Assembly (NCBI RefSeq): GCF_014201375.1
Contig: NZ_JACHDZ010000004.1
Coordinates: 496,001-560,000 of the forward strand
Direction of reading: 5' to 3'
Length of the DNA stretch: 64,000 nucleotides
DNA from: Tunturiibacter empetritectus
GTDB taxonomy: Bacteria > Acidobacteriota > Terriglobia > Terriglobales > Acidobacteriaceae
Shown piece by piece: positions 1-64,000 of the stretch. The notes below the pieces were generated by a model. The model was not told the origin of the DNA, did no database searches, and saw only the letters and a list, made by a program, of their open reading frames with translations. Within the stretch, counting starts at the first letter, position 1; each line of letters begins with the position of its first letter. The translations under genes and the position numbers were made by a program.

Positions 1-29
1 CTTTGCGACTTCAGTGCGGCGAATGCGAG

Positions 30-572
30 TTATTTCTCGCTGCTTGGTGGCACCAGTCCCTTCAATCGCAGATAGAGCGCCAGCGTCGCGTACTGTTCAT
101 TGTCATGCGACACCGTTCCCCACATGATTCCGATGCGCGATCGCTTCGCGTTGAACACATCAAACATATCTCCCAAGTTCGCATCCGTTACCGCGGCGAA
201 CGCCTTATCGCACTCTGCGAACGAGGCCTTCAGTCCTTCGACGATGGCTGCTTTGTCCGCCGTATCCGCGGGAACCTTCGCAAGTTCGGCAGCTGCTGTA
301 CGGTTTACCGCGCCGCACGTCCGCAACTGTGCCTCTGTTACGTGGTTGACCACGCGCGCATAGGTTCGTACGTCCGGCGTCGGCTTGAACTGGTAGTCGC
401 TCTCCGGCATCCTATCGGCGGACTTCAGGATGTTACCTTTCTGCGCCGCATAGCCGCGTTGCACCTCAGCCGCAGGCCCACTTGGCCCAGTTGGAGCAGC
501 TGGTGCTTGTCCCATCAACACACCTGTTGTCATCACCATCGCCATCGCGAACATCACACGCATCGATTGCAT
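30..572 (-). CDS. Secreted DinB-like protein
   Basis: The protein is about 180 residues from the chosen start, an ATG that gives an immediate hydrophobic signal peptide (about residues 1-20, ending near GQAPAAP). The mature part is helical and has the spacing of the DinB/YfiT four-helix fold: a conserved early segment around SDYQFKPTPDVRTYARVVNH, then a late SHDNEQYATLALYLRLKGLVPP with the typical final His. DinB-fold proteins are metal-dependent, often thiol-transferase-like; the substrate is unknown. A longer frame starts at 617, but the upstream 15 codons precede the signal peptide and are probably untranslated. It lies 60 bp downstream of the VWA gene on the same strand. Function beyond the fold is inference. 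Confidence 0.72.
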   Translation of the reverse strand: MQSMRVMFAMAMVMTTGVLMGQAPAAPTGPSGPAAEVQRGYAAQKGNILKSADRMPESDYQFKPTPDVRTYARVVNHVTEAQLRTCGAVNRTAAAELAKVPADTADKAAIVEGLKASFAECDKAFAAVTDANLGDMFDVFNAKRSRIGIMWGTVSHDNEQYATLALYLRLKGLVPPSSEK

Positions 573-631
573 CCGTTCACCTCGTGTCTCAAGCCTACCG
601 CTACCCGCGATCTGCACCTAGATTTTTTGTG

Positions 632-1648
632 TCAATGCTCTGTCATTTCTGAATTCGACGGCTCCGCGGCCCAATAGTTACTCCGCGCCGACACCACAAG
701 CTCCGGATGGCGAGCCAGCCGCACCTTGATCGTATGCAGCCCCGGCTCCAAAGAAGTCGGTGTAAAGCTGAGTACGTAGCTGTTGTGAAGGTGATTCGTC
801 AAAATGCCGAGATCCTGCGTCAACTCCTGCGCACTGTCGAAGCTGCTCCACTCGCCACCGGACAGCGTTGCCATCTCGGCAGACGTATTCTTCCGCATCG
901 CACCAAAGATCAGCCGTAGTGGCTCACTCAAATTGAAGTAGGCCTGGTAATCGCCTTCTCCAACATGCAAGGGCGGATTCAGATGCGCTGGATCCTTGAA
1001 AGCCTGCCGCGCCGCTGTCTTCTCTGCCGAAAAAGTCACGCTGTAGATCGCGGTATTGCTCTCTCCCAGCTCACGCACGATATCTTTCATTGCTGCTTTG
1101 CTTCCATCGTCATGCTCCTGGCTGATCAGCAGAATCGCCCGGCGATTTCCGATAGGCCGTTTCGAGAGTAGGTCCAACCCAAACGAAATTCCATCGAAGA
1201 TCGCCGCCCCTTTATCTCCCACATCAGGATGATCGATCGCTTCTCCCCACTCCGCAACATTCGACGTAAACGGAAAGGCCGCCTCCGGCTTGCTGTCGAA
1301 GTTCACAATCGACACCTCGTTTGGCGCCCCGCCTATTAGTGACTCCAGCATCGTGTCGAGATTCGCATAACTCGGAAACTGCCCCCGCGCATCCCCACCG
1401 GTCTGCATCAGCACCACCAGCGACAGCGGCCTCTGCGTCTCCCCCTCCAGCGTCACCTTCTGCGGAACCCCATTGTCGGTCAGCACAAAATCTTCTGCCC
1501 GAAGCGAGAACACTAGCTCCTTACCCGGAGTCTGCACCAGCGTCGGCACAACCACCAGCGTCGTGGTGGTATGCAGCGTCGTCTGCGCCAATGCCGCGCT
1601 AGTCCAAACACCAACGAAAACAACGAATTCTCGCAGTCTCAACTTCAT
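632..1648 (-). CDS. Secreted VWFA-related domain protein (Acidobacteria type)
   Basis: This 338-residue protein opens with a signal peptide (MKLRLREFVVFVGVWTSAALA). It follows the Acidobacteria VWFA-related family plan: an N-terminal beta segment ending in DNGVPQKV, a von Willebrand A-like core with LSLVVLMQ, the helix-rich middle with AILLISQEHDDGS, and a C-terminal YVLSFTP...GLHTIKVRLARHPELVVSARSNYW strand pair. The first metal-binding motif expected of VWA domains (DxSxS) reads QTGGD here, so metal binding is doubtful. It resembles the protein at 50826-51836 most closely of the three VWA paralogues in this window. It is probably exported and involved in surface or protein binding; the ligand is unknown. 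Confidence 0.85.
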   Translation of the reverse strand: MKLRLREFVVFVGVWTSAALAQTTLHTTTTLVVVPTLVQTPGKELVFSLRAEDFVLTDNGVPQKVTLEGETQRPLSLVVLMQTGGDARGQFPSYANLDTMLESLIGGAPNEVSIVNFDSKPEAAFPFTSNVAEWGEAIDHPDVGDKGAAIFDGISFGLDLLSKRPIGNRRAILLISQEHDDGSKAAMKDIVRELGESNTAIYSVTFSAEKTAARQAFKDPAHLNPPLHVGEGDYQAYFNLSEPLRLIFGAMRKNTSAEMATLSGGEWSSFDSAQELTQDLGILTNHLHNSYVLSFTPTSLEPGLHTIKVRLARHPELVVSARSNYWAAEPSNSEMTEH

Positions 1649-1773
1649 GGTGTCTCATTTAGACGAGCCAGCGGCCTATCGGCACGGGAGAACCAGCAAA
1701 AAAGGTATCCTATAAAAGACACCCGCCACACCAAACAGTCTCGTACTCAAGCCAGCAACAAGGAAACAGCATA

Positions 1774-2871
1774 ATGCCATTGAACTGCGGAATCGTTGGT
1801 CTGCCCAACGTCGGAAAATCAACGATCTTCAACGCCCTTACCTCGGCCAAGGCGCAAGCCGCCAACTATCCCTTTTGCACGATCGACCCTAACACCGGCG
1901 TTGTTACGGTGCCCGATGAGCGTCTGGCGAAGATCTCCGAACTCATTAAGCCCAAATCTCTCGTTCCCACCACGATGGAGTTTATTGATATCGCCGGGCT
2001 CGTTGAAGGAGCCTCCAAAGGGGAAGGTCTCGGCAATCAGTTTCTGGGCCACATCCGGGCCACCGATGCTGTAGCACACGTTGTCCGCTGCTTCGACGAT
2101 CCCGAGGTCATCCATGTGGCTGGCGGCGTGAATCCGCTCCATGACATCGACATCATCAATACCGAGCTCCTGCTCGCCGACCTCGATACTGTCGAAAAGC
2201 GCAACACAAAAGTCGAGCGCGCAGCGAAGGCATCGAGCGATGGCAAGATCAAGGCTGAGCATGCCATGCTGCAGAAACTTCTGGCGGCCCTCAATGCTGG
2301 TAAGCCTGCCCGTACCGCCGATCTTACCGAAGAAGAAAAGATTCTATCCCGTGAACTCTTCCTCATCACCGCGAAGCCTCAGCTCTACGTCGCAAACGTC
2401 GATGAGTCAGGTCTGATCGAAGGCAACTCTTACACTGCTGCAGTTGAAAAGCGCGCTGAAGAAGAGGGCAGCCAAGTTGTGCGTATCTGCGGCGCGCTCG
2501 AATCAGAGATTGCGCAGTTAGAACCTGCCGAGCGCGACGAATTTCTGAAGGACATGGGCCTCTCTGAACCTGGCCTTAATCGTCTCATTCACTCCGCCTA
2601 CCGGCTCCTCGACCTCATCACCTACTTCACGGCCGGCGTCCAGGAGGTTAGAGCGTGGACCATCCGCCGCGGCACGAAGGCCCCTGGCGCAGCGGGCGTC
2701 ATTCATTCCGACTTCGAAAAGGGATTTATCAAGGCCGACTGCTACGCCTCCGACGACCTCTTCAAATACGGCAGCGAGCAGGCCGTCAAGGAAAAGGGTC
2801 TACTCCGTTCCGAAGGCAAGGAATATGTTGTCAAAGACGGCGACATCCTCTTTTTCAAGTTCAACGTTTAG
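1774..2871 (+). CDS. ychF: Redox-regulated ATPase YchF (Obg-like)
   Basis: This is a universally conserved P-loop protein of the Obg/YchF family (365 residues, the normal length), which hydrolyses ATP in preference to GTP and binds ribosomes. The G1 loop GLPNVGKS is at residues 9-16, DIAG (G3) near 70, and the C-terminal TGS domain ends with [18 protein letters not shown]. The altered G4 motif NVDE, in LYVANVDE, is the hallmark of ATP specificity in this family. The start is preceded by AAGGAAA about 8 nt upstream. A TATAAA-like -10 element lies at about 1710. It is divergent from the VWA gene and followed by tyrS after 40 bp, so the two may be co-transcribed. Confidence 0.97.
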
Positions 2872-2911
2872 CGATGTTCCTTAATCGACGCGATCTTTAT
2901 ACTTGAGAGAT

Positions 2912-4219
2912 ATGCCTACGTTCGCTCCGCTTGAAGACCAGCTTGATTTGATCACCAAAGGTGCTGCGGAGATTGTTCCGCTGGAAGCACTGAAAGAGCG
3001 CATTTCCAAGTCGATTGCTACTGGAGTACCGATGCGGATCAAGGCGGGGTTTGACCCGACTGCTCCAGACCTGCACCTGGGACACACCGTCCTGCTGAGA
3101 AAGTTGAAGCACTTTCAGTCTCTGGGGCACACGGTGATCTTCCTGATTGGCGATTCGACCGCATTGATCGGCGATCCAACCGGTCGCAACGCAACGCGCA
3201 AGCCGCTGACTCCGGAGCAGATCGCGGCCAATGCGGAGACCTATAAAGAGCAGGTATTCAAGATTCTCGACCCCGAGAAGACCGAGGTTCGGTACAACTC
3301 CGAGTGGCTGGACAAGCTCAGCTACTACGACATGGTGAAGTTGATGGCGCAGTTCACGGTGTCGCAGATGCTGGAGCGGGAGGATTTTCATAAGCGCTTT
3401 AACGAGGAACAGCCCATTGCGTTGCATGAGCTTATTTATCCGATTGCTCAGGGCTACGATTCTGTGGCACTGGAGTGCGATGTGGAGTTGGGGGGGACAG
3501 ATCAGAAGTTCAACCTGATGCGAGGGCGTGATCTGCAGAAACACTTCGGGCAACCACAGCAGATAGTACTGATGACCTCGATTATCGAGGGGTTGGATGG
3601 CGTCCAGAAGATGTCGAAGTCGCTGGGGAATGCGATTGGTGTGCATGAGCCCGCAGGGCAGATGTATGGGAAGCTGATGTCGATCTCCGATGAACTGATG
3701 TGGAAGTATTGGACGATGCTGACGGATCTGCGGGGCTCTGAGATTGCGCGGATGCAGACCGATGTTGTCGCGGGTGTGCTGCATCCGATGCAGGCGAAGA
3801 AAAACCTGGCATGGACGATTACACGAGACTTTCATTCGAAGGAAGAGGCGGATACGGCGGCTGAGAGCTGGACGAAGATGTTTCAACAGCGAGGGGTGAG
3901 CGAAGATGTGTCCGTGGTGAAGATCGATCTGAGAGATGAAGGTCTAATGGCGATGAAATCGGGGGATGGTGGCATGCTCATTGCGACGTCCGATCCCGAG
4001 TTGGGAACAGAGATTCGGCTTGCGAAGTTACTCATACAGGCAGGACTGGCGGCATCGGCGGGAGAAGCGACGCGTAAATTGGCTGAGAATGCTGTGAGCG
4101 TGAATGGAGAAAAACTGCAGGCTGGAAAAATTATGAAAACAGTCAGTAGGGAATTTTTGGGTGAGTCGCCTACGCTGCGACTAGGGAAGAAGAGTGTGCG
4201 GGTGGAGTGGGTGAGCTAA
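2912..4219 (+). CDS. tyrS: Tyrosyl-tRNA synthetase
   Basis: This class I aminoacyl-tRNA synthetase charges tRNA-Tyr. The HIGH-type signature reads HLGH within [17 protein letters not shown], and the KMSKS loop is intact as KMSKSLGN. The C-terminal 70 residues form an S4-type RNA-binding domain ([21 protein letters not shown]). The wording of the active site places it nearer the TyrZ-type branch of bacterial TyrRS. The ATG at 2912 is chosen over a TTG three codons upstream because it begins the family-typical N-terminus [14 protein letters not shown]. At 435 residues it is of normal size. It is probably co-transcribed with ychF. Confidence 0.97.
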
Positions 4220-4326
4220 GTGTGTAAGAGGCAGGATCCGTGCAGCCGCTATAGACGGTGTTCCCTGCTAGAGTCAGGAAGCGCAAACATTATTGAAGAA
4301 TCTGCATCTTAGAGGATGTGGGGTTT

Positions 4327-5145
4327 ATGAAGAGTTCGAAGTTCTTTTTGCGGTCGATTGTGACGGCGGGGTTTTTGTTGACGGAGCTGCTACCTTCGGG
4401 TGCGCAGGGCCTTCCGGAGCCAAAGGAGATCGTCAGAAAAGCGATGCAGGCCGAACTGTCGGCGGATTTGAACGACCATTCGCGGTGGAAATATCGGGAT
4501 GCACAGAAGGATGGCACAGATACGGTTTCGATTGTGGTGGAGACTGACCACGGATCGGTGAAGCGGTTGATCAGCAAGAATGGGCGGCCGCTAAACATTT
4601 CAGAGGCGGCGATTGAGGATGCTCGAGTTCAGACTTTTATTCACGATCCGAGTCTGATTGCGAAGCAGAAAAAGGATGGAGTGCAGGACGGCAAGAATGC
4701 TGAGGAGTTATTGAGGATGCTTCCTGATGCATTTAGCTGGAGGGTGCAGAGTGAAGATGCGAAGATTATGACGCTGCACTTCGAGCCGAATCCGAAGTTT
4801 AGCCCGCCGGACATGCAGGGACGGGTACTGGGGCAGATGGCAGGCGAACTAGTGGTCGATAAAGGGCAGAACCGGATCGTAACGATCAGTGGAAAGTTGA
4901 CCGAAGATGTAACTATCGGCTGGGGACTTCTGGGGCGACTGCGTCAGGGTGGGACTTTCCGCGTAGAACGGAGAGAAGTTTCACCTGGTCTTTGGCAGAT
5001 CACCGAGACCCACGTGCACATCGAAGGGAAGGCTCTGTTCTTCAAGAACATTGGACAACAGCAGGATGAGATCCAGACTGACTTCACGCAGGTGCCGCAC
5101 GGAGTGACGCTGGAGCAAGCGGCCGAGATGTCGAAGTCGCTCTAG
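4327..5145 (+). CDS. Conserved secreted protein of unknown function
   Basis: I do not recognise a named family. The 272-residue protein has a signal peptide (MKSSKFFLRSIVTAGFLLTELLPSGAQG), then a helical stretch starting LPEPKEIVRKAMQAELSADLNDHSRWKYRD and a long beta-rich region with alternating strands (TLHFEPNPKF, ELVVDKGQNRIVTISGKL, GTFRVERREVSPGLWQITETHVHIEG). This layout resembles lipoprotein-sorting-like beta folds, but that is only an impression. The ATG at 4327 is preferred to a GTG at 4318 because AGAGG lies 11 nt upstream and the signal peptide then starts correctly. It lies between tyrS and rnr on the same strand; rnr starts 39 bp downstream. Confidence 0.7.
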   Translation: MKSSKFFLRSIVTAGFLLTELLPSGAQGLPEPKEIVRKAMQAELSADLNDHSRWKYRDAQKDGTDTVSIVVETDHGSVKRLISKNGRPLNISEAAIEDARVQTFIHDPSLIAKQKKDGVQDGKNAEELLRMLPDAFSWRVQSEDAKIMTLHFEPNPKFSPPDMQGRVLGQMAGELVVDKGQNRIVTISGKLTEDVTIGWGLLGRLRQGGTFRVERREVSPGLWQITETHVHIEGKALFFKNIGQQQDEIQTDFTQVPHGVTLEQAAEMSKSL

Positions 5146-5184
5146 TGAAGGAAGGAATAGTGGCTGGTTGTATGCTCGGAGACG

Positions 5185-7878
5185 ATGGCACATACCCCCT
5201 ATCCACAAACTGACCGCGAGTTAATGAGGTTGATTGAGCGCTCGCCCGGCCATCGTGCGGGGTACAAGCAGCTGATCCGTGAACTCGGATTGGGCGGTGG
5301 GCGTGAGCGCCGGTTGTTGTTAGAGCAACTCGCGCGGATCACGGCGCGGGGAGAGTTGGTGAAGGTTGATAGTGAGCAGTGGAGTCTACCAGCGGCTACG
5401 CCGGAGAAGACGAAGCGTGTGAAGCGTGGTGATGTCGAGACGCCGGTGGAGCATCGGGCCACGCGGGATAGATTGTTGGCGGGGCGTCTGGATCTGCATC
5501 GGGATGGATATGGATTTGTGCGGCCGAACGGCAGCGTGGATCGAAGCGACGACCTCTTCATTCCACCGAATGAGCTGAACGGTGCAATGCAAGGGGATGA
5601 AGTTCTGGTGGATGAAGCGCCTCCGGGACGGGATGGCCGGAGGTCCGGCCGAATTGCCCGGGTGCTGAATCGAAGGAATCCCACGGTGGTGGGAATCTTT
5701 CATTATGCGAAGACGCATCGCGGGGGAGGCCTTTGGGAGAGCGCTCCCATGATCAATGGAAACTACATTACCCCTTTGGATGAACGGATGACGCAGGCGA
5801 TTTTGATTCCTGAGGGTGCAGAGATTGTCTCGGCGCCGAAGAAGACGCCGCATCGTGTTCTGGGCGAGGAAGCCGAGGCGCAACAGTCTCATTGGTCGGA
5901 AGAGTTGGATCCGCACAAGCCACTCGAAGGGCTTGCTCTCGATGTGGAGATCACCGATTTTCCGACTGTCGGAAGGCCTGCGCGTGGACGGATCATTGAG
6001 GTCTTAGGGCCACCGGATGCTTTTGGAGTCGATGTAGAAATCATCATTCGAAAACATCATCTACCGCATGTCTTCCCTGCCAATGTGCTCGCCGAGGCTA
6101 CGGCGTCTGCAGAACAGACCGTCGCAAGGCTGGAGACGGATGAGATCAGGCGGCGCAGGGATTTTCGTGGACTGAACATCGTAACGATTGATGGGGAGAC
6201 TGCGCGGGACTTCGACGACGCTGTGCTGGTAACGCCGCTGGCGAATGGTAACTGGGAGCTACAGGTTCATATTGCAGATGTCAGTCATTACGTTAGACCG
6301 GGAACGGCGCTTGATCTCGAGGCTCGCCTGCGGGGGACGTCTGTCTATTTTCCAGATCGTGCAATTCCCATGCTCCCGTCTGAGCTTTCAAGCGGGATGT
6401 GCAGTCTTCGACCCGATGAGGATCGCCTGGTCCTGAGTTGCGTAATAGAGATCGATGGGCGTGGCGAGGTGTTGGGATACGAGATCGGTGAGGGAATTAT
6501 TCGCAGCGTCAAACGAATGACTTATACACAGATTCAGGGTGTGATCGATGGCAATGTCGAGACGCGGGCGGAGTTCGCCGAACTGATCCCGGAGTTCGAA
6601 CGGATGTACGAGTTGGCGCTCAAGCTGAATGAGAAACGGCATCGCCGCGGATCGATCGACTTCGATCTTCCCGAACCCGTGATTCAATTCGATCCAGACG
6701 GAAACATGGAGGCGATCGTACGGTCACAGCGCGGCTGGTCGCATCGATTGATTGAAGAGTTTATGCTGTCGGCGAACGAATGCGTCGCGAACTGGATCGA
6801 GTCGCAAGGTGTGGCAAGCGTGTATCGCATTCACGAGGTTCCGGACCCGAAGCGAATTGTCGATTTTGAAGAGACGGCGAGCCAATTCGGCTATTCTCTG
6901 GGCTTCAGCAGCCTGCCTGTAAAACGGATTCAAACGAAGGGTGACCGCCGTGATGCGCGTGGGACCAGCAGGCAGGCGAAGACGCACGAGGTGGCGGAGT
7001 CGATTCCGGTAACGCCGCAGATGTATCAGAAGTTGACGGCTAAGATAGCAGGAAAAGCGGAGGAGCGAATCCTCTCCTACCTCATGCTGCGGTCGTTGAA
7101 GCAGGCGCGCTACAGCGAAAAAAATGTGGGGCACTTTGCGCTGGCGAGTCCCAGCTACACTCATTTCACTTCGCCGATCCGGCGCTATCCGGACTTGATT
7201 GTGCATCGGTTGCTCCGGGAGCTCATTCGAAGTGGTGCAGATACCGAGGGGGCTGCGATTCTATCCGACTCTCCTCAACCATGGGGAGAGAAACGAGCCG
7301 GCAAAGGACACGCAGAGAAGTCTGAAAGGCCGGTTTTAGAAGGGCCGATACCGGAGGCTGAGCTCGGTGCGATTGCTGCGGAGTCGAGCCAGTCCGAGCG
7401 GCGGGCCGATGATGCAGAGCGTGAGCTGATCGAGTGGAAGAAGATTAAGTTTATGCAGGACCGCGTGGGTGAGGACTTCAACGCCATCATACTTTCCTGC
7501 ACGAAGTACGGCTTTTTTGTGGAACTGGATAGTCTTTTCATCGAAGGGCTAGTGCCTCTTACCTCGCTGCAAGACGATCGCTACATGTTTCGAGATACTG
7601 ACAGACAGATCGTCGGAACCCGCAATGGTCGCGTGTTCAAGATGGGGCAGCGGGTGCACGTGCTGCTGGATCGCATCGATCGTCAGCAGCGGCGGCTGCA
7701 GTTCGCGCTGCTGCCGGGAGAAGGGGAGTTCGCTCCGCGACCTCCTCGTAAATCGAAGACCGCTGCCAGTGTGAGTGGAGAGCGGCCCCACTCCAGCCCT
7801 AACCGTTCGGGTAAGAAGGGCAAGACAAAGTCGAAGGCTCGGGAGCGAAATAAAAAATCAAAGGGTAAACGACATTAA
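5185..7878 (+). CDS. rnr: Ribonuclease R
   Basis: This is a 3'-5' exoribonuclease of the RNB family, 897 residues. Order of domains: a winged-helix N-terminus (about 8-70), a cold-shock RNA-binding domain (GRLDLHRDGYGFVRPN, about 95-150) and a second one, the RNB catalytic domain (about 320-690), an S1 domain (GEDFNAIILSCTKYGFFVEL onward, about 765-850), and a Lys/Arg/Ser-rich tail. The catalytic acidic cluster is visible as IDGETARDFDDAV, and the RNB signature YTHFTSPIRRYPDLIVHRLL is present. A 50-residue charged insertion separates the RNB signature from the S1 domain (about 690-740). The basic tail is typical of RNase R and helps degrade structured RNA. Confidence 0.96.
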   Translation: MAHTPYPQTDRELMRLIERSPGHRAGYKQLIRELGLGGGRERRLLLEQLARITARGELVKVDSEQWSLPAATPEKTKRVKRGDVETPVEHRATRDRLLAGRLDLHRDGYGFVRPNGSVDRSDDLFIPPNELNGAMQGDEVLVDEAPPGRDGRRSGRIARVLNRRNPTVVGIFHYAKTHRGGGLWESAPMINGNYITPLDERMTQAILIPEGAEIVSAPKKTPHRVLGEEAEAQQSHWSEELDPHKPLEGLALDVEITDFPTVGRPARGRIIEVLGPPDAFGVDVEIIIRKHHLPHVFPANVLAEATASAEQTVARLETDEIRRRRDFRGLNIVTIDGETARDFDDAVLVTPLANGNWELQVHIADVSHYVRPGTALDLEARLRGTSVYFPDRAIPMLPSELSSGMCSLRPDEDRLVLSCVIEIDGRGEVLGYEIGEGIIRSVKRMTYTQIQGVIDGNVETRAEFAELIPEFERMYELALKLNEKRHRRGSIDFDLPEPVIQFDPDGNMEAIVRSQRGWSHRLIEEFMLSANECVANWIESQGVASVYRIHEVPDPKRIVDFEETASQFGYSLGFSSLPVKRIQTKGDRRDARGTSRQAKTHEVAESIPVTPQMYQKLTAKIAGKAEERILSYLMLRSLKQARYSEKNVGHFALASPSYTHFTSPIRRYPDLIVHRLLRELIRSGADTEGAAILSDSPQPWGEKRAGKGHAEKSERPVLEGPIPEAELGAIAAESSQSERRADDAERELIEWKKIKFMQDRVGEDFNAIILSCTKYGFFVELDSLFIEGLVPLTSLQDDRYMFRDTDRQIVGTRNGRVFKMGQRVHVLLDRIDRQQRRLQFALLPGEGEFAPRPPRKSKTAASVSGERPHSSPNRSGKKGKTKSKARERNKKSKGKRH

Positions 7879-8107
7879 TTTTGGTTTTTTCGCAAAGCAT
7901 ATAAATTGGGCGATGCTCGAATGCTGCACCGATGAGGAGCAGGAGTGCGATGCAGTACCAGAATGGCATCGCCTTCCCGAGTCCTGCTGCCATCATTGCT
8001 GATGCGGCCGCAGTCACTATGTCGTGAGCGATAGTCATGGTGTTGTTGGATGCTGCCCAATAATTCGTGCGGCATCGTAAAATAAAAGTTCCAAAGGAGT
8101 TTAGAGA

Positions 8108-8380
8108 ATGGCACACATGGTGTTCGACACGAGATTCAAGACTGAGATGGAAGGATTGGATGAGCCGCCGTTCGATTCGGACTTTGGCCAAAAGATCTTC
8201 AAGAACGTCTCGAAAAAGTCCTGGGGTGAATGGGTAGAGAGACAGAAGATGCTTTTGAATGAGTACCGCCTGCAGCCGTGGACACGCGAGGCGCAGGAAT
8301 TTCTGGTCGAACAGATGAACGAGTTCTTTTTTGGCGAGGGTGGTTCCTTGCCGAAGGAGTTTGTGGCACCGACGACCTAA
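8108..8380 (+). CDS. YggX-like Fe(II)-trafficking protein
   Basis: The 90-residue protein matches YggX along its length: a short N-terminus, the ISKxxWxEW-like segment VSKKSWGEWVERQKMLLNEYRL, and the C-terminal QEFLVEQMNEFFFGEG. YggX proteins protect iron-sulfur clusters and limit oxidative damage; their precise biochemistry is debated. The start is well supported by AAGGAG about 10 nt upstream. The conserved N-terminal cysteine of the enterobacterial protein (residue 7, FCT) is aspartate here (FDT), so any function needing that thiol would be lost or altered. The gene stands alone between rnr and tRNA-Pro. Confidence 0.85.
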   Translation: MAHMVFDTRFKTEMEGLDEPPFDSDFGQKIFKNVSKKSWGEWVERQKMLLNEYRLQPWTREAQEFLVEQMNEFFFGEGGSLPKEFVAPTT

Positions 8381-8484
8381 CCGGACCGCGACATGGCCTG
8401 ACCGCAAAACCGGGCCGGTCGTGTACACTTAGAACTGCAAGATACCCCGCCGTCACCCGCCCGGGCTGACGTGCAAACCATAGT

Positions 8485-8561
8485 CGGGACGTGGCTCAGC
8501 CTGGTAGAGCGCACCCTTGGGGTGGGTGAGGTCGCTAGTTCGAATCTAGTCGTCCCGACCA
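8485..8561 (+). tRNA. tRNA-Pro (anticodon GGG)
   Basis: A full cloverleaf is visible. The acceptor stem CGGGACG pairs with CGTCCCG, the D arm contains GGCTCAGCCTGGTAGAGC, the anticodon loop TTGGGGT carries GGG, and the T arm is CTAGTTCGAATCTAG. The CCA end is encoded. GGG reads the CCC and CCU proline codons. It stands alone with no other tRNA beside it. Confidence 0.97.
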
Positions 8562-8874
8562 ATATTTTAGCCTATGTTTTGAGCAGCTTCGAGTAGAACC
8601 CATTCTTCTATTTCGAACTCGCACATGTGCGAGTCTTGCTGATGCGTCTGCCTTGCAGAAAAGCTCGGTGAGTGCCCGTCGATTTATCGACAGCTGAGAG
8701 TCTAGTAGTACTCCGCAAGCCATCAAGGAATGATGGTCCTAATAAATGACTATGCGGCGCAGCGGTTTCTCGATATTATCGGGACGCTTCCGATAAAACT
8801 GAGCAGCACGGGGCTTAAGTTCTTTGTCTCCGCTGGTCGTTCTACGGAACGATCCTTGTTTTTCTGGAGAACTT
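8562..8874. other. Non-coding gap with perfect palindrome and hairpin
   Basis: No credible gene is seen in these 313 bases. Two structured sites stand out: an 18-bp perfect palindrome at 8617-8634 (ACTCGCACATGTGCGAGT), and a 7-bp stem-loop at 8776-8796 (TTATCGG paired with CCGATAA). Either could be a regulator site for the lipoprotein gene that follows, or the end of the tRNA transcript; nothing in the sequence decides this. Confidence 0.5.
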
Positions 8875-11800
8875 GTGCGCCCTGGTATTTTGTTCCTGGT
8901 TGGATCCACTATTACTCTATCTTTGCTTGCCGGTTGCAGTGGCGGCAGTTCTCCTGCTTCTACTACCGCTCCCCCTCCCGTCGCCCCCGCGAACAATCCG
9001 GCTCCGACGATCACATCCATCTCTCCTGGGGAAGTTCTAGCAGGCTCCGCTTCTCAGACTCTCGTCGTTACCGGGACCGGATATATCTCCTCCACGGCCG
9101 CAACTCTGAATGGAGCGGCTCTCCAGACGACCTATGTTGGCGGAACGAGCCTGCGCGTGGTGGTTCCTGCGTCTGCGCTCTCAGCCGGGCAGGTGGCGAG
9201 TGTCTTGGTTTCCAATCCGTCGCCGGGAGGGGGCAATTCTGCCCCGTCAAACTTCTCGATTATGAGTCCGATGCCAGTGCTGACCGGACTTACGCCCGTT
9301 AGTGTTCCCCAGGGCGTTCCAGCAACCATTACTGTTAATGGACGTGGATTTGAGGCGAACTCCGTTGTGATTTATAACGGCATGGCGCGACCGACGACCT
9401 TCGTCAACGGAACAACACTTCAGGTCTCGCTTACGGCAGCCGATCTTCAGAGTTTTGGCTCAGGGCAGATCTCGGTCAATAATCCAGGTCCTGGAGGCAG
9501 TAACACGACGCCAACAGAGCTGGTGATTGCGGCATCTGTCCCCACCATCCTTTCGATCAGCCCGTCGAGCTTTGCGGTCAATACATCTTCCAGTGTGCCG
9601 GTCCCGATCAGCATCTACGGAAGCGGCTTTGCGGCGAACGCGACAGTACAAGCAAACGGCACTTTTGTTCCTGTCACCAGCCAAAATGGGACGAACATCA
9701 CCGTCTCCGTGCCACCAACTTTCTTTGCGGCTGCAGGCTCCATTCAGCTCGTTGTAAGCAATCCCGGAACGCCGGTTGTTCAGTCAAACGCTGCAACGGT
9801 CTCAGTGGTTACGCCGACGCTGAGTTTCAGTATCTCGCCTAACTATGCAACGGCCGGTAGTCCGGACACCACAATCACTGTTTCGGGGAGCGGCTTCTTC
9901 GCGGACTCGGTCGTGATGTGGAACAACACAGTTCTGGCCACGACTTATGTCAGCGCCACTCAGTTGACTGCAGTTATTCCCGCCTCCTTGCTTTCAGGCT
10001 TCGTGCAGGCGAATATTCAGGTTTCCACTCCAGAGACCCCGGGACAGACGCTACCCCCACAACCTTTTACTACTTTCCTCGCACTGCCGATCAATGACAT
10101 CGTCTATAACGCGGTGGATGGACTCATCTACGCCTCCATTGCGGGTTCTGCAGGTGAAGGTCTGGGCAACACGATTGCCGAGATAGACCCCACCTCAGGG
10201 GTTGTCATGAAGACTATCTTCGTCGGCAGCGAGCCTACCCGCATGGCTCTCTCCAGCGACGGGACTCAACTCTTCGTTGGTCTGAATGGTGCAGGCGCGG
10301 TTCGTCAGGTCAATATGACCACCGGTACTGCTGGCATCCAGTTTTCGCTTGGCGGGGGACCAGGTGTCTACAATCCTCCATACACGGCGCAGGGCCTTGC
10401 GGTACTTCCTGGCCAGCCCAACTCTGTGGCAGTTTATGGAAGTAATGGGATTGTGACGATCTTTGACTCCGGCGTGGCCAGAGCCAAGACCAGCACAGGC
10501 CTAAGCGTCTACTTCGACCAGAATTCAGGCAGCCTATCGTTTGGGAGCTCTGCCTCGACTCTCTATCTTAACTCGCAGTCGACGAGCGCCAATCTTTACG
10601 CACTCAACATCGACGCAACCGGTGTGACGGGCGCGACGCCTCTAGGCAACGGAGGAGGCAACTCGATCCAGTACGACAACAACCGGCTTTATATTTCTTC
10701 CGGAGCCGTGTTGAGCGCCAGTACAGGCTCGCAGCTTGGTCAGTTTTCCACGGCATCGACTAATGGTAGCCCCAGCGCACCTGTCGCTGCAGTCGGGCCT
10801 GTCGTCTCAGATTCGACGCTTGGGCGCGCGTGGGTGGTTCCTTCTTCGCTTTCGTATCTGACGAACGCTAACCAGATCGTCGCCTTCGATGAGACTACCT
10901 TCAATCCGGTCGGCAGCATCCCGATCACAGGCGTTGGCGCAAACTTTTCGAATTCTTATAACAACAACGTCCCCGCTGATCTGATCCGTTGGGGTCAAAA
11001 CGGCCTAGCCTACCGAACTGCCTCACAGCTCTATGTGTTGCAAAGTTCTATCGTGAAGGACATCACTACTTCTCCGGCTGATTTGTCGGTCAGCATTCAG
11101 GCGCCGGCAACCGCAACGACAGGCACAGCATCCAGCTACACCGTGCAAGTAGCGAATCTGGGCCAGAACTCGGCGGACGGAGTTACTCTCACAACCGTTC
11201 TGCCTGCCTCAGTGATCGGTGGTACCTATACCTCATCACAAGGTACCTGCAGCGGAGACGGAGTTCTTTACTGCAGTCTCGGAGCGATCGCAAACGGCGG
11301 TTCGGCCAGCGTCATCATTTCCATAACTCCAACGGTGGCCGGTTCGCTCACGATGACGGGGTCTGTGTCTTCGGTCAGCTTCGATCCGGTTTCTTCCAAC
11401 AATCAAGCCAATGCAAGCACTGCGGTGACTGGTAACGTATTCAACGCGGCGCCCAACGTTACACAGATTTCGCCGTCTTTGATTCAGGCAGGCAGTTCAA
11501 CGACAACGTTGACTGTCGACGGTACTGGCTTCACCTCCGGCTCCAGCATTTTATGGAATGGGCAAACTCTGCCTACGACTTTTGTCAGCGCGGGTCAGAT
11601 GACCGCCATGGTTGACTCCTCGCTGATCCAGAACCTAGGCTGGGCGCAGGTCTCGATCACTACCCCCGCGCCGGGTGGAGGACAGTCCGCTGGCCTCCCT
11701 CTGCATATTTACCAACTGATGAATGTCCCTGCAAACGTCATCAGCTTCGATCCTTTCACGCGAAAGATCTATGCTGCGCTGCCAAGCTCCTCGACCGCCA

Positions 11801-12981
11801 TCACAGGCAACAGTCTGGTTGTCATCGACCCAACTACAGGTAGCGTAGGCACTCCGATTCAGGTAGGTAGTGAGCCGAACCTGCTGTCTGAGACCAGCGA
11901 TGGCAACTACCTCTTCATCGGTCTTAGCGGAGCCAAGAGTCTGGGTCGGTTCAATCTCCTTAATCAAACCATGGATGTTACAGTTCCTATTCTCTCCACT
12001 GAGTTTGGTAACAGTGGTGACGTCGCTGCGACGAGCATTGCTGCAGTGCCTGGCACGGATTCGAGCGTGGCCGTCGAGTTCAACTCGTTCTACGGTATTG
12101 GCATCTACGATATCTCCGGCAGTACGGGTGCCTTCCGCAGCAAGATCTCCCAACCCTACAGTGGCGATAGTCCGGTCTTCGTGGACGCCACCCACTTCTA
12201 TGCCTACGATAGCTACACCAGTGGCGCAGAGTTTTATCGATACAGCGTCGATTCAACCGGGGTATCGCTGATCGATGGCACTACACTGAATGGCTTTGGC
12301 GGCTTTGGGGGCCAGTTTGCAGTAGACGGCGGCCTGGTCTTTGGATCGGCCGGAGGCATCGTCAATCCCAGCACAACACCACCTTCCCAGGTGGCCGTTC
12401 TACCTCTGGGAAATGGTGAGTCCTCGATCGGTCTCGTCGGAGGCGGGGTCGTGCCCTATCAGGCTGAGTCCAAGGCCTTCGTTATCGGCGTCAACTACGC
12501 GGGTACAGCTGCCTATTACCTGGAGCGGTTTGATACTCAGCACTTCACGCAGGAGCAGCAGATACAATTGCCCGGGGGCACCGTCTCGGGTCTGCCGGGG
12601 ATCCGCTTTGGGCAGGATGGACTGGCCTACGTGATTCCGAGTACGCCAACCTCGAACACGCCGCAGATCTTTCTGATGCGTGGGCCGTTCGTGGTTCCTG
12701 CAGAAGCGACAAGCAACCCTGCACCGACACTCAGCAGCACTGATCACTCGACGATAGCAGTGGGCAGCGGCAATCTTTACATCACCGTTACAGGAACCGG
12801 CTTCCTGCCTGGTGCAACGGTGCTTTGGAATGGATCTCCGCGAACCACTACGTTTGTTGGCAATGCGCGTCTGCAGGTGGCGATCGCGGCAGCCGATCTC
12901 ATCAGCGCACAAACTATCACTCTCGCTAGTCAGAACCCGGGCTCCGGGAACTCCAACAATCTCACCGTTACCATCCAATAA
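8875..12981 (+). CDS. Giant IPT/TIG and beta-propeller lipoprotein
   Basis: From the GTG at 8875 the protein begins VRPGILFLVGSTITLSLLAGC, a lipobox signal peptide with the acylated Cys near residue 21, followed by a Ser/Pro/Ala linker. The 1,369 residues then run: about four IPT/TIG Ig-like domains (each opening PTITSISP-like and containing a FxxxTxLxVxxP strand), a YVTN-type beta-propeller (about 415-730), a DUF11-like domain (ADLSVSIQAPATATTGTASS), another IPT domain, a second propeller, and a final IPT domain. It is probably an outer-surface binding or adhesion protein. The longer frame from 8824 lacks a signal peptide at its start. The propeller motif RWGQNGLAYRTASQLYV recurs in a gene fragment near 44.8 kb. 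Confidence 0.82.
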   Translation: MRPGILFLVGSTITLSLLAGCSGGSSPASTTAPPPVAPANNPAPTITSISPGEVLAGSASQTLVVTGTGYISSTAATLNGAALQTTYVGGTSLRVVVPASALSAGQVASVLVSNPSPGGGNSAPSNFSIMSPMPVLTGLTPVSVPQGVPATITVNGRGFEANSVVIYNGMARPTTFVNGTTLQVSLTAADLQSFGSGQISVNNPGPGGSNTTPTELVIAASVPTILSISPSSFAVNTSSSVPVPISIYGSGFAANATVQANGTFVPVTSQNGTNITVSVPPTFFAAAGSIQLVVSNPGTPVVQSNAATVSVVTPTLSFSISPNYATAGSPDTTITVSGSGFFADSVVMWNNTVLATTYVSATQLTAVIPASLLSGFVQANIQVSTPETPGQTLPPQPFTTFLALPINDIVYNAVDGLIYASIAGSAGEGLGNTIAEIDPTSGVVMKTIFVGSEPTRMALSSDGTQLFVGLNGAGAVRQVNMTTGTAGIQFSLGGGPGVYNPPYTAQGLAVLPGQPNSVAVYGSNGIVTIFDSGVARAKTSTGLSVYFDQNSGSLSFGSSASTLYLNSQSTSANLYALNIDATGVTGATPLGNGGGNSIQYDNNRLYISSGAVLSASTGSQLGQFSTASTNGSPSAPVAAVGPVVSDSTLGRAWVVPSSLSYLTNANQIVAFDETTFNPVGSIPITGVGANFSNSYNNNVPADLIRWGQNGLAYRTASQLYVLQSSIVKDITTSPADLSVSIQAPATATTGTASSYTVQVANLGQNSADGVTLTTVLPASVIGGTYTSSQGTCSGDGVLYCSLGAIANGGSASVIISITPTVAGSLTMTGSVSSVSFDPVSSNNQANASTAVTGNVFNAAPNVTQISPSLIQAGSSTTTLTVDGTGFTSGSSILWNGQTLPTTFVSAGQMTAMVDSSLIQNLGWAQVSITTPAPGGGQSAGLPLHIYQLMNVPANVISFDPFTRKIYAALPSSSTAITGNSLVVIDPTTGSVGTPIQVGSEPNLLSETSDGNYLFIGLSGAKSLGRFNLLNQTMDVTVPILSTEFGNSGDVAATSIAAVPGTDSSVAVEFNSFYGIGIYDISGSTGAFRSKISQPYSGDSPVFVDATHFYAYDSYTSGAEFYRYSVDSTGVSLIDGTTLNGFGGFGGQFAVDGGLVFGSAGGIVNPSTTPPSQVAVLPLGNGESSIGLVGGGVVPYQAESKAFVIGVNYAGTAAYYLERFDTQHFTQEQQIQLPGGTVSGLPGIRFGQDGLAYVIPSTPTSNTPQIFLMRGPFVVPAEATSNPAPTLSSTDHSTIAVGSGNLYITVTGTGFLPGATVLWNGSPRTTTFVGNARLQVAIAAADLISAQTITLASQNPGSGNSNNLTVTIQ

Positions 12982-13100
12982 AGAAAGCGACCCAAGTGAG
13001 AGGGCCTACCGCAAGCTAGGTTGCCCCTCTTGCTCTTTGGCGATAGCAGGGCATGTACATCAAATATCCGTGATGTGGCTTGTTGGACTTCAGATCTTTA

Positions 13101-14090
13101 TCAGACTCTCGAAGCGACAGCGACAACATCTCCAAATATTTTCACTCCTGTCAGTTCTTCGCATATCTGCCACAGGCGAGTTGCAGCGACGGTATCGTTT
13201 GCTTGAGCAGAGATCTTTGCCGGCCCTACTTCTTCACCACGCATCTCCTGAAAGCCTTGCGGTCCATAGTATCCACCGTCTTTTGCCTCAAGAGCTGTTG
13301 ACGCATAAAGCGTCGGGAGAGCGCCTTCGGAATCTGTGTTGAGAGCAATGCCAATGGCATGTCCCAGAAAGGCACGAAGGCTCTTTTCAGCTGCGGAATA
13401 CTTGCCTGACTGGAAAAGATTAGTATTTGCAACTCCTGGGTGCGCAGCAACGCTCATGATGCGCGAATTTTCGGCGCGCAGGCGTCGGTCGAGTTCGAAG
13501 GCGACCAGGAGATTGGCGAGCTTCGATTGCTGATAAGCGCCCATAGGAGAGTAGTTTCGCGTGGATTGCAAATCGCCGAAGTCTATGCGTCCTCGTTTAT
13601 GCGCAATCGACGCGATAGTCACAACTCGAGGTCTTCCGGCCATGTCAGCAGAAGATGCGGCGGCAGCTTGCTGAAGCGCGGGTATCAGAAGTGCTGTAAG
13701 GGCGAAATGGCCAAGAACGTTGGTACCGAATTGAAGCTCGAAGCCATCGGCTGTCTCCATGCGACGGGGCGGAGCCATGACGCCGGCGTTGTTGATAAGC
13801 AGGTGCAGCGGACGATGTTGCGCGAGTTCCGCGGCCGCAAAATGATGGATGGAAGAGAGAGAAGCTAGGTCAACAATTGCCAGCTCGATGCGCAAGCCTG
13901 GCGAATCGGCTTCCATGCGGGCCAAGGCCACTTCTCCTCGTGTCTGATCTCGGCAGGCAAAGATGACGTGAGCACCCTTGCGGGCGAGCTTTAGAGCGGC
14001 ATGATAGCCGATACCGCTGTTCGCTCCGGTGATCAGAACCCGCTTGTCTGCGAGCGATGGAATGTCTGATGCTTGCCACTTCTTGCTCAT
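13101..14090 (-). CDS. Short-chain dehydrogenase/reductase (retinol dehydrogenase-like)
   Basis: This 329-residue protein has all hallmarks of an SDR. The NAD(P)-binding loop is TGANSGIG, followed by ACRD after strand 2, which suggests NADP preference. The NNAG motif is present as LINNAGVM. The catalytic Tyr and Lys lie in YQQSK, with the catalytic Ser upstream in VTIASIA. The chosen start MSKKWQASDIPSLADKRVLITGA fits the family; a longer frame to 14177 adds 29 poorly supported residues. The overall pattern resembles the WWOX/retinol dehydrogenase-like branch, but the substrate cannot be inferred. It is divergent from the catalase-family gene. Confidence 0.88.
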   Translation of the reverse strand: MSKKWQASDIPSLADKRVLITGANSGIGYHAALKLARKGAHVIFACRDQTRGEVALARMEADSPGLRIELAIVDLASLSSIHHFAAAELAQHRPLHLLINNAGVMAPPRRMETADGFELQFGTNVLGHFALTALLIPALQQAAAASSADMAGRPRVVTIASIAHKRGRIDFGDLQSTRNYSPMGAYQQSKLANLLVAFELDRRLRAENSRIMSVAAHPGVANTNLFQSGKYSAAEKSLRAFLGHAIGIALNTDSEGALPTLYASTALEAKDGGYYGPQGFQEMRGEEVGPAKISAQANDTVAATRLWQICEELTGVKIFGDVVAVASRV

Positions 14091-14251
14091 CGGTATTGGA
14101 CGTAGTAGGGGGGCGGTAAAGATGCGAACTTTTTCTTTGTTCCAGAGCGGTAGACGTGTGTCCTCTTGCGCCAGCAAATTAGCAGAGGAAAGAGTCGGTT
14201 GTAACTTCGGTTGAATCAGAGTCCAGTAGATAGTGATGAGGAGAAATAACG

Positions 14252-15193
14252 ATGCCGCTTCCTACCGACGAAAAGATCATCGCATTGAGCCAGCAACTGC
14301 TGCAGCAGTTCGACACGATCTTCGGATTGAACCCGGGCTTTCGACCCGCCCACGCCAAGGGCACGATGCTGACGGGGATGTTTACGCCCTCTGCCGAGGC
14401 GGCCACACTTACGAAAGCGCCGCACATCTTGCGGCAGTCGACTCCAGTGACAGTGCGATTCTCCGACTCGACAGGCATTCCGCTGGTGCCTGATAACGAT
14501 CCAAATGCAAATCCCCGAGGATTCGCGATTCGGTTCAACCTTGCGGAACACGTTCACACCGATATCGTCAGCCATTCGACGGATGGCTTTCCGACGAGAA
14601 CAGGGCCAGAGTTTCTGGAGTTGCTGAAGGCACTGGCGACCAGTGACCCTAAGAATTTTGCCGGCTCTCCGCTTGAGGCGTTTCTTGGTTCGCATCCAAA
14701 GGCGCTTGCGTTCGTTCAGGCGCCGAAGCCTGCGCCTTCGAGCTTTGCTCAAGAGAGCTACTTCGGTGTGACCGCGATGAAGTTCACCAATAAGGATGGA
14801 ATCAGTCGGTTCGGACGCTATCGGATTGTTCCTGAGGCTGGGAACGATCATCTGGATGATGCTGCGGCTGCTGCTAAGGACGCGAACTACCTGATAGATG
14901 AGATCGCGGAGCGAGTTGCGAAAGGGCCAATCAAGTTCAAGATCCTGGTTCAACTTGCGAACGATGGCGATGTGGTGGACGATGCGACCAATCACTGGCC
15001 GAACGATCGAAAAGTTGTTGAACTTGGCAGCTTTGCTTTGACTGCGCTGGTGGCCGATAGCGCCCACGAGCAGAAGCAGATCATCTTCGATCCGATTCCA
15101 CGGGTGGATGGGATCGAACCATCGGATGATCCACTGCTGGAGCTGCGGGCGGCAATTTATCTTCTGAGCGGGCGTCGGCGTAGGGCTGCTTAG
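14252..15193 (+). CDS. Small catalase-family haem peroxidase
   Basis: At 313 residues this is a minimal catalase core of the SrpA-like 'catalase family peroxidase' type, much shorter than a full catalase. The distal His is in RPAHAKG, the conserved RFSDSTG strand follows, and DNDPNANPRGFAIRF matches the catalase Asn region. The proximal Tyr ligand motif is visible near the C-terminus as LRAAIYLLSGRRR. Such proteins usually show peroxidase rather than strong catalase activity. No signal peptide is present. GAGGAG lies about 10 nt before the ATG. A copy of the dispersed palindromic repeat starts 8 nt after the stop codon. Confidence 0.88.
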   Translation: MPLPTDEKIIALSQQLLQQFDTIFGLNPGFRPAHAKGTMLTGMFTPSAEAATLTKAPHILRQSTPVTVRFSDSTGIPLVPDNDPNANPRGFAIRFNLAEHVHTDIVSHSTDGFPTRTGPEFLELLKALATSDPKNFAGSPLEAFLGSHPKALAFVQAPKPAPSSFAQESYFGVTAMKFTNKDGISRFGRYRIVPEAGNDHLDDAAAAAKDANYLIDEIAERVAKGPIKFKILVQLANDGDVVDDATNHWPNDRKVVELGSFALTALVADSAHEQKQIIFDPIPRVDGIEPSDDPLLELRAAIYLLSGRRRRAA

Positions 15194-15200
15194 AAGCTTG

Positions 15201-15375
15201 TGTCCTGCCGGACGGCCCCACTACGCGTGGGGCGGGCGTTCGCACGCCTTTTTAGAGCTTCGCGTGGTCCTCCCGTTGGTCGGAATCATCTTCCTTCGCG
15301 ACCATCGGAAGCGCCAACCGACGGGGTATACGAGTCACCAAGTGACCGCCGCCCGCGCAGGGCGCCCGGCAGGAC
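15201..15375 (+). repeat. Dispersed nested-palindrome repeat, copy A
   Basis: This is a near-complete copy of the roughly 180-bp repeat. The outer arms (TGTCCTGCCGG at the left, CCCGGCAGGAC at the right) are complementary, and the centre holds the CCCGTTGGTCG inverted repeat, imperfect here. It begins 8 nt after the catalase-family stop and ends 36 nt before the yceD start. Orientation is the same as copy B and opposite to copies E, F and G as judged by the TTTTTAGAGCTTCGCG block. Confidence 0.9.
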
Positions 15376-15410
15376 TTGATCTGTGGCGGGAACCTGCTAC
15401 CCTTAACGAT

Positions 15411-15977
15411 GTGCTGATTACTCCGCTCCAACTCGTAGACGAACCCCTTGAATTCAATGAAGTCATCGCTCCAGGGGCGTTGGACTACGCCTCCGATATC
15501 CGGCAGGTGGGGGCGCTGCCCATCAACGGCGTCGCGGATCTGTTGATTGAGCACCGCAGCTCCAGCTCGCATGTAAACGATATCCGGCTGCGGGCGAACT
15601 ACAGTGCGGACTTCGAGATTCTCTGCGCTCGGTGCGTCGACCCGGTCAAAGTGCCGCTTACGGGCGATTTCGACCTCATTTTTCGTCCCGAATCCGCCGA
15701 TGCGGACGCCGGGGAGCGTTCTATTACTGCGGATGAGACCGAAATCGGGTATTATCAAGAGAGTGGTCTTTTGCTGGAGGATGTGGTGCGCGAGCAGGTG
15801 TTACTCTCCCTGCCGAGTCGTACCCTCTGCACGGCAGACTGCAAAGGGCTTTGCCCGCGCTGTGGTCAGAACCTGAATCAAGCGAAATGCTCCTGCGAGG
15901 AGGCTCCGGCTGATCCGCGTTGGAATGCGCTTGCGGGTCTGGGGACTCTGACAGACAAGCTCGAGTTGAAGCACTAA
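15411..15977 (+). CDS. yceD: YceD/DUF177 family protein
   Basis: The 188-residue protein belongs to the DUF177/YceD family. It shows the conserved cysteine pairs CARCVDPV in the middle and CTADCKGLCPRCGQNLN followed by CSC near the C-terminus, which could bind a metal. The family is tied to 23S rRNA maturation in plants and is found next to rpmF throughout bacteria; its exact role in bacteria is unsettled. A GTG at 15411 is the best start: the frame upstream of it runs back into repeat copy A and is not coding. It heads the yceD-rpmF-plsX cluster, 69 bp before rpmF. Confidence 0.88.
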   Translation: MLITPLQLVDEPLEFNEVIAPGALDYASDIRQVGALPINGVADLLIEHRSSSSHVNDIRLRANYSADFEILCARCVDPVKVPLTGDFDLIFRPESADADAGERSITADETEIGYYQESGLLLEDVVREQVLLSLPSRTLCTADCKGLCPRCGQNLNQAKCSCEEAPADPRWNALAGLGTLTDKLELKH

Positions 15978-16046
15978 TCAAGTTTTTGCCTCGTCGACTG
16001 CGTGTTTTCTGCGTGATTGCCGCGGCCGATTGAAAGGGATACTGCA

Positions 16047-16232
16047 ATGCCTAATCCGAAACGGCGCCACTCCAAGCAACGGACTGCCAAGCGCCGCAGC
16101 CACGACTTTTTGACCCCCACCGGCCTCTCCGAGTGCCCCAACTGCCACGAGCGCAAGCTTCCCCATCGTGCCTGCCGCAAGTGCGGTACGTACAAGGGAC
16201 GCGACGTTCTCGTGACCAAAGAAGCCAACTAA
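16047..16232 (+). CDS. rpmF: 50S ribosomal protein L32
   Basis: This 61-residue protein is ribosomal protein L32 of the large subunit. It begins MPNPKRRHSKQRTAKRRSHD, rich in basic residues, and carries a zinc-ribbon of the Cys-containing L32 type (CPNCHERKLPHRACRKCGTY). The presence of all four cysteines suggests a zinc-binding form. A start ten codons upstream exists in frame but does not match the family. It lies between yceD and plsX, 33 bp before the latter, the arrangement known from many bacteria. Confidence 0.97.
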   Translation: MPNPKRRHSKQRTAKRRSHDFLTPTGLSECPNCHERKLPHRACRKCGTYKGRDVLVTKEAN

Positions 16233-16265
16233 CATCTTCCTCTCAAACCCTGCTCTTCCCTGCTG

Positions 16266-17270
16266 ATGCCGACTGACATCGTTGTAGACGCAATGGGTTC
16301 CGACAAGGCCCCCGAACCAGAGGTTCGCGGGGCCGTCCTTGCTGCGCGTCAGTATGACGTTCGCGTCCACCTGGTTGGGCCGGAGGATAGGCTTCGTCCG
16401 ATTCTGCGGCAGGCGCTGCGTGGACAGCGTCTTCCGGTGTTCATCGTGCCTGCCACGGAGTGGATCACGATGGACGACAAGGCCGCTCAGGCGGTCCGTT
16501 CCAAGCGGGATTCGACCATGCGGGTGGGTCTGAAGATGGTCCGCGAGGGACGTGCCGCGGGATTCTTTACCGCTGGCAACACCGGCGCGGCGATGGCTAC
16601 CGCGAAGATGGTTCTGGGGATGCTTTCGGGCGTCGACCGGCCTGCGCTGGCCCAGATTCTGCCGACCGTCCATCGCATTCCCTCGTTGCTGCTGGACGTT
16701 GGGGCGAATGTCGACTGCGATCCGGACAATCTGGTCCAGTTTGCCGTGATGGGCCACATGTATGCAAAGAACATCCTGAGGATCCACAACCCTCGCGTTG
16801 GCCTTCTCTCGATTGGAGAGGAGGATTCGAAGGGCAATGCTCTGACCCGCGATACGCTGCCGCTGCTGCGCGCTTTGAAGGGGATCAACTTCAAGGGGAA
16901 CGTCGAGGGTCGCGACCTGTTCAACGGGCACAGCGATGTGGCGGTGTGCGACGGTTTTGTCGGGAATGTGGCGCTGAAGTCGATTGAGGGGACGGCCCAT
17001 TTGCTGAGTGCGTCGTTGCGCGAGTCGTTGAAGTCCACGGTGACCTCTCAGGTGGGGGCGCTGCTGTCGCGCCGGGCCTTTGCCGAGTTCAAGAAGAGAC
17101 TGGATTACTCGGAGTACGGCGGTGCGGTGCTGCTGGGCGTGCGGGGTGTTTGCATCGTAGGCCATGGGTCGTCGAATGAGAAGGCGATCATGAACGGCGT
17201 GCGTGTGGCCGCGGAGTTTGCCCAGGCTGAGGTGAACTCCGGCATTGAAGCGGCACTGCTTCCTTCCTAG
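16266..17270 (+). CDS. plsX: Phosphate acyltransferase PlsX
   Basis: PlsX makes acyl-phosphate from acyl-ACP for phosphatidic acid synthesis with PlsY, acting at the inner face of the membrane. The N-terminus IVVDAMGSDKAPEPEVRGAV is the family signature. Further conserved segments are ITMDDKAAQAVRSKRDSTM, FFTAGNTGAAMA, LLLDVGANVDC and VGLLSIGEEDSKGN, with VVCDGFVGNVALKSIEG replaced closely by VAVCDGFVGNVALKSIEG. At 334 residues it is full length. It is the last gene of the yceD-rpmF-plsX cluster. The fatty-acid genes often found next (fabH, fabD) are absent here; a structured repeat follows instead. Confidence 0.96.
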   Translation: MPTDIVVDAMGSDKAPEPEVRGAVLAARQYDVRVHLVGPEDRLRPILRQALRGQRLPVFIVPATEWITMDDKAAQAVRSKRDSTMRVGLKMVREGRAAGFFTAGNTGAAMATAKMVLGMLSGVDRPALAQILPTVHRIPSLLLDVGANVDCDPDNLVQFAVMGHMYAKNILRIHNPRVGLLSIGEEDSKGNALTRDTLPLLRALKGINFKGNVEGRDLFNGHSDVAVCDGFVGNVALKSIEGTAHLLSASLRESLKSTVTSQVGALLSRRAFAEFKKRLDYSEYGGAVLLGVRGVCIVGHGSSNEKAIMNGVRVAAEFAQAEVNSGIEAALLPS

Positions 17271-17290
17271 TTTCATTGCCTAACTGCCAC

Positions 17291-17565
17291 TTACCCCCCC
17301 CCCCCCCATTACCCGCGTGTAAGTCTTTTGTTATTAATGGTTTAGACGGATGTAGTGTCTGTAAATTAGTCAAACCAAAAGAGATGCGTGCAGATTCTTG
17401 AAATCAAACGAGTTAGCGGAAATTGCTGAATTGCCGATTGCAAATAAAAAGGCCCCGGTAAACTGCCGAGGCCTTCTCTTTGCTCTGTACTTATTATATC
17501 GGGTTGAAGATAACTCATACGCCACGCGATTGTGCTGGATTGGCGCGGGTTTTCGTGTGGAGGGG
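17291..17565. repeat. Paired intergenic element, copy 1
   Basis: This element shares several conserved blocks, in the same order, with the one at 53826-54102. The blocks are CATTACCCGCGTGTAA at the left, a TTAATGGTTTA block, a GCAGATTC block, a GC-rich hairpin (17449-17475), then ATAACTCATACGCCACGCG and GCTGGATTGGCGCGG, and finally GGGGGCTTGACAGGAT at 17555-17570. It starts 20 nt after plsX. It includes a run of 14 cytosines at 17294-17307. It contains no open reading frame of note. Confidence 0.75.
17449..17475. terminator. Terminator-like hairpin in paired element, copy 1
   Basis: The stem AAGGCCCCGG pairs with CCGAGGCCTT around a short loop. It is flanked by an A-run on the left, so that it would act best as a terminator for minus-strand transcription (TTTTTATTTG follows), with a weaker T-rich stretch on the plus strand after plsX. 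Confidence 0.6.
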
Positions 17566-17696
17566 GCTTGACAGGATTCGGACGGTTTCGGATAGCCCAT
17601 CAGTCAACACAAGCGCGTTTCTCGCTATCCTCAAGGAGGCTGAATGCGGCACCTGCTTGTTGGGCCTCTATGCCGCGCGTCGGTCGTGGGTCACGC

Positions 17697-17945
17697 TCAG
17701 GCCGGTAAAAGCCCAGCCGTGCGGTAGCTATCAATTAAAGCGTCATAGAGCGAGATGTCCGAGCGGCTCCTCGCCACGAGTTGAGCGCCGGCGACGGCAG
17801 CGAAGATGGCGCGAGCCCGCGGTTCGTTCTCCTCGGAGCTGACCATGTTCGCTGCGGATAATACCTTGCTCAGCCACGCCACATTGACATCGGCGAAGGT
17901 CTGGACCTCTTTTTTTACCGGTTCCGGCAGGTGTCGAGGCGATCG
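17697..17945 (-). pseudogene. TetR-family regulator remnant (C-terminal part)
   Basis: Reading the minus strand in one frame gives about 80 residues that look like the C-terminal ligand domain of a TetR/AcrR regulator: LPEPVKKEVQTFADVNVAWL, then ENEPRARAIFAAVAGAQLVA and SDISLYDALIDSYRTAGLLPA before the stop. Upstream this frame meets a stop codon at about 17960, and no N-terminal helix-turn-helix can be found in any frame up to 18200. I read it as a decayed gene. The following 385 bases (17946-18330) hold nothing else I can support. Confidence 0.55.
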
Positions 17946-18330
17946 ACCGAACTCTCTCTAAGAACATCTTTCACGATAGAGCCGAATACCCCCACTGATG
18001 TCCTCATAAGCCGGCTTGTCTTCATTGACGATTGCTCGAGATAAGCGCGTTTCTCAGTAGGGGAGAGAGTCAGCGAGGCTGCGGTAGCAGAGGGTCTGCG
18101 GTGGCTTTGAGCAAAGTCTCGCGTGCGTCTTCCACGGAGACAGGCGGGGGCGGGGGCGGAGGCTCGGGCGCGGCAGTGTTGACTCGGGGAACAACCCATC
18201 TCTCACTTGGCGCCCAACGCAGATTGGCTTACTTGCCGATCTCGATCAGGCAGACCACTTCAAAGCCTGAGTGTGCGGACCAATGCGCGGAAGAAACTTG
18301 TTCAGGGATGGGCTCGCTTGGGCTTGCGAG

Positions 18331-18753
18331 TTAGTGGAAGAGGCTGAGGAGCAGGATGGCGAGGACGGCGAGACTGACGATGGTGTAGAGGCGGTCGCGC
18401 TCGATGGCGAAGCCGATGACCGCGAAGGCTACGCGGGCTACCGGAGTGGCGATGAGCAGGAGGATTCCGACCTGGATGATGGCTGCGGCGTCTCCCCTGG
18501 CCAGCAGAGGGAGAAGGTGCGAGGGGTGGAGAAGGTTGGCGGATTCGCTGGAAAAGACGCGGTAGTTTGCCGGCTGGTTGTGGTGCGCGATGAGGAAGAC
18601 GGCTCCTCCTACGAGAACCGTGGCGGAGGCGAGGAGGACGCCGGTTTGCAGGAGTCGTCCGATGATGATCTCCATGCGATGGTCGTCGAATGGCTGGCTG
18701 GAGGGGTTCGAAGGGGCTGGGTTGTTCTGGTCTTTGGTCGTGTCTTTGGTCAT
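18331..18753 (-). CDS. DUF1634 membrane protein
   Basis: This 140-residue protein has three predicted membrane segments (LLQTGVLLASATVLVGGAVF, a middle one around AAIIQVGILLLIATPVARVA, and LYTIVSLAVLAILLLSLF at the C-terminus) and matches the DUF1634 pattern including ATPVARVAFAVIGFAIERDRLYT. DUF1634 proteins are commonly coded directly after TauE/SafE permeases, as here; a partner role in transport is likely but unproven. Its ATG overlaps the TGA of the permease gene (ATGA), which points to translational coupling. The same frame extends upstream to 19248, but only as a shadow of the permease gene. Confidence 0.85.
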   Translation of the reverse strand: MTKDTTKDQNNPAPSNPSSQPFDDHRMEIIIGRLLQTGVLLASATVLVGGAVFLIAHHNQPANYRVFSSESANLLHPSHLLPLLARGDAAAIIQVGILLLIATPVARVAFAVIGFAIERDRLYTIVSLAVLAILLLSLFH

Positions 18754-19593
18754 GATCGGCCCAGCCAGCCGTTGACAATCATCTCCACGCCGAGTGCGAG
18801 GATGACGAATGTGAAGATGGTGCGCAGCAGGGAGACCTGCGCTTTGACGAGGAGGCGCGCACCGAGCAGCGAGCCGCCGAGGACGCCGAGCATGACGGGA
18901 AAGGCGAGGCCGGGGTTGATGTAGCCGCGCTGGAGGTAGATGCCGGCGCTGGCGGCTGCGGTGACGCCGATCATGAAGTTGCTGGTGGTGGTGGAGACCT
19001 TGAACGGGATGCGCATGATGCGGTCCATGGCGAGGACTTTGACTGCGCCGGAGCCGATGCCGAGGAGGCCGGAGAGGGTGCCGGCTCCGAACATGGTGGC
19101 GAAGCCTGCGGGGATGCGGTCGACGGTGTAGGCGCATTGGCCGCCGTTTGCACCGGGGTAGGAGCCGGACATGCGGAGACGGTCGGACCAGGGATTTCTT
19201 GCGTGAGGAGTGGTCTCGGGGTGACGGGTCTGTTGCCAGGAGAGCCATGCCGAGTAGAGCAGGACTAAGCCAAAGATAATCGCGAGGGCGTGGGTGGGGA
19301 CGTGCGTCGCGAGGAAGGCTCCGAAGACCGCTCCGATGGTGGTGGCCACCTCCAGAAACATGCCGATGCGGATGTTGGAGAAGCCTTCGCGGACGTAGGC
19401 CGCTGCGGCTCCTGAGGAGGTGGCGATGACGGAGATGAGGGAGGCGCCGATGGCGTAGCGGATGTCGACGTGGAAGACCAGGGTGAGAAGGGGGACGAGG
19501 ACGACGCCGCCGCCGAGACCGGTGAGGGCTCCGAGAAGGCCGGCCGCCAGGGAGCCTGCGAAGACCAGCGAGGTGAAGAGGGCAAGCGGCATT
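18750..19593 (-). CDS. Sulfite exporter TauE/SafE family permease
   Basis: The 280-residue protein starts MPLALFTSLVFAGSLAAGLLGALTGLGGG, containing the Gly-rich signature of the TauE/SafE family, and this glycine motif repeats in the second half (GAGTLSGLLGIGSGAVKV), the internal duplication typical of the family. Eight or so membrane segments are visible. Family members export sulfite, sulfoacetate or similar organosulfur anions; the substrate here is unknown. The frame continues to 19931 through repeat copy B, but that extension is not part of the protein. It forms a two-gene operon with the DUF1634 gene, whose start overlaps its stop. Confidence 0.9.
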
Positions 19594-19615
19594 CGGGTGT
19601 GACGATTATGGCATG

Positions 19616-19796
19616 GTCTTGCCGGACGGGCGCCCTGCGCGGGCGGCGGGCGTTCACACGCCGTTTTAGAGCTTCGCGTGGTCCTCCCGTTGGTCGGAAT
19701 CAATCTTCCTTCGCGACCATCGGGAGCGCCAACCGAAGGGGTATACAAGTCACGAAGTGACCGCCCCACGCGTAGTGGGCCCGTCCGGCAGGACAG
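19616..19796 (+). repeat. Dispersed nested-palindrome repeat, copy B
   Basis: This complete copy lies between the permease start and the thiE-like stop (17 nt away). Left arm TTGCCGGACGGGC and right arm GCCCGTCCGGCAGGACAG pair; the inner CTCCCGTTGGTCG faces CGACCATCGGGAG with one mismatch. Same orientation as copy A. The left boundary is accurate to a few bases. Confidence 0.9.
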
Positions 19797-19812
19797 TCCT
19801 CTGGACAGATCT

Positions 19813-20424
19813 TTAAGAGCGATGGAAGAGGCGGATTCCGGCGACTCCGGCTGCGCCAGCCGCCAGGCATTCGGGCGTGTTCTGGAGGGTGACTGCGCCG
19901 AGGGCGAAGATTGGGATTGAGGTTGCGGCAATGCAGGCAGCGCGGAGCTGGTCGAGACCCTGACCGGGGAGGTTTTGGCCGTCGGCGAGGTGCTTCTCGA
20001 AGACTGGGGCGTAGAGGATGGCGTCTGCCTGTTCGCGGCGGGCGCGATGGACTTCGGTGAGGCTGTGGCAGGAGAGAGTGATTAGGGGTTTGGGACGTCC
20101 GGCGGAGAGGAAGAGGTCGCGGATTTGGGTGGGGGAGAGCTCGTTGGGCGAGGCGGTGAGATGGACACCGTGGGCGCCGGTGGCCAGGGCGATGTCGGGG
20201 CGGGAGTTTATCAGGAGTCGCGTCGGGCTGGCGGCCAAGGCTATATTCTCAAGCAGGTTCCGGGTGAGGGTCGCGAGCGTGGCTGCGGGAAGGTCTTTTT
20301 CTCTTAGCTGGATAAAGTCGATGCCTTCGTCGATCCATCGGGAAGCTTCGTGGAGGAGGGCGGCTTGTTTTTCCTGCTCGTTGCCGGGATAGAGCGCGCG
20401 GCTGGTGATGGCGTAGCGAAGCAT
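19813..20424 (-). CDS. thiE: Thiamine-phosphate synthase / TenI-like protein
   Basis: The TIM-barrel fold of ThiE/TenI is recognisable over about 203 residues: LRYAITS at the N-terminus, DFIQLREKDL, LLINSRPDIALATGAHGVHL, the middle LITLSCHS, then DAILYAPVFEK and the phosphate-binding IFALGAVTLQN and AAGVAGIRLF near the end. ThiE joins HMP-PP and thiazole phosphate to make thiamine phosphate; TenI-type paralogues aromatise the thiazole. The sequence alone does not settle which this is, and no other thiamine gene is nearby. The start at 20424 is chosen over 20448 because strand 1 follows at once. Confidence 0.78.
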   Translation of the reverse strand: MLRYAITSRALYPGNEQEKQAALLHEASRWIDEGIDFIQLREKDLPAATLATLTRNLLENIALAASPTRLLINSRPDIALATGAHGVHLTASPNELSPTQIRDLFLSAGRPKPLITLSCHSLTEVHRARREQADAILYAPVFEKHLADGQNLPGQGLDQLRAACIAATSIPIFALGAVTLQNTPECLAAGAAGVAGIRLFHRS

Positions 20425-20613
20425 GGTGAAATCAGTGTATGGTGCCAAGGGCCACCAGGTGGAGTCTGTGATGTTGGTGTGGTAGTTTCAAGGCAGTAAG
20501 GCGAACACGCACACAGTCAAGCAACTGGCCCCTCACGATCGCCACTCGAGGGGCCGATAACGGGACAAGAGCCGCCAAGACGACGGAGTGGATGTCCATG
20601 AGTATGTGCCAAT

Positions 20614-22014
20614 ATGAGTAGTAGTGTTTACGATCTGATCGTCATCGGGTCCGGGCCGGCCGGGCAGCGTGCTGCAATTTACGCTTCCAAGCTGGGCAAG
20701 AAGGTCGCACTGGTGGAGATGCGTGAGGTGGTCGGCGGGGCCTGCATCAGCACCGGCACCATTCCTTCAAAGACCATGCGCGAGGCTGTTCTTCACCTCT
20801 CGGGATACAACTACAAGTCCATCTATGGGATGAACTACCGGGTGAAGGAACGGATCACGATGGCGGACCTGGCGTTCCGGGTGCAGCACGTGATCAAGAC
20901 CGAGATCGACGTGACCGAGGCGCAGCTCTCGCGCAATAACATCGAGATGCTGGTGGGTGTGGCGAGCTTTGAAGACGCGACGCACGTGAAGGTGACGAAC
21001 TCGCGCGGCTCGACGGTGTATGAGGCGAACAATATCCTGATCGGAACCGGAACCAAGCCGGCGTCGTCGCCGAAGGTGCCGATCAACGGGCGCAGCATCA
21101 TCAACTCGGACCTGGTGCTGGAGTTGGTGAACCTGCCGAAGACGATGATTATCGTCGGCGGTGGCGTGATTGGCGTGGAGTACACCTGTATGTTCTCAGC
21201 CCTCGGAGTGCGGGTGACGCTGATTGAGCGGAGGCCGCGGCTGCTGGAATTTGCCGACCAGGAGATCATCGAGGCGCTGAGCTACCATCTGCGGGACTCG
21301 CGGGTGACGATGCGGCTGAACGAAGAGGTGGAGTCGGTTGAAGAGATGCCGGACGGAACCGTCGTGGCGAATCTCGAGAGCAAGAAAAAGGTTCAGGGCG
21401 ATGCGCTGCTGTACGCGGTTGGCCGCCAGGGCAATGTGGATGAGCTAAACCTGGCCGCTGTGGGCATTGAGTCGGACTCGCGCGGTCGTATTCCGGTGGA
21501 TAAGGACTTCAGGACGAAGGTGCCGACGATCTTTGCTGTGGGCGATGTGATTGGATTTCCTTCGCTGGCTTCGGTGTCGATGGAGCAGGGTCGCGTGGCG
21601 GCTGCTCGGGCCTTCGGGGACGAGAAGATCCTGTCGAACCCCGGGCTCTATCCGTACGGGATTTATACGATTCCGGAGATCAGCTTTATCGGTAAGACGG
21701 AAGAACAGCTGACCGAGGAGGATGTGCCGTACGAGGTTGGCGTGGCCTACTATCGCGAGATTGCGCGCGGCCAGATTCGCGGCGATACGACGGGCCGGCT
21801 CAAGATCATCTTTCACCGGATGAACCACGCGATCCTCGGAGTTCACATCATCGGCGAGGGCGCGAGCGAGCTGCTGCACATCGGCCAGGCGGTGATGGCA
21901 CTGGGCGGAACACTGGATTATTTCGTGGATACGGTCTTCAACTATCCAACTCTCGCAGAATGTTATAAAGTTGCGGCTTTCAACGGGTTGAACCGCGTCA
22001 GCAAATTTGAGTAG
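20614..22014 (+). CDS. sthA: Soluble NAD(P)+ transhydrogenase
   Basis: This FAD enzyme transfers hydride between NADPH and NAD+. The 466 residues show the FAD dinucleotide motif GSGPAGQRAA near the N-terminus, the redox-region GGACISTGTIPSKTMREA in which only one of the two cysteines of dihydrolipoamide dehydrogenase is kept (the hallmark of the Si-specific transhydrogenase), the NAD motif GGGVIGVEYTCMFSALG, YAVGRQGN, and the second FAD motif IFAVGDVIGFPSLASVSMEQGR. It is a cytosolic enzyme. A GGCCCCTC/GAGGGGCC hairpin sits at 20527-20555 in its leader. The ROK gene follows within 34 bp and is probably co-transcribed. Confidence 0.95.
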   Translation: MSSSVYDLIVIGSGPAGQRAAIYASKLGKKVALVEMREVVGGACISTGTIPSKTMREAVLHLSGYNYKSIYGMNYRVKERITMADLAFRVQHVIKTEIDVTEAQLSRNNIEMLVGVASFEDATHVKVTNSRGSTVYEANNILIGTGTKPASSPKVPINGRSIINSDLVLELVNLPKTMIIVGGGVIGVEYTCMFSALGVRVTLIERRPRLLEFADQEIIEALSYHLRDSRVTMRLNEEVESVEEMPDGTVVANLESKKKVQGDALLYAVGRQGNVDELNLAAVGIESDSRGRIPVDKDFRTKVPTIFAVGDVIGFPSLASVSMEQGRVAAARAFGDEKILSNPGLYPYGIYTIPEISFIGKTEEQLTEEDVPYEVGVAYYREIARGQIRGDTTGRLKIIFHRMNHAILGVHIIGEGASELLHIGQAVMALGGTLDYFVDTVFNYPTLAECYKVAAFNGLNRVSKFE

Positions 22015-22048
22015 AAACGCGGCACCCGAGGACGAGGCGGACAGCGTA

Positions 22049-22945
22049 ATGGCAAAGACAATCGGGGTAATACTTTCGGAGCGGATCTCGGCCGGCTTGG
22101 TCGTGGATCGCAAGCTTGTAGGACCGGTACGACGTTTTCCTGAAGATCACGACGACGAAGATGCGTTGGTGGAGCAGCACACCGAAGCTCTGGTGGAGAC
22201 GATCGCAAATCAGGTACTCCTGGCAGCAGATGGCGCGAAGGACATCACGGCGATCGGAGTAGCGTTGCCGGGTTTGGTGAAGGACGGCGTGGTGGCAGAG
22301 GCACCGAACCTGCCGCAGCTCAAGGGCGCGAAGATTCAGGAGCTGCTGATTGCGCAGATGCGCAACCATGGATTCAACGTTTCGGTGACAGCGGTGAACG
22401 ATGCCGATGGAATGGCTGCGGGGCTGGCTTCGATGCACGGCAAGCTGGACAGCATGATCCGGGTCTGGACGCTGGGCGTCGGAATCGGCTATGGGCGTTA
22501 TCCCTTCGCTCCCGGCGTGTGGGAGGGCGGCCACACGGTGGTGACGCTCGACGAGAAAGAGCGCTTCTGCGGATGCGGCGGGCGCGGGCATATGGAGGGG
22601 ATCATGGGGCATCGTGCAATGCGCCTGCGCTTCCTCGACATGGAGCCGGAAGAGGTCTTCGAGGCGGCCAAACAGGGCGATGCTCGCTGCCTCGATTTCA
22701 AACGGCTCTGGCATAAGGCTCTGGCCGCAGCGTCGGCGACCACGATTCATATGGCGGGGCCGGGGAAGATCTTCATCGCGGGGTTCAATACTCGGTTTCT
22801 CGATATGTCCATGGTGAAGGATTATCTGCAGCAGATGGTGAAGATGAGTCCGCTGCAGGGGTATTCGCTGGAGATCGTCGACGATACGCCTGAGGTGCGG
22901 GTGATCGGCGCTGCTGTCTCGGCCGAGCTGGCCGCCACTCGGTAA
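22049..22945 (+). CDS. ROK family sugar kinase-like protein
   Basis: This 298-residue protein is a member of the ROK family (glucokinase-type repressors and kinases). It shows IGVALPGLVKDG for the phosphate loop, VNDADGMAAGLASMHG holding the catalytic Asp, LGVGIGYGRYPF, and the zinc-binding signature GGHTVV...CGCGGRGHMEG with three Cys and His. No N-terminal helix-turn-helix is present, so it is a kinase-type member. The substrate is a hexose or N-acetyl-hexosamine by family, not by direct evidence. The start at 22049 gives MAKTIGVIL; a start 14 codons earlier overlaps the sthA stop codon and is less likely. Confidence 0.85.
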   Translation: MAKTIGVILSERISAGLVVDRKLVGPVRRFPEDHDDEDALVEQHTEALVETIANQVLLAADGAKDITAIGVALPGLVKDGVVAEAPNLPQLKGAKIQELLIAQMRNHGFNVSVTAVNDADGMAAGLASMHGKLDSMIRVWTLGVGIGYGRYPFAPGVWEGGHTVVTLDEKERFCGCGGRGHMEGIMGHRAMRLRFLDMEPEEVFEAAKQGDARCLDFKRLWHKALAAASATTIHMAGPGKIFIAGFNTRFLDMSMVKDYLQQMVKMSPLQGYSLEIVDDTPEVRVIGAAVSAELAATR

Positions 22946-22954
22946 TAAGAGCGA

Positions 22955-23094
22955 CGACCACGGATTGCAAGGATAAGAACGGATCAACTGCAAGAGCGAT
23001 AAACGGATAACGCCCAAGTTTGGTGCGCACTACTTCGTTGCTCTTAATCCCTCATTGTTCTTGATCCGTGATGATCTGTGTGAATCCGTGGTCG
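22955..23094. repeat. 140-bp inverted-repeat element between convergent genes
   Basis: The ends are a perfect 12-bp inverted repeat, CGACCACGGATT at 22955-22966 and AATCCGTGGTCG at 23083-23094. Further matching segments lie inside (GGATCAA against TTGATCC, AAGAGC against GCTCTT). It fills the gap between the ROK stop (9 nt) and the mutM stop (4 nt), and could act as a bidirectional mRNA end. It differs in sequence from the A-G repeat family. Confidence 0.75.
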
Positions 23095-23098
23095 AACG

Positions 23099-23932
23099 CT
23101 ACTTTTGGCATGTGGGGCAGAAGTGTGTGCTGCGGCCACCGATGACGACACGCTTGATGGGTGTACCGCAGATAAGGCACGGCCGGCCAGTGCGCGAGTA
23201 GGCGTGGTGGTGCAGCTGGAAGAAGCCTGCGACTCCGTCGGCATCGACGTAATCTGAGACGGAGGACCCGCCCAGCTTGATCGCCTCGGTGAGTACCTTG
23301 ATCAGCGCTGCGTGGAGACGCGTCAGTTCGGCGCGGGTGAGACGGCCGGCATGGCGTGTGGGGCGAATGCCGGCGTGGAAGAGGCTCTCGTCGGCGTAGA
23401 TATTGCCGACTCCGTGGAGAAGCGACTGATTCAGCAGCGCAGCTTTGATCGGGGTCTTACGGCCACGAAAGAGCGCGATAAAGTCCTCAAGCCCGATGGT
23501 GATGGGTTCGGCGCCGGGGCCGGCGTATCTTTCTTCGGGGCTGGCGGCTTCGACCACGGACAGCCGGCCGAAGCGGCGGGCATCGACGAAGCGAAGCTCC
23601 TTTCCGCTACTCAGGGTCAGGATGGCGTGCGTATGGGGTGGAATCGGCGTGTCGGCCGTTGAGACGAGCAGGCGGCCGGTCATGCCGAGGTGGACGAGGA
23701 ACTGCGCGGAACTTTTCGTGTTCTCTCTGGAGCGACTCAGATCGACGACGATCGTCTTGCCGATGCGGTGAACGCGGTCGATGCGGCTGCCGGTGAGAGC
23801 TTCGACGATCTCGTCGGGCGAGGATTTGAAGGTCTGGGGCTTGTTGCTGGTCCAGACCGAGCGGACGGTTTGGCCGTGGATTCTGGCGTGAACGCCATTT
23901 GCGACGGTCTCGACTTCAGGGAGTTCGGGCAT
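23099..23932 (-). CDS. mutM: Formamidopyrimidine-DNA glycosylase
   Basis: This base-excision repair enzyme removes oxidised purines such as 8-oxoguanine. The start MPELPEVETV provides the catalytic N-terminal Pro and Glu after Met removal, which fixes the start at 23932; the frame extends to 24025 without family support. Helix-two-turn-helix and DNA-binding residues follow (NIYADESLFHAGIRPTRHAGRL), then the C-terminal zinc finger with CLICGTPIKRVV and FCPTCQ. At 277 residues it is normal in length. It converges on the ROK gene across an inverted-repeat element. Confidence 0.96.
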   Translation of the reverse strand: MPELPEVETVANGVHARIHGQTVRSVWTSNKPQTFKSSPDEIVEALTGSRIDRVHRIGKTIVVDLSRSRENTKSSAQFLVHLGMTGRLLVSTADTPIPPHTHAILTLSSGKELRFVDARRFGRLSVVEAASPEERYAGPGAEPITIGLEDFIALFRGRKTPIKAALLNQSLLHGVGNIYADESLFHAGIRPTRHAGRLTRAELTRLHAALIKVLTEAIKLGGSSVSDYVDADGVAGFFQLHHHAYSRTGRPCLICGTPIKRVVIGGRSTHFCPTCQK

Positions 23933-24127
23933 TGTTCCTGTAAGTATAGGAGGGTGGGCGGTTACCGGGTAGGGCGCAACAAAATGCACAGCAATCAGCG
24001 TACCTTTTGCAGGTTCGCATGTCATTACCCAACAAAATTAACATGATATTAACAATAAACGTCAGGATTCGGCCCCGAAACGGCCTATATTTGAGTTCCT
24101 CCCCCAAATACAACCGGATGGAATGCC

Positions 24128-24940
24128 ATGACCATGACGGGTGCTCTGACACGTTTGAACCTTTCAACCCTTCCGGGGTACAAGAAGCTGCGACAGTCCG
24201 GCGTCCTGGATTTCGTGGTCGGCAAAGAGTTCGGACACTATCGCGGGCGATTCAGCACCAGCGAAGAGGCGACGAATTCTCTTCCGCCTTCGCGCCGCGC
24301 AACCTATGACAATGAATCGCTGGTCTCGATCGGAATCGAATCGTACTCGACCATTCACCCGTTTGACTGGCCAATACTGACTTTCTGTCAGAAGCTGATG
24401 CGGGAGAACCATCTGCATGCCGTGACCGATTTTGGCGGTCATATCGGCGTGAAGTTCTACGCGTTTCGAGACATGCTCGATCTTCCCGATGACTTTCGCT
24501 GGCAGATTGTTGATGTGCCGGCGATGGTGAGGGAGGGGCGGCGGCGCGTGCCTCCAGAGGTGCACTCGTTGTGCTTCTACGAGCACGTCGAAGAGACCCA
24601 GGCGTGTGATGCGCTGTTGTGCTCGGGGAGCCTGCAGTATGTGGACTGGTCGATTGAAGAGCTCATCGAGCGGTTGCCGCGGAGGCCGTACATGATCTTT
24701 TTGAATAAAGTGCCTGTCTCGGCCAGTGAAGGGTTCTTCACGCTGGAGACGTTTGTCAAGACGTTGCCATGCCGCATCTTCGGGCCGAACGAGCTCGAGT
24801 CGGCCCGTCAGCATCTGGGCTACAAGCTTGCCGCGAGCTGGCCCATACCCAACCGCGACTTTGTTGTGCTCTCTTCAAAGGGAATGGAGAAGGTGCAGAT
24901 GGTGGGGGAGGCCTGGATGCTGCAGACCAGCAACGCATGA
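24128..24940 (+). CDS. Methyltransferase-like protein (TIGR04325-type)
   Basis: The 270-residue protein looks like the TIGR04325 group of putative SAM-dependent methyltransferases: a central AVTDFGGHIGVKFYAFRDML stands in the place of the SAM-binding loop, followed by WQIVDVPAMVREGRR, DALLCSGSLQYV (motif 4 region), and RPYMIFLNKVPVSASEGFFTLE. Members of this group often lie in polysaccharide or glycan-related clusters, which is not the case here. The start codon is preceded by an AT-rich stretch (24040-24110) that could hold its promoter. The family call comes from memory of the pattern and needs a profile search. Confidence 0.6.
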   Translation: MTMTGALTRLNLSTLPGYKKLRQSGVLDFVVGKEFGHYRGRFSTSEEATNSLPPSRRATYDNESLVSIGIESYSTIHPFDWPILTFCQKLMRENHLHAVTDFGGHIGVKFYAFRDMLDLPDDFRWQIVDVPAMVREGRRRVPPEVHSLCFYEHVEETQACDALLCSGSLQYVDWSIEELIERLPRRPYMIFLNKVPVSASEGFFTLETFVKTLPCRIFGPNELESARQHLGYKLAASWPIPNRDFVVLSSKGMEKVQMVGEAWMLQTSNA

Positions 24941-25030
24941 AGCAGCTTTCTGTGGATGCGTTGATGGTTGCGCACCGGCATGCGGGTACACTGCGTCATT
25001 CTTGTTCGGCGAGGCTATACTGATCGCCTT

Positions 25031-26053
25031 ATGAAGAAGATATCTTTCTCGCGTTGCATGATGGGCTGCGCTTTACTGAGCTTGGCCGGGGCTGTCGCGT
25101 TCTCTCAGAGCAGCATGGAAAAAGATGGTCGCCCGCTGCTGCTGGTGGTGAACCAGGGCGATCGTAATCTGAGCCTGATCGATCCCGGCGCCGGCAAGCA
25201 GATGGCTGCGGTGATGGTGGACGGGGTGACCGGCCATGAGGTGGCGGCTTCCCCCGATGGAACGACGGCGTATGTGCCGATCTATGGCAGTGCCGGGGTG
25301 GGCAAGCCGGGTACGGACGGAAGCAAGATCTCTGTGATCGATCTTGCCAGCCGCAAGATTGTCCACACGATCGACTTCGGGCATGGCGTGCGGCCGCACT
25401 GCGTAATCTACGACAAAAACAGCGGGATGCTGTACGTGACGACGGAGCTGGATAAGACGATCAGCATCATCGACCCGAAGACGTTGAAGATTGTCGGCAG
25501 CGTGCCTACGGGGCAGGAGCAGTCGCACATGCTGGCGCTGTCGCGCGATGGCTCGCGGGGGTACACGGCGAACGTGGGACCGGGCACGGTATCGGTTCTG
25601 GATATGAAAGCGCGCAAGACGCTGGCGATTATTCCAGTCTCGACCGATACGCAGAGGATTGCGATCTCGCGCGACGACAGTATGGTGTTCACGGCGGACC
25701 AGACCAAGCCGCAGCTCGCGGTGATCGATACCGCGACCAATAAGGTGAAGACGTGGATTCCGCTGCCGAGTGTCGGATACGGAACGGCGACGACCCTCGA
25801 TGGGCGATGGTTGCTGGTGGCGTTGCGAACGACGCATCAGGTGGCGGTGGTCGATCTGAGTTCGATGCAGGTGGTGCGTACGATAGACGTCGCGGAGGGG
25901 CCGACGGAGATCCTGATGAACCCCGATGGCAAGTCTGCGTTTGTCTCCTGCTTCAGAAGCAAGCAGGTGGCGGAGATCGATCTGGGGCAGTGGAAGATGG
26001 CGCGGTTGATCGATGCGGGGGATGCGGCGGACGGCCTGGCGTGGGCGAAGTAG
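25031..26053 (+). CDS. Secreted YncE-like beta-propeller protein
   Basis: A signal peptide (MKKISFSRCMMGCALLSLAGAVAFS) is followed by about seven YVTN/YncE-type blades. Typical repeats are VNQGDRNLSLIDPGAGK, SKISVIDLASRKIVHTIDFG, KTISIIDPKTLKIVGSVPTG, GTVSVLDMKARKTLAIIPVS and HQVAVVDLSSMQVVRTIDVA. At 340 residues this is one complete propeller. Such proteins are periplasmic or surface-located; some bind metals, peptides or DNA. Nothing here identifies the ligand. The start at 25031 is chosen because it opens the signal peptide. Repeat copy C begins immediately after its stop codon. Confidence 0.85.
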   Translation: MKKISFSRCMMGCALLSLAGAVAFSQSSMEKDGRPLLLVVNQGDRNLSLIDPGAGKQMAAVMVDGVTGHEVAASPDGTTAYVPIYGSAGVGKPGTDGSKISVIDLASRKIVHTIDFGHGVRPHCVIYDKNSGMLYVTTELDKTISIIDPKTLKIVGSVPTGQEQSHMLALSRDGSRGYTANVGPGTVSVLDMKARKTLAIIPVSTDTQRIAISRDDSMVFTADQTKPQLAVIDTATNKVKTWIPLPSVGYGTATTLDGRWLLVALRTTHQVAVVDLSSMQVVRTIDVAEGPTEILMNPDGKSAFVSCFRSKQVAEIDLGQWKMARLIDAGDAADGLAWAK

Positions 26054-26200
26054 CCCACTTCGTGGGGTGTATACCGGCTTCGCCATGAGCCTTCCTTTGG
26101 TCGGCGGAAGATGGTAACGCGACCAACGGGAGCACCAACCGAAGGGGTACACACGTCACGAAGTGACCGCACTCCGCGCAGGAGGCCCGTCCGGCAGGAC
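26054..26200 (+). repeat. Dispersed nested-palindrome repeat, copy C (left arm lost)
   Basis: This copy keeps the inner part and the right outer arm (GGCCCGTCCGGCAGGAC) but lacks about 35 nt of the left arm, and starts directly at the stop of the propeller gene. It ends 10 nt before the stop of the spermidine-synthase fusion on the other strand, so it separates two convergent genes. The core is more diverged than in other copies. Confidence 0.85.
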
Positions 26201-26209
26201 AACTCAGCT

Positions 26210-28246
26210 CTATTGATGCGATAGTTGAAGTATGGGTAGGATGCTGGAGTAGTCGTCGGTCCAGGTGTGGAGACGTGCGTCGGTGGGGACGGCGCTGGCA
26301 GCGGCGGCGAGCTCTGGTTGATCGAAGAAGGTGGGGCTCGAGGTGAGCAGAATCCAGGTGGCGCGATAGGCTCCGAGCGAGTCGTCGGGCTGGCTTTCGA
26401 TCAGCTTTGCCTTCATGTTGGCGGCGCGGGCGAGCTGTGCGATCTCGGGTGCGAGGTTGAGGTATTGGTTGGAGACGTGGAAGGCCAGGATGCCGTTGGG
26501 CGCGAGATGTTTTTTGTAGAGGGCGATTGCCTCGATGGTGAGCAGGTGGAGAGGGATTGCATCGCCGGAGAAGGCGTCGATGGCGATAACGTCGAAGTTT
26601 TGTCGAGACTCTTGCGTCAGGGAGGTGCGCGCATCGCCGTCGGCAAAGGTGATCTGCGCGGGTGAGTCTCGCAGGTAGGTGAAGAGGTTCTGTGCGATGG
26701 GGCGCACGAGCGGGTTGATCTCGTAGAAGCGGATGCTGTCGTTGGCGGTGCCGTAGGTTGCGATGGTTCCGGTGCCTAGTCCGATGACCGCGATGTTTCT
26801 GGGCCGCGACCCGCAGCAGTAGTGGAGCGAGAGTCCGATGCCGGAGTTGTCGGCGTAGTAGGTGGTGGGGGTGCGGGTGAGCCCCGGGGCGAAGAGCTGC
26901 GTGCCGTGCTGGATGGTGCCGTTGAGCAGCATGCGCTCGGTGCCGCCGTGCGGGCCGACCATCTGCTTGACGCGGAGGGTTCCGTAGAAGTTGCGGACCT
27001 CGAGTATCGCCTCACGGGCGTAGGCGGTGTGCAGCATGATGGCGAAGAAGAGCAGCAACAGGGCGGCGGTGGACCAAAGTAGACGCTGTGGCCAGCCGTC
27101 GCTCCACGTGACGATGATGGCGAGCGCAGCAGTGACGAAGAACGAGATTGCGAGATCGTAGTTGGCCGAGAAGATAATTGGGCTAGCGATGCCGATGAAG
27201 AAGGTTCCAGCTGCTCCTCCTGCGGCGATCAACAGGTAGAAGAGCGTGGTCTCTGTGGGGCGGTCGGGGCGCAGGGCGTAGGTCTCCGCGTGGCAGAAGA
27301 GTCCGGCGAGGAAGCACTCTGCGAGGAAGAAGAGGATGGCGATGCCGATGGGAAGGCTCACATCGGTCTTCGAGATGGCGTAGCCGAGGCCGGCCAGCAT
27401 GACGACCAGAAGACGCACCACGATGCCGCGGCGGTAGAGCGCGGGAGACTCGAAGGCGAGGATGAAGGTGAGCAGATAGATGGCGAGCGGCAGCATCCAG
27501 AGGAGCGGGATCGCGGCGATGTTGACGGTGAGGTGGCTGGTGACTGCGCTGAGCTGCATCGCGGCGGCCATGGGGAGAAGGAACCAGAGCCACTTTGCCC
27601 TGGCGGGAGCGGGGGCTGGAGCTTGTGTTTCTTCAATCGTGCCTGTCGGAGCAGGTGCGGGCAGTTGGCGCGTGATGGTCGCGCAAAGAGCCGCGTAGAG
27701 GAGGAAGCCGAACGACCAGAGACTCCGTTGGAGTTTCAGGGTGAGGTGTGGCTCGACGACGAAGGGGTAGGCGATGAGAGCGAGAAGAGAGCCGAAGTTC
27801 GAGAGTGCGAAGAGGCGGTAGGGGATGTTGCCGCCCCTGGCGCGCTGGAGCCAGACCTGCAGCAGGGGGCTAGTCGCACTGAGTAAGAGGAACGGCAGGC
27901 CAATGGTGAAGGCAAGCGTCGAGAAGATGGTGGTGACAGGGTGGCCAACGCCTTGGACGGATTCTGCGGGGACGATTTTTTGCGCGATCAGCAGCACCGC
28001 CGCGGCGACGAGCGTGACCAGATAGACGTGCCGGCGCCAGGTGGTGGCCTGGCAGCGCGTGATCCAGTGAGCGTAGAGGTAGCCGAGCAACAGTGTGATC
28101 TGGAAGAAGACCAGGCATGTCAGCCACACCGCGGAGGAGCCGCCAAGCACAGGCAGCAGTTGCTTCGCGGCCATCGGCTCAACCAGAAAGAGAAGGAACG
28201 CGCCGAGGAAGATGGTGGTGCCGTAGAGCAGGCGTGATGCTGGCAT
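26210..28246 (-). CDS. Fused membrane/spermidine synthase-like protein
   Basis: The roughly 678-residue protein has a hydrophobic N-terminal half with about ten membrane segments (from LLYGTTIFLGAFLLFLVEPM, including the EPMAAKQLLPVLGG motif typical of this fused family), and a C-terminal half that matches spermidine-synthase-like methyltransferases. That half shows IAVIGLGTGTIATYG for the nucleotide loop, IRFYEINPLV, DGDARTSL, FDVIAIDAFSGDAIPLHLLT and GILAFHVSNQY. The polyamine-binding role is unproven for such fusions. The start at 28246 has AGGG 7 nt upstream. The frame extends to 28606, but that part runs through repeat copy D and a gap. Confidence 0.83.
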   Translation of the reverse strand: MPASRLLYGTTIFLGAFLLFLVEPMAAKQLLPVLGGSSAVWLTCLVFFQITLLLGYLYAHWITRCQATTWRRHVYLVTLVAAAVLLIAQKIVPAESVQGVGHPVTTIFSTLAFTIGLPFLLLSATSPLLQVWLQRARGGNIPYRLFALSNFGSLLALIAYPFVVEPHLTLKLQRSLWSFGFLLYAALCATITRQLPAPAPTGTIEETQAPAPAPARAKWLWFLLPMAAAMQLSAVTSHLTVNIAAIPLLWMLPLAIYLLTFILAFESPALYRRGIVVRLLVVMLAGLGYAISKTDVSLPIGIAILFFLAECFLAGLFCHAETYALRPDRPTETTLFYLLIAAGGAAGTFFIGIASPIIFSANYDLAISFFVTAALAIIVTWSDGWPQRLLWSTAALLLLFFAIMLHTAYAREAILEVRNFYGTLRVKQMVGPHGGTERMLLNGTIQHGTQLFAPGLTRTPTTYYADNSGIGLSLHYCCGSRPRNIAVIGLGTGTIATYGTANDSIRFYEINPLVRPIAQNLFTYLRDSPAQITFADGDARTSLTQESRQNFDVIAIDAFSGDAIPLHLLTIEAIALYKKHLAPNGILAFHVSNQYLNLAPEIAQLARAANMKAKLIESQPDDSLGAYRATWILLTSSPTFFDQPELAAAASAVPTDARLHTWTDDYSSILPILQLSHQ

Positions 28247-28427
28247 GTTGGGCCCTAAAAACATTCCTGATACGTTTTGAGTTGAAGCTGAGCGCTGTCG
28301 CTTCGTACCAGATCTTCGACGACCGAAGCACAGGAGGAGGATATCGAGAGAGTCGCATCCTGCGCTATCAAAAAGGCCCGGCGGAGGTTTTTGAGGACGC
28401 CGTCGCATCTCAGAAGCTGTCCAGAGA

Positions 28428-28520
28428 CTGTCCTGCCGGACGGGCCTGCTGCGCGTGGGGCGGTCACCTCGTGACGTGTATACCGCTTCGCCCGGTCCTC
28501 CCGTTGGTCGGAGGAGAAGT
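28428..28520 (+). repeat. Dispersed nested-palindrome repeat, copy D (half element)
   Basis: Only the left half is present: the outer arm CTGTCCTGCCGGACGGGCC, the TCACCTCGTGA segment, TATACCGCTTCG, and the first half of the inner stem (CCTCCCGTTGGTCG). The right half is missing. It is the only copy that does not adjoin a stop codon; it lies between two divergent genes, upstream of both. Confidence 0.85.
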
Positions 28521-28667
28521 TTGCTGAAACTACCCGGCTCGCTGCTGCGTCTTCCTGTGAGGGTCGAAGATTGACCGCTGTGATCGACAGTTGCGCTTTG
28601 TTTCATCCTGCAGCTTTATCCCGCAGGCCGCACGACCGCAAGGAGAGAGGTCTTTGAGGTGGAAGTG

Positions 28668-29768
28668 ATGAGTGCGTTGAATCGGGTCCCGCTGGTTCTG
28701 TTCTGTCTTTTGTGTCTTTCTCTCACGGCATTCTCCCAGCAGCAGGCAGCGCCCACGCCGCCGCGAGCGGACCAGTTGTCAGCGGCCTCTGCGCCAATCT
28801 CCGAGGTGCGAGACTCTAACCTGGTGCTGGATGTTGTGGTGACGGATCGGTCGGGAGAGCCTAGAGCCGGTCTCACGCAGAATGACTTTGTCGTGCGCGA
28901 CAACAGCCAAATCCGAAAGATCCTTTCGTTTCGCGCGGTCGATAGCGCTGCCCCAGCCGAGCCTCCGGTGAAGGTCATCCTCCTGGTGGATGAGGTGAAT
29001 ACTTCGTTCACCCGCGTGGCGTATGAGCGCGACCAGCTTAAGAAGTTTCTTCTGCAAAACGGCGGGCAGCTAGCCCACCCTGTATCGCTGGCCTTCTTCA
29101 GCGACACGGGGACGGAGATGCAGCGTGGCTCCTCAAGTGACGGAAATGCGCTGCTGGCTGACTTCGATCAGCATGCCACGAAGCTGCGAACGATACGACG
29201 CTCGGCAGGTTTTTACGGCGCGGAGGAGCGCTTCGACCTCTCCCTCAAGGCGATAAATATGCTTGCCGCCACGGAGTCGAAGGAGCCGGGACGGAAGATG
29301 ATCATCTGGATAAGCCCGGGCTGGCCGATGCTCAGCGGACCGAATATTACGCTGAGTGCGCGGGAGGAGCAGGGGCTGTTTTCGTCGATCGTCTATCTCT
29401 CCACGGCCCTCCGGCAGGCTCGGATCACACTCTACAGCATCGATCCGCTGGGCGTGGAAGATGCTGCTACGAACCGCCTCTTTTACTACGAGGAGTTTCT
29501 GAAGCCGGTATCGAAGTCACAGGGGGCGCAGGCGGGCAATCTGGCGTTGCAGGTTCTGGCGAGGCAGAGCGGCGGGCAGGCACTCAACTCCAGCAACGAC
29601 ATCACGCAGCAGATCAGTCGCTGTGTTGCGGAGGCGGACGCGTTTTACACGCTCACCGTGGAACCGGCGCCGTCGGACCGGCCAAACCAGTCTCACTCGG
29701 TCGCGGTCAGTGTTGAAACTCCGGGAATGACGGCAAGGACGAGGAACCTGTACTACGGTCAGCCGTGA
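28668..29768 (+). CDS. Secreted VWFA-related domain protein
   Basis: This is a second member of the Acidobacteria VWFA-related family, 366 residues. The signal peptide is MSALNRVPLVLFCLLCLSLTAFS. A Gly/Pro-poor opening strand (NLVLDVVVTDRSGEPRAGLTQNDFVVRDN) leads to the A-domain core VKVILLVDEVNTSFTRVAYE, where the DxSxS site is replaced by DEVNTS. The middle helix KMIIWISPGWPML and the C-terminal FYTLTVEPAPSDRPNQSHSVAVSVETPG complete the fold. ATG at 28668 is preferred: GAGGTGG precedes it by about 6 nt; a GTG at 28659 is possible. It is divergent from the spermidine-synthase fusion. Confidence 0.84.
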   Translation: MSALNRVPLVLFCLLCLSLTAFSQQQAAPTPPRADQLSAASAPISEVRDSNLVLDVVVTDRSGEPRAGLTQNDFVVRDNSQIRKILSFRAVDSAAPAEPPVKVILLVDEVNTSFTRVAYERDQLKKFLLQNGGQLAHPVSLAFFSDTGTEMQRGSSSDGNALLADFDQHATKLRTIRRSAGFYGAEERFDLSLKAINMLAATESKEPGRKMIIWISPGWPMLSGPNITLSAREEQGLFSSIVYLSTALRQARITLYSIDPLGVEDAATNRLFYYEEFLKPVSKSQGAQAGNLALQVLARQSGGQALNSSNDITQQISRCVAEADAFYTLTVEPAPSDRPNQSHSVAVSVETPGMTARTRNLYYGQP

Positions 29769-29951
29769 AGGCCGGGCGGGTGGGCTCTTTTTGGCCACTG
29801 TTCCGGGTGTAGAACGACGAGGGCGGCGACGCAAAACGCCGAAGCCAGCGACGCTATATGATAGATAGCAGCGCGCATTTGCCGTTTGCGGTGCGCGTCT
29901 TCGGTCTTCCGGTCTTGCGGCCAACAACCATCCTTGGAGAACACATCCGTC

Positions 29952-31262
29952 GTGAATCAACGCAAATCAGCGGTTATTTTGGGTGCCCAGTGGGGCGATG
30001 AGGGCAAAGGCAAGATCGTCGACGTGCTTTCGGAGAAGTTCTCCGTGGTGGCGCGCTATGCAGGCGGCCACAATGCCGGCCATACGGTCATCATCAAGGG
30101 CAAAAAATTCGTTCTGCAGCTGATTCCATGCGGTGTTCTGCGGCCGGAGTGCAAGGGCGTCATAGGCAACGGCGTTGTTCTGGATCCCATGGCGTTTTTG
30201 AGTGAAGTCAAGAAGTTGAAGGACGCGGGTCTGCCGGTCGACGGTCAGCTCTTCGTCTCGAACCGTGCGCAGGTGATTCTGCCCTACCACCGGATGATCG
30301 AGCTGGCGGCCGAGAATGCGCCCGGACGCACGAAGATTGGAACGACCAGCCGCGGCATCGGCCCGGCCTATGAAGACAAGATGCATCGCAGTGGCCTGCG
30401 GGTGGTGGACCTGCTGAACTCGGCGCTGTTGCGGACGCACATCGAGAACGCCTGCCACGAGAAGAACACGATTGCTCATGCGTTGTTCGGCACCGAGCCG
30501 CTGGACCCCAAGACGATGTACGAGGAGTACTCGCGCGCAGCCGAGCAGATTGCACCCTTTGTGACCGATACGGCCGTCATGCTGAACCACGAGATCGACA
30601 ACGGCGGAAAGGTCATGTTCGAAGGGGCGCAGGGCGCGTTGCTGGATATCGACCACGGAACCTATCCCTTCGTGACCTCCTCCTCCTCCACGGCGGGCGG
30701 AGCGGTGACCGGGACCGGAGTTGGGCCTACGAGAATCGGCAGCGTCATCGGCGTCACCAAGGCCTACGTGACGCGGGTGGGCGAGGGGCCTTTCCCGACG
30801 GAGATTCACGATTCGACCAGCGATCTGATCCGTGCTCGCGGTCAGGAGTATGGGGCTGTGACCGGTCGACCGCGACGCTGCGGCTGGCTCGACCTGCCTC
30901 TGCTGCGCTACAGCAACATGATCAACGGGACCGAGTGGCTGGTCGTCACCAAGATGGATGTGATGGACGAGTGCGCCGAGATCCCGGTCTGCACCGGCTA
31001 CAAGGTCAACGGCAAGCTGACCGATCTGATTCCCGCGGATATGCCGGGCTACAACGCCATCGAGCCGGTCTACACCAAGCTCAAGGGCTGGAACAGCTCG
31101 ACCGAGGGGATCACCGAGTTCGACAAGCTGCCGCCGCTGGCGCAGGATTATCTGAAATTTATTGAGAAGGAGTCCGGGGCGAAGATTGGCATGGTCTCCA
31201 CCGGCCCGGACCGCGACCAGACCATGAGCCTGCCGGCATTTGAAGACGCGTTGAAGGCGTAG
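29952..31262 (+). CDS. purA: Adenylosuccinate synthetase
   Basis: PurA makes adenylosuccinate from IMP and aspartate using GTP, the first step to AMP. The signature QWGDEGKGKIVDVLS follows the start, with NAGHTV, GNGVVLDP, SNRAQVILPYHR, GTTSRGIGPAYEDK, QGALLDIDHGTYPFVTSSS and TGRPRRCGWLD further on. The 436 residues are full length. A GTG at 29952 is the likely start, with GGAG about 13 nt upstream; the longer frame to 29886 has no family support. A TATATGAT-like -10 sits near 29852. The small ABM gene follows after 14 bp. Confidence 0.96.
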   Translation: MNQRKSAVILGAQWGDEGKGKIVDVLSEKFSVVARYAGGHNAGHTVIIKGKKFVLQLIPCGVLRPECKGVIGNGVVLDPMAFLSEVKKLKDAGLPVDGQLFVSNRAQVILPYHRMIELAAENAPGRTKIGTTSRGIGPAYEDKMHRSGLRVVDLLNSALLRTHIENACHEKNTIAHALFGTEPLDPKTMYEEYSRAAEQIAPFVTDTAVMLNHEIDNGGKVMFEGAQGALLDIDHGTYPFVTSSSSTAGGAVTGTGVGPTRIGSVIGVTKAYVTRVGEGPFPTEIHDSTSDLIRARGQEYGAVTGRPRRCGWLDLPLLRYSNMINGTEWLVVTKMDVMDECAEIPVCTGYKVNGKLTDLIPADMPGYNAIEPVYTKLKGWNSSTEGITEFDKLPPLAQDYLKFIEKESGAKIGMVSTGPDRDQTMSLPAFEDALKA

Positions 31263-31276
31263 AGGAAAAGGCGATT

Positions 31277-31564
31277 ATGCTTAGTTTCAACGTGCGAATG
31301 ACCTTCGACCAGTCGGACCGCAACGAGATCTCCGAGATTCTCTGCCACCTCACCGCGGCTTCCCGGAAGGAGTCCGGCTGCGTCAGCTATATCCCGCACT
31401 TTGTCGAAGGAGAGGCCTGCACGGTACTTATCTACGAGCAGTACGACGACGACGCGGCCTTGGAGCATCATAGAGGAACACCTCACTTTCATCAGTACGC
31501 GATCGGGGGCCTGTATCAGAAGATGAAAGAACGTCAGGTCGAGAACCTGACCGCTGTCTGTTGA
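31277..31564 (+). CDS. ABM-domain protein (quinol monooxygenase-like)
   Basis: This 95-residue protein has the antibiotic-biosynthesis-monooxygenase (dimeric alpha/beta barrel) pattern: an opening strand LSFNVRMTF, an amphipathic helix with EISEILCHLTAASRKESGC, the strand VSYIPHFVEGEA, and YEQYDDDAALEHHRGTPHFHQYAIGG. YgiN-like members act on quinols, others on haem or polyketides; the substrate cannot be told. It is 14 bp after purA and may be co-transcribed with it, although no biochemical link is known. Confidence 0.82.
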   Translation: MLSFNVRMTFDQSDRNEISEILCHLTAASRKESGCVSYIPHFVEGEACTVLIYEQYDDDAALEHHRGTPHFHQYAIGGLYQKMKERQVENLTAVC

Positions 31565-31677
31565 TGCTTTTCTGTCGGGGTTCCTTGCGTGTGGCTCTGT
31601 CTAGTGCATGGAGACTCGCGTACGACTAAAGTGGTTTTGACTCAACGCGGTAAATCGGTCTACCATCCGGTACGCTT

Positions 31678-32253
31678 ATGGGGTTGTCTGGTCGTCCAAT
31701 TCGTAGGTCGCTGATGGGCTCGGGCGTGTTGCTGGCGGCCATGGCGATAGGATGGCCTGCGCAAGCCGCATTTGCGGGTCACATGCAACCGCTGCATGAG
31801 AAGAAGCACGATGCCAAGCGACAGGTCGAAGCGCTCGAGGAGCAGTGGCGGCAGGCTCAACTTGCGGGCGATGTCGCCGCGATGGACAAGCTTCTCTCCG
31901 ACGATTACATCGGCATCTCGATGACCGGCCAGGTCAACACCAAGATGCAACAGCTGGACCGGATGCGCACTCGCAAGTTCGTCCTGACGAAGCTTGATCT
32001 GGGCGAGATGCAGGTGAAGCTGGTCGGCTCGATCGCCATTGTGACCTCTCGCGCCCAGGTAGAAGGAACTAACGAAGGCGTGGCGGTTCAGGGAACCTAC
32101 CGCTATACGCGCGTCTATCAACGGCTGCCCTCGGGCGGGTGGAAGATTACCAGCTTCGAAGCGACAAGGGTGCCGGGGTCGAGAGATCCGGGCAATCACG
32201 ATGCGGCGGCGCCCAAGGCCGCAAGCAGTGCGCCTCAAGATGGGCCCTCTTAG
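31678..32253 (+). CDS. Secreted SnoaL/DUF4440-like (NTF2-fold) protein
   Basis: The 191-residue protein begins with a signal peptide (RRSLMGSGVLLAAMAIGWPAQAAFA), then a helical linker, then an NTF2-like domain of the DUF4440 type: LEEQWRQAQLAGDVAAMDKLL, DDYIGISMTGQVNTK, KLDLGEMQVKLVGSIAIVTSRAQVEG, TYRYTRVYQRLPSGGWKITSFEATRV. This is the standard order of the fold. The C-terminal tail is Ala/Ser/Pro-rich. A TTGACT-like -35 lies near 31634. Repeat copy E starts 4 nt after the stop codon. Function is unknown; many members bind small hydrophobic ligands. Confidence 0.8.
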   Translation: MGLSGRPIRRSLMGSGVLLAAMAIGWPAQAAFAGHMQPLHEKKHDAKRQVEALEEQWRQAQLAGDVAAMDKLLSDDYIGISMTGQVNTKMQQLDRMRTRKFVLTKLDLGEMQVKLVGSIAIVTSRAQVEGTNEGVAVQGTYRYTRVYQRLPSGGWKITSFEATRVPGSRDPGNHDAAAPKAASSAPQDGPS

Positions 32254-32256
32254 AAA

Positions 32257-32437
32257 CTGTCCTGCCGGACAGCCCACTGCGCGTGGAGCGATCACTTCGT
32301 GATAGGTATACCCCTTCGGTTGGCGCTCCCGTTGGTCGCGAGGGAAGATTATGCCTACCAACGGGAGGACTATGCGAAGCTCTAAAAAGGCGTGCGAACG
32401 ACCGCCCTCCGCGTAGGAGGCCCGTCCGGCAGGACAG
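32257..32437 (+). repeat. Dispersed nested-palindrome repeat, copy E
   Basis: A near-complete copy in the opposite orientation to A and B. The left arm CTGTCCTGCCGGAC pairs with GTCCGGCAGGACAG at the right; the inner CTCCCGTTGGTCG faces a shortened CCAACGGGAG. It starts 4 nt after the stop of the NTF2-like gene. Confidence 0.92.
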
Positions 32438-32471
32438 TTTCCCGGGTTAGCTTGAAGTTCTGTACCGAAAT

Positions 32472-32495
32472 AAAAAACCCTGCTCGGCGGCAGGG
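32472..32495 (-). terminator. Rho-independent terminator
   Basis: On the minus strand CCCTGC and GCAGGG form a short GC stem followed by TTTTTTA (the A-run at 32472-32477 on the plus strand). It would end the transcript of the hypothetical gene at 32558-32875. Confidence 0.75.
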
Positions 32496-32557
32496 ACTTT
32501 CATGTAGCAAGTTCAAAGTTTTCAAGGAATTTCTAGCTGATCTTTGTGTCGAAAGCC

Positions 32558-32875
32558 TTATGCGGTCTTCGGTGCAATCACCGCGACGCGCATCTCCCTA
32601 GCCTCCTTAGGCGCAATGGGAAGCTCTGGCGACTCGGCCGGACGGGGAAGATTCAACGCGAGCAGTCTGCGATAGAGAGAGCGGGTTGCACCGGTAAGGC
32701 GTGCGTCTTCGGACTCGTGTGGGAAGAGTGAAAGATATTTGCGAGTCGAAGTCGCGGGCTTGCGGATGGGAACAATATAAGGACGGCGATCGGGTTTTGG
32801 CGCGTTGCGATCTTCCTTCGCAACGGACGGGATCGATCGTAGGGATGCGGGGAGTGTCTGAGAGATATTTTGCAT
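32558..32875 (-). CDS. Hypothetical protein, 105 residues
   Basis: I do not recognise this protein. It is proline- and arginine-rich, with MQNISQTLPASLRSIPSVAK at the start, SLFPHESEDARLTGATRSLYRRLL in the middle and AREMRVAVIAPKTA at the end. It has no signal peptide or membrane segment. Support for being real: GAGGG lies 5 nt before the ATG, a good terminator follows the stop, and codon third positions look coding. It is downstream of the HIT gene on the same strand (83 bp gap), so the two may form a unit. A TTG start 7 codons upstream (32896) is possible. Confidence 0.55.
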   Translation of the reverse strand: MQNISQTLPASLRSIPSVAKEDRNAPKPDRRPYIVPIRKPATSTRKYLSLFPHESEDARLTGATRSLYRRLLALNLPRPAESPELPIAPKEAREMRVAVIAPKTA

Positions 32876-32958
32876 TGAGCCCTCAACGTGAAGCAACTGG
32901 CTGGCTTCAAGCTGCTGCTCAATAGGACGACGACCCGAAGGCTTTGGTTGTATTAAAT

Positions 32959-33528
32959 TTAGAAGGCAGAGCGGAGCTTCTCCCAGGTCACATCCAGAGC
33001 CTCAGGAAGGACGCGAGTTTCAGCCGTCACCGTCATGAAGTTCGTATCGCCGCTCCACCTGGGCAGAGCGTGAAGGTGCATATGAGCGGCGATGCCGGCG
33101 CCCGCCGCCTCCCCCAGGTTGAGACCCATGTTGATGCCGCCCGGAAGATAGACCTGCCGCAGAGCCAGCTCCGAACGCTGGGCGAGAGCGATTAGCTCCT
33201 GGGCGACCTCGACGGGAAGGGCAGCCAGCGTGTCCAGGTGCTGGTACGGCAGCAGGAGCAGGTGGCCGGTGGAGTAGGGAAAGGCGTTGAGGCAGATAAA
33301 GCAGGTTTGCCCCCGCCAGACAATGTGCGCAGCTTTTTCGGCGGCGAGCTGGTCCATCCCGTGATCGACTGCGTAGTCGACCGCCGCGATCATATTGCAG
33401 AAGACGCAGTGCTTGTCTTGGGCCTCGGTCGGGGGCCACGCGCTGAGAGCCTCAGGAACCCCGCTTTTGGCCTGCGGGTCCGAGCGGGTGATGTAGCTGT
33501 AGCGCCAGGGCGTCCAGAGGCGGTCCAT
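32959..33528 (-). CDS. HIT-family nucleotide hydrolase/phosphorylase
   Basis: The 189-residue protein starts MDRLWTPWRYSYITR, the pattern of the HIT branch that includes mycobacterial Ap4A phosphorylase. It contains a CVFCNM cysteine pair, the substrate strand CFICLNAFPYSTGHLLLLPYQH, GINMGLNLGEAAGAGIAAHMH and the histidine triad HMHLHALPRW (His-x-His-x-His pattern), with the final WSGDTNFM. Members act on AppppA or related nucleotides. The start at 33528 is fixed by the family N-terminus; the frame extends to 33669 without support. It is divergent from rpsA with about 450 bp between. Confidence 0.92.
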   Translation of the reverse strand: MDRLWTPWRYSYITRSDPQAKSGVPEALSAWPPTEAQDKHCVFCNMIAAVDYAVDHGMDQLAAEKAAHIVWRGQTCFICLNAFPYSTGHLLLLPYQHLDTLAALPVEVAQELIALAQRSELALRQVYLPGGINMGLNLGEAAGAGIAAHMHLHALPRWSGDTNFMTVTAETRVLPEALDVTWEKLRSAF

Positions 33529-33753
33529 TCGGCGAGTATAGCGCGGGGGCAGAGCACCTTCAGGCTGAGGATGCGGCTGGACAGGCCACACAGTCCGATT
33601 CCATCTCGTTCTCTGCGCTTTGCCCGGTTTGGCGCACACTCTCTGCATCAAATACAGGACTTTCTGCATCGAATTAGGTACGACCCGAGAAGATTTCCTT
33701 CACTCCCGAGCATGACATGGTGATGAAAATGCAGGCGAAGAGTCCGGCTTTTG

Positions 33754-33782
33754 TTGACGTACTGTATGCAAAGTTCTATGCT
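33754..33782 (+). promoter_or_regulatory. Sigma-70-type promoter for rpsA
   Basis: TTGACG at 33754-33759 and TATGCT at 33777-33782 are separated by exactly 17 nt. The predicted start of transcription is near 33789, which leaves a leader of about 188 nt before the rpsA start codon. Confidence 0.7.
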
Positions 33783-33790
33783 TTATCAGT

Positions 33791-33825
33791 GAGCTATTGC
33801 GTGTGGGACCCAAGTGCAATAGCTC
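33791..33825 (+). promoter_or_regulatory. 5'-terminal hairpin of the rpsA leader
   Basis: GAGCTATTGC (33791-33800) and GCAATAGCTC (33816-33825) form a perfect 10-bp stem with a 15-nt loop. It would be at the extreme 5' end of the rpsA mRNA, where it could stabilise the message or serve in autoregulation by S1. The function is inference. Confidence 0.6.
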
Positions 33826-33976
33826 CTCTGCAAGACCTGATTCCTTCCATCCTGCCGAAGCTGTCGCGGGGATAGAGAAAGCAGCCAGCCTCCCCTCCCG
33901 GATTCGCTGATTGCTCCCGCCCACGCGCTGCTCTTAGAGGAAGGAATCTCTTGGATCCCGGAGTCCGCAAATCACC

Positions 33977-35986
33977 ATGGTAGAAAACCATAATCCTGAC
34001 CACAACGAGAGCAAACCCCTGACCACCGAAACGGAAGTCCTAGCGCCCGAAGCGACAGCGGCTCACACAGACCTGTCTCCTGAATCCACCTCAACCCAAC
34101 AGCATGAGACCGCCCACGACGAGTCAAATGTGGCTGCACAGCATGTTGCACCCGCTGCCGCCGCTCACCAGTCTGCAGACCACGGAACCGTTGCCACGGT
34201 CACCGCTGCAGTCGACGAGTCTGACGATGATTTGAACTACGACGCAGCTGACTTCGCCGCCGCCCTTGCGAACTTCGATCGCGAACAGGCTGCCGAGTCC
34301 GCCGCTGCCCAGAACCTGACCGCAGAAGAGGTCATCGTTACCGGCACCGTCGTCAAGATCACCGACAAGCATGTTGTTGTCGACATCGGGCTTAAGTCTG
34401 AAGGTCTCATCCCCCTGGAGCAGGTTCTTGACATTAATGGTGTCTCGAAGTTCCAGGCAGGTGACACTGTTGAAGTTGTGGTAGAGCGCGAAGAGTCCGA
34501 GGGCGGATACCTGGTCAGCTATGACAAGGCTCTCCGTCACAAGGTCTGGGACAAGCTGGAGCAGGCGGCGAACGACAAGACCCCTGTGAAGGGTATGGTT
34601 CTCAGCCGCGTCAAGGGTGGTCTCACCGTTGATATCGGTATCAAGGCGTTCCTGCCTGGTTCGCAGGTCGAGGTACGTCCCGTCCGCAATCTGGACGGCT
34701 ACATCGGCACCGAGATCGAAGTTCGCGTTATCAAGCTCAACAAGAAGCGCGGCAACGTTGTCATCAGCCGCAAAGAGCTTCTTGAAGAAGACCAGAACGC
34801 CAAGAAGTCCGTCACTCTCGCCACCCTGGAAGAGGGCAGCGTCCTGACCGGCACCGTGAAGAACCTCACCGACTACGGCGCATTCGTCGATATGGGCGGC
34901 CTCGATGGCCTGCTTCACATCACCGACATGAGCTGGGGCCGGCTCACCCATCCCCGCGACCTCGTCAACGTTGGCGACGAGATCCAGGTGAAAGTGTTGA
35001 AGTTCGACAAGGATAAGCAGCGTGTCTCGCTTGGCTTCAAGCAGCTCACGCCTGATCCGTGGCTCGATGCCACTGAGCGCTACCCGATCGGTGCGCAGGT
35101 TCGCGGCCGCGTTCTGTCGGTCACCGACTACGGCGCGTTCGTTGAGCTCGAGCAGGGAATCGAAGGTCTCGTTCACGTGTCTGAGATGACATGGAGCAAG
35201 AGGATGAAGCATCCGTCGAAGATGGTCAAGCCCGGCGACGAGGTCGACACCATCATCCTCAGCGTCAACCCGAACGACCGCCGCATCTCGCTCGGCATGA
35301 AGCAGCTGCAGGACAACCCCTGGGAGCAGCTCGAAGATAAGTACCCGACGGGTGCCATCATCGAGGGCCGCGTTCGCAACCTGACCGACTTCGGTGCCTT
35401 CATCGAAATCGAGGACGGAATCGACGGCTTGGTACACGTCTCGAACCTGAGCTGGACCAAGCGCATCAAGCACCCCTCCGAAGTCCTGAAGAAGGGCGAG
35501 AAGGTTCGTGCGATCGTTCTGGGCGTCGAGCCTGAGAACCGCCGTCTGTCGCTTGGCGTCAAGCAGCTTCAGCCGGATGTCTGGGATACGTTCTTCGCCC
35601 AGCACCGCGTTGGCGATGTCATCAAGGGCAAGATCCTGCGTACGGCTCAGTTCGGAGCCTTCGTTGAGATCGCCGAAGGAGTCGAGGGCCTCTGCCACGT
35701 CTCCGAGGCGATTGATGCCGAGGGTAAGCCAGTCGCGATGGATGTGGACTCTGAGCACGAGTTCAAGATCGTCAAGATGAATCAGGAGGAGAAGAAGGTC
35801 GGTCTCAGCATTCGTGCAGTCGGCGAAGAGGCCAGCCGTGCCGAGGTCGAGAGCTACAAGGAGCGCGAGAAGTCGCCCAAGGGCAACAACTCCGGTTCCT
35901 CTTCCTCCTCCTCCTCGAGCAACAGCAGCAGCACCACGCTGGGCGATCTGATCAACTGGAAGCGTTCTGAATCTGAGCGTGACTAA
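33977..35986 (+). CDS. rpsA: 30S ribosomal protein S1
   Basis: S1 brings mRNAs to the small subunit. The 669 residues contain an acidic, low-complexity N-terminal extension (about residues 1-110, rich in Glu, Asp, Ala and Thr), six S1/OB repeats (from EEVIVTGTVVKITDKHVVVDIG at about 115 to about 620; the repeats carry the LTDYGAFVDM/VTDYGAFVEL/LTDFGAFIEI motif), and a Ser-rich linker with a run of about ten serines before a conserved end TLGDLINWKRSE. S1 in many bacteria is 480-560 residues, so both ends are extended. Promoter, leader hairpin and terminator are all visible. Confidence 0.96.
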   Translation: MVENHNPDHNESKPLTTETEVLAPEATAAHTDLSPESTSTQQHETAHDESNVAAQHVAPAAAAHQSADHGTVATVTAAVDESDDDLNYDAADFAAALANFDREQAAESAAAQNLTAEEVIVTGTVVKITDKHVVVDIGLKSEGLIPLEQVLDINGVSKFQAGDTVEVVVEREESEGGYLVSYDKALRHKVWDKLEQAANDKTPVKGMVLSRVKGGLTVDIGIKAFLPGSQVEVRPVRNLDGYIGTEIEVRVIKLNKKRGNVVISRKELLEEDQNAKKSVTLATLEEGSVLTGTVKNLTDYGAFVDMGGLDGLLHITDMSWGRLTHPRDLVNVGDEIQVKVLKFDKDKQRVSLGFKQLTPDPWLDATERYPIGAQVRGRVLSVTDYGAFVELEQGIEGLVHVSEMTWSKRMKHPSKMVKPGDEVDTIILSVNPNDRRISLGMKQLQDNPWEQLEDKYPTGAIIEGRVRNLTDFGAFIEIEDGIDGLVHVSNLSWTKRIKHPSEVLKKGEKVRAIVLGVEPENRRLSLGVKQLQPDVWDTFFAQHRVGDVIKGKILRTAQFGAFVEIAEGVEGLCHVSEAIDAEGKPVAMDVDSEHEFKIVKMNQEEKKVGLSIRAVGEEASRAEVESYKEREKSPKGNNSGSSSSSSSSNSSSTTLGDLINWKRSESERD

Positions 35987-36019
35987 GCTCTAAGTGAAGC
36001 TCGAACCAGATAAGCAGCA

Positions 36020-36050
36020 AAAAGGCCATCCCGCTTGGGGATGGCCTTTT
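36020..36050. terminator. Rho-independent terminator after rpsA
   Basis: AAAAGGCCATCCC and GGGGATGGCCTTTT form a strong stem with a tetranucleotide loop, followed by TGCTTTCC. The A-run on the other side makes it usable from both strands, and so also for the convergent membrane protein gene. Confidence 0.9.
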
Positions 36051-36101
36051 TGCTTTCCGTGTCTTTCGGAAGATACCTGGTACTGCTCTTCGAATGCTGC
36101 T

Positions 36102-37013
36102 CTATGCGGACAGAGAGTGCATGGAAGCAGGCGCGTCGATCGCTCCGGTAGCCATCTTCGCTGAGGCGCGGCGCATGACCTCAAGCTCCGCCGGGGCGAA
36201 GAGCTCCGGTGGAATCCCACCAACAGCCACATGCCCGGGATCGTCCCCCAGAGCCATCGAGATCTGGTTCCAGCGAAGGAACGGCGAGGTAGTCGGCAGA
36301 GTGATGATACGGCGCTTCGGCTCAGGGAACGCGAAGTAGGCGGACCAGGTGAGCAGAGTCAATCCAACCGCAACTCCGTTGATCAAACTAAACGTCGAGT
36401 ACATGTTGGCATACCGGGCAAGCCATGCGGAATTGACCAGGTTGACCATTGCGAGCACACCGAGCCCAAGACTCACCCCGAAGATCCGGCTACGGAATGA
36501 GAGCCCCATTGGCCGGATGGCGAAGCATACGAACAACAGAAGGCAAAGTGTCAGGATGCTCGAGGTCTGCTGGAGCTGCGTGATCATCGCGACCATGAAT
36601 GTGATTCCACTCAGGTGAGGAGTCACTGCAACCCCTATAGCAACCGCAATTGAGATGGCCGCCACCCAGCGGAAGACAAGCATCCCCAGCGCCTGCAAGC
36701 CCTTCAAGGGAGCCATCGCAAGCTTGAAGATGCTGTAGATGACCAGAAGAGAGAGGATCGCTTCCAGAGCGTAGCTCGTCCAGTAGATGTAGAAATAGAC
36801 CTGATAAGCCAAGTGCCGCTCGATCGCGTGCCGGCTCAAATAGAGCAACGGCAGACAGATAACTGAGCAAGCGAGACGAACAGATAAAAGGGCTACTAGA
36901 AAGCCGAATTGCCGGGCGGCCTTACCGCGAACCAGAAAGAAAATGAGCATTCCACAAAGAATCGGCTCGAGATAGTCCATACGTGCCGTCAAGCTGGAGA
37001 TGAATTCATTCAT
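36102..37013 (-). CDS. Multi-pass membrane protein of unknown function
   Basis: I do not recognise this 303-residue protein by name. It has about seven strongly hydrophobic segments (for example FGFLVALLSVRLACSVICLPLLYL, AILSLLVIYSIFKLAM, WVAAISIAVAIGVAVTPHL, SSILTLCLLLFVCFAI, IFGVSLGLGVLAMVNLVNS, LINGVAVGLTLLTWSAYF) and a soluble C-terminal tail of about 70 residues ending SMHSLSA. The topology resembles a 7TM sensor-like module, but there is no recognisable catalytic domain. It converges on rpsA. The tail contains the segment GDDPGHVAVGGIPPELFAPAELE, of unknown meaning. Confidence 0.72.
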   Translation of the reverse strand: MNEFISSLTARMDYLEPILCGMLIFFLVRGKAARQFGFLVALLSVRLACSVICLPLLYLSRHAIERHLAYQVYFYIYWTSYALEAILSLLVIYSIFKLAMAPLKGLQALGMLVFRWVAAISIAVAIGVAVTPHLSGITFMVAMITQLQQTSSILTLCLLLFVCFAIRPMGLSFRSRIFGVSLGLGVLAMVNLVNSAWLARYANMYSTFSLINGVAVGLTLLTWSAYFAFPEPKRRIITLPTTSPFLRWNQISMALGDDPGHVAVGGIPPELFAPAELEVMRRASAKMATGAIDAPASMHSLSA

Positions 37014-37106
37014 AGGCGTACCTGTAAATACAAACAGAGGCTAGCCTATTACCGGCGCGGATACAAGATATTTAAAGTGCCATCCTGCAAAAAGTTGCCG
37101 GTAGTA

Positions 37107-37280
37107 CTATCGAGTTCCCATACCACAAGCGTTTGGATCGTTCGGAGCGCACATAGGAACGGGCAGCATGCTGGCGCGGGACGCGGTTACCGCGTTGGTT
37201 TTGGCGGAAGAGGTCTGGGTGGTGGCGGCTGCACCTGTGAGGGCGAGGACGACGACGAAAGCACGAACGATGTGTTTCAT
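37107..37280 (-). CDS. Small secreted peptide, copy 3 of tandem triplet
   Basis: This 57-residue protein is one of three tandem paralogues. It has a signal peptide MKHIVRAFVVVLALTGAAATTQ and a mature part ending with a Cys-framed nine-residue loop CAPNDPNAC and GMGTR. RBS GGAG lies about 9 nt before the ATG. Over the last 21 codons it encodes exactly the same peptide as copy 1 while ten codons differ, all synonymously. The Ala/Thr-rich linker has one residue fewer than in copies 1 and 2. No known family is recognised. Confidence 0.8.
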   Translation of the reverse strand: MKHIVRAFVVVLALTGAAATTQTSSAKTNAVTASRASMLPVPMCAPNDPNACGMGTR

Positions 37281-37347
37281 GACTGGGAACTCCGTGGCCT
37301 TGTAATTTGTTGATTCTGTTGCGGTAACATTGCGAGAGCAACCCTAA

Positions 37348-37524
37348 CTAGCGCGTACCCATCCCACAGGCATTAGGGTCGTTTGGTGCGCACATAGGAA
37401 CCGGCAACATGCTAACGCGGCTGGCAACGACCTTGTTCTTCGCGGAGGCGTTGCTGGTCTGGGTTGTGGCGGCGACACCGGTGATGACGAGGACGACGAC
37501 GAAAGCGCGAACGATATGTTTCAT
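37348..37524 (-). CDS. Small secreted peptide, copy 2 of tandem triplet
   Basis: This 58-residue protein is MKHIVRAFVVVLVITGVAAT at the start, followed by TQTSNASAKNKVVASRVSML, and ends with the shared CAPNDPNAC loop and GMGTR. Its upstream region (GAATCAACAAATTACAAGGCC on the minus strand, then GGAG before the ATG) is nearly identical to that of copy 3, so the duplicated unit includes the ribosome binding site and about 40 nt of upstream sequence. The two cysteines could form an intramolecular disulfide once exported. Confidence 0.8.
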   Translation of the reverse strand: MKHIVRAFVVVLVITGVAATTQTSNASAKNKVVASRVSMLPVPMCAPNDPNACGMGTR

Positions 37525-37592
37525 AATTTGGAACTCCGTGGCCTTGTAATTTGTTGATTCTTTTCAGGGAATACTGCAAAAGCAACCCGAAC

Positions 37593-37769
37593 TTAGCGAG
37601 TACCCATCCCACAGGCATTAGGATCGTTTGGTGCGCACATAGGGACCGGCAGCATGCTGACGCGGCTGGCAGTGATCTTGTTCTTTGCGGAGGCGTTCGA
37701 GGTCTGGGTTGTGGCGACTGCACCGGTGAGGACGAGGACGACGACGAAAGCGCGAACGATATGTTTCAT
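37593..37769 (-). CDS. Small secreted peptide, copy 1 of tandem triplet
   Basis: This is the promoter-proximal copy of the array, 58 residues, with signal peptide MKHIVRAFVVVLVLTGAVAT and mature C-terminus bearing CAPNDPNAC and GMGTR. It differs from copy 2 by a few residues in the signal peptide and linker only. Its upstream region differs from that of copies 2 and 3 and is AT-rich, so the array is probably transcribed from here. Each gene ends about 70 nt before the next starts. Confidence 0.8.
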   Translation of the reverse strand: MKHIVRAFVVVLVLTGAVATTQTSNASAKNKITASRVSMLPVPMCAPNDPNACGMGTR

Positions 37770-38134
37770 AACGAGATACCCCCAAAGTTGTATTTCTGTA
37801 AAAAGATTTCTCTGGACAAACCAGATGATGTAACCATAGGATACAAACTGGACTAAGTCTAATAGAATCAATTGCATATAGAAGTATAAAACATATTTCA
37901 TTACTAAAGTAACTAAACTGCCGTCGCTAATGGGTGATGCTGGCAGACTGACCCTCATATCTGGATCAAATTATGATTGGCAGCAGAGGCCTCTTGTCAC
38001 GGGACGCGACCCACCACAGTCCTGCTCAAAGGAGCCTAATCTATTGCCGGCTCACAGTTAGAGAGTTTCCGATCAATGGGCGGATTGAGGCGCAGGGGTA
38101 GAGTCGATCGACCTAGAGATCGGTAAAAACAATA
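37770..38134. other. Non-coding AT-rich gap upstream of peptide array
   Basis: No gene is seen. The first 150 bases are AT-rich and presumably carry the promoter for the minus-strand peptide genes, but I cannot name a confident -35/-10 pair. The last part leads to the infC terminator. Confidence 0.45.
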
Positions 38135-38169
38135 AAGTCCCATTAGACCGAGCAGGTCTGATGGGACTT
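38135..38169 (-). terminator. Rho-independent terminator after infC
   Basis: On the minus strand AAGTCCCATCAGACC and GGTCTAATGGGACTT form a 15-bp stem with one mismatch, followed by TATTGTTTTTA. It lies about 70 nt after the infC stop codon. Confidence 0.88.
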
Positions 38170-38242
38170 GTAACTTTTGAAAGCCGAAATGTTTTGCGCA
38201 CCCTCTTCAGCCTGAAATCGGCGGCAAAAAGAGGATGTTTTC

Positions 38243-38872
38243 TCAGGCCTGAGCGGGGGTGGGAACTGCAGGTTCGGCAGGCTTGGTGCCAGAGGCCGGG
38301 GTGGCCGAAGAGGCAGCTTTCTTTGGAGCGGCCTCGACCTTCTTGGACGGAGCCATAATGGCGTGCAGCGTGGTGCCTTCCATGCGGGGCATGAACTCCA
38401 CCAGGCCGGCATCGCCGATATCCAGAATGAGGCGATTGATGATCTTGTAGCCGAGGTCGCGATGCGCCATCTGGCGGCCCTTGAAGCGCAGGGAGGCCTT
38501 GACCTTGTCGCCTTCTCCCAGGAAACGGACAGCCTGATTCTTCTTGGTCTGATAGTCATGCTCGTCTACGGTCACAGAGAACTTGACCTCTTTGATGACG
38601 ATGACCTTCTGTTTCTTGCGGGCAGCACGATCGCTCTTGTCTTTCTCGTAGAGGAACTTTCCGTAGTCCTGAATCTTGCAGACAGGGGGGACGGCGTTGG
38701 GGGAGATCTCTACCAGGTCAAGCGAACGCTCGCGGGCCATCTTGAGGGCGTCAAAGGGAGCCATGACGCCAAGCTGTTCGCCATTTTCGTCGATGACGCG
38801 AATCTCGCGGGCGCGGATGCGTTCGTTGGTGCGGATAAAAGACTTGGCGGAACGTTTATCAATTGGTGGAAT
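38243..38872 (-). CDS. infC: Translation initiation factor IF-3 (AUU start)
   Basis: IF-3 prevents subunit joining and checks start codons. The frame upstream of the internal ATG (38764) continues with the standard IF-3 N-terminus, FIRTNERIRAREIRVIDENG, with no ATG, GTG or TTG in that stretch. An ATT codon at 38872-38870 lies 6 nt after GGAGG (38879-38883), so initiation at AUU is the best reading. It gives a 209-residue protein: N-domain, linker KKQKVIVIKEVKFSVTVDEHDY, C-domain KVKASLRFKGRQMAHRDLG, and an Ala/Pro/Lys-rich extension of about 35 residues. An extended -10 (TGTTATACT) lies at about 38961-38968. rpmI and rplT are not next to it. Confidence 0.9.
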   Translation of the reverse strand: MPPIDKRSAKSFIRTNERIRAREIRVIDENGEQLGVMAPFDALKMARERSLDLVEISPNAVPPVCKIQDYGKFLYEKDKSDRAARKKQKVIVIKEVKFSVTVDEHDYQTKKNQAVRFLGEGDKVKASLRFKGRQMAHRDLGYKIINRLILDIGDAGLVEFMPRMEGTTLHAIMAPSKKVEAAPKKAASSATPASGTKPAEPAVPTPAQA

Positions 38873-39130
38873 AAGTCGCCTCCACAGCGGATCTTCTCAG
38901 CCGCTATGCGTTGTTTAGGGTTTAGATGCAAATCTCACGAAAGGTTGCACCGCAACGTGAAGTATAACACTTCGCGCACGAAGCCCCTTGGAATCAGTGA
39001 CGAAGAAAGAGCATTATGCTCCTCGCCAGGAGCCTTACCGGGCGATCCATTTTTCGCCATTAGTCCGCCAACTTTGGAATCGGAGGCCCGATCATGTATG
39101 TTTGCACGGAAGCCCTCGGAAAGGAACCGA

Positions 39131-39787
39131 ATGAGACGCCGCATTTTATTGGTCGATGACGAGGTCGCTGTTCTGCTGACCCTGAAGGCTGTGTTGGAGA
39201 TCAGCGGCTTTGACGTGGATACAGCCGCCTCCGCGCGCGAGGGCGTTTCGAAGCTGCATACCCGCGAGTACCAGATGCTGATCACCGATATGCGCATGGA
39301 GCATGATGTCGCCGGTATCGAGGTGATCAAGGCTGCGCGGTCGGCAAACTACCATCCCGCGGTTGCCCTGTTGACAGCCTTCCCGGTCGCCGAAGAGGAT
39401 TGGCAGGAGATGGGCGCGGACCAGCTCCTGGTCAAGCCCATGCACACCCGGATTCTGCTGCAGCAGATTGAAGACCTGATCGCCTCTCACGAGCGAAAGC
39501 TGGCCGGTCTCGGCTTGACGCCAGCCGCGTCGAACCCTGCTGCTAAAGCGACTGGCAAAAAGAAAGCAGTCGTCAAGAAATCGATTGTCAAGAAAGCAGC
39601 CGCGAAGAAAGCGGTCGCGAAGAAGGTTGCAGTTAGAAGCTCGTCGGCCACGAAAACTACTACCGCGAAGACTTCCATCCGAAAGAAGCCCGTCGCCAAG
39701 AAAGCCGTCGTCAAAAAAGCCATTGCGAAGAAGGCGACAAAGGCCTCCGCCAAGCCGAAGCCCGCACGGCGTCGAAAGAACTCCTGA
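39131..39787 (+). CDS. Response regulator with histone-H1-like tail
   Basis: This 218-residue protein starts with a receiver domain (about 1-122): RILLVDDE with Asp9/Asp10, phospho-acceptor Asp53 in MLITDMRM, Thr82 in LLTAF, and Lys102 in LLVKPM. After a short linker it continues with about 80 residues made almost only of Lys, Ala, Val, Thr and Ser in repeats such as KKAVVKK and AKKAVAKK, ending PARRRKNS. This tail resembles the C-terminal domain of histone H1 and bacterial H1-like proteins, so it could bind DNA without sequence preference. The ATG at 39131 has AAGGA upstream. The frame extends far upstream, antisense to infC, which is not coding. Confidence 0.88.
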   Translation: MRRRILLVDDEVAVLLTLKAVLEISGFDVDTAASAREGVSKLHTREYQMLITDMRMEHDVAGIEVIKAARSANYHPAVALLTAFPVAEEDWQEMGADQLLVKPMHTRILLQQIEDLIASHERKLAGLGLTPAASNPAAKATGKKKAVVKKSIVKKAAAKKAVAKKVAVRSSSATKTTTAKTSIRKKPVAKKAVVKKAIAKKATKASAKPKPARRRKNS

Positions 39788-39806
39788 TCCGCACTTCTGC
39801 CGAGTG

Positions 39807-40064
39807 CTAGTTTGAGGTGTGTTCTTTGATGTAGCTGCGCAGCGACAGATTGAGCTTCAGTGCTTTTTCCACGCCGCCGTCGAGCATGCGCAGCCAGTCC
39901 GAAGCCGGTTCTTTCAGCTCGGTGGTGCTCAGAAGATAACTCGTCTGGACGATGATCTCGAGCGCATTGCTCAGATCGTGTGCGATTCTGCGCATCTCGA
40001 CTGAGATATCTTCTGGAATCTTTTCGACGTTTGTCCCCTGGGAGAGAGCCTTCGGTTCATTCAT
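39807..40064 (-). CDS. Stand-alone H-box (HisKA-like) protein
   Basis: The 85-residue protein contains MRRIAHDLSNALEIIVQTSYLL, which looks like the phospho-acceptor helix of a histidine kinase (His at about residue 29), followed by a second helix DWLRMLDGGVEKALKLNLSL. That is the length of a DHp hairpin; no ATP-binding domain is present here or next to it. It converges on the response regulator gene with about 20 bp between the stops. The call as a phosphotransfer or DHp-type protein is inference from the helix pattern. Confidence 0.6.
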   Translation of the reverse strand: MNEPKALSQGTNVEKIPEDISVEMRRIAHDLSNALEIIVQTSYLLSTTELKEPASDWLRMLDGGVEKALKLNLSLRSYIKEHTSN

Positions 40065-40311
40065 GTAAAAGTGTCAGCCTTCCTTTGTGTCTAGACGCGC
40101 TTGCTGGGAAGAAGACTCGCAATCCGATCCTGTGTTTTGTTACGTTGGTTATTGGATGCGCGAGCTCCCCTCTCCGGACGCCTCATCTCCCCAGCGACCT
40201 GGCTTCCAGCCACGCGACTGGCAGCCACATTGACAGCAGCAGCCGCGTTTGTAAAACTAGAGACTCGCGGTTAGCGTGCTCCGGCCTTTACGGTGGGGCG
40301 AATGACACCGT

Positions 40312-40398
40312 GCCGTAGTGGCGGAATTGGCAGACGCGCATGGTTCAGGTCCATGTACTCGCAAGGGTGTGGGGGTTCGAGTCCCCCCTTCGGCACCA
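40312..40398 (+). tRNA. tRNA-Leu (anticodon CAG)
   Basis: An 87-nt tRNA with a long variable arm (class II). The anticodon loop TTCAGGT carries CAG, T arm GGGGGTTCGAGTCCCCC, CCA encoded. In the acceptor stem GCCGTAG/CTTCGGC the fifth pair is U-U instead of the usual A-U, which is unusual. Its 3' end is duplicated at 45068-45090. Confidence 0.95.
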
Positions 40399-40399
40399 A
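40376..40399 (+). repeat. Direct repeat (attL-like) in tRNA-Leu 3' end
   Basis: TTCGAGTCCCCCCTTCGGCACCAA at the 3' end of tRNA-Leu recurs, with one substitution and one deletion, at 45068-45090. The two copies flank a 4.7-kb segment of accessory genes, as expected for integration at a tRNA gene. Confidence 0.65.
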
Positions 40400-40619
40400 T
40401 ACTATCTTTTTTCAATAGTGAACGGCTTTTACTAGCCGTTTTACTATTTGCTGGCAACTACTGGTTTCGTCTGGCTCACTCACCACGACTTCGGAAGAGA
40501 GCTGAATTTTGCAGGTTCCACCAACGGCAACGGCGTCCCGCTAAAACCCAACACACTACAGCCTCGTAATCGCCATCAGCCGCGCACCGGGCAGCGGCTA
40601 CCAGACAGTCGTCTTCTCG

Positions 40620-41288
40620 TCATCTATGCACTTCTAACTGCGCGCCTGCTTTCGATTCCGTAAGTACAGGGGTCAGGTAGCGGTGAACGGCATTGCGCAT
40701 CGCCTGCTGCAGGCGCGGACGGGCGTGAGGCGAGGCGACGGTCAGCTCGTCGAGGATCCCGCGGAAGATCATAAGGGCCACCTGCCCGTGGTGGGCCGCT
40801 TCGGAGCGAGAGAGAGTGGGTAGCTCGCGCCGGAGGCGGGCCGCGATGAAGTCGACGAAGACCTGCCCGAGAACCTGTTTGTCTTCACGGGCGGAAGGTG
40901 AGAGCGGTGCGTCGACCACGAGGGTGTGAAACTCGGGATGCTTCCGGTTGAAACTCATGCACACATCGATCAGTTCGCCGACCGCTTCTGTGAAGCTCAA
41001 TATGCCTTCGGAGTCGATTGCGCGTTCTGCCTCGGCCATTTCGCGCGCGTACATCGAGGCGAGTGCGCTGGCGATGGCTTCTTTATTGGGGAAAAACTGG
41101 TAAAGAGTAGCCGGAGATACGCCCGCTTCCGTGGCGATCGCGTTTGTGGTGGTCTGGTGGTAACCAAGACGACCGAAGACTGTGGCAGCGGCGCGGAGCA
41201 GAGCCTGCTGGCGCTGCTCGCCACGAGCGTTGCGCTTACGGGTTGGATCAAAGACGGTCACAGGAGGATTCTCGCAGAAAGGAAGCAT
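40620..41288 (-). CDS. TetR/AcrR family transcriptional regulator
   Basis: The roughly 220-residue protein has the TetR N-terminal helix-turn-helix: RGEQRQQALLRAAATVFGRLGYHQTTTNAIATEAGVSPATLYQFFPNKEAIASALA, the last part being the recognition helix region. The C-terminal ligand domain is variable, with FTEAVGELIDVCMSF and VDFIAARLRRELPTLSRSE. The start at 41288 is likely because the two upstream in-frame ATGs (41306, 41336) lie inside the operator pair. It is divergent from the NmrA-like gene across the 41289-41336 boxes and probably represses it and itself. Confidence 0.9.
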   Translation of the reverse strand: MLPFCENPPVTVFDPTRKRNARGEQRQQALLRAAATVFGRLGYHQTTTNAIATEAGVSPATLYQFFPNKEAIASALASMYAREMAEAERAIDSEGILSFTEAVGELIDVCMSFNRKHPEFHTLVVDAPLSPSAREDKQVLGQVFVDFIAARLRRELPTLSRSEAAHHGQVALMIFRGILDELTVASPHARPRLQQAMRNAVHRYLTPVLTESKAGAQLEVHR

Positions 41289-41336
41289 ATAAGTAAAAAC
41301 TTGCATCTTTCCTCTAATATAAGTATCTACTTGCAT
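41289..41336. promoter_or_regulatory. Two TetR operator-like boxes
   Basis: ATAAGTAAAAACTTGCAT (41289-41306) and ATAAGTATCTACTTGCAT (41319-41336) are near-identical, 30 bp apart (about three helical turns), and each centres on a palindrome (AAGT....ACTT). A TTGCAT/TATCTA promoter pair with 17-bp spacing overlaps them on the plus strand. They lie between the divergent regulator and NmrA-like gene. Confidence 0.75.
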
Positions 41337-41350
41337 AGGAGGTGAACGAC

Positions 41351-42221
41351 ATGTTCACAGTGATGGGAATTACGGGCAAAGTTGGCGGCGCAGTGGCGGA
41401 GAACCTGACTCGCTGCAGGTAAAACAGTGCGGGGTGTGGTGCGCGATTCGGGGAAGGCGAAAGCCTGGGCTGATCGCGGTGTGGAGCTAGTGCGATCCGC
41501 TTATGACGACGCGGCGGGGCTCGCAAAGGCGTTCTCTGGGGCAGAGGGTGTGTTCGCGATGATTCCACCGGACTTTGCGCCTGCTCCCGGGCTGCCGGAC
41601 CAGAGGCGTACGATCGCTGCGATCCGTGAGGCGCTGGAGCAGGCGAATCCTGGCAAGGCTGTGTTTCTTTCGTCTATCGGTTCGGAGCAACCGAGCGGGT
41701 TAGGGCTGATCACGTCGACCCACCTGATGGAAGAAGCTATGCGCACGCTGCCGATTCCTGTGGCGTACCTGCGCGCGGGTAGTTTCATGGAGAACTGGCT
41801 GGGAGCATTGGACCACATCCGTGCATCGGGTGAGATGCCGTTCTTTTATTCGCCACTTGATCGCAAATTCCCGCTGGTTGCCACGCGAGACATCGGTATG
41901 GCGGGCGCCAAGGTGTTGCTGCAGACCTGGACGGGCGAGCGTGTGCTGGAGGTAGACGGGCCTGAGGGTGGAACCGATTTGCACGAAACGGCGGCCGCCT
42001 TCGGTAGGGCGCTGGGCCGTGGGGTCAAGACCGTGCAATTACCTGAAGCTGCCTGGCAGAACGTTTTGGAAGCGATGGGTACGCCAGCCGATCGCACGGG
42101 TCTCTATATCGAAATGGTGAAGAGCTTCAACTCGGGCTGGATCCACTTCGGTAATTCGGGGACAGAGAAGTTTCATGGGCCGACAACGATCGAGGCGTTC
42201 GCACAGGAGATGGTCAAGTAA
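41351..42221 (+). pseudogene. NmrA-like NAD(P)-binding protein, frameshifted
   Basis: From ATG 41351, with AGGAGGTG 10 nt upstream, the frame reads MFTVMGITGKVGGAVAENLT with the GxxGxxG nucleotide loop, then meets a stop at 41420. One nucleotide further in phase (from 41412) the family pattern resumes as AAGKTVRGVVRDSGKAKAWA and continues to the end (FLSSIGSEQPSG, MEEAMRTLPIPVAYLRAGSFMENWLG, TRDIGMAGAKVLLQ), so a single extra base separates the two halves. It is either a broken gene or a sequencing error. An internal GTG at 41427 would lose the nucleotide-binding loop. The intact family includes NmrA-like and quinone-oxidoreductase-like proteins. Confidence 0.78.
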
Positions 42222-42262
42222 GGCGAACGGGCGCAGGGGACTCTTCGATGCAATAAATTCGG

Positions 42263-42293
42263 CATCTCGGAAGCTGCGGTAGCTTCCGAGATG
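42263..42293. terminator. Terminator-like hairpin after NmrA-like gene
   Basis: CATCTCGGAAGCT and AGCTTCCGAGATG form a perfect 13-bp stem with a 5-nt loop, followed by AGCGTTTTGT. It ends the transcript about 45 nt after the stop codon. Confidence 0.82.
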
Positions 42294-42429
42294 AGCGTTT
42301 TGTCGTTACTAATATTGTTTGGCTATCGATGCTTCACCGATGAGAACGGCGTTTCGGAAACAGAGGATGGAAGCAGCGATGAACATCTGAGGGACTGTTG
42401 AAGGCACGGTCGACGGGCAGAGGTACACG

Positions 42430-42672
42430 GTGACCAGATTGCTGATTGGACTTACCGGCGGGCTCTACAGATTCGATTTGGATGCGAGTGGCGGTCCAGG
42501 GCCGGTGCTTCCCGGCGTCCAGCCTATGGCATTCGCCATGGACCCTAGGGAGCTTATCCAATCGTGGATGCGCAAACCGATTTCGATGAGTGCTTTGGCT
42601 AGGTGGCGACAGTTGACAGTCTGCTTCAAGGGCCAATGCTCATCTTTGACAAATCGACGATCCAGAGCCTAA
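42430..42672 (+). pseudogene. Possible propeller-type gene fragment
   Basis: The first 36 residues (MTRLLIGLTGGLYRFDLDAS, then PGPVLPGVQPMAFAMDP) resemble the N-terminal blade of sialidase-like or other propeller proteins. After that the frame loses sense; a neighbouring frame reads AYPIVDAQTDFDECFG before a stop. I take it as a decayed N-terminal fragment. The surrounding 42294-42779 holds no other gene. Confidence 0.35.
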
Positions 42673-42779
42673 CTGTTGACAAAGCGGTGCTGCTCGACAC
42701 CGAACCGAGCTAATCCTCGTCGATTGACTGCACCTTCCTCTCCATGCAACTGTTAGAGGGTCAATCTGAGACATCCTCG

Positions 42780-43730
42780 ATGCGGATCGCTGACCTTATC
42801 CTTCCTGTATTTGCAGTGATCCTGACTGGCTGGCTCGTTGGTTATACGGGCTATCTGTCGCGGGCGTTGTCTGACGCACTGATTCATTTCGCCTATAACA
42901 TCGCAATGCCAGCATTGCTGATCGTCACCATTGCACAAGAACCAAGTCATTCGCTGATCAATTGGCGCTTTCTTGTTGCTTTTGGTGGTGGCTCCCTCCT
43001 CTGCTTCATCCTCGTGTTCGGCATCATGAGCATTCATGCTTCCCGAAGCCTCGCAAGCCGAACGATGCATGGCATGGCGGCATCGATGACCAATACCGGC
43101 TTCGTCGCCTTACCCGTCCTGCAGGCGATCTACGGTCCGCGTGCCGTGTTGCCGGCGGCGATCGCCACAGTATTTGTGGCCGTTGTGATGTTTCCAGCAG
43201 CCGTGATCCTGCTCGAACTTGGTCAGCGGAATGCGCATGACGCACGCACGGCCCCAATGGTCACAGTGAAGCATGTGGTGCTTAACCCGATGGTCTTATC
43301 AACCCTGATCGGCATGCTTTGGTCGGTCCTCGGCCTCCGTACGCCCGGGCCGGTCACCGCGTATCTTGGCATCCTGGCAGGTGCGCTCACGCCGTGTGCT
43401 CTGTTCGCCATCGGACTGGGGTTGTCGATCGATGGATTGCGCGCCAATATTGGGCGAGCTTCGCTGCTCTCGGCCGTCAAATTGGTCATCATGCCTCTGA
43501 TCGTGTACGGATTGAGCGTGGGCCTGGGGCTCGACCCCCTCTACACCATTGCGGCCGTAATCTGCGCCGCAGTGCCCACAGCCAAGACCGTCTACATTCT
43601 TGCCGGAGAGTATCACTGCGAGGAAATGATGGTAGCGTCCACCGTCTCGCTGACAACTCTAGCTTCCGTCATCTCGCTCGTGGTCTGGCTCTATGGGCTT
43701 TCCGGACTAGCAACACGCATCGCTCCCTGA
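42780..43730 (+). CDS. AEC family transporter
   Basis: This 316-residue permease belongs to the auxin-efflux-carrier (AEC) family. About ten membrane segments are visible, arranged as two inverted halves. Typical features are an early MRIADLILPVFAVILTGWLVG, NIAMPALLI with the conserved Pro, MTNTGFVALPVLQAIYGPRA, and in the second half LGLSIDGLRANIG and VICAAVPTAKTVYILAGEY. AEC proteins carry malate or other organic acids out of or into the cell; the substrate is unknown. The start at 42780 begins the first membrane segment. It sits in the tRNA-Leu islet. Confidence 0.9.
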   Translation: MRIADLILPVFAVILTGWLVGYTGYLSRALSDALIHFAYNIAMPALLIVTIAQEPSHSLINWRFLVAFGGGSLLCFILVFGIMSIHASRSLASRTMHGMAASMTNTGFVALPVLQAIYGPRAVLPAAIATVFVAVVMFPAAVILLELGQRNAHDARTAPMVTVKHVVLNPMVLSTLIGMLWSVLGLRTPGPVTAYLGILAGALTPCALFAIGLGLSIDGLRANIGRASLLSAVKLVIMPLIVYGLSVGLGLDPLYTIAAVICAAVPTAKTVYILAGEYHCEEMMVASTVSLTTLASVISLVVWLYGLSGLATRIAP

Positions 43731-43836
43731 ATCGGCGGCAGCGCTACCAGTGAGGTTTCCAGTTGTCACGGTAGGGACTATACGCCCACCATGACGCATA
43801 GCGCGGCATTTAGTATCTGCGACACATTTCATGCAA

Positions 43837-44661
43837 TCACGGAGTGAGGTCATCTCCGGGTTCCTTACTGGCAACGTACAGATACCTCAGCAGACGCTTT
43901 TCGCTCGTCAAAACATGGACACAGGAGAGGAACCGTTGCAGTCCCTCGAAGTTAGTATTGCCTTCCGCTGCGACCAGTTCCTCTTTCCTTTTCTCCCGTG
44001 CGTGATACCACTGCTTCGCGATCCGAGCCGCGCTCTCGGTTGTATCTTGTACGCGGACGTGTCGAAACTTCGCTCGCTCCATGAGGCGTTCATTCTCTCC
44101 GGGCGGGCTGTAGACGTAAAAGCCGATCGAGCTACGCGTAGCGATCTCTTCGTGGGAGACCATTCCACCAATTATCAGTGCGTCACTGAACAGCATGCGT
44201 CCGCCTGGCTTTAGAACGCGAAACATCTCAGCCAACACCTCGGGGCGTCCTGGAAGATGGCACAGAACGTCATTCGAGAACACAGCATCAAAGGTGTTGT
44301 CTTCGAAAGGTAGCCTCTTCGAGGCATCACACTCTTCAAAACGCACTTGGGAAGCGAGACCTCTTGCCAGCGCAAGCTGATTTGCATTGCGAACTCCCGG
44401 TTCGTTAATGTCCAGCCCTATGAGCCGACAGCCCACTTTTTCTCCAAGGTGCAACGCATATCCCCCAGAACCGCACCCCAGTTCCAGCACAAACGAATCT
44501 GATCTCAGCCGCAGCAGTTGGGGGATTGCATTAGATTCTTCCGTCGTAACCCAGCTCGTTTGCCCAAAGTCCTCGCCATAGGTCTCGATGCGCACCTGGC
44601 GGTAGGTAGCCGACTCATAATTTCCATACGCACTATCGTAGAGATCCACTTTCCGTGACAT
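43837..44661 (-). CDS. Class I SAM-dependent methyltransferase
   Basis: The 274-residue protein has a Rossmann-fold methyltransferase core. Motif I is VLELGCGSGGYALHLGE, the acidic residue after strand 2 is in LIGLDINEPG, motif II is EECDASKRLPFEDNTFDAVF, and LKPGGRMLFSD is the post-motif III segment. The N-terminus YGEDFGQTSW and the C-terminal WYHAREKRKEEL resemble the sarcosine/dimethylglycine or phosphoethanolamine N-methyltransferase group, but this is weak. No signal peptide. It converges on the AEC gene. Confidence 0.88.
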   Translation of the reverse strand: MSRKVDLYDSAYGNYESATYRQVRIETYGEDFGQTSWVTTEESNAIPQLLRLRSDSFVLELGCGSGGYALHLGEKVGCRLIGLDINEPGVRNANQLALARGLASQVRFEECDASKRLPFEDNTFDAVFSNDVLCHLPGRPEVLAEMFRVLKPGGRMLFSDALIIGGMVSHEEIATRSSIGFYVYSPPGENERLMERAKFRHVRVQDTTESAARIAKQWYHAREKRKEELVAAEGNTNFEGLQRFLSCVHVLTSEKRLLRYLYVASKEPGDDLTP

Positions 44662-44779
44662 GTTAGAGATCCTCCTCGGCCAGGCTCTACCCGTGGGGGA
44701 TGAGAACCCGGACCCAGATTAGCAACCATCCGACGTAGCTATGGCAAACCCGAAACGCCACTTCCCTGGAGCATATATA

Positions 44780-44890
44780 AGGGACTCCGGCAGCGCCCGT
44801 CATGTAGAGTTGGCTGTTCGTCACGAATGCGATGCCGTTCGAGCCCCAGCGAGCCATTCGTGTCGACCTGAACCGACTCAGGACTGACAC
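44780..44890 (-). pseudogene. Beta-propeller gene fragment
   Basis: The minus strand reads RWGSNGIAFVTNSQLYMTG, which matches the RWGQNGLAYRTASQLYV motif of the large lipoprotein at 8875-12981. It is likely the remnant of the C-terminal part of a similar gene, cut short by the islet boundary. The rest of the 44662-45067 gap holds nothing I can support. Confidence 0.5.
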
Positions 44891-45067
44891 CTACTGAACC
44901 GCCCGCGATAACGTTTTACTGTTTTACTAATCATGGGTAGTATTAATGTTGTCAATGGCTGGACGCCGCTGGCAATAGCTGGAGTGAGCGATAGGTAAGT
45001 CTCTTTCGAACCATAATCTTAGAGGCGTAACTGCCAATAAATAGAAGGGGCTCGGTGGGGCACGCAA

Positions 45068-45090
45068 TTCGAGTTCCCCTTCGGCACCAA
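45068..45090 (+). repeat. Direct repeat (attR-like), tRNA-Leu 3'-end copy
   Basis: TTCGAGTTCCCCTTCGGCACCAA repeats the 3' end of tRNA-Leu (40376-40399), including CCA. There is no further tRNA sequence to the left, so it is a partial copy, as left by site-specific integration or an old tandem tRNA. Confidence 0.65.
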
Positions 45091-45201
45091 AGTTTCAACC
45101 TCGGTTGCAGGCAGGCAGCTTACAGTAGCCGCCAAGGGCAGCCGAGTACTGGTCGAACCGGTTTCATCCGGAACTGACCACCCAGCCATCGCAAAGGGAC
45201 T

Positions 45202-46005
45202 ATGCCCACTCAGCTCGATCAGATTCTTGCGCACACGCTTCTGCAGGTAAGAGCTCGCAAGGCGGTCGCGGACTTCGGGCTGCTTGAGAGCATGGCGGCT
45301 GCCCACATCCCGCGCGGCTTCCGTGCCGGCCTCCAGGCAGCAGCAAAGACCGGCCCCGCCATCATCGCCGAGATCAAAAAAGCCTCGCCCTCCAAGGGTC
45401 TCATCCGCAGCGACTTCTATCCCGCCACCCTCGCCAGGACCTTCGAGTCCTCCGGTGCCGCAGCCCTCTCGGTCCTCACCGACGAGGAGTTCTTCCAGGG
45501 CTCGCTCGCCTACCTCGAACAGGCGTCGTCCGTCGTCCACATTCCCTGCCTCCGCAAAGACTTCATCCTCGATCCCTTCCAGATCCTCGAAGCCCGCGCC
45601 TACGGAGCCGATGCCATCCTGCTCATCGTCTCAGCGCACAGCGACACCGCACTCGTCGATCTGCGGGACGAAGCCAGCTCCCGCGGCCTCGACGTCCTCT
45701 GCGAGACCCACGACCGCGAAGAGATGGAACGCGCCATCGCTCTGGGCTTCGACCTCATCGGCGTCAACAGCCGCGATCTGCGCACCTTCTCCGTCCGCAC
45801 CGAAGTTTTCTTCGAACTCGCCCAATCCCTGCCGAAGGCCGCCGTCACCGTAGCCGAGAGCGGCATCCGCACCGCCGAAGACATCGCCAGGCTGCGAGCC
45901 GCCGGATACGATGCCTTCCTCATCGGCGAGACGCTCATGCGGCAGCCTGACCCCGCAGCCGCACTTGCCACCCTTCTGGATCGTGAGTACTCCTCCGACA
46001 TCTAA
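45202..46005 (+). CDS. trpC: Indole-3-glycerol phosphate synthase
   Basis: TrpC closes the indole ring in tryptophan synthesis. The 267 residues show AIIAEIKKASPSKGLIR with the catalytic Lys, LSVLTDEEFFQGS, CLRKDFILDPFQILEARAYG with the second catalytic Lys, GVNSRDLRTF and VAESGIRTAEDIARLRAAG, then AFLIGETLMR. It is a cytosolic TIM barrel of usual length. trpF follows after 47 bp. Other trp genes are not in the window, so the pathway is split across the genome. It begins just after the tRNA-Leu end copy. Confidence 0.96.
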   Translation: MPTQLDQILAHTLLQVRARKAVADFGLLESMAAAHIPRGFRAGLQAAAKTGPAIIAEIKKASPSKGLIRSDFYPATLARTFESSGAAALSVLTDEEFFQGSLAYLEQASSVVHIPCLRKDFILDPFQILEARAYGADAILLIVSAHSDTALVDLRDEASSRGLDVLCETHDREEMERAIALGFDLIGVNSRDLRTFSVRTEVFFELAQSLPKAAVTVAESGIRTAEDIARLRAAGYDAFLIGETLMRQPDPAAALATLLDREYSSDI

Positions 46006-46052
46006 ACAGAAGGCCCCAACCAGAAGGCCCGCCAGCGGAGCCGGTCAACGTC

Positions 46053-46736
46053 ATGTGGATTAAAATCTGCGCCAACACCAACCTCGCCGATGCAAAACTA
46101 GCCGCCGAGCTCGGTGCCGATGCGCTCGGCTTCGTCTTCGCTCCAAGCCCCCGTCGCGTAACCTCCGCCCAGGTCGCAAAGATCACGCCGCATCTTCCCT
46201 CCACCGTCGAACGCGTAGGCGTCTTCTACGCAGTCGATGCCTACGAGATCGCTCGCGCAGCACACGAGGCCGGTCTCACCGCAGTTCAGCTCCACAGCGG
46301 CGTAGACTTCGCACTCATCCACAGGCTGCATAAACTCTTCGCAGGCCAGGTCTCCCTCATCCAGACCGTTCACTGGCAAGTCGATGCAGACGCGGCCAGC
46401 GCGGCGATCGTAGCCGCAGAGCTGCGCAAAATTGCGGCCGACGGTTTAGTCGATAGAGTGTTGATCGATTCGAAGGTAGGCGCAGCCCTCGGCGGCACCG
46501 GCATCTCGTTCGACTGGGACACCGCGCGCAGCATCTTCGACGAGGCCGCGCCAGAACTCAGGCTGATCGTCGCAGGCGGACTTCGCCCGGAAAACGTAAC
46601 CGAGGCCATTCAGGGGCTTCGTCCCTGGGGAGTGGATGTCGCAAGTGGTGTGGAGTTTGAGCTGGGCCAGAAGAGCCCGGAAAAACTAGCAGCATTTATC
46701 AGCAAGGCACGCGAGTCAAAGGTTGACTCGGTCTAG
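46053..46736 (+). CDS. trpF: Phosphoribosylanthranilate isomerase
   Basis: TrpF isomerises phosphoribosylanthranilate in tryptophan synthesis. The N-terminus MWIKICANTNLADAKLAAELGADALGFVFAPSPR has the catalytic Cys (normally KICG; Ala follows here), the general-acid Asp is in VLIDSKVG, and GGTGISFDW and LIVAGGLRPENV hold the phosphate. C-terminal VDVASGVEFELGQKSPEKL completes the family pattern at 227 residues. trpC-trpF form a two-gene unit. Confidence 0.95.
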   Translation: MWIKICANTNLADAKLAAELGADALGFVFAPSPRRVTSAQVAKITPHLPSTVERVGVFYAVDAYEIARAAHEAGLTAVQLHSGVDFALIHRLHKLFAGQVSLIQTVHWQVDADAASAAIVAAELRKIAADGLVDRVLIDSKVGAALGGTGISFDWDTARSIFDEAAPELRLIVAGGLRPENVTEAIQGLRPWGVDVASGVEFELGQKSPEKLAAFISKARESKVDSV

Positions 46737-46760
46737 CCTCAACGCCAGCTAAAAAAGAGT

Positions 46761-46916
46761 TTAGGCATGGTGCGGGTACGAGTGTTGAATGTGAGCCTTC
46801 GGGGAACGGTCGTGATACCCCTGCGGCCGCAAATGGGCTGTAGGCTGCTTTGGTGCCGCAGAAGCGAACACAGGAGCCAACGCCAGCAGAAACGCGATAG
46901 AAAATTTCAGTTTCAT
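46761..46916 (-). CDS. Small secreted His-rich peptide
   Basis: This 51-residue gene is easily missed. It starts MKLKFSIAFLLALAPVFASA, a clear signal peptide, and the mature part has the sequence APKQPTAHLRPQGYHDRSPK followed by AHIQHSYPHHA, with six histidines in 31 residues. GAGAGG lies 7 nt before the ATG, an excellent ribosome binding site. Histidine content suggests metal binding, but that is inference. It converges on trpF with about 24 bp between the stops. Confidence 0.72.
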   Translation of the reverse strand: MKLKFSIAFLLALAPVFASAAPKQPTAHLRPQGYHDRSPKAHIQHSYPHHA

Positions 46917-47198
46917 AAGGCAACCTCTCTACGTGTCTATAAGACGCGTAACCGATGTCTCCGGATTCACATTTCTCCGCCGGATCACCACAAATGTCGG
47001 GTATTTGGATATACCCCGAAAGCGGGACAAACCTAGTATCGCCGCAAAGATAGCAATAAAAATTTGAATCCCGCCACCACGTGCCGCAAGCTGTATTACG
47101 CAACTGGTTATTACCCGCCGAGTGCCCCCGTCACTCAATCAAGCCAACTCCGTCGCGCTCTCCTTTGGGTCACTGGAAAACGTGGGAGTTATAAATAC

Positions 47199-47211
47199 TT
47201 GCTTTTAGCAA
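47199..47211. promoter_or_regulatory. MarR-type palindrome upstream of MarR-GNAT gene
   Basis: TTGCTTTTAGCAA is a perfect inverted repeat (TTGCT/AGCAA) about 24 nt before the ATG of the MarR-GNAT gene, well placed for autoregulation. The rest of 46917-47234 is non-coding and moderately AT-rich. Confidence 0.5.
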
Positions 47212-47234
47212 CTATTTAAACTTAGACTCCTTCT

Positions 47235-48137
47235 ATGGCCGTCAGCAACCTCGAAGAACGGAATCAGGTCTCTGCGGTACGAGAGTTCAACCGCTTCTAC
47301 ACCGCGCGACTGGGCTTGCTGCGAAAGCGGCATCTGGACGGAGACTTTTCGCTGACTGAGGCTCGTATCCTGTATGAGATCGGAGCCAACCCCCAACAGA
47401 CCGCATCCTTGTTACGCAACACTCTCGGCCTCGACGCCGGATACATCAGTCGAAGCCTCGCCCTGCTCACCCGGCGAAAGCTGGTGCGACAGAGCGCCTC
47501 AAAGCAGGACGGCCGGGAGAGGCTGCTTACGCTCACGCCGACGGGAGACAGAGCCGTAGCGCGGCTCAACGAACAGTCTGAGTTACAAATACAGCAGCTG
47601 CTCGCAGACCTTGGCTCCCCCGACCGCGAGGTGCTGCTTGATTCGCTCTCGAAGGTTCGCTCTATCTTGAGTCGGCCGAAAGAATCTTCTCTGCGAATCG
47701 TTCGCGTGTCGAAGTGCAGCGACGAGGTGCTTCAACTCCTGCAGGAGTACTACGATGCGATCGATGTCGTTGTACGGGATACCCCGCCTGCGATACAGGA
47801 GATCATCGACGAGCCCTCCTCCGGCGTGTGGCTCGCCTGCCTGGAAGACAAGCCCGTCGGCTGCGTCCTGCTGCGAAAGATGACCTCCCTTCCGTTCGCC
47901 GGTGAGTGCAAGCGGCTTTACGTGCAACCCTCCGCCCGCGGGCATCGCATCGCAGACAAGCTGCTGGATGCGCAGGAGGCGTTCGCTCGAAGCAGGGGGC
48001 TGCGTTGGATCTATCTCGATAGCCACGACGGTCTGAAGGCTGCAATTGCTCTCTATCGAAGGCGCGGGTACGTTCCATGCGAACGCTACAACGACAATCC
48101 CCAGGCGACAGTCTTCCTTCGAAAAAAAATCTCTTAG
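47235..48137 (+). CDS. MarR-type HTH and GNAT acetyltransferase fusion
   Basis: The 300-residue protein joins two domains. Residues about 10-140 form a MarR winged helix: LTEARILYEIG, ASLLRNTLGLDAGYISRSLALLTRRKLVRQ (recognition helix), and the wing SKQDGRERLLTLTPTG. Residues about 150-300 form a GNAT domain with VGCVLLRKM, the acetyl-CoA loop CKRLYVQPSARGHRIADKLL, YLDSHDGLKAAIALYRRRGYV. Such fused regulators occur widely. The target of acetylation is unknown. Repeat copy F starts 4 nt after the stop. Confidence 0.92.
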   Translation: MAVSNLEERNQVSAVREFNRFYTARLGLLRKRHLDGDFSLTEARILYEIGANPQQTASLLRNTLGLDAGYISRSLALLTRRKLVRQSASKQDGRERLLTLTPTGDRAVARLNEQSELQIQQLLADLGSPDREVLLDSLSKVRSILSRPKESSLRIVRVSKCSDEVLQLLQEYYDAIDVVVRDTPPAIQEIIDEPSSGVWLACLEDKPVGCVLLRKMTSLPFAGECKRLYVQPSARGHRIADKLLDAQEAFARSRGLRWIYLDSHDGLKAAIALYRRRGYVPCERYNDNPQATVFLRKKIS

Positions 48138-48140
48138 AGG

Positions 48141-48323
48141 CTGTCCTGCCGGACGGGCCCGCTGCGCGCGGGGCGATCACTTCGTGATGGGTATACCCCT
48201 TCGGTTGGCGCTCCCGTTGGTCGCGAGGGAAGATTGATTCCGACCAACGGGAGGATCACGCGAAGCTTTAAAAAGGCGTGCAAACGCCCGCCCCACGCGT
48301 AGTGGGCCCGTCCGGCAGGACAG
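48141..48323 (+). repeat. Dispersed nested-palindrome repeat, copy F (most perfect)
   Basis: This copy is complete and the most symmetrical: the first 20 bases (starting CTGTCCTGCCGGACG) are the perfect reverse complement of the last 20 (48304-48323). Inside, CTCCCGTTGGTCG faces CGACCAACGGGAG, a perfect 13-bp inner stem. It lies between convergent genes, 4 nt from one stop and 16 nt from the other. Confidence 0.95.
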
Positions 48324-48338
48324 CGTCTGGACAGTCTC

Positions 48339-50432
48339 TTACCGATTTAACTCGCGCACCAGAAAAGCGTACTGATCCACGGTCGCCTCGATCCGCTTGC
48401 TGAGCGGCATTCCCGCCCCATGTCCCGCCCGCGTCTCTACCCGGATCAGGATTGGATTCGTGCCCGTCTGGGCAGTCTGTAACGCCGCCGTGTACTTGAA
48501 GCTGTGCGCGGGATAGACGCGGTCATCATGATCGCCCGTCGTAATCAGCGTCGCCGGATAAGCCACGCCCTGCCGAATATTGTGCAGTGGCGAGTACTTG
48601 TAGATCGCGGCAAACTCCTCCGCGTTCTCTGAAGGAGATCCATACTCCTCCTTCCACGCCCAGCCGATCGTGAACTTGTCGAAGCGCAGCATATCCATCA
48701 CGCCAACCTGCGCGATCACAGCGCCGAACAAATCAGGCCGTTGCAACTCGCATGCGGCAACCAGCAGGCCGCCGTTGCTCCCGCCGGAGATGGCCAGCTT
48801 CGCTACAGAGGTGTATCTGTTCGTGACCAGCCACTCCGCTGCAGCGATGAAGTCGTCGAAGACGTTCTGCTTCTTCAGCCGTGTTCCCGCCTCGTGCCAC
48901 ACCTCGCCATACTCGCCGCCGCCGCGCAGGCTGGGCTGGGCATAGATCCCGCCCATCTCCATCCACATCACATGCGCGGAAGAAAACTCCGGCATCAGCG
49001 GCACATTGAACCCGCCATACGCATACAGCAGCGTTGGCGCATTGCCGTCGAGCACAAGTCCCTTCTTGTGGCTGATAAACATTGGTACGCGCGTGCCGTC
49101 TTTGCTGGTGTAAAAAATTTGAGTCGTCTCATAGAGCGCCGGATCGAACAACAGCTTCGGCTGTCGATAGACGGTTGATTGGCGCGTCTTCACATCGAGC
49201 CGGTAGATCGTACCCGGCGTCGTAAAGTTAGTGAACTGATAGAAGGTCTCGGTATCCTCACGCAGTCCGCCGAAGCCGTAGGCGGTGCCGATCGCCGGTA
49301 GCTTCAGCCGCTCGATTAACTGCCCATCAAGGCTGCGAAGCTCAATCAGGCTCTGCGCATCGGCCAGATAGTTCGCGATGAACGTATCGTCGATGATCGA
49401 GATGTCGCTCAGCTTGTTTTTGCTCTCGGGGATCACCGTCTTCCAGTGTTCGCGCTCGGGATGATTCAGGTCGATGGAGATGACCTTGCCGTTGGGGGCA
49501 TCGAGCGTCGTGAGCAGCCAGAAGAGAGTGCCGTCGTTGTTGATCGGCGCGTAGGTCGCATCCGCAGTTTCGATCAACCTCAGAATCGCGGAGTCAGGCT
49601 GCTGAAGGTCTTTGATGGCGACCTCGTTGTTCGGGCTCGTGCCTTTGCTCTGGTAGAGCACCAGGTATCGCCCGTCATCGGTGACATGCGCGCCGAGATT
49701 CAACTCCTTTTCGTCAGGACGGTCGAAGACCAGCTTGTCTTCGCTCTGCGGGGTGCCGAGTTTGTGAAAGAACACCTTATGAAAGTAGTTGGCGGCCTTC
49801 AGCGCCTCGGCCTCTGGCGCGTCGTAGCCCTCGTAGAAGAAGCCGCTGCCGTCCTTGAGCCACGCCGCCCCGCTGAACTTCGACCACTCGACGATATCGG
49901 GCAGATCCTTGCCCGTCGTGACATCGCGCACATGCCACTTCACCCAGTCGCTGCCTGCGTCGGCAATCGAATAAGCCGCCAACGATCCATCGTCGGTGAT
50001 GCTGAGGCCGCTGATCGCGACCGTACCATCGGCCGAGAAGGTATTCGGATCAAGCAGTACCTTCGGCTCGCCCTCCAGACCTTCGTGCCAGTAGAGGACA
50101 TTCTGATTCTGCAACCCGCTGTTGTGCGAGTAGAAGTATCGCGCTCCACGCCGCGCAGGAGCAGTGTATCGCTCGAAGTTGATCAGCTCCATCAGCCGCT
50201 TCTGCATCGTCTCGCGAGAGGGAACCTCCGCAAGATAGCTCTGCGTCAGCTCGTTCTCGGCGTCCACCCAGGTCTTCAACTCGGCGGAGTCGACATCCTC
50301 CATCCACCGGTAGGGATCGCTGACCGTAGTGCCAAAGTAGTCGTCCGTCTGTTCCACCTTGCGGGCAGTCGGATACGTGAGAGCTGAGGTCGTCTCAGGG
50401 GAGGGGAAAGCAACAGCAGAGCTTGTAGTCAT
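48339..50432 (-). CDS. Prolyl oligopeptidase (S9 family)
   Basis: This 697-residue serine peptidase cleaves after proline in short peptides. The N-terminus has the family segment YFGTTVSDPYRWMEDVDS, a seven-bladed propeller follows, and the C-terminal hydrolase domain carries the triad: Ser552 in SGGSNGG, Asp637 in GDHDDRVYP and His671 in RAGHGAG. No signal peptide is seen, so it is probably cytoplasmic. The length fits the family. It converges on the MarR-GNAT gene. Confidence 0.94.
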   Translation of the reverse strand: MTTSSAVAFPSPETTSALTYPTARKVEQTDDYFGTTVSDPYRWMEDVDSAELKTWVDAENELTQSYLAEVPSRETMQKRLMELINFERYTAPARRGARYFYSHNSGLQNQNVLYWHEGLEGEPKVLLDPNTFSADGTVAISGLSITDDGSLAAYSIADAGSDWVKWHVRDVTTGKDLPDIVEWSKFSGAAWLKDGSGFFYEGYDAPEAEALKAANYFHKVFFHKLGTPQSEDKLVFDRPDEKELNLGAHVTDDGRYLVLYQSKGTSPNNEVAIKDLQQPDSAILRLIETADATYAPINNDGTLFWLLTTLDAPNGKVISIDLNHPEREHWKTVIPESKNKLSDISIIDDTFIANYLADAQSLIELRSLDGQLIERLKLPAIGTAYGFGGLREDTETFYQFTNFTTPGTIYRLDVKTRQSTVYRQPKLLFDPALYETTQIFYTSKDGTRVPMFISHKKGLVLDGNAPTLLYAYGGFNVPLMPEFSSAHVMWMEMGGIYAQPSLRGGGEYGEVWHEAGTRLKKQNVFDDFIAAAEWLVTNRYTSVAKLAISGGSNGGLLVAACELQRPDLFGAVIAQVGVMDMLRFDKFTIGWAWKEEYGSPSENAEEFAAIYKYSPLHNIRQGVAYPATLITTGDHDDRVYPAHSFKYTAALQTAQTGTNPILIRVETRAGHGAGMPLSKRIEATVDQYAFLVRELNR

Positions 50433-50825
50433 CAGGTCAACTTTCGGTTCAATCTTGGTTCCGGGGGGAGATCAGACAGCCACCCTCGGACTATAACTTA
50501 GATGAGTAATCCTGAAGTAAGTCGCCGCGAGGCAGTACAGATTCCTATCGGGTGGACGCAAATGGGAAAGACCTCTTTCCGGACGTGAAATCCAGACGCG
50601 AAAATCCGGACACGAAAATAAAGTTGAGAAAGGTGGCGCATCGTTCGACTCCAAAAAAGTGACAGCTAAAACACCACGTCAGCCATGCAATCCACCACGA
50701 TCACACCACGATTTCACCATCGCAAAACACCACAAAAACGTTAAACCCTCAGTAAAAACCACTCTTTGCCACAAACCATTTTTTTTGTAATCAAAACCAA
50801 ATTTTTCTCCGTTTAGACTTGAGCT
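50433..50825. other. Non-coding gap with short tandem repeat
   Basis: No gene is supported in 393 bases. Three adjacent 13-14-nt units resembling CCGGACGYGAAAAT lie at 50579-50619, and several ACCACGAT/CACCACAA motifs follow at about 50672-50735. The last 60 bases are A/T-rich and may hold the promoter of the VWA gene. Confidence 0.5.
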
Positions 50826-51836
50826 ATGCGGACTCTCCACACCGTCCTCCTGCTCTGCGCCGCACTCCCCACCATGGCCCAGACCCAGGCGCCGACGGAC
50901 ACTCAGAGCTACACCCTCAAAGCCCAGTCCAACGTGGTCCTTGTCCCAACCACCGTCCAGACCAAACACGGCGAGATGATCTACGAGCTCAAGCCGGAGC
51001 AGTTTGTCGTTGAAGATAATGGAGTTCCCCAGACAGTTCACGTCGATCAAGACACTGACTCCCTTGGCCTCTCCCTCGTCGTCGTCGTCCAATGCAGCCG
51101 CTCTGCCGGCTACGAGTACCGCAAGCTAAGCGGCCTCGGCTCGATGATCGACGGCATCGCCGGCGACGCCCCGCGCGAGGTCGCCATCGTCACCTACGGC
51201 TCCGCACCGCTGCTGCTCGGCAAGTTCTCCAATAGCGTCGACGCCATGGCCCGCGCACTCGCGCAGCTCGAGCCCTGCGACGATCCTGAAGCCTCAACTC
51301 TCGACGCCGTTGCTTACGCAACGAAGCTGTTAGAAGCCCGCCAGAACCACTATCGCCACGCGATTCTGCTGATCAGCGAGACCCGTGACCACGGCAGCAC
51401 AGCCAAGCCGGCCGAAGTGGTCGCTGCGCTTGGGAGAACCAATACTGTCGTCGACTCCGTGGCTTTTGGGCCAGGAAAAACGGAGGTTATGAGCGATCTG
51501 AAGTACGGCGGCGGCAGCGGGCCGATCGGCCTACTGGTGATGGCGGTGAACGCCCTGAAGAAGAATGCGGCGCATGAGCTGGCTGCGCTCTCCGGCGGCG
51601 AGTATATCAACTTCACCACGCAGCGAGGCTTCGATGAAGGTCTGCATCAACTATCGAATCACGTGCATAACTACTATCTGTTGAGCTTTCAGCCGCATGC
51701 CGAGGCGAACGGCGAGCCTGCGTCGGGAATGCACAGGATACGGGTAAAGATTCCCGATTTTCCTGAGGCACGAATCCGCTTTCGCGAGAGCTACTTTGCC
51801 GGTGAGCTGGATGCCGCCGCGGCAAGCACGAACTGA
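50826..51836 (+). CDS. Secreted VWFA-related domain protein
   Basis: This third VWFA-related protein has 336 residues, with signal peptide MRTLHTVLLLCAALPTMAQ. Its plan and wording match the protein at 632-1648: VVLVPTTVQTKHGEMIYEL, FVVEDNGVPQTVHV, LSLVVVVQCSRSAGYEY (the DxSxS site is QCSRS), the middle AILLISETRDHGSTAK, and C-terminal YYLLSFQPHAEANGE and RVKIPDFPEARIRFRESYF. Loss of the metal site seems common to these paralogues. Secreted; ligand unknown. Confidence 0.84.
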   Translation: MRTLHTVLLLCAALPTMAQTQAPTDTQSYTLKAQSNVVLVPTTVQTKHGEMIYELKPEQFVVEDNGVPQTVHVDQDTDSLGLSLVVVVQCSRSAGYEYRKLSGLGSMIDGIAGDAPREVAIVTYGSAPLLLGKFSNSVDAMARALAQLEPCDDPEASTLDAVAYATKLLEARQNHYRHAILLISETRDHGSTAKPAEVVAALGRTNTVVDSVAFGPGKTEVMSDLKYGGGSGPIGLLVMAVNALKKNAAHELAALSGGEYINFTTQRGFDEGLHQLSNHVHNYYLLSFQPHAEANGEPASGMHRIRVKIPDFPEARIRFRESYFAGELDAAAASTN

Positions 51837-51977
51837 GGCATCGAACGCGAGTTGAACAAGATGGTTCGAGATCGTTCGTTGGGTGGTTGAACTTTCAGGA
51901 AGGAGCATACTAGGAGTCCGATGACAGGCGATGAAGCGGAACGCTGCTTCTGCCGATAAGGGGACTTCGGGCTGGTT

Positions 51978-53822
51978 ATGAGTATTGGTTCTCTCAACGA
52001 GACCGTAGAGGAACGCGGATCATCTCTGTGGCGGCTGACGACGGTCGCTCTGGTGCTGGTGTGCCTGGGCTATGCCGCTCTGCTGCTGAATATCCGTAGC
52101 TGGGATAACGGCGGGGTCACGATCCTGTGGCCTTCAAACGGTTTGCTGCTGGGGGTCCTCCTGTGCTCGAGGCGCCGACAGTGGGCAGCTTTCCTTGCCG
52201 TGGGCTTTGCCGTCGATCTTGGGCTCAACCTGGGATTGACGTTTGCGCCCTGGACCTCGGTTTATCTTGCCGGCTGCAACATGCTGGAGGTCGGCATTGC
52301 GGCTGCGCTGATGTATCGGACGATCTCGCCCAATCCAGACCTTACCCGACGCAGGCAGTTGATGAGCCTGCTGCTGTTTGGTGTTGTCTTAGCGCCGGCG
52401 ATTGCTTCGGCGCTGGCTCAGCTGAGCATCTCGAACCTTCACGCGGTGCCGAGATTTACGGCGGCCAGACACTGGTTTGTGGCGGATGCTCTTGGGATCG
52501 CGGTGATGACGCCGCTGTATCTGTCGTTCCGGGAGAGGGAGCAGTTTCCCGGCCGATCCCGGCTTGAGGTTGCTGGACTGTTGTCGCTGCTGGTCGTTGC
52601 TGCTTTGGGAGTCTTCTGGCAGACGCGGTTTCCACTTCTGTTCCTGCTGTTGCCTGTGCTGCTGCTGCTTGGCGCTCGTCTGCGCCTGGCAGGCTCTGCG
52701 CTTGGGCTGTTGATCGTGTCGATCATCGGCGGATATCTGACGATTCGGGGACGCGGTCCGATCGCACTGGTGCACACCGGCTCTCCGATGACTGGCGATC
52801 TGCTGCTGCAGTTCTTCGTGGCAGTGTCGATGCTGGTGCTTTATGTCGTTGAGGTTGTGATCGCCGAGCGCGAGAGGCTGCAGGTCAACCTGAAGTCCAG
52901 TGAGACGCTGTTTCGTCTTTTGGCTGAGGCTTCGAACGATGTGATTGTTCTCTCGGATCTATCTGGCGCGAGGCGTTATGTTTCGCCGGCTGTGATCACT
53001 GTGCTGGGGTGGGAGCCCGGGGAGCTGGTTGGTCAAACTCACCTTCAGATCGTTCATCCGGACGATCTTGCTGCGGTGGAGGCTTTGATGCGGGCTTGTC
53101 GTGAAGGGGAGCCGGTCGAGGCGTTGATCTATCGGTGCGCCAGAAAGGATGGAAGCTATGTCTGGATGGAGGCGAGCATGCGGCTCTATCACGACGAGAC
53201 GACGTGGGCGCCTATCGGGTTCGTCAACGTCGTGCGGGATGTGACGGCTCGCAAGGCGGCTGAGGAGGAGCTGAACCGTGCCTTCCGACTGGTGGAAAAT
53301 CTCGCGATGGCTGATGGCCTCACCGGTGTAGCCAACCGGCGGCGGTTTGAGGAGAAGATGGACAACGAGTGGCGGAGAGCGATGCGCGATCGCTCGCTGC
53401 TTTCGGTGTTGATGATGGATGTCGATCATTTCAAGCCTTACAACGACCTGTATGGGCATGTGATGGGCGATAGCTGCCTGCGCCAGATTGCGGTGGCGGC
53501 GCAGGAGGTGATTCACCGCTCGTCGGACCTGTTCGCCCGTTACGGGGGCGAGGAGTTTGTGGCCGTGCTGCCGAATACCGACAGCGGCGGCGCGCAGCTG
53601 GTCGCCGAACAGATTCGACGAGCGGTGGAGATGCTTGGCCTGCCACACTCGGGCAGTCCCAGCGGGGTCGTGACGGTCAGTATCGGCTGTGCGACCAAGA
53701 CGCTGGGGCATGACTCGACTTCGACGGAGCTGGTGGATGCGGCGGACCAGGCACTCTATCAGGCGAAGTCGGCGGGCAGAAACCGGGTTGAGGTGGCTGC
53801 GACTTCGACGATTTTGGGTTGA
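51978..53822 (+). CDS. MASE1-PAS-GGDEF diguanylate cyclase
   Basis: The 614-residue protein makes c-di-GMP. Residues about 20-300 form an eight-segment MASE1-type sensor (VTILWPSNGLLLGVLL opens it), about 310-430 a PAS domain (LFRLLAEASNDVIVLSDLSGARRYVSPAV, TARKAAEEEL linker), and about 440-610 a GGDEF domain with LTGVANRRRFEE and the active-site loop GGEEF. An RSSD site five residues before GGEEF is the RxxD inhibitory site, so product feedback is likely. Membrane-bound. Confidence 0.92.
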   Translation: MSIGSLNETVEERGSSLWRLTTVALVLVCLGYAALLLNIRSWDNGGVTILWPSNGLLLGVLLCSRRRQWAAFLAVGFAVDLGLNLGLTFAPWTSVYLAGCNMLEVGIAAALMYRTISPNPDLTRRRQLMSLLLFGVVLAPAIASALAQLSISNLHAVPRFTAARHWFVADALGIAVMTPLYLSFREREQFPGRSRLEVAGLLSLLVVAALGVFWQTRFPLLFLLLPVLLLLGARLRLAGSALGLLIVSIIGGYLTIRGRGPIALVHTGSPMTGDLLLQFFVAVSMLVLYVVEVVIAERERLQVNLKSSETLFRLLAEASNDVIVLSDLSGARRYVSPAVITVLGWEPGELVGQTHLQIVHPDDLAAVEALMRACREGEPVEALIYRCARKDGSYVWMEASMRLYHDETTWAPIGFVNVVRDVTARKAAEEELNRAFRLVENLAMADGLTGVANRRRFEEKMDNEWRRAMRDRSLLSVLMMDVDHFKPYNDLYGHVMGDSCLRQIAVAAQEVIHRSSDLFARYGGEEFVAVLPNTDSGGAQLVAEQIRRAVEMLGLPHSGSPSGVVTVSIGCATKTLGHDSTSTELVDAADQALYQAKSAGRNRVEVAATSTILG

Positions 53823-53825
53823 TGG

Positions 53826-54102
53826 GTACCCCCTCCCCCATTACCCGCGTGTAAAGTATTTATTTTTAATAGTTTACCGAGGGAGGCTAGACGCAAAAAC
53901 GTCATTCTAAAGGGTTTGTCTGCAGATTCCTGCAAACAAAGGGGTTAGGGGTTATGGGTTATGTCTCTCCTCCATAGAAAAAGCCCCGGGGTTGGCCGGG
54001 GCTTTTCGATCTCTATTCAGTATAGCGGTTTGACCATAACTGATACGCCACGCGAATCTGCTGGATTGGCGCGGTTTTTCGTGGTTTGGGGGCTTGACAG
54101 GA
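53826..54102. repeat. Paired intergenic element, copy 2
   Basis: This copy matches 17291-17565 in order and spacing of its blocks: CCCCATTACCCGCGTGTAA, TTAATAGTTTA, GTCTGCAGATTC, a GC hairpin at 53979-54006, ATAACTGATACGCCACGCGA, GCTGGATTGGCGCGG and GGGGGCTTGACAGGAT. It starts 4 nt after the cyclase stop codon. The C-run is interrupted here (CCCCCTCCCCC). Repeat copy G follows closely. Confidence 0.75.
53979..54006. terminator. Terminator-like hairpin in paired element, copy 2
   Basis: AAAAGCCCCGG pairs with CCGGGGCTTTT around a short loop, with T-runs on both strands. It occupies the same place as the hairpin in copy 1 but with a different sequence. Confidence 0.75.
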
Positions 54103-54140
54103 TCTTTGATCCAGCTCGTTGAGACGTGGGGCTCCCGGGT

Positions 54141-54330
54141 GTCCTGCCGGACGGACCCGCTACGCTTGCCACCCCACGAACGAAGACCTGTTCGCGGGGA
54201 CCCCGATTCGGGCGATCACCTCGTGATGGGTATACCCCTTCGGTTGGCGCTCCCGTTGGTCGCAAAAGGAAGATTGATTCCGACCAACGGGAGGACCATG
54301 CGAAGCTCTAAAAAGGCGTGCAAACGCCCT
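54141..54330 (+). repeat. Dispersed nested-palindrome repeat, copy G (right arm lost)
   Basis: The left arm GTCCTGCCGGACGG, the TCACCTCGTGA and TATACCCCTTCGG segments and the perfect inner stem (CTCCCGTTGGTCG with CGACCAACGGGAG) are present. A 30-nt insertion splits the left arm, and the terminal right arm is missing. It ends at the stop codon of the LysM gene. Confidence 0.88.
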
Positions 54331-54721
54331 AGGTGATGACAGGGAGCTGAAGGGTGGTGCCGACATTGATCTTGTTGGGGTCGGCGATGTTGTTGGCCTG
54401 GGCGATCTGAGGATATTTGCTGGCGGTGGCGTAGAAGAGCTGGCTGATGGCGCCGAGGGTGTCTCCGGATTTGATGGTGTAGGCCTGGGTGTCTCCGCCG
54501 GTGTTGGCGATCTCATGGTGGAGGTCGGAGTAGGTGGGGTCGGCTTTTTTGATGCTGTCCCAGACGCGTTCGAGGATGACTCTGGAGGGAACGGTGCCTT
54601 TGATGTGGAGCTGCTCGCCGTCGAGGTCGACTGCGTCGAGGGTAGCTCCGTAGGGGGCGAACTTCTGCAGGGATTCAATGACACCGGCGTACTTCTGTTT
54701 CAAAGCGTTAAGATCTGCCAT
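54329..54721 (-). CDS. BON-LysM protein (Kbp/YgaU-like)
   Basis: The 130-residue protein has an N-terminal BON-like part (LKQKYAGVIESLQKFAPYGATLDAVDLDGEQLHIKGTVPS) and a C-terminal LysM domain (YTIKSGDTLGAISQLFYATASKYPQIAQAN, then IADPNKINVGTTLQLPV). This is the order of Kbp/YgaU, a potassium-binding protein in Escherichia coli; the function here is inferred only from the domains. AAGGAGAG precedes the ATG by about 8 nt. No signal peptide. The stop codon abuts repeat copy G. The YidB-like gene is directly upstream. Confidence 0.88.
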   Translation of the reverse strand: MADLNALKQKYAGVIESLQKFAPYGATLDAVDLDGEQLHIKGTVPSRVILERVWDSIKKADPTYSDLHHEIANTGGDTQAYTIKSGDTLGAISQLFYATASKYPQIAQANNIADPNKINVGTTLQLPVIT

Positions 54722-54834
54722 GACGTAGCTCTCCTTGGTCAGCTTGGCTGACTGTTGTGTGATGCTGTTTTGGGAGTGAGCGCTGTGGCCCGGCGCTGGC
54801 TCGAAGTAAGTCCCGCACTCGAAAAGATGACGGG

Positions 54835-55242
54835 CTAGACGAATTTGCTGAGAAGACTCTGCGCCATGCTGCCCATGGAGCTGGTCGGGGTAGCTTGCCC
54901 GTTGGGGGCGAAGTGCTGGATAACCATTGGCAGGACGGTGGCGAGGGCTACCTGGACGATCTGAGGCGAGACGCCGGCTTTCGCTGCGGTCGACTCGATG
55001 AGTCCGGTTCCGCTGAGGCCCTGCTGCACTTGTTCGGGAGTGGCTGTTGTGGCCTGACCTGCGCCCCAATTGTTGACGTGCTCGGCCATTCCGTTGTTCT
55101 TGAAGGCGTCGAGAACGCCCTGAATTCCTTCGGGGTGCTGGGTGAGAGCTTCAATAAAGCCACCTGCAACTTTGGCCTGATCGGTGCCGGCTGCGGCGCC
55201 GGTCTGACCAGCGAGCGATTGAATCATATCCATAATTCCCAT
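54835..55242 (-). CDS. YidB/DUF937 family protein
   Basis: This 135-residue protein is of the YidB/DUF937 type. It has an amphipathic N-terminal helix MGIMDMIQSLAGQTGAAAGTD, a helical core with GGFIEALTQHPEGIQGVLDAFKNNGMAEHVNNWG, and GQATTATPEQVQQGLSGTGL, SPQIVQVALATVLPMVI. The start at 55242 has GAGGTG 6 nt upstream; a GTG three codons earlier is possible. Function is not known. It is followed by the LysM gene (113 bp), as a plausible pair. Confidence 0.85.
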   Translation of the reverse strand: MGIMDMIQSLAGQTGAAAGTDQAKVAGGFIEALTQHPEGIQGVLDAFKNNGMAEHVNNWGAGQATTATPEQVQQGLSGTGLIESTAAKAGVSPQIVQVALATVLPMVIQHFAPNGQATPTSSMGSMAQSLLSKFV

Positions 55243-55480
55243 GTTGTTCACCTCGCCCCCAATATATGACCGATTTAGGACAAGTGCCGCTGTTAGCGAA
55301 AAATATTTATTGATTTGTCATGGGATTGAAAGTGCAGTTCGGTCGGCTTTTTTCGTTGACCAGTCTACTTTCCCGCCGATAGCTGGTAGCTGAAGACAGG
55401 CGTATACTTGGCTCGTTCTTGGTCTCAGTATTCAGGAAGCTTTACGATCGCGGGCCCCAAAGAAAACAGGGGAGGCGTGT

Positions 55481-56692
55481 ATGAGCGCAAAGAGCAGAGT
55501 TGCACGAAAGCGAACCATATCCCAGCCGCCGTTGAGTGCAGATCAGATTCTCCGGCTCGACAATATTTACAAACACAAGCCATCACCCAAGGAACTTCAT
55601 TCCCTGAAGAGTTCCAATGCCTTCACCATTCCCCATGCGGGAGGCAAGTTCGACCTGGAGAAGGCGATTCGCCAGATCCGCACGAAGGACGGCACGGTGT
55701 CCTGGCAGGTTGAGGGCGATGTGAAGATCATTCGCGGGAAGCCCATTGAGAAGTTTCATCTCCTGCGTCCGGGCGAGGCCAACGAAGCGCCGACGCTACC
55801 GCTGCCTCCACCTGGCGAGGGGAAGCGCAACTCCCCGACTCTGCCTGTGCCGCCGCCCTTCCGCCCTGAGTGGGCCGACCAGATCTATCACCCGAAGATG
55901 GTGACGCGGATGCCGCGACCGACGATGCGGCGCAAGAACGGCGATCGTGTGACACCGCTGTACATCTGGGGTCAGGATGCGCGGCAGCCCTTTTTCCCCT
56001 CTGGATACCCTTTGCAGTGCATCGGGAAGCTGCTGATCTATACCGATCCGTACAGCTTCGTGCCGTCGGAGTTTGGCACGGGAGCGCTGGTGGGGCCGGA
56101 TATCGTGTTGACGGCGGCGCACTGCGTGCCGTGGAACTCGAACCCTGCCATGATCCAGTTCATTCCTGCTTACTTCGAGGGGGTTTCCACGCTGGGCGCC
56201 AACGTTGCATCCTATGTGGTCGATGCCTCAACTTATGTCGATAATCTAACGAATCCTGCGCCTGCCTTCGACTATGCCGTGCTCCGTCTGCAGGACCGTC
56301 TCGGGGACAGTCTGGGCTACTTTGGAGCCAAGTCCTATGACACGGGCTGGAACGATGGGAACTACTGGACTCTTGTCGGGTATCCGGGCGACGTGGCCGG
56401 CGCAGAGGAGCCGTCCTCTCAAAGCGGAATCAGCTTCCACGATGATGATGAGGACAGCAACGACCACGGAGACGCGCTCGAACTGGAGACCGAGAATGGC
56501 GATGCAAACCACGGAGACTCCGGGGGGCCGATGTTCGCGTTCTGGGACGACGGACCTTACATTGTTGCCGTGCTGGTGGCAGAGGAAGAGGAGTATTTCT
56601 TCTGGCCCTTCACCACAGAGCTCAACAACGTTGCTTCGGCTGGGCCGGCGATGATCCAGCTGATCCAGTGGGCGAGGAGTACCTGGGGATAG
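55481..56692 (+). CDS. Trypsin-like (V8-type) serine protease
   Basis: The 403-residue protein has an Arg/Lys/Pro-rich N-terminal region of about 190 residues, then a chymotrypsin-fold domain. The triad is His214 in LTAAHC, Asp264 in FDYAVLRL and Ser347 in HGDSGGP; GTGALVGPDIVLTAAHC and WTLVGYPGD are typical. Acidic stretches (HDDDEDSNDHGDALELE) lie between strands. No signal peptide is visible, so either it is cytosolic, exported by another route, or has a missed leader. GGGGAGG lies 7 nt before the ATG. Confidence 0.88.
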   Translation: MSAKSRVARKRTISQPPLSADQILRLDNIYKHKPSPKELHSLKSSNAFTIPHAGGKFDLEKAIRQIRTKDGTVSWQVEGDVKIIRGKPIEKFHLLRPGEANEAPTLPLPPPGEGKRNSPTLPVPPPFRPEWADQIYHPKMVTRMPRPTMRRKNGDRVTPLYIWGQDARQPFFPSGYPLQCIGKLLIYTDPYSFVPSEFGTGALVGPDIVLTAAHCVPWNSNPAMIQFIPAYFEGVSTLGANVASYVVDASTYVDNLTNPAPAFDYAVLRLQDRLGDSLGYFGAKSYDTGWNDGNYWTLVGYPGDVAGAEEPSSQSGISFHDDDEDSNDHGDALELETENGDANHGDSGGPMFAFWDDGPYIVAVLVAEEEEYFFWPFTTELNNVASAGPAMIQLIQWARSTWG

Positions 56693-56702
56693 CTGCGTTT
56701 GG

Positions 56703-57770
56703 CTAGGCGAGGCCGAGTTCGCGGGCGGCGATTGCGGTGCCCTCGACCCTGGCCTGGATCTTGCTGAAGGCTATGTCGCGAGCGGTGGAGGTGTCGTCGG
56801 CGAAGGGAGCGAAGCCGCAGTCGTCGGTGGTTCCGAGCTGCGATGCCGGGAGGAAAGAGGCTGCTTCGAGGACGCGGTCACGCACCTGAAGCGGGGTTTC
56901 AATCTTCGGATCGATGGGATCAATGACGCCGAGGAAGATGGTTTGATTCGGCTGAAGCAGTTGGCTTACCAGACGAAGGACTCGTTTTCTGTCGGGTTCG
57001 CTGGCCATCTGGAGGTAGAAGCGCCCGACATTCAACTGGAAGAGATCAGGCAACAACTTCGAGTAGTCCACGTCGGCGCTGTGGGTGGAGTCGTAGTCGC
57101 CTCCGGGGCAGACGTGAACTCCGATGCGAAGGCGCTCTGCTGAGTTGAATCGTTCGAGCACCTGATTGTTGAGGGCTATGAAGCTGCGCAACAGATTGGC
57201 GGAGGGATCGAGTTTGAGGGAGAGCCTGGCTTCGGTGAAGTCGATCTGGACGGAGTCTGCTCCGGCCTTGAGGGCGCCACGGATGTCGGCTGCTGCTGCG
57301 TCGATGAGGTCAGCCAGAAACTCTTCGCGAGGATAGCCCGGTATGCCGGCTGGTGGATAGAGCAGGCTCAAGGCAGAGGCGGAGATAACGGCCTGTTTGA
57401 TGGGGAGCCGGGTGTAGCGGCGAGCTGCGGTGAGGTAGCCGGCAGCGTAGACGCCATAGTGGAAGGGACCTGCTGTGATGCGAGGCAACTGACGGATGTG
57501 CCCGTCGGCGAAGGGGATGGTGACTCCGTCGGGGGCGAGATTGGTAAGCCCGGAGAGGGGATAGGTCGCGAAGCTGGGCTTGGTCTGCTCGCCGTCGGTG
57601 AGGATGGGGGAGCCGGTCTGCTCCAATCGGTGGATGGTGTCGCGGAGTGCTTCGGCCGTGGCTTCTTCAAGCGCCTCGCTGCTGATCTGCTTGTTGTGGA
57701 AGGCGGCGATGGTTTCGAGCAACGCGGCGGGACGGGGGATGCTGCCGATGGGTTCAGTCGGGATCGCCAT
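56703..57770 (-). CDS. MetE C-terminal-domain-like protein
   Basis: The 355-residue protein matches the catalytic C-terminal half of cobalamin-independent methionine synthase only; the N-terminal half is absent. Early PIGSIPRPAALLETI, SPILTDGEQTKPSF, then the zinc ligands: His and Cys in GVHVCPGGD, and the late Cys in TTDDCGFAPF. Such short proteins occur as stand-alone methyltransferases, some for corrinoid-dependent or thiol substrates. The start at 57770 is chosen because MAIPTEPIGSIPRP is the family N-terminus. It is 10 bp after the protease stop, on the opposite strand. Confidence 0.82.
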   Translation of the reverse strand: MAIPTEPIGSIPRPAALLETIAAFHNKQISSEALEEATAEALRDTIHRLEQTGSPILTDGEQTKPSFATYPLSGLTNLAPDGVTIPFADGHIRQLPRITAGPFHYGVYAAGYLTAARRYTRLPIKQAVISASALSLLYPPAGIPGYPREEFLADLIDAAAADIRGALKAGADSVQIDFTEARLSLKLDPSANLLRSFIALNNQVLERFNSAERLRIGVHVCPGGDYDSTHSADVDYSKLLPDLFQLNVGRFYLQMASEPDRKRVLRLVSQLLQPNQTIFLGVIDPIDPKIETPLQVRDRVLEAASFLPASQLGTTDDCGFAPFADDTSTARDIAFSKIQARVEGTAIAARELGLA

Positions 57771-57917
57771 AGGAGAGGAGCATATCGTTTTGCAGTTCGG
57801 GGGAACATCCATCAAAAGATTGAGCTTGAGCAGGCACGGCTGGGCGAAGTGGCTGTATGGATGCGTCTCTGCCGGTGGGGTTTTTCATTGCCTGAAGAAC
57901 GGGATAGACTTAGCGGC

Positions 57918-58322
57918 ATGAGCGATCAGAAGAAGACTGCAGTTTCTACGAAAGAGGCTCCGGCGGCGATTGGGCCGTACTCGCAGGCGGTGCGGGTGGG
58001 CGATACGTTGTTTGGGTCGGGGCAGGTTGGGCTGGATCCGGCGACGGGCCAGCTGGTTGCCGGGGGGATTACGGAGCAGACGGTTCGAGTGCTGGAGAAC
58101 GTGAAGGCGGTGCTGGCGCAGGCTGGGCTGGATCTGAGCCATGTGGTGAAGACGACCGTGTTTCTGAAGACGATGGGGGACTTTGCGGCGATGAACGAGG
58201 TCTACGCAAAGTACCTGGCGCCTGAGGGGGTGGTTGCGCCGGCGCGGTCGACTGTGGCGGTAGCCGGGCTGCCGAAGGATGCGCTGGTGGAGATTGAAGT
58301 AATCGCCAGGGGAGCGGCTTGA
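57918..58322 (+). CDS. RidA family enamine/imine deaminase
   Basis: The 134-residue protein has the RidA (YjgF/YER057c) pattern: AAIGPYSQAVRVGDTLFGSGQVGLDP, TEQTVRVLENVKAVLAQAGLDLSHVVKTTVFL, and the signature ARSTVAVAGLPKDALVEIEVIA with the catalytic Arg. RidA hydrolyses 2-aminoacrylate to pyruvate and so protects PLP enzymes. The ATG at 57918 fixes the N-terminus; the frame reaches upstream to 57459 only as an antisense shadow of the neighbour. msrB follows. Confidence 0.94.
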   Translation: MSDQKKTAVSTKEAPAAIGPYSQAVRVGDTLFGSGQVGLDPATGQLVAGGITEQTVRVLENVKAVLAQAGLDLSHVVKTTVFLKTMGDFAAMNEVYAKYLAPEGVVAPARSTVAVAGLPKDALVEIEVIARGAA

Positions 58323-58375
58323 AACATAACCTGGGCCTGGACATCTAATTGAATGCACGACAGGAGGTTTGAGTA

Positions 58376-58786
58376 ATGGCCGAAGCGACAAAGGTACAGA
58401 AGGTTCATAAGACGGAGGCGGAGTGGCGCGAGCTGCTGACTCCGGAGCAGTTTCATGTGATGCGCGAGGGCGGGACGGAGCGGCCGTTTACCGGGGCGCT
58501 GGTGAATAACCATGAGGACGGGGTGTATCACTGCGGGGCTTGTAATGCGCCGCTGTTTACCTCGGATAAGAAGTTCGAGTCGGGGAGCGGGTGGCCGAGC
58601 TTTTGGAACCCGGTTTCTCCAGATGCGATTGTTTCAATCGAGGATAATTCGCTCGGGATGAGGCGGGTGGAGGTGCAGTGCGCGAACTGCGGGGCTCACC
58701 TGGGGCATGTGTTCCCGGATGGGCCGAAGCCTACGGGGCTGCGGTACTGCATCAATAGCGCTTCGCTGGGATTCGAGAAGCAGTGA
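58376..58786 (+). CDS. msrB: Peptide-methionine (R)-S-oxide reductase
   Basis: MsrB reduces methionine R-sulfoxide in proteins. The 136 residues start [20 protein letters not shown] and include [45 protein letters not shown] (two zinc CxxC pairs) and the catalytic Cys in [17 protein letters not shown] lies 9 nt before the ATG. No signal peptide, so cytosolic. It follows the RidA gene by 53 bp on the same strand and may share a transcript. Confidence 0.96.
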
Positions 58787-58820
58787 TTTAAGAAGCAGTA
58801 AATCGCGTTGAAAAACAGGA

Positions 58821-58852
58821 AAAGCCCCAGCCGGCTAGGTCGCGGCTGGGGC
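58821..58852 (-). terminator. Rho-independent terminator after rpmB
   Basis: GCCCCAGCCG and CGGCTGGGGC form a 10-bp stem, and TTTTCCTGTTTTT follows on the minus strand. It lies 28 nt after the rpmB stop codon. Confidence 0.85.
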
Positions 58853-58879
58853 GCTCTGTTTCTGAGGTTTTGAGGTTGG

Positions 58880-59068
58880 CTAGCCTTTGACGACTTTGCC
58901 GGTCTTGATGCAGCTGGTGCAGACGCGCATGCGCTTGCTGGCGCCGTTGACCTGGGCCTTGACGGGCTGGAGGTTCACGTTCCAACGACGACGGGTGGTG
59001 TTGTGGGCGTGAGAGATGTTGTTGCCAAACTGCGGGCCTTTGCCGCAAAGATCACATTTTTGTGCCAT
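58880..59068 (-). CDS. rpmB: 50S ribosomal protein L28
   Basis: This 62-residue protein is ribosomal protein L28. It starts MAQKCDLCGKGPQFGNNISH with a CxxC pair, has NTTRRRWNVNLQPVKA in the middle, and RVCTSCIKTGKVVKG at the end with a second CxxC pair, so it is the zinc-binding form. The reading frame continues to 59308, but the L28 N-terminus fixes the start at 59068. It is transcribed alone, without rpmG next to it, from the promoter at 59216-59245 to the terminator at 58821-58852. Confidence 0.97.
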   Translation of the reverse strand: MAQKCDLCGKGPQFGNNISHAHNTTRRRWNVNLQPVKAQVNGASKRMRVCTSCIKTGKVVKG

Positions 59069-59215
59069 GACGAAGTGCTCCAATCCTGAGTCGCAGAAGA
59101 TTCCCGGGGACGTGCGCCTGAGTGAAAGAAGCCTCAAAACGGGGTCGGGAAGGGTGGTACTGGGAGCGGGGTCGCTCCTGACCGCTACCGGGTGAAGGTA
59201 GTCTGCCGATTCGTA

Positions 59216-59245
59216 ATCATACCATGCGGGGGGCGGTGGGCTCAA
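59216..59245 (-). promoter_or_regulatory. Sigma-70-type promoter for rpmB
   Basis: On the minus strand TTGAGC (59240-59245) and TATGAT (59216-59221) are 18 nt apart. The predicted leader to the rpmB start is about 140 nt. The rest of 59246-59466, upstream of the RND operon, shows nothing I can name. Confidence 0.65.
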
Positions 59246-59466
59246 TCGGAGACTGGCAGGGATGCGGGAGGCTGGGGGGCATCGTGCGGAGTTTCGCAGG
59301 CATCTCATTGAGGCGTCATTGCTTATTGGGGCTGTTGATCAGAAAAAGTTGGCGGTTGTGAGAGCTGAGCTGAGTCTTTAACTACGGGCTCATCCGTCGA
59401 TAGGGTTACGGACCTGCTGCACATCTTCTGTCCAAAAAAAATCTCTGATGTGGCAAGGGAGACGTA

Positions 59467-60714
59467 TTGCCAGCTGAATCGCACGAACAGCACCCCGTCG
59501 TGGGGCCGGATCATCAACTGCCGGCTCCTCCTCCGCCCTCGCCCGGAAGTAAGCTCGTCCGGGTTGTTGTGTGGATCGTTTTGCTGCTGATCTTTGCCGT
59601 TGGCTTCTATCTGGTGTTGCGGCATCACGACGATTCGAGCACAACTGCTCCCAAGCGCGGCGCCGGTGGCGGGGCGGTGGCGCTGACGACCGCGACGGCG
59701 CAGAAGGGCAATATCGGCATGTACCTGGAGGCGATTGGGACGGTGACGCCGGTTTATACGGCTTCGATTACGAGCCAGGTGACGGGGCCGGTGGTCGCGG
59801 TGCGCTTCAAGGAGGGGCAGATTGTGCGGAAGGGCGATCCGTTGATCGAGATCGATCCGCGGCCGTTTGAGGCTACGCTGATGCAGGCACAGGGCGTGTT
59901 GGAGCGGGATCAGGCTACGCTGGCGCAGGCGACGATGGATCTTAATCGGTATCGCGATGCGTGGTCAAGGAATGCTATTCCGAAGCAGACGCTGGATGAT
60001 CAGGAGAAGATTGTGCTGCAGGACGCGGGCACGGTGAAGAACGACGAAGGGACCGTGAAGTTCGATCAGATTCAAGTTGGGTACTGCCATATCAGAGCGC
60101 CGATTGCGGGTCGGGTTGGGTTGCGGCTGGTCGATCCGGGGAACGTGGTGCAGGCCTCGGGGACGACGACGCTTGCGGTGATTACGCAGATCCAGCCGAT
60201 CACGGTGATCTTTACGGTGCCGGAGGATAACCTGGGGCAGATTCAGCCGAGGCTTCGTCAGCAGGCGAAGCTTGGGGTGGATGCGTATGACCGGGCGGCG
60301 TTGAAGCAGATTGCGACGGGGACGTTGTTGACGCTGGATAACCAGATCGATACGACGACGGGAACGGTGAAGGCGAGGGCGTTGTTCGAGAACAAGGATT
60401 CGTCGCTGTTTCCGAATGAGTTTGTGAATGCGCGGCTGCTGGTGAATACACTGCAGGGAGCGACGCTGATTCCGACGTCCGCGATTCAGCATAACGGCGC
60501 GGCTTCGTTTGTTTATGTCCTGCAGGACAGTACGGCGCACATGCGCTCGGTAAAGCCGGGGGTGGTCGAGGGCCAGACGACGCAGGTGACCGGGATCAAT
60601 CCCGGGGATGTGGTTGCCAACAGCAGCTTTGACAAGTTGCAGGACAACACGAAGGTTAGCGTGTCGAATAAGCCGATTCCTGCCGCAGCGACGGCTGGGA
60701 GCAGCGCTCCTTGA
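59467..60714 (+). CDS. RND efflux periplasmic adaptor (MdtA-like)
   Basis: The 415-residue membrane-fusion protein links an RND pump to an outer-membrane channel. It has one N-terminal membrane anchor (LVRVVVWIVLLLIFAVGFYLVL), then TATAQKGNIGMYLEAIGTVTP, the biotinyl-lipoyl-like region ITSQVTGPVVAVRFKEGQIVRKGDPLIEIDPRPFEA, a coiled hairpin (QAQGVLERDQATLAQATMDL), IRAPIAGRVGLRLVDPGN and the beta-barrel QIQPITVIFTVPEDNL. A TTG start at 59467 has AAGGGAG 5 nt upstream. The permease gene overlaps its stop (TTGA). Confidence 0.92.
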   Translation: MPAESHEQHPVVGPDHQLPAPPPPSPGSKLVRVVVWIVLLLIFAVGFYLVLRHHDDSSTTAPKRGAGGGAVALTTATAQKGNIGMYLEAIGTVTPVYTASITSQVTGPVVAVRFKEGQIVRKGDPLIEIDPRPFEATLMQAQGVLERDQATLAQATMDLNRYRDAWSRNAIPKQTLDDQEKIVLQDAGTVKNDEGTVKFDQIQVGYCHIRAPIAGRVGLRLVDPGNVVQASGTTTLAVITQIQPITVIFTVPEDNLGQIQPRLRQQAKLGVDAYDRAALKQIATGTLLTLDNQIDTTTGTVKARALFENKDSSLFPNEFVNARLLVNTLQGATLIPTSAIQHNGAASFVYVLQDSTAHMRSVKPGVVEGQTTQVTGINPGDVVANSSFDKLQDNTKVSVSNKPIPAAATAGSSAP

Positions 60715-63700
60715 GTCCATCCCGTCCGTTTATTCTGCGACCGGTCGCGACGTCGTTGTTGATGGCTGCGATTCTGCTAATCGGTATTGTGAGTTACACG
60801 CAGCTGCCAGTGTCGGCGCTGCCTGAGGTCGACTATCCGACGATTCAGGTGCTGACGTTCTATCCGGGCGCTAGTCCGCAGGTGATTGCGACGACGGTGA
60901 CCGCGCCGCTCGAGCGCCAGTTCGGTCAGTTGCAAGGGTTGAGCCAGATGACCTCGAGCAGCTCGGGCGGGACTTCGGTTGTGGTGCTGCAGTTCAATCT
61001 CAGCTTAAATATCGATATCGCGGAAGAAGAGGTGCAGTCGGCGATCAATGCATCGCAGAGCTTTCTGCCGGCGAATCTGCCTGCGCCGCCGATCTACAGC
61101 AAGACGAATCCCGCGGATGCTCCGGTGCTGACGCTGGCGATTACTTCGAAGACGGTGCCGCTCTCTCAGGTGGAGGACCTGGTCGATACGCGTTTGGCGC
61201 CGAAGATCTCGCAGGTGAAAGACGTGGGATTGGTGAGCATCAGCGGCGGACAGAAGCCGGCGGTGCGGATACAGGCGAATCCTACAGCGCTCTCGTCGTA
61301 TGGCATCAATCTTGAAGATCTGCGTACGGCGGTCACGCAGAGCAGCGTGAACGCCGCGAAGGGAAACTTCGACGGGCCGCGGCAGGACTATCAGATTGAT
61401 GCGAACGATCAGCTTGTAACCAGCAAGGATTACAGAAGCGTGGTGGTTGCGTATCGCAACGGCGCGCCGGTGATGCTGACCGACGTCGCGCACATTCTCG
61501 ATGGCGTCGAGAACACGACGCAGGCTGCGTGGATGAATCAGACGCCTGCTGTGATCGTGAATGTGCAACGCCAGCCGGGTGGAAACACGATCAAAGTAGT
61601 CGAGAGCATTAAGAAGTTGCTGCCTCAGCTTGAGGCCAATCTGCCGAAGGGCATCGAGGTGACGACGCTTACCGACCTGACGACGCCGATTCAGGCGTCT
61701 GTGAGCGATGTTGAGTTTGAATTGATGCTGACCATCGGGCTGGTTGTGCTGGTCATCTTCCTGTTCCTGCGGAATTTGTATGCAACGATTATTCCGAGTG
61801 TTGCGGTGCCGCTGTCGCTGATTGGAACCTTTGCGGCGATGTATGCGCTTGGCTACAGCCTGGATAACCTGTCGCTGATGGCGTTGACGATCTCGACCGG
61901 ATTCGTCGTTGACGACGCGATTGTGATGGTGGAGAACATCTCGCGTTACCTGGAAGAGGGCGATACGCCGATGGAGGCGGCGCTGAAGGGCGCAGAGCAG
62001 ATCGGATTTACGATTCTTTCGCTGACGGTCTCTCTGATTGCGGTGTTGATTCCGCTCTTGTTCATGGGAGATGTTGTCGGCCGCCTGTTCCGCGAGTTCG
62101 CGGTCACGCTGGCGGTAACGATCGTCGTGTCTGCGGTGGTTTCGCTAACGCTGACGCCGATGATGGCTTCGCGGATTTTGAAACACAATCCTGAAGCGCA
62201 GCAGGGACGTTTTTACCGGGCATCGGAGCACGTCTTCGAGCGGATGATTGCGTTCTACGGGCGGACGTTGAAGGTTGTGCTTCGCTACCAGACGATTACG
62301 CTACTGGTTGCACTTGCGACGCTGATGTTGACGATTTTTCTGTACATCATTATTCCCAAGGGATTTTTTCCCGTGCAGGATACGGGCGTGATCCAGGGAA
62401 TTACGCAGGCTCCGCAGACGATTGGGTCGAAGGCGATGGCGGCCAAGCAGCAGGAGGTGGCGAAGGTGATCCTGCAGGATCCCGCTGTCGAGAGCTTGTC
62501 CTCTTTTATTGGCGCGGATGGAACGAATATCACTACGAACAGTGGAAGGATGTCAATCAACCTGAAGCCGCTTGCAGACCGTGATCTGAATGCCTCCGAT
62601 GTGATTCGAAGGCTTCAGTCGAAGCTGAAAGATGTGCAGGATATTCAGATCTTCATGCAGCCGGTGCAGAACATTACGGTGGATGACCGGGTGAGCCGCA
62701 CGCAGTATCAGTACACGCTGGAGGATCCGGATCAGAACGAGCTGAACGATTGGACGGCCCGATTTGTAACTCGTTTGAAACAGTTGCCGGAGCTGGAGGA
62801 TGTTGCGACGGACCAGCAATTGGGCGGGCTGGCGGTGTCGCTGGTGATTGACCGGGCTACGGCCTCGCGGCTTGGTATAGCGCCGACGACGATCGATAAC
62901 ACGCTTTACGATGCGTTTGGCCAGCGGCAGATCAATACGATGTACACGCAGTTGAATCAGTATCACGTGATTCTGGAGGCGGAGCCGCAGTTTCAGCTTG
63001 ATCCGAATAAGTTGAACCATCTCTATATTCGGTCCGGATCGGCGTCGGGGACCACTGGAGCGGCGGCGACATCTTCTTCGGGCAATGGCTCTAGCTCGGC
63101 GGGATCGAATGCTCTGACGGGCTCTGCCTTGTTTACCGCTTCGGCGAATACGCTGACTCCCCCGATCAATGCGCTCACTTCGAGTACTGTGAATTCGGCC
63201 TCGAGCAAGGGTGCGACTTCGGCGGGGACGACGAGTTCCACCTTCAACAATGCAGTGCCGTTCAGCGCGTTCTCGCACTTTGAGACGACGACAGAGGCGC
63301 TCTCGATTACTCACCAGGGACAGTTTCCGGCGATTACGGTCTCTTTCAATCTGGCTCCGAATGCTGCGCTGGGAGGTGCGATCTCAGAGATTACGAAGGT
63401 GCAGAAGGACATGCACATGCCGGCGAGCCTGCAGGCGGACTTTCAGGGGACTGCGGCATCGTTTCGGAACTCGCTCTCGGGAATGCCGTTGCTGATTCTG
63501 GCTGCGCTGGTGACGGTGTACATCGTTCTGGGTATTCTCTACGAGAGCTTCATTCATCCGGTTACGATTCTTTCGACGCTGCCTTCGGCGGGTGTGGGCG
63601 CGTTTCTTTCTCTGATCCTCTTTCACCAGGATTTGAGCGTGGTGGCGATTATTGGGCTGGTTTTGCTGATCGGTATCGTTAAGAAAAACGGGATCATGAT

Positions 63701-64000
63701 GGTCGACTTTGCGCTTGATGCAGAGCGTCATCGCGGACTTAGCTCGACTGATGCGATCTATGAGGCGTGCCTTCTGCGCTTCCGTCCGATCATGATGACG
63801 ACGATGGCCGCGTTGCTGGGTGGTCTGCCGTTGGCGTTCGGTCAGGGCATCGGTTCGGAGTTGCGGAGACCGCTTGGAATCGCCATGGTGGGGGGCCTGT
63901 TGGTGAGCCAGGTGCTCACGCTGTATACGACACCGGTGATCTACATCTTCTTTGACAACCTTTCGCATCGGTTTTCGAAGAAGCCGAGGAAAGAAGAGCA
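60711..64000 (+). CDS. RND efflux permease (MdtB/AcrB type), 3' end cut
   Basis: The gene starts at a TTG that overlaps the adaptor stop codon by 4 nt (TTGA), so coupling is likely. About 1,096 residues lie in the window and the protein runs to the edge, close to its C-terminus (FFDNLSHRFSKKPRKEE). Features: LRPVATSLLMAAILLIGIVSY as the first membrane segment, LPEVDYPTIQVLTFYPGASPQV, TM4 with the proton-relay Asp pair near residues 401-402 (GFVVDDAIVMVENI), TM10 Lys in IVKKNGIMMVDFA, and the C-terminal RPIMMTTMAALLGGLPLA. A 75-residue Gly/Ser/Thr-rich insertion splits the second periplasmic loop (from residue ~775). Confidence 0.92.
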   Translation, partial: MSPSRPFILRPVATSLLMAAILLIGIVSYTQLPVSALPEVDYPTIQVLTFYPGASPQVIATTVTAPLERQFGQLQGLSQMTSSSSGGTSVVVLQFNLSLNIDIAEEEVQSAINASQSFLPANLPAPPIYSKTNPADAPVLTLAITSKTVPLSQVEDLVDTRLAPKISQVKDVGLVSISGGQKPAVRIQANPTALSSYGINLEDLRTAVTQSSVNAAKGNFDGPRQDYQIDANDQLVTSKDYRSVVVAYRNGAPVMLTDVAHILDGVENTTQAAWMNQTPAVIVNVQRQPGGNTIKVVESIKKLLPQLEANLPKGIEVTTLTDLTTPIQASVSDVEFELMLTIGLVVLVIFLFLRNLYATIIPSVAVPLSLIGTFAAMYALGYSLDNLSLMALTISTGFVVDDAIVMVENISRYLEEGDTPMEAALKGAEQIGFTILSLTVSLIAVLIPLLFMGDVVGRLFREFAVTLAVTIVVSAVVSLTLTPMMASRILKHNPEAQQGRFYRASEHVFERMIAFYGRTLKVVLRYQTITLLVALATLMLTIFLYIIIPKGFFPVQDTGVIQGITQAPQTIGSKAMAAKQQEVAKVILQDPAVESLSSFIGADGTNITTNSGRMSINLKPLADRDLNASDVIRRLQSKLKDVQDIQIFMQPVQNITVDDRVSRTQYQYTLEDPDQNELNDWTARFVTRLKQLPELEDVATDQQLGGLAVSLVIDRATASRLGIAPTTIDNTLYDAFGQRQINTMYTQLNQYHVILEAEPQFQLDPNKLNHLYIRSGSASGTTGAAATSSSGNGSSSAGSNALTGSALFTASANTLTPPINALTSSTVNSASSKGATSAGTTSSTFNNAVPFSAFSHFETTTEALSITHQGQFPAITVSFNLAPNAALGGAISEITKVQKDMHMPASLQADFQGTAASFRNSLSGMPLLILAALVTVYIVLGILYESFIHPVTILSTLPSAGVGAFLSLILFHQDLSVVAIIGLVLLIGIVKKNGIMMVDFALDAERHRGLSSTDAIYEACLLRFRPIMMTTMAALLGGLPLAFGQGIGSELRRPLGIAMVGGLLVSQVLTLYTTPVIYIFFDNLSHRFSKKPRKEE

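What the first reader, a model, noticed from the sequence alone, without database searches (positions are those of the whole stretch)
39131..39787. Receiver domain fused to a histone-H1-like tail
A standard CheY-like receiver (Asp53 phosphorylation site) is followed directly by about 80 residues of Lys/Ala/Val/Ser/Thr repeats such as KKAVVKK and AKKAVAKK. The repetitive basic tail resembles eukaryotic H1 and bacterial H1-like proteins. It offers a simple route for phosphorylation to control nonspecific DNA binding or nucleoid compaction; such a combination is unusual to my knowledge.
Basis: partly seen in the sequence, partly recalled or inferred. Interest (0 to 1): 0.72.

Follow-up and report, generated by a model that had tools for sequence, protein, structure and literature searches.

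The report
Receiver with histone-H1-like tail
A bacterial signalling switch protein in soil Acidobacteriota has grown a long, lysine-rich, histone-H1-like tail, and travels with a small histidine protein that is probably its signalling partner; it may tie a phosphorylation signal to DNA, which has still to be tested.

Summary
Window 39131-39787 (+) encodes a 218-aa protein: a complete CheY-like receiver (PF00072, E 4e-17; Asp53) followed by a 100-residue tail with 27 Lys, 6 Arg, 23 Ala and one acidic residue, in KKxxx pentads. The receiver is extremely conserved among close relatives (dN/dS 0-0.02). The tail drifts faster (0.2-0.5 where computable) but keeps its lysines. Receiver orthologues occur in 167 of 250 sampled genomes of the GTDB family. 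Of 90 examined, 57 lack an H1-like tail. Tails have median 80.5 aa and net +28 in 36 loci of four genera, against 34 aa and net +5 in 54 loci of other genera. The long tail is therefore a lineage-specific expansion, unlikely to be the receiver's ancestral output. It co-occurs with the receiver (both 148, receiver only 19, DHp only 29, neither 54 of 250). Best reading: a single-domain response regulator served by a stand-alone DHp protein, with an expanded tail that probably anchors it to nucleic acid. DNA binding, phosphorylation control and nucleoid compaction are untested. New variant of a known kind.

The parts
39131..39484 (+). CheY-like receiver domain (residues 1-118); phosphoacceptor Asp53 codon 39287-39289
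   Evidence: PF00072 E 4.3e-17; active-site residues in 89-90 of 90 orthologues; dN/dS 0-0.02 among close relatives
39485..39784 (+). 100-residue Lys/Ala-rich, near acid-free, H1-like tail; probably disordered
   Evidence: composition; HC2 sub-threshold match; pLDDT under 50 for residues 129-210 in a low-confidence model
39557..39625 (+). first block of KKxxx pentads (15-bp units)
39683..39733 (+). second block of KKxxx pentads
39785..39787 (+). stop codon of the receiver-tail gene
39807..40064 (-). convergent gene for an 85-aa free-standing DHp-like protein (HDLSN H-box, candidate phosphoacceptor His29 at 39978-39980), no ATPase domain; likely partner
   Evidence: family-wide orthologues, co-occurrence, profile-profile match to HisKA segments, helical hairpin model
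39120..39125 (+). AAAGGA, ribosome-binding-site-like, 5 nt before the ATG
   Evidence: sequence

Best explanation
This is a single-domain response regulator of a family-specific orthologous group. A stand-alone DHp-type histidine protein, in this genus encoded next door, passes phosphate to its Asp53 or removes it. In the lineage of this genus and its close relatives, the regulator's short basic C-terminus expanded into an 80-100-residue H1-like polycation that most likely holds the protein on nucleic acid, probably the nucleoid. The receiver would then be concentrated on DNA, and phosphorylation or DHp binding would change how the bound protein interacts with itself or with partners. Shown: the two-part architecture, the conservation pattern, the lineage-specific growth of the tail, the co-occurrence and local adjacency of the DHp gene, and its homology to HisKA DHp domains. 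Inferred: that the two proteins interact, that the tail binds DNA, and that phosphorylation controls anything.
For: Receiver with full active site. Orthologues in 167 of 250 family genomes at E<=1e-20 and in 27 of 297 of the phylum sample at E<=1e-17, 25 of them in the same family. Tail median 80.5 aa, net +28 in 36 loci of g1/g32/g64/g21; 34 aa, net +5 in 54 loci of other genera. Lys is the best-kept abundant tail residue between the window and six relatives (120 of 139; Ala 85 of 124, Ser 12 of 42), while tail dN/dS is 0.2-0.5 in the 11 of 21 pairs where dS could be computed. KK-to-KK spacing of 5 makes up 37% of 240 intervals in 33 H1-like tails, against 7% after shuffling. DHp protein in 177 of 250 family genomes; both genes in 148, receiver only 19, DHp only 29, neither 54. 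DHp gene within the fetched flank (about 1-1.7 kb) in 12 of 12 g1 and 8 of 12 g32 loci. H[DE][LI][SGN]N in 45 of 45 DHp proteins. hhalign of the DHp family against 22 HisKA segments of the same genome: probability 96%, E 4e-9, His in register; the best of 40 column-shuffled controls had probability 3%, E 0.015. Among the helices alpha1 is the least variable (mean entropy 0.60) and alpha4 the most (2.14); the beta5-alpha5 loop is also low, 0.60 (element borders set by me). Alpha1 and the active-site loops are the usual DHp-docking face (recalled). Precedents: lysine-repeat tails that bind DNA, are needed for nucleoid association or stabilise a DNA complex (PMC9239181 passages; PMC5676037 abstract; PMC7398561 passages), and a phosphotransferase working with a single-domain regulator (PMC5898713 abstract).
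Against: No binding or phosphotransfer data. Two of 12 loci in the window's own genus have short tails (42 aa net +12, 30 aa net +4), so the long tail is dispensable in some lineages. The DHp gene is not within the fetched flank in any of 11 g64 loci, which have long tails, nor in 55 loci of other genera; 19 genomes have the receiver without a detected DHp and 29 the reverse. Co-occurrence was not corrected for phylogeny or for incomplete genomes. The DHp protein of the window has no Pfam match; the only weak matches among its seven aligned relatives are to unrelated families (PRODH 0.08, MAPEG 0.16). Its fold search is unspecific.
Confidence: 0.5

Rival explanations
1. Phospho-switched nucleoid protein: phosphorylation of Asp53 changes receiver dimerisation or masks the tail, so the protein compacts or releases DNA as an H1-like architectural factor.
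For: H1-like composition and pentads; intact phospho-site; DNA-binding precedents (PMC9239181 passages, PMC5676037 abstract).
Against: 57 of 90 orthologues examined lack the H1-like tail. Helix alpha4, part of the usual output and dimerisation face (recalled), is the most variable element of the receiver, which argues against a conserved phospho-dependent dimer. No data on abundance.
Confidence: 0.2
2. The tail binds RNA, ribosomes, polyphosphate or another anionic surface rather than DNA, placing the receiver there.
For: A polycation need not prefer DNA; AlgP, with a similar tail, also associates with polyphosphate granules (PMC9239181 passages). infC lies beside the gene in 35 of 90 loci.
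Against: infC adjacency looks like ordinary synteny and is also seen in 10 of 55 loci of other genera, most of them with short tails. No RNA-binding motif was looked for.
Confidence: 0.17
3. The long tail is a nearly neutral expansion of a 15-bp lysine-coding repeat and adds little; the functional unit is the receiver plus the DHp protein.
For: Tandem 15-bp units, length varying from 30 to 130 aa within the four long-tailed genera, dN/dS in the tail an order of magnitude above the receiver's.
Against: Lys is kept more than Ala, Ser, Thr or Val. Net charge in the four genera stays high (median +28, range 4-40) although the tails have diverged widely in sequence. Both Lys codons and all four Ala codons are used.
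Confidence: 0.13

Closest known systems
Single-domain response regulators (CheY, Spo0F, CpdR, SdrG types)
   Same: Stand-alone receiver with full active site; the best-scoring NCBIfam model is CpdR (52.5 bits, far below its cut-off of 180).
   Different: Carries a long H1-like tail; in the samples searched it is confined to one acidobacterial family apart from two weaker relatives.
AlgP and PhaF of Pseudomonas
   Same: N-terminal domain plus long disordered Lys/Ala repeat tail; an AlgP tail fragment and KPAA peptides bind DNA (PMC9239181 passages).
   Different: The N-terminal part of AlgP is described as helical, not a receiver; the tail is KPAA-based.
Chlamydia Hc2 and Bordetella-type H1-like proteins
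   Same: Lysine-rich pentamers (PMC2848022 abstract); weak HC2 profile match here.
   Different: No receiver (recalled); the HC2 match is below Pfam's cut-off and probably rests on composition.
HupB, and TopA of Actinobacteria, with lysine-repeat tails
   Same: A globular part with an H1-like C-terminal tail that strengthens DNA association (PMC5676037 abstract; PMC7398561 passages).
   Different: Their globular part itself acts on DNA; here it is a signalling domain.
ChpT, Spo0B and PhyT (DHp-based phosphotransferases)
   Same: Histidine phosphotransferase working with a single-domain regulator (PhyT: PMC5898713 abstract; ChpT and Spo0B recalled).
   Different: Those carry a degenerate ATPase-like domain or further parts (recalled); the protein here is only 85 aa, modelled as a bare helical hairpin.

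Membership tests
CheY-like receiver (PF00072) | Profile match above gathering score | tested here: met
   62.7 bits against 30.2
CheY-like receiver (PF00072) | Acidic pair, phospho-Asp, Thr/Ser and Lys of the active site | tested here: met
   D9, D10, D53 in 90 of 90; T82 and K102 in 89 of 90
CheY-like receiver (PF00072) | Is phosphorylated | not testable with these tools
   needs biochemistry
H1-like protein HC2 (PF07382) | Profile match above gathering score | tested here: not met
   31.6 bits against cut-off 40, residues 132-215
H1-like lysine-repeat tail (descriptive class) | Lys/Ala-rich, nearly acid-free, repeated KK motifs | tested here: met
   27 K, 23 A, 1 acidic of 100; pentads
H1-like lysine-repeat tail (descriptive class) | Intrinsically disordered | tested here: inconclusive
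   pLDDT under 50 over residues 129-210, but the whole model is weak (mean 50.4)
Nucleoid-associated protein | Binds DNA and is part of the nucleoid | not testable with these tools
   inference from composition and precedents only
HisKA-type DHp (neighbour, 39807-40064) | Sequence homology to HisKA DHp with phosphoacceptor His in register | tested here: met
   hhalign probability 96%, E 4e-9 against 22 HisKA segments, H aligned to H; shuffled controls at most 3%. An 8-row profile also met one other place in the genome, a sensor kinase over its HEINN motif, at E 0.03
HisKA-type DHp (neighbour, 39807-40064) | HisKA profile match by single sequence | tested here: not met
   no HisKA hit for the window protein or seven relatives; PF00512 search of the genome did not list it at E<=0.001
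HisKA-type DHp (neighbour, 39807-40064) | Two-helix hairpin fold like solved DHp domains | tested here: inconclusive
   model is a helical hairpin, pLDDT 77.8, but structure matches are unspecific hairpins; ChpT appears only at E 3.1
Sensor histidine kinase (neighbour) | HATPase catalytic domain in the same protein | tested here: not met
   85-aa ORF with no family match

The most novel reading that the evidence does not exclude
A dedicated His-Asp module for the nucleoid: a kinase-less, stand-alone DHp protein sets the phosphorylation state of a receiver that is itself a nucleoid-bound, H1-tailed architectural protein, so that two-component signalling acts directly on chromosome packing without a sequence-specific DNA-binding domain.
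Probability: 0.2. Interest if true: 0.78.

Novelty: new variant of a known kind. Interest (0 to 1): 0.52.

Why it matters
Two-component signalling normally reaches DNA through sequence-specific output domains. A receiver joined only to an H1-like polycation would be a different and simple route from phosphorylation to the nucleoid. Tail length varies naturally among orthologues with near-identical receivers, so it can be tested by swapping tails. The widespread stand-alone DHp protein also gives a handle on a signalling pair in Acidobacteriota that none of the papers listed appears to describe (listings only).

Tried and rejected
Chance or wrong-frame artefact: rejected. The reading frame is constrained (receiver dN/dS near zero) and orthologues share the architecture. 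The antisense 88-aa ORF over the tail (39487-39753) is the mirror of the repeats and was not pursued.

'The H1 tail is the family's output domain': rejected, since 57 of 90 orthologues examined lack it. On a receiver tree the label clusters but needs 6 changes (at least 5 forced); 118 columns for 92 rows resolve poorly.

H1-like tails as something special to this gene: not so. A KKAxKKA pattern met five places in the genome, and three of them lie in Lys/Ala-repeat open frames (L118, L122, L123; one other was a transporter, one showed no such frame). PF00216 (HU) has three places in the genome; their tails were not examined.

The three of these seven printed (L051, L052, L054) look like sigma-54-type regulators without such tails; the other four were not examined. 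This does not exclude the combination elsewhere. Two class-level relatives (L176, L177) have only short ends.

Structure: the receiver-tail model was poor (mean pLDDT 50) and was not used for fold search. Fold search of the DHp model gave only unspecific helical hairpins; ChpT was rank 30 at E 3.1. A PDB sequence search gave only two chance-level matches. A promoter scan found none.

Literature: all ten searches are. I judged listings and starts of abstracts; the lists showed 20 of 174, 10 of 16 and 12 of 174 papers. Opened: PMC9239181 and PMC7398561 (passages), PMC2848022, PMC5898713 and PMC5676037 (outline with abstract). The library lacks most subscription papers.

Limits of counts: tail statistics cover 90 of the 167 positive genomes (30 best-scoring plus 60 chosen down the list for genus spread), so the 'other genera' group is not a random sample and the H1-like share is probably inflated. 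The 45 DHp proteins were found by similarity to the window's, which favours the motif; 7 loci (L038-L043, L050) were dropped as duplicates before that count. In one search, 10 of 21 pairs had no computable tail dS.

Full report
WHAT IS THERE. Window 39131-39787 (+) encodes 218 residues from an ATG preceded by AAAGGA. Residues 5-113 are a receiver (PF00072, E 4.3e-17) with the acidic pair, Asp53, Thr82 and Lys102. These hold in 89-90 of 90 orthologues aligned. Residues 119-218 contain 27 Lys, 6 Arg, 23 Ala and one acidic residue. In the other long open frames picked from the window Lys is 3.5%, and no 100-residue stretch of them holds more than 14 (frames picked by length, not checked for coding). 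The KK pairs sit five residues apart in two blocks, visible as 15-bp units in the DNA. In 33 H1-like tails of orthologues, 37% of 240 KK-to-KK intervals are 5, against 7% after shuffling. The HC2 profile matches weakly, below its cut-off. AlphaFold gives low confidence over residues 129-210, as expected for disorder, but the whole model is weak.

DISTRIBUTION. With the whole protein as query, 167 of 250 genomes sampled from the same GTDB family have an orthologue at E<=1e-20. With the receiver alone, 27 of 297 genomes sampled across the phylum do at E<=1e-17: 25 in the same family and two weaker ones in another family of the class. Named relatives are Granulicella, Edaphobacter, Terriglobus and further Acidobacteriaceae/Acidobacteriales records. 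In these samples it is an orthologous group of a single family. The closest paralogues listed in the genome are 35% identical or less.

THE TAIL IS A LINEAGE-SPECIFIC GROWTH. I extracted 90 orthologues, one per genome, from the 167 positive genomes and measured the part after residue 118. In 36 loci of genera g1 (the window's), g32, g64 and g21 the tail has median 80.5 aa (30-130) and median net charge +28 (4-40). In 54 loci of other genera it has median 34 aa (6-77) and net +5 (1-19). With 'H1-like' set at 50 aa or more and net +15 or more, 33 of 90 qualify. Exceptions exist both ways: two g1 members have 42 and 30 aa, two g32 members have long but weakly charged tails (net +10, +11), and one g66 member has 77 aa with net +19. 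A receiver tree clusters the label but needs 6 changes (at least 5 forced by well-supported branches), with the caution that 118 columns resolve poorly. Among seven close relatives the receiver is nearly frozen (dN/dS 0-0.02, with dS up to 2.3). The tail evolves at dN/dS 0.2-0.5 in the 11 of 21 pairs where dS could be computed. Against the window, Lys is kept in 120 of 139 aligned positions, Ala in 85 of 124, Ser in 12 of 42. This is the pattern of a disordered segment selected for charge rather than exact sequence. A contribution from repeat slippage is likely.

THE NEIGHBOUR. Nineteen bases beyond the stop, convergent, lies an 85-aa ORF (39807-40064, -). It has no Pfam or NCBIfam match. Among seven aligned relatives only chance-level matches to unrelated families appeared. 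Orthologues are in 177 of 250 family genomes at E<=1e-4. All 45 extracted carry H[DE][LI][SGN]N (these were found by similarity, and 7 duplicate loci were dropped). An 8-row profile's only other hit in the genome at E<=10, at E 0.03, falls on the DHp region of a PAS sensor kinase, over its HEINN motif. I then compared a 45-member profile with 22 HisKA segments of the same genome. hhalign gave probability 96% and E 4e-9 with the histidines aligned; 40 column-shuffled controls reached at most 3% and E 0.015. The model is a helical hairpin; structure searches are unspecific, as for any hairpin. I conclude that it is a stand-alone DHp-type protein without an ATPase domain. Both genes are present in 148 of the 250 genomes, receiver only in 19, DHp only in 29, neither in 54 (Fisher P 5e-18, not corrected for phylogeny or for incomplete genomes). 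In the phylum sample 25 genomes have both, 2 only the receiver and 3 only the DHp. The DHp gene lies within the fetched flank of about 1-1.7 kb in 12 of 12 g1 and 8 of 12 g32 loci, but in 0 of 11 g64 and 0 of 55 other loci. Outside g1 and g32, then, the link rests on co-occurrence alone. infC lies beside the receiver in 35 of 90 loci, which I read as plain synteny.

HOW IT PROBABLY WORKS. Across the 90 aligned receivers the core strands and active-site positions are nearly fixed. Among the helices, alpha1 is the least variable (mean entropy 0.60; L15, L16, T17, L22, E23 in 97-100%), and the beta5-alpha5 loop is equally low. Alpha4 is the most variable (2.14); alpha2, alpha3 and alpha5 lie at 1.4-1.6 (element borders set by me). 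From established knowledge of receiver-DHp complexes (recalled), alpha1 and the active-site loops dock on a DHp, whereas alpha4-beta5-alpha5 is the usual output and dimerisation face. The selected contact is therefore probably with a histidine protein, and the stand-alone DHp is the obvious candidate. It could act as phosphotransferase or phosphatase; PhyT and SdrG in Sphingomonas are a precedent for a phosphotransferase paired with a single-domain regulator (PMC5898713, abstract). The tail most likely adds a nucleic-acid anchor. In AlgP a tail fragment and KPAA peptides bind DNA (PMC9239181, passages). In HupB the H1-like tail is needed for nucleoid association (PMC5676037, abstract). In actinobacterial TopA, lysine repeats stabilise the complex with DNA (PMC7398561, passages). 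Hc2 varies by lysine-rich pentamers (PMC2848022, abstract). None of this shows that the present tail binds DNA, nor that phosphate changes it.

VERDICT. The proposed phospho-controlled nucleoid compaction is possible but not shown, and it is unlikely to be the ancestral function because 57 of 90 orthologues examined lack the long tail. The finding is best described as a new variant: a single-domain response regulator, paired with a stand-alone DHp protein, that grew an H1-like tail. None of the papers listed by my searches (some lists capped) is about a receiver with such a tail; the library holds open-licence papers only.

Noticed in passing
window 37107-37838 (-): Three tandem copies of about 245 bp, each encoding a small protein of about 57-58 aa (the third inside a longer frame) that ends in the same 20 residues, MLPVPMCAPNDPNACGMGTR, with two Cys; the start looks like a signal peptide by eye. 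Possibly a locally amplified secreted peptide.
   Followed up: no
L123 (own genome, contig C4 near 8.2 kb): A 299-aa open frame with an acidic first half and a long KKA-repeat H1-like second half; further KKA-repeat open frames in L118 and L122.
   Followed up: partly
window 39807-40064 (-): Stand-alone DHp-like protein family, in 177 of 250 sampled genomes of the GTDB family and without a Pfam or NCBIfam match for the window's member.
   Followed up: yes
L002 and L003 (own genome): Two paralogous proteins (275 aa from the receiver on) in which the receiver is followed by a shared C-terminal region that I did not identify; they are the nearest paralogues of the receiver studied here.
   Followed up: no
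window 40312-40398 (+): tRNA-Leu (cag) just beyond the DHp gene; the 83-aa ORF listed at 40318-40569 overlaps it and is probably spurious.
   Followed up: partly
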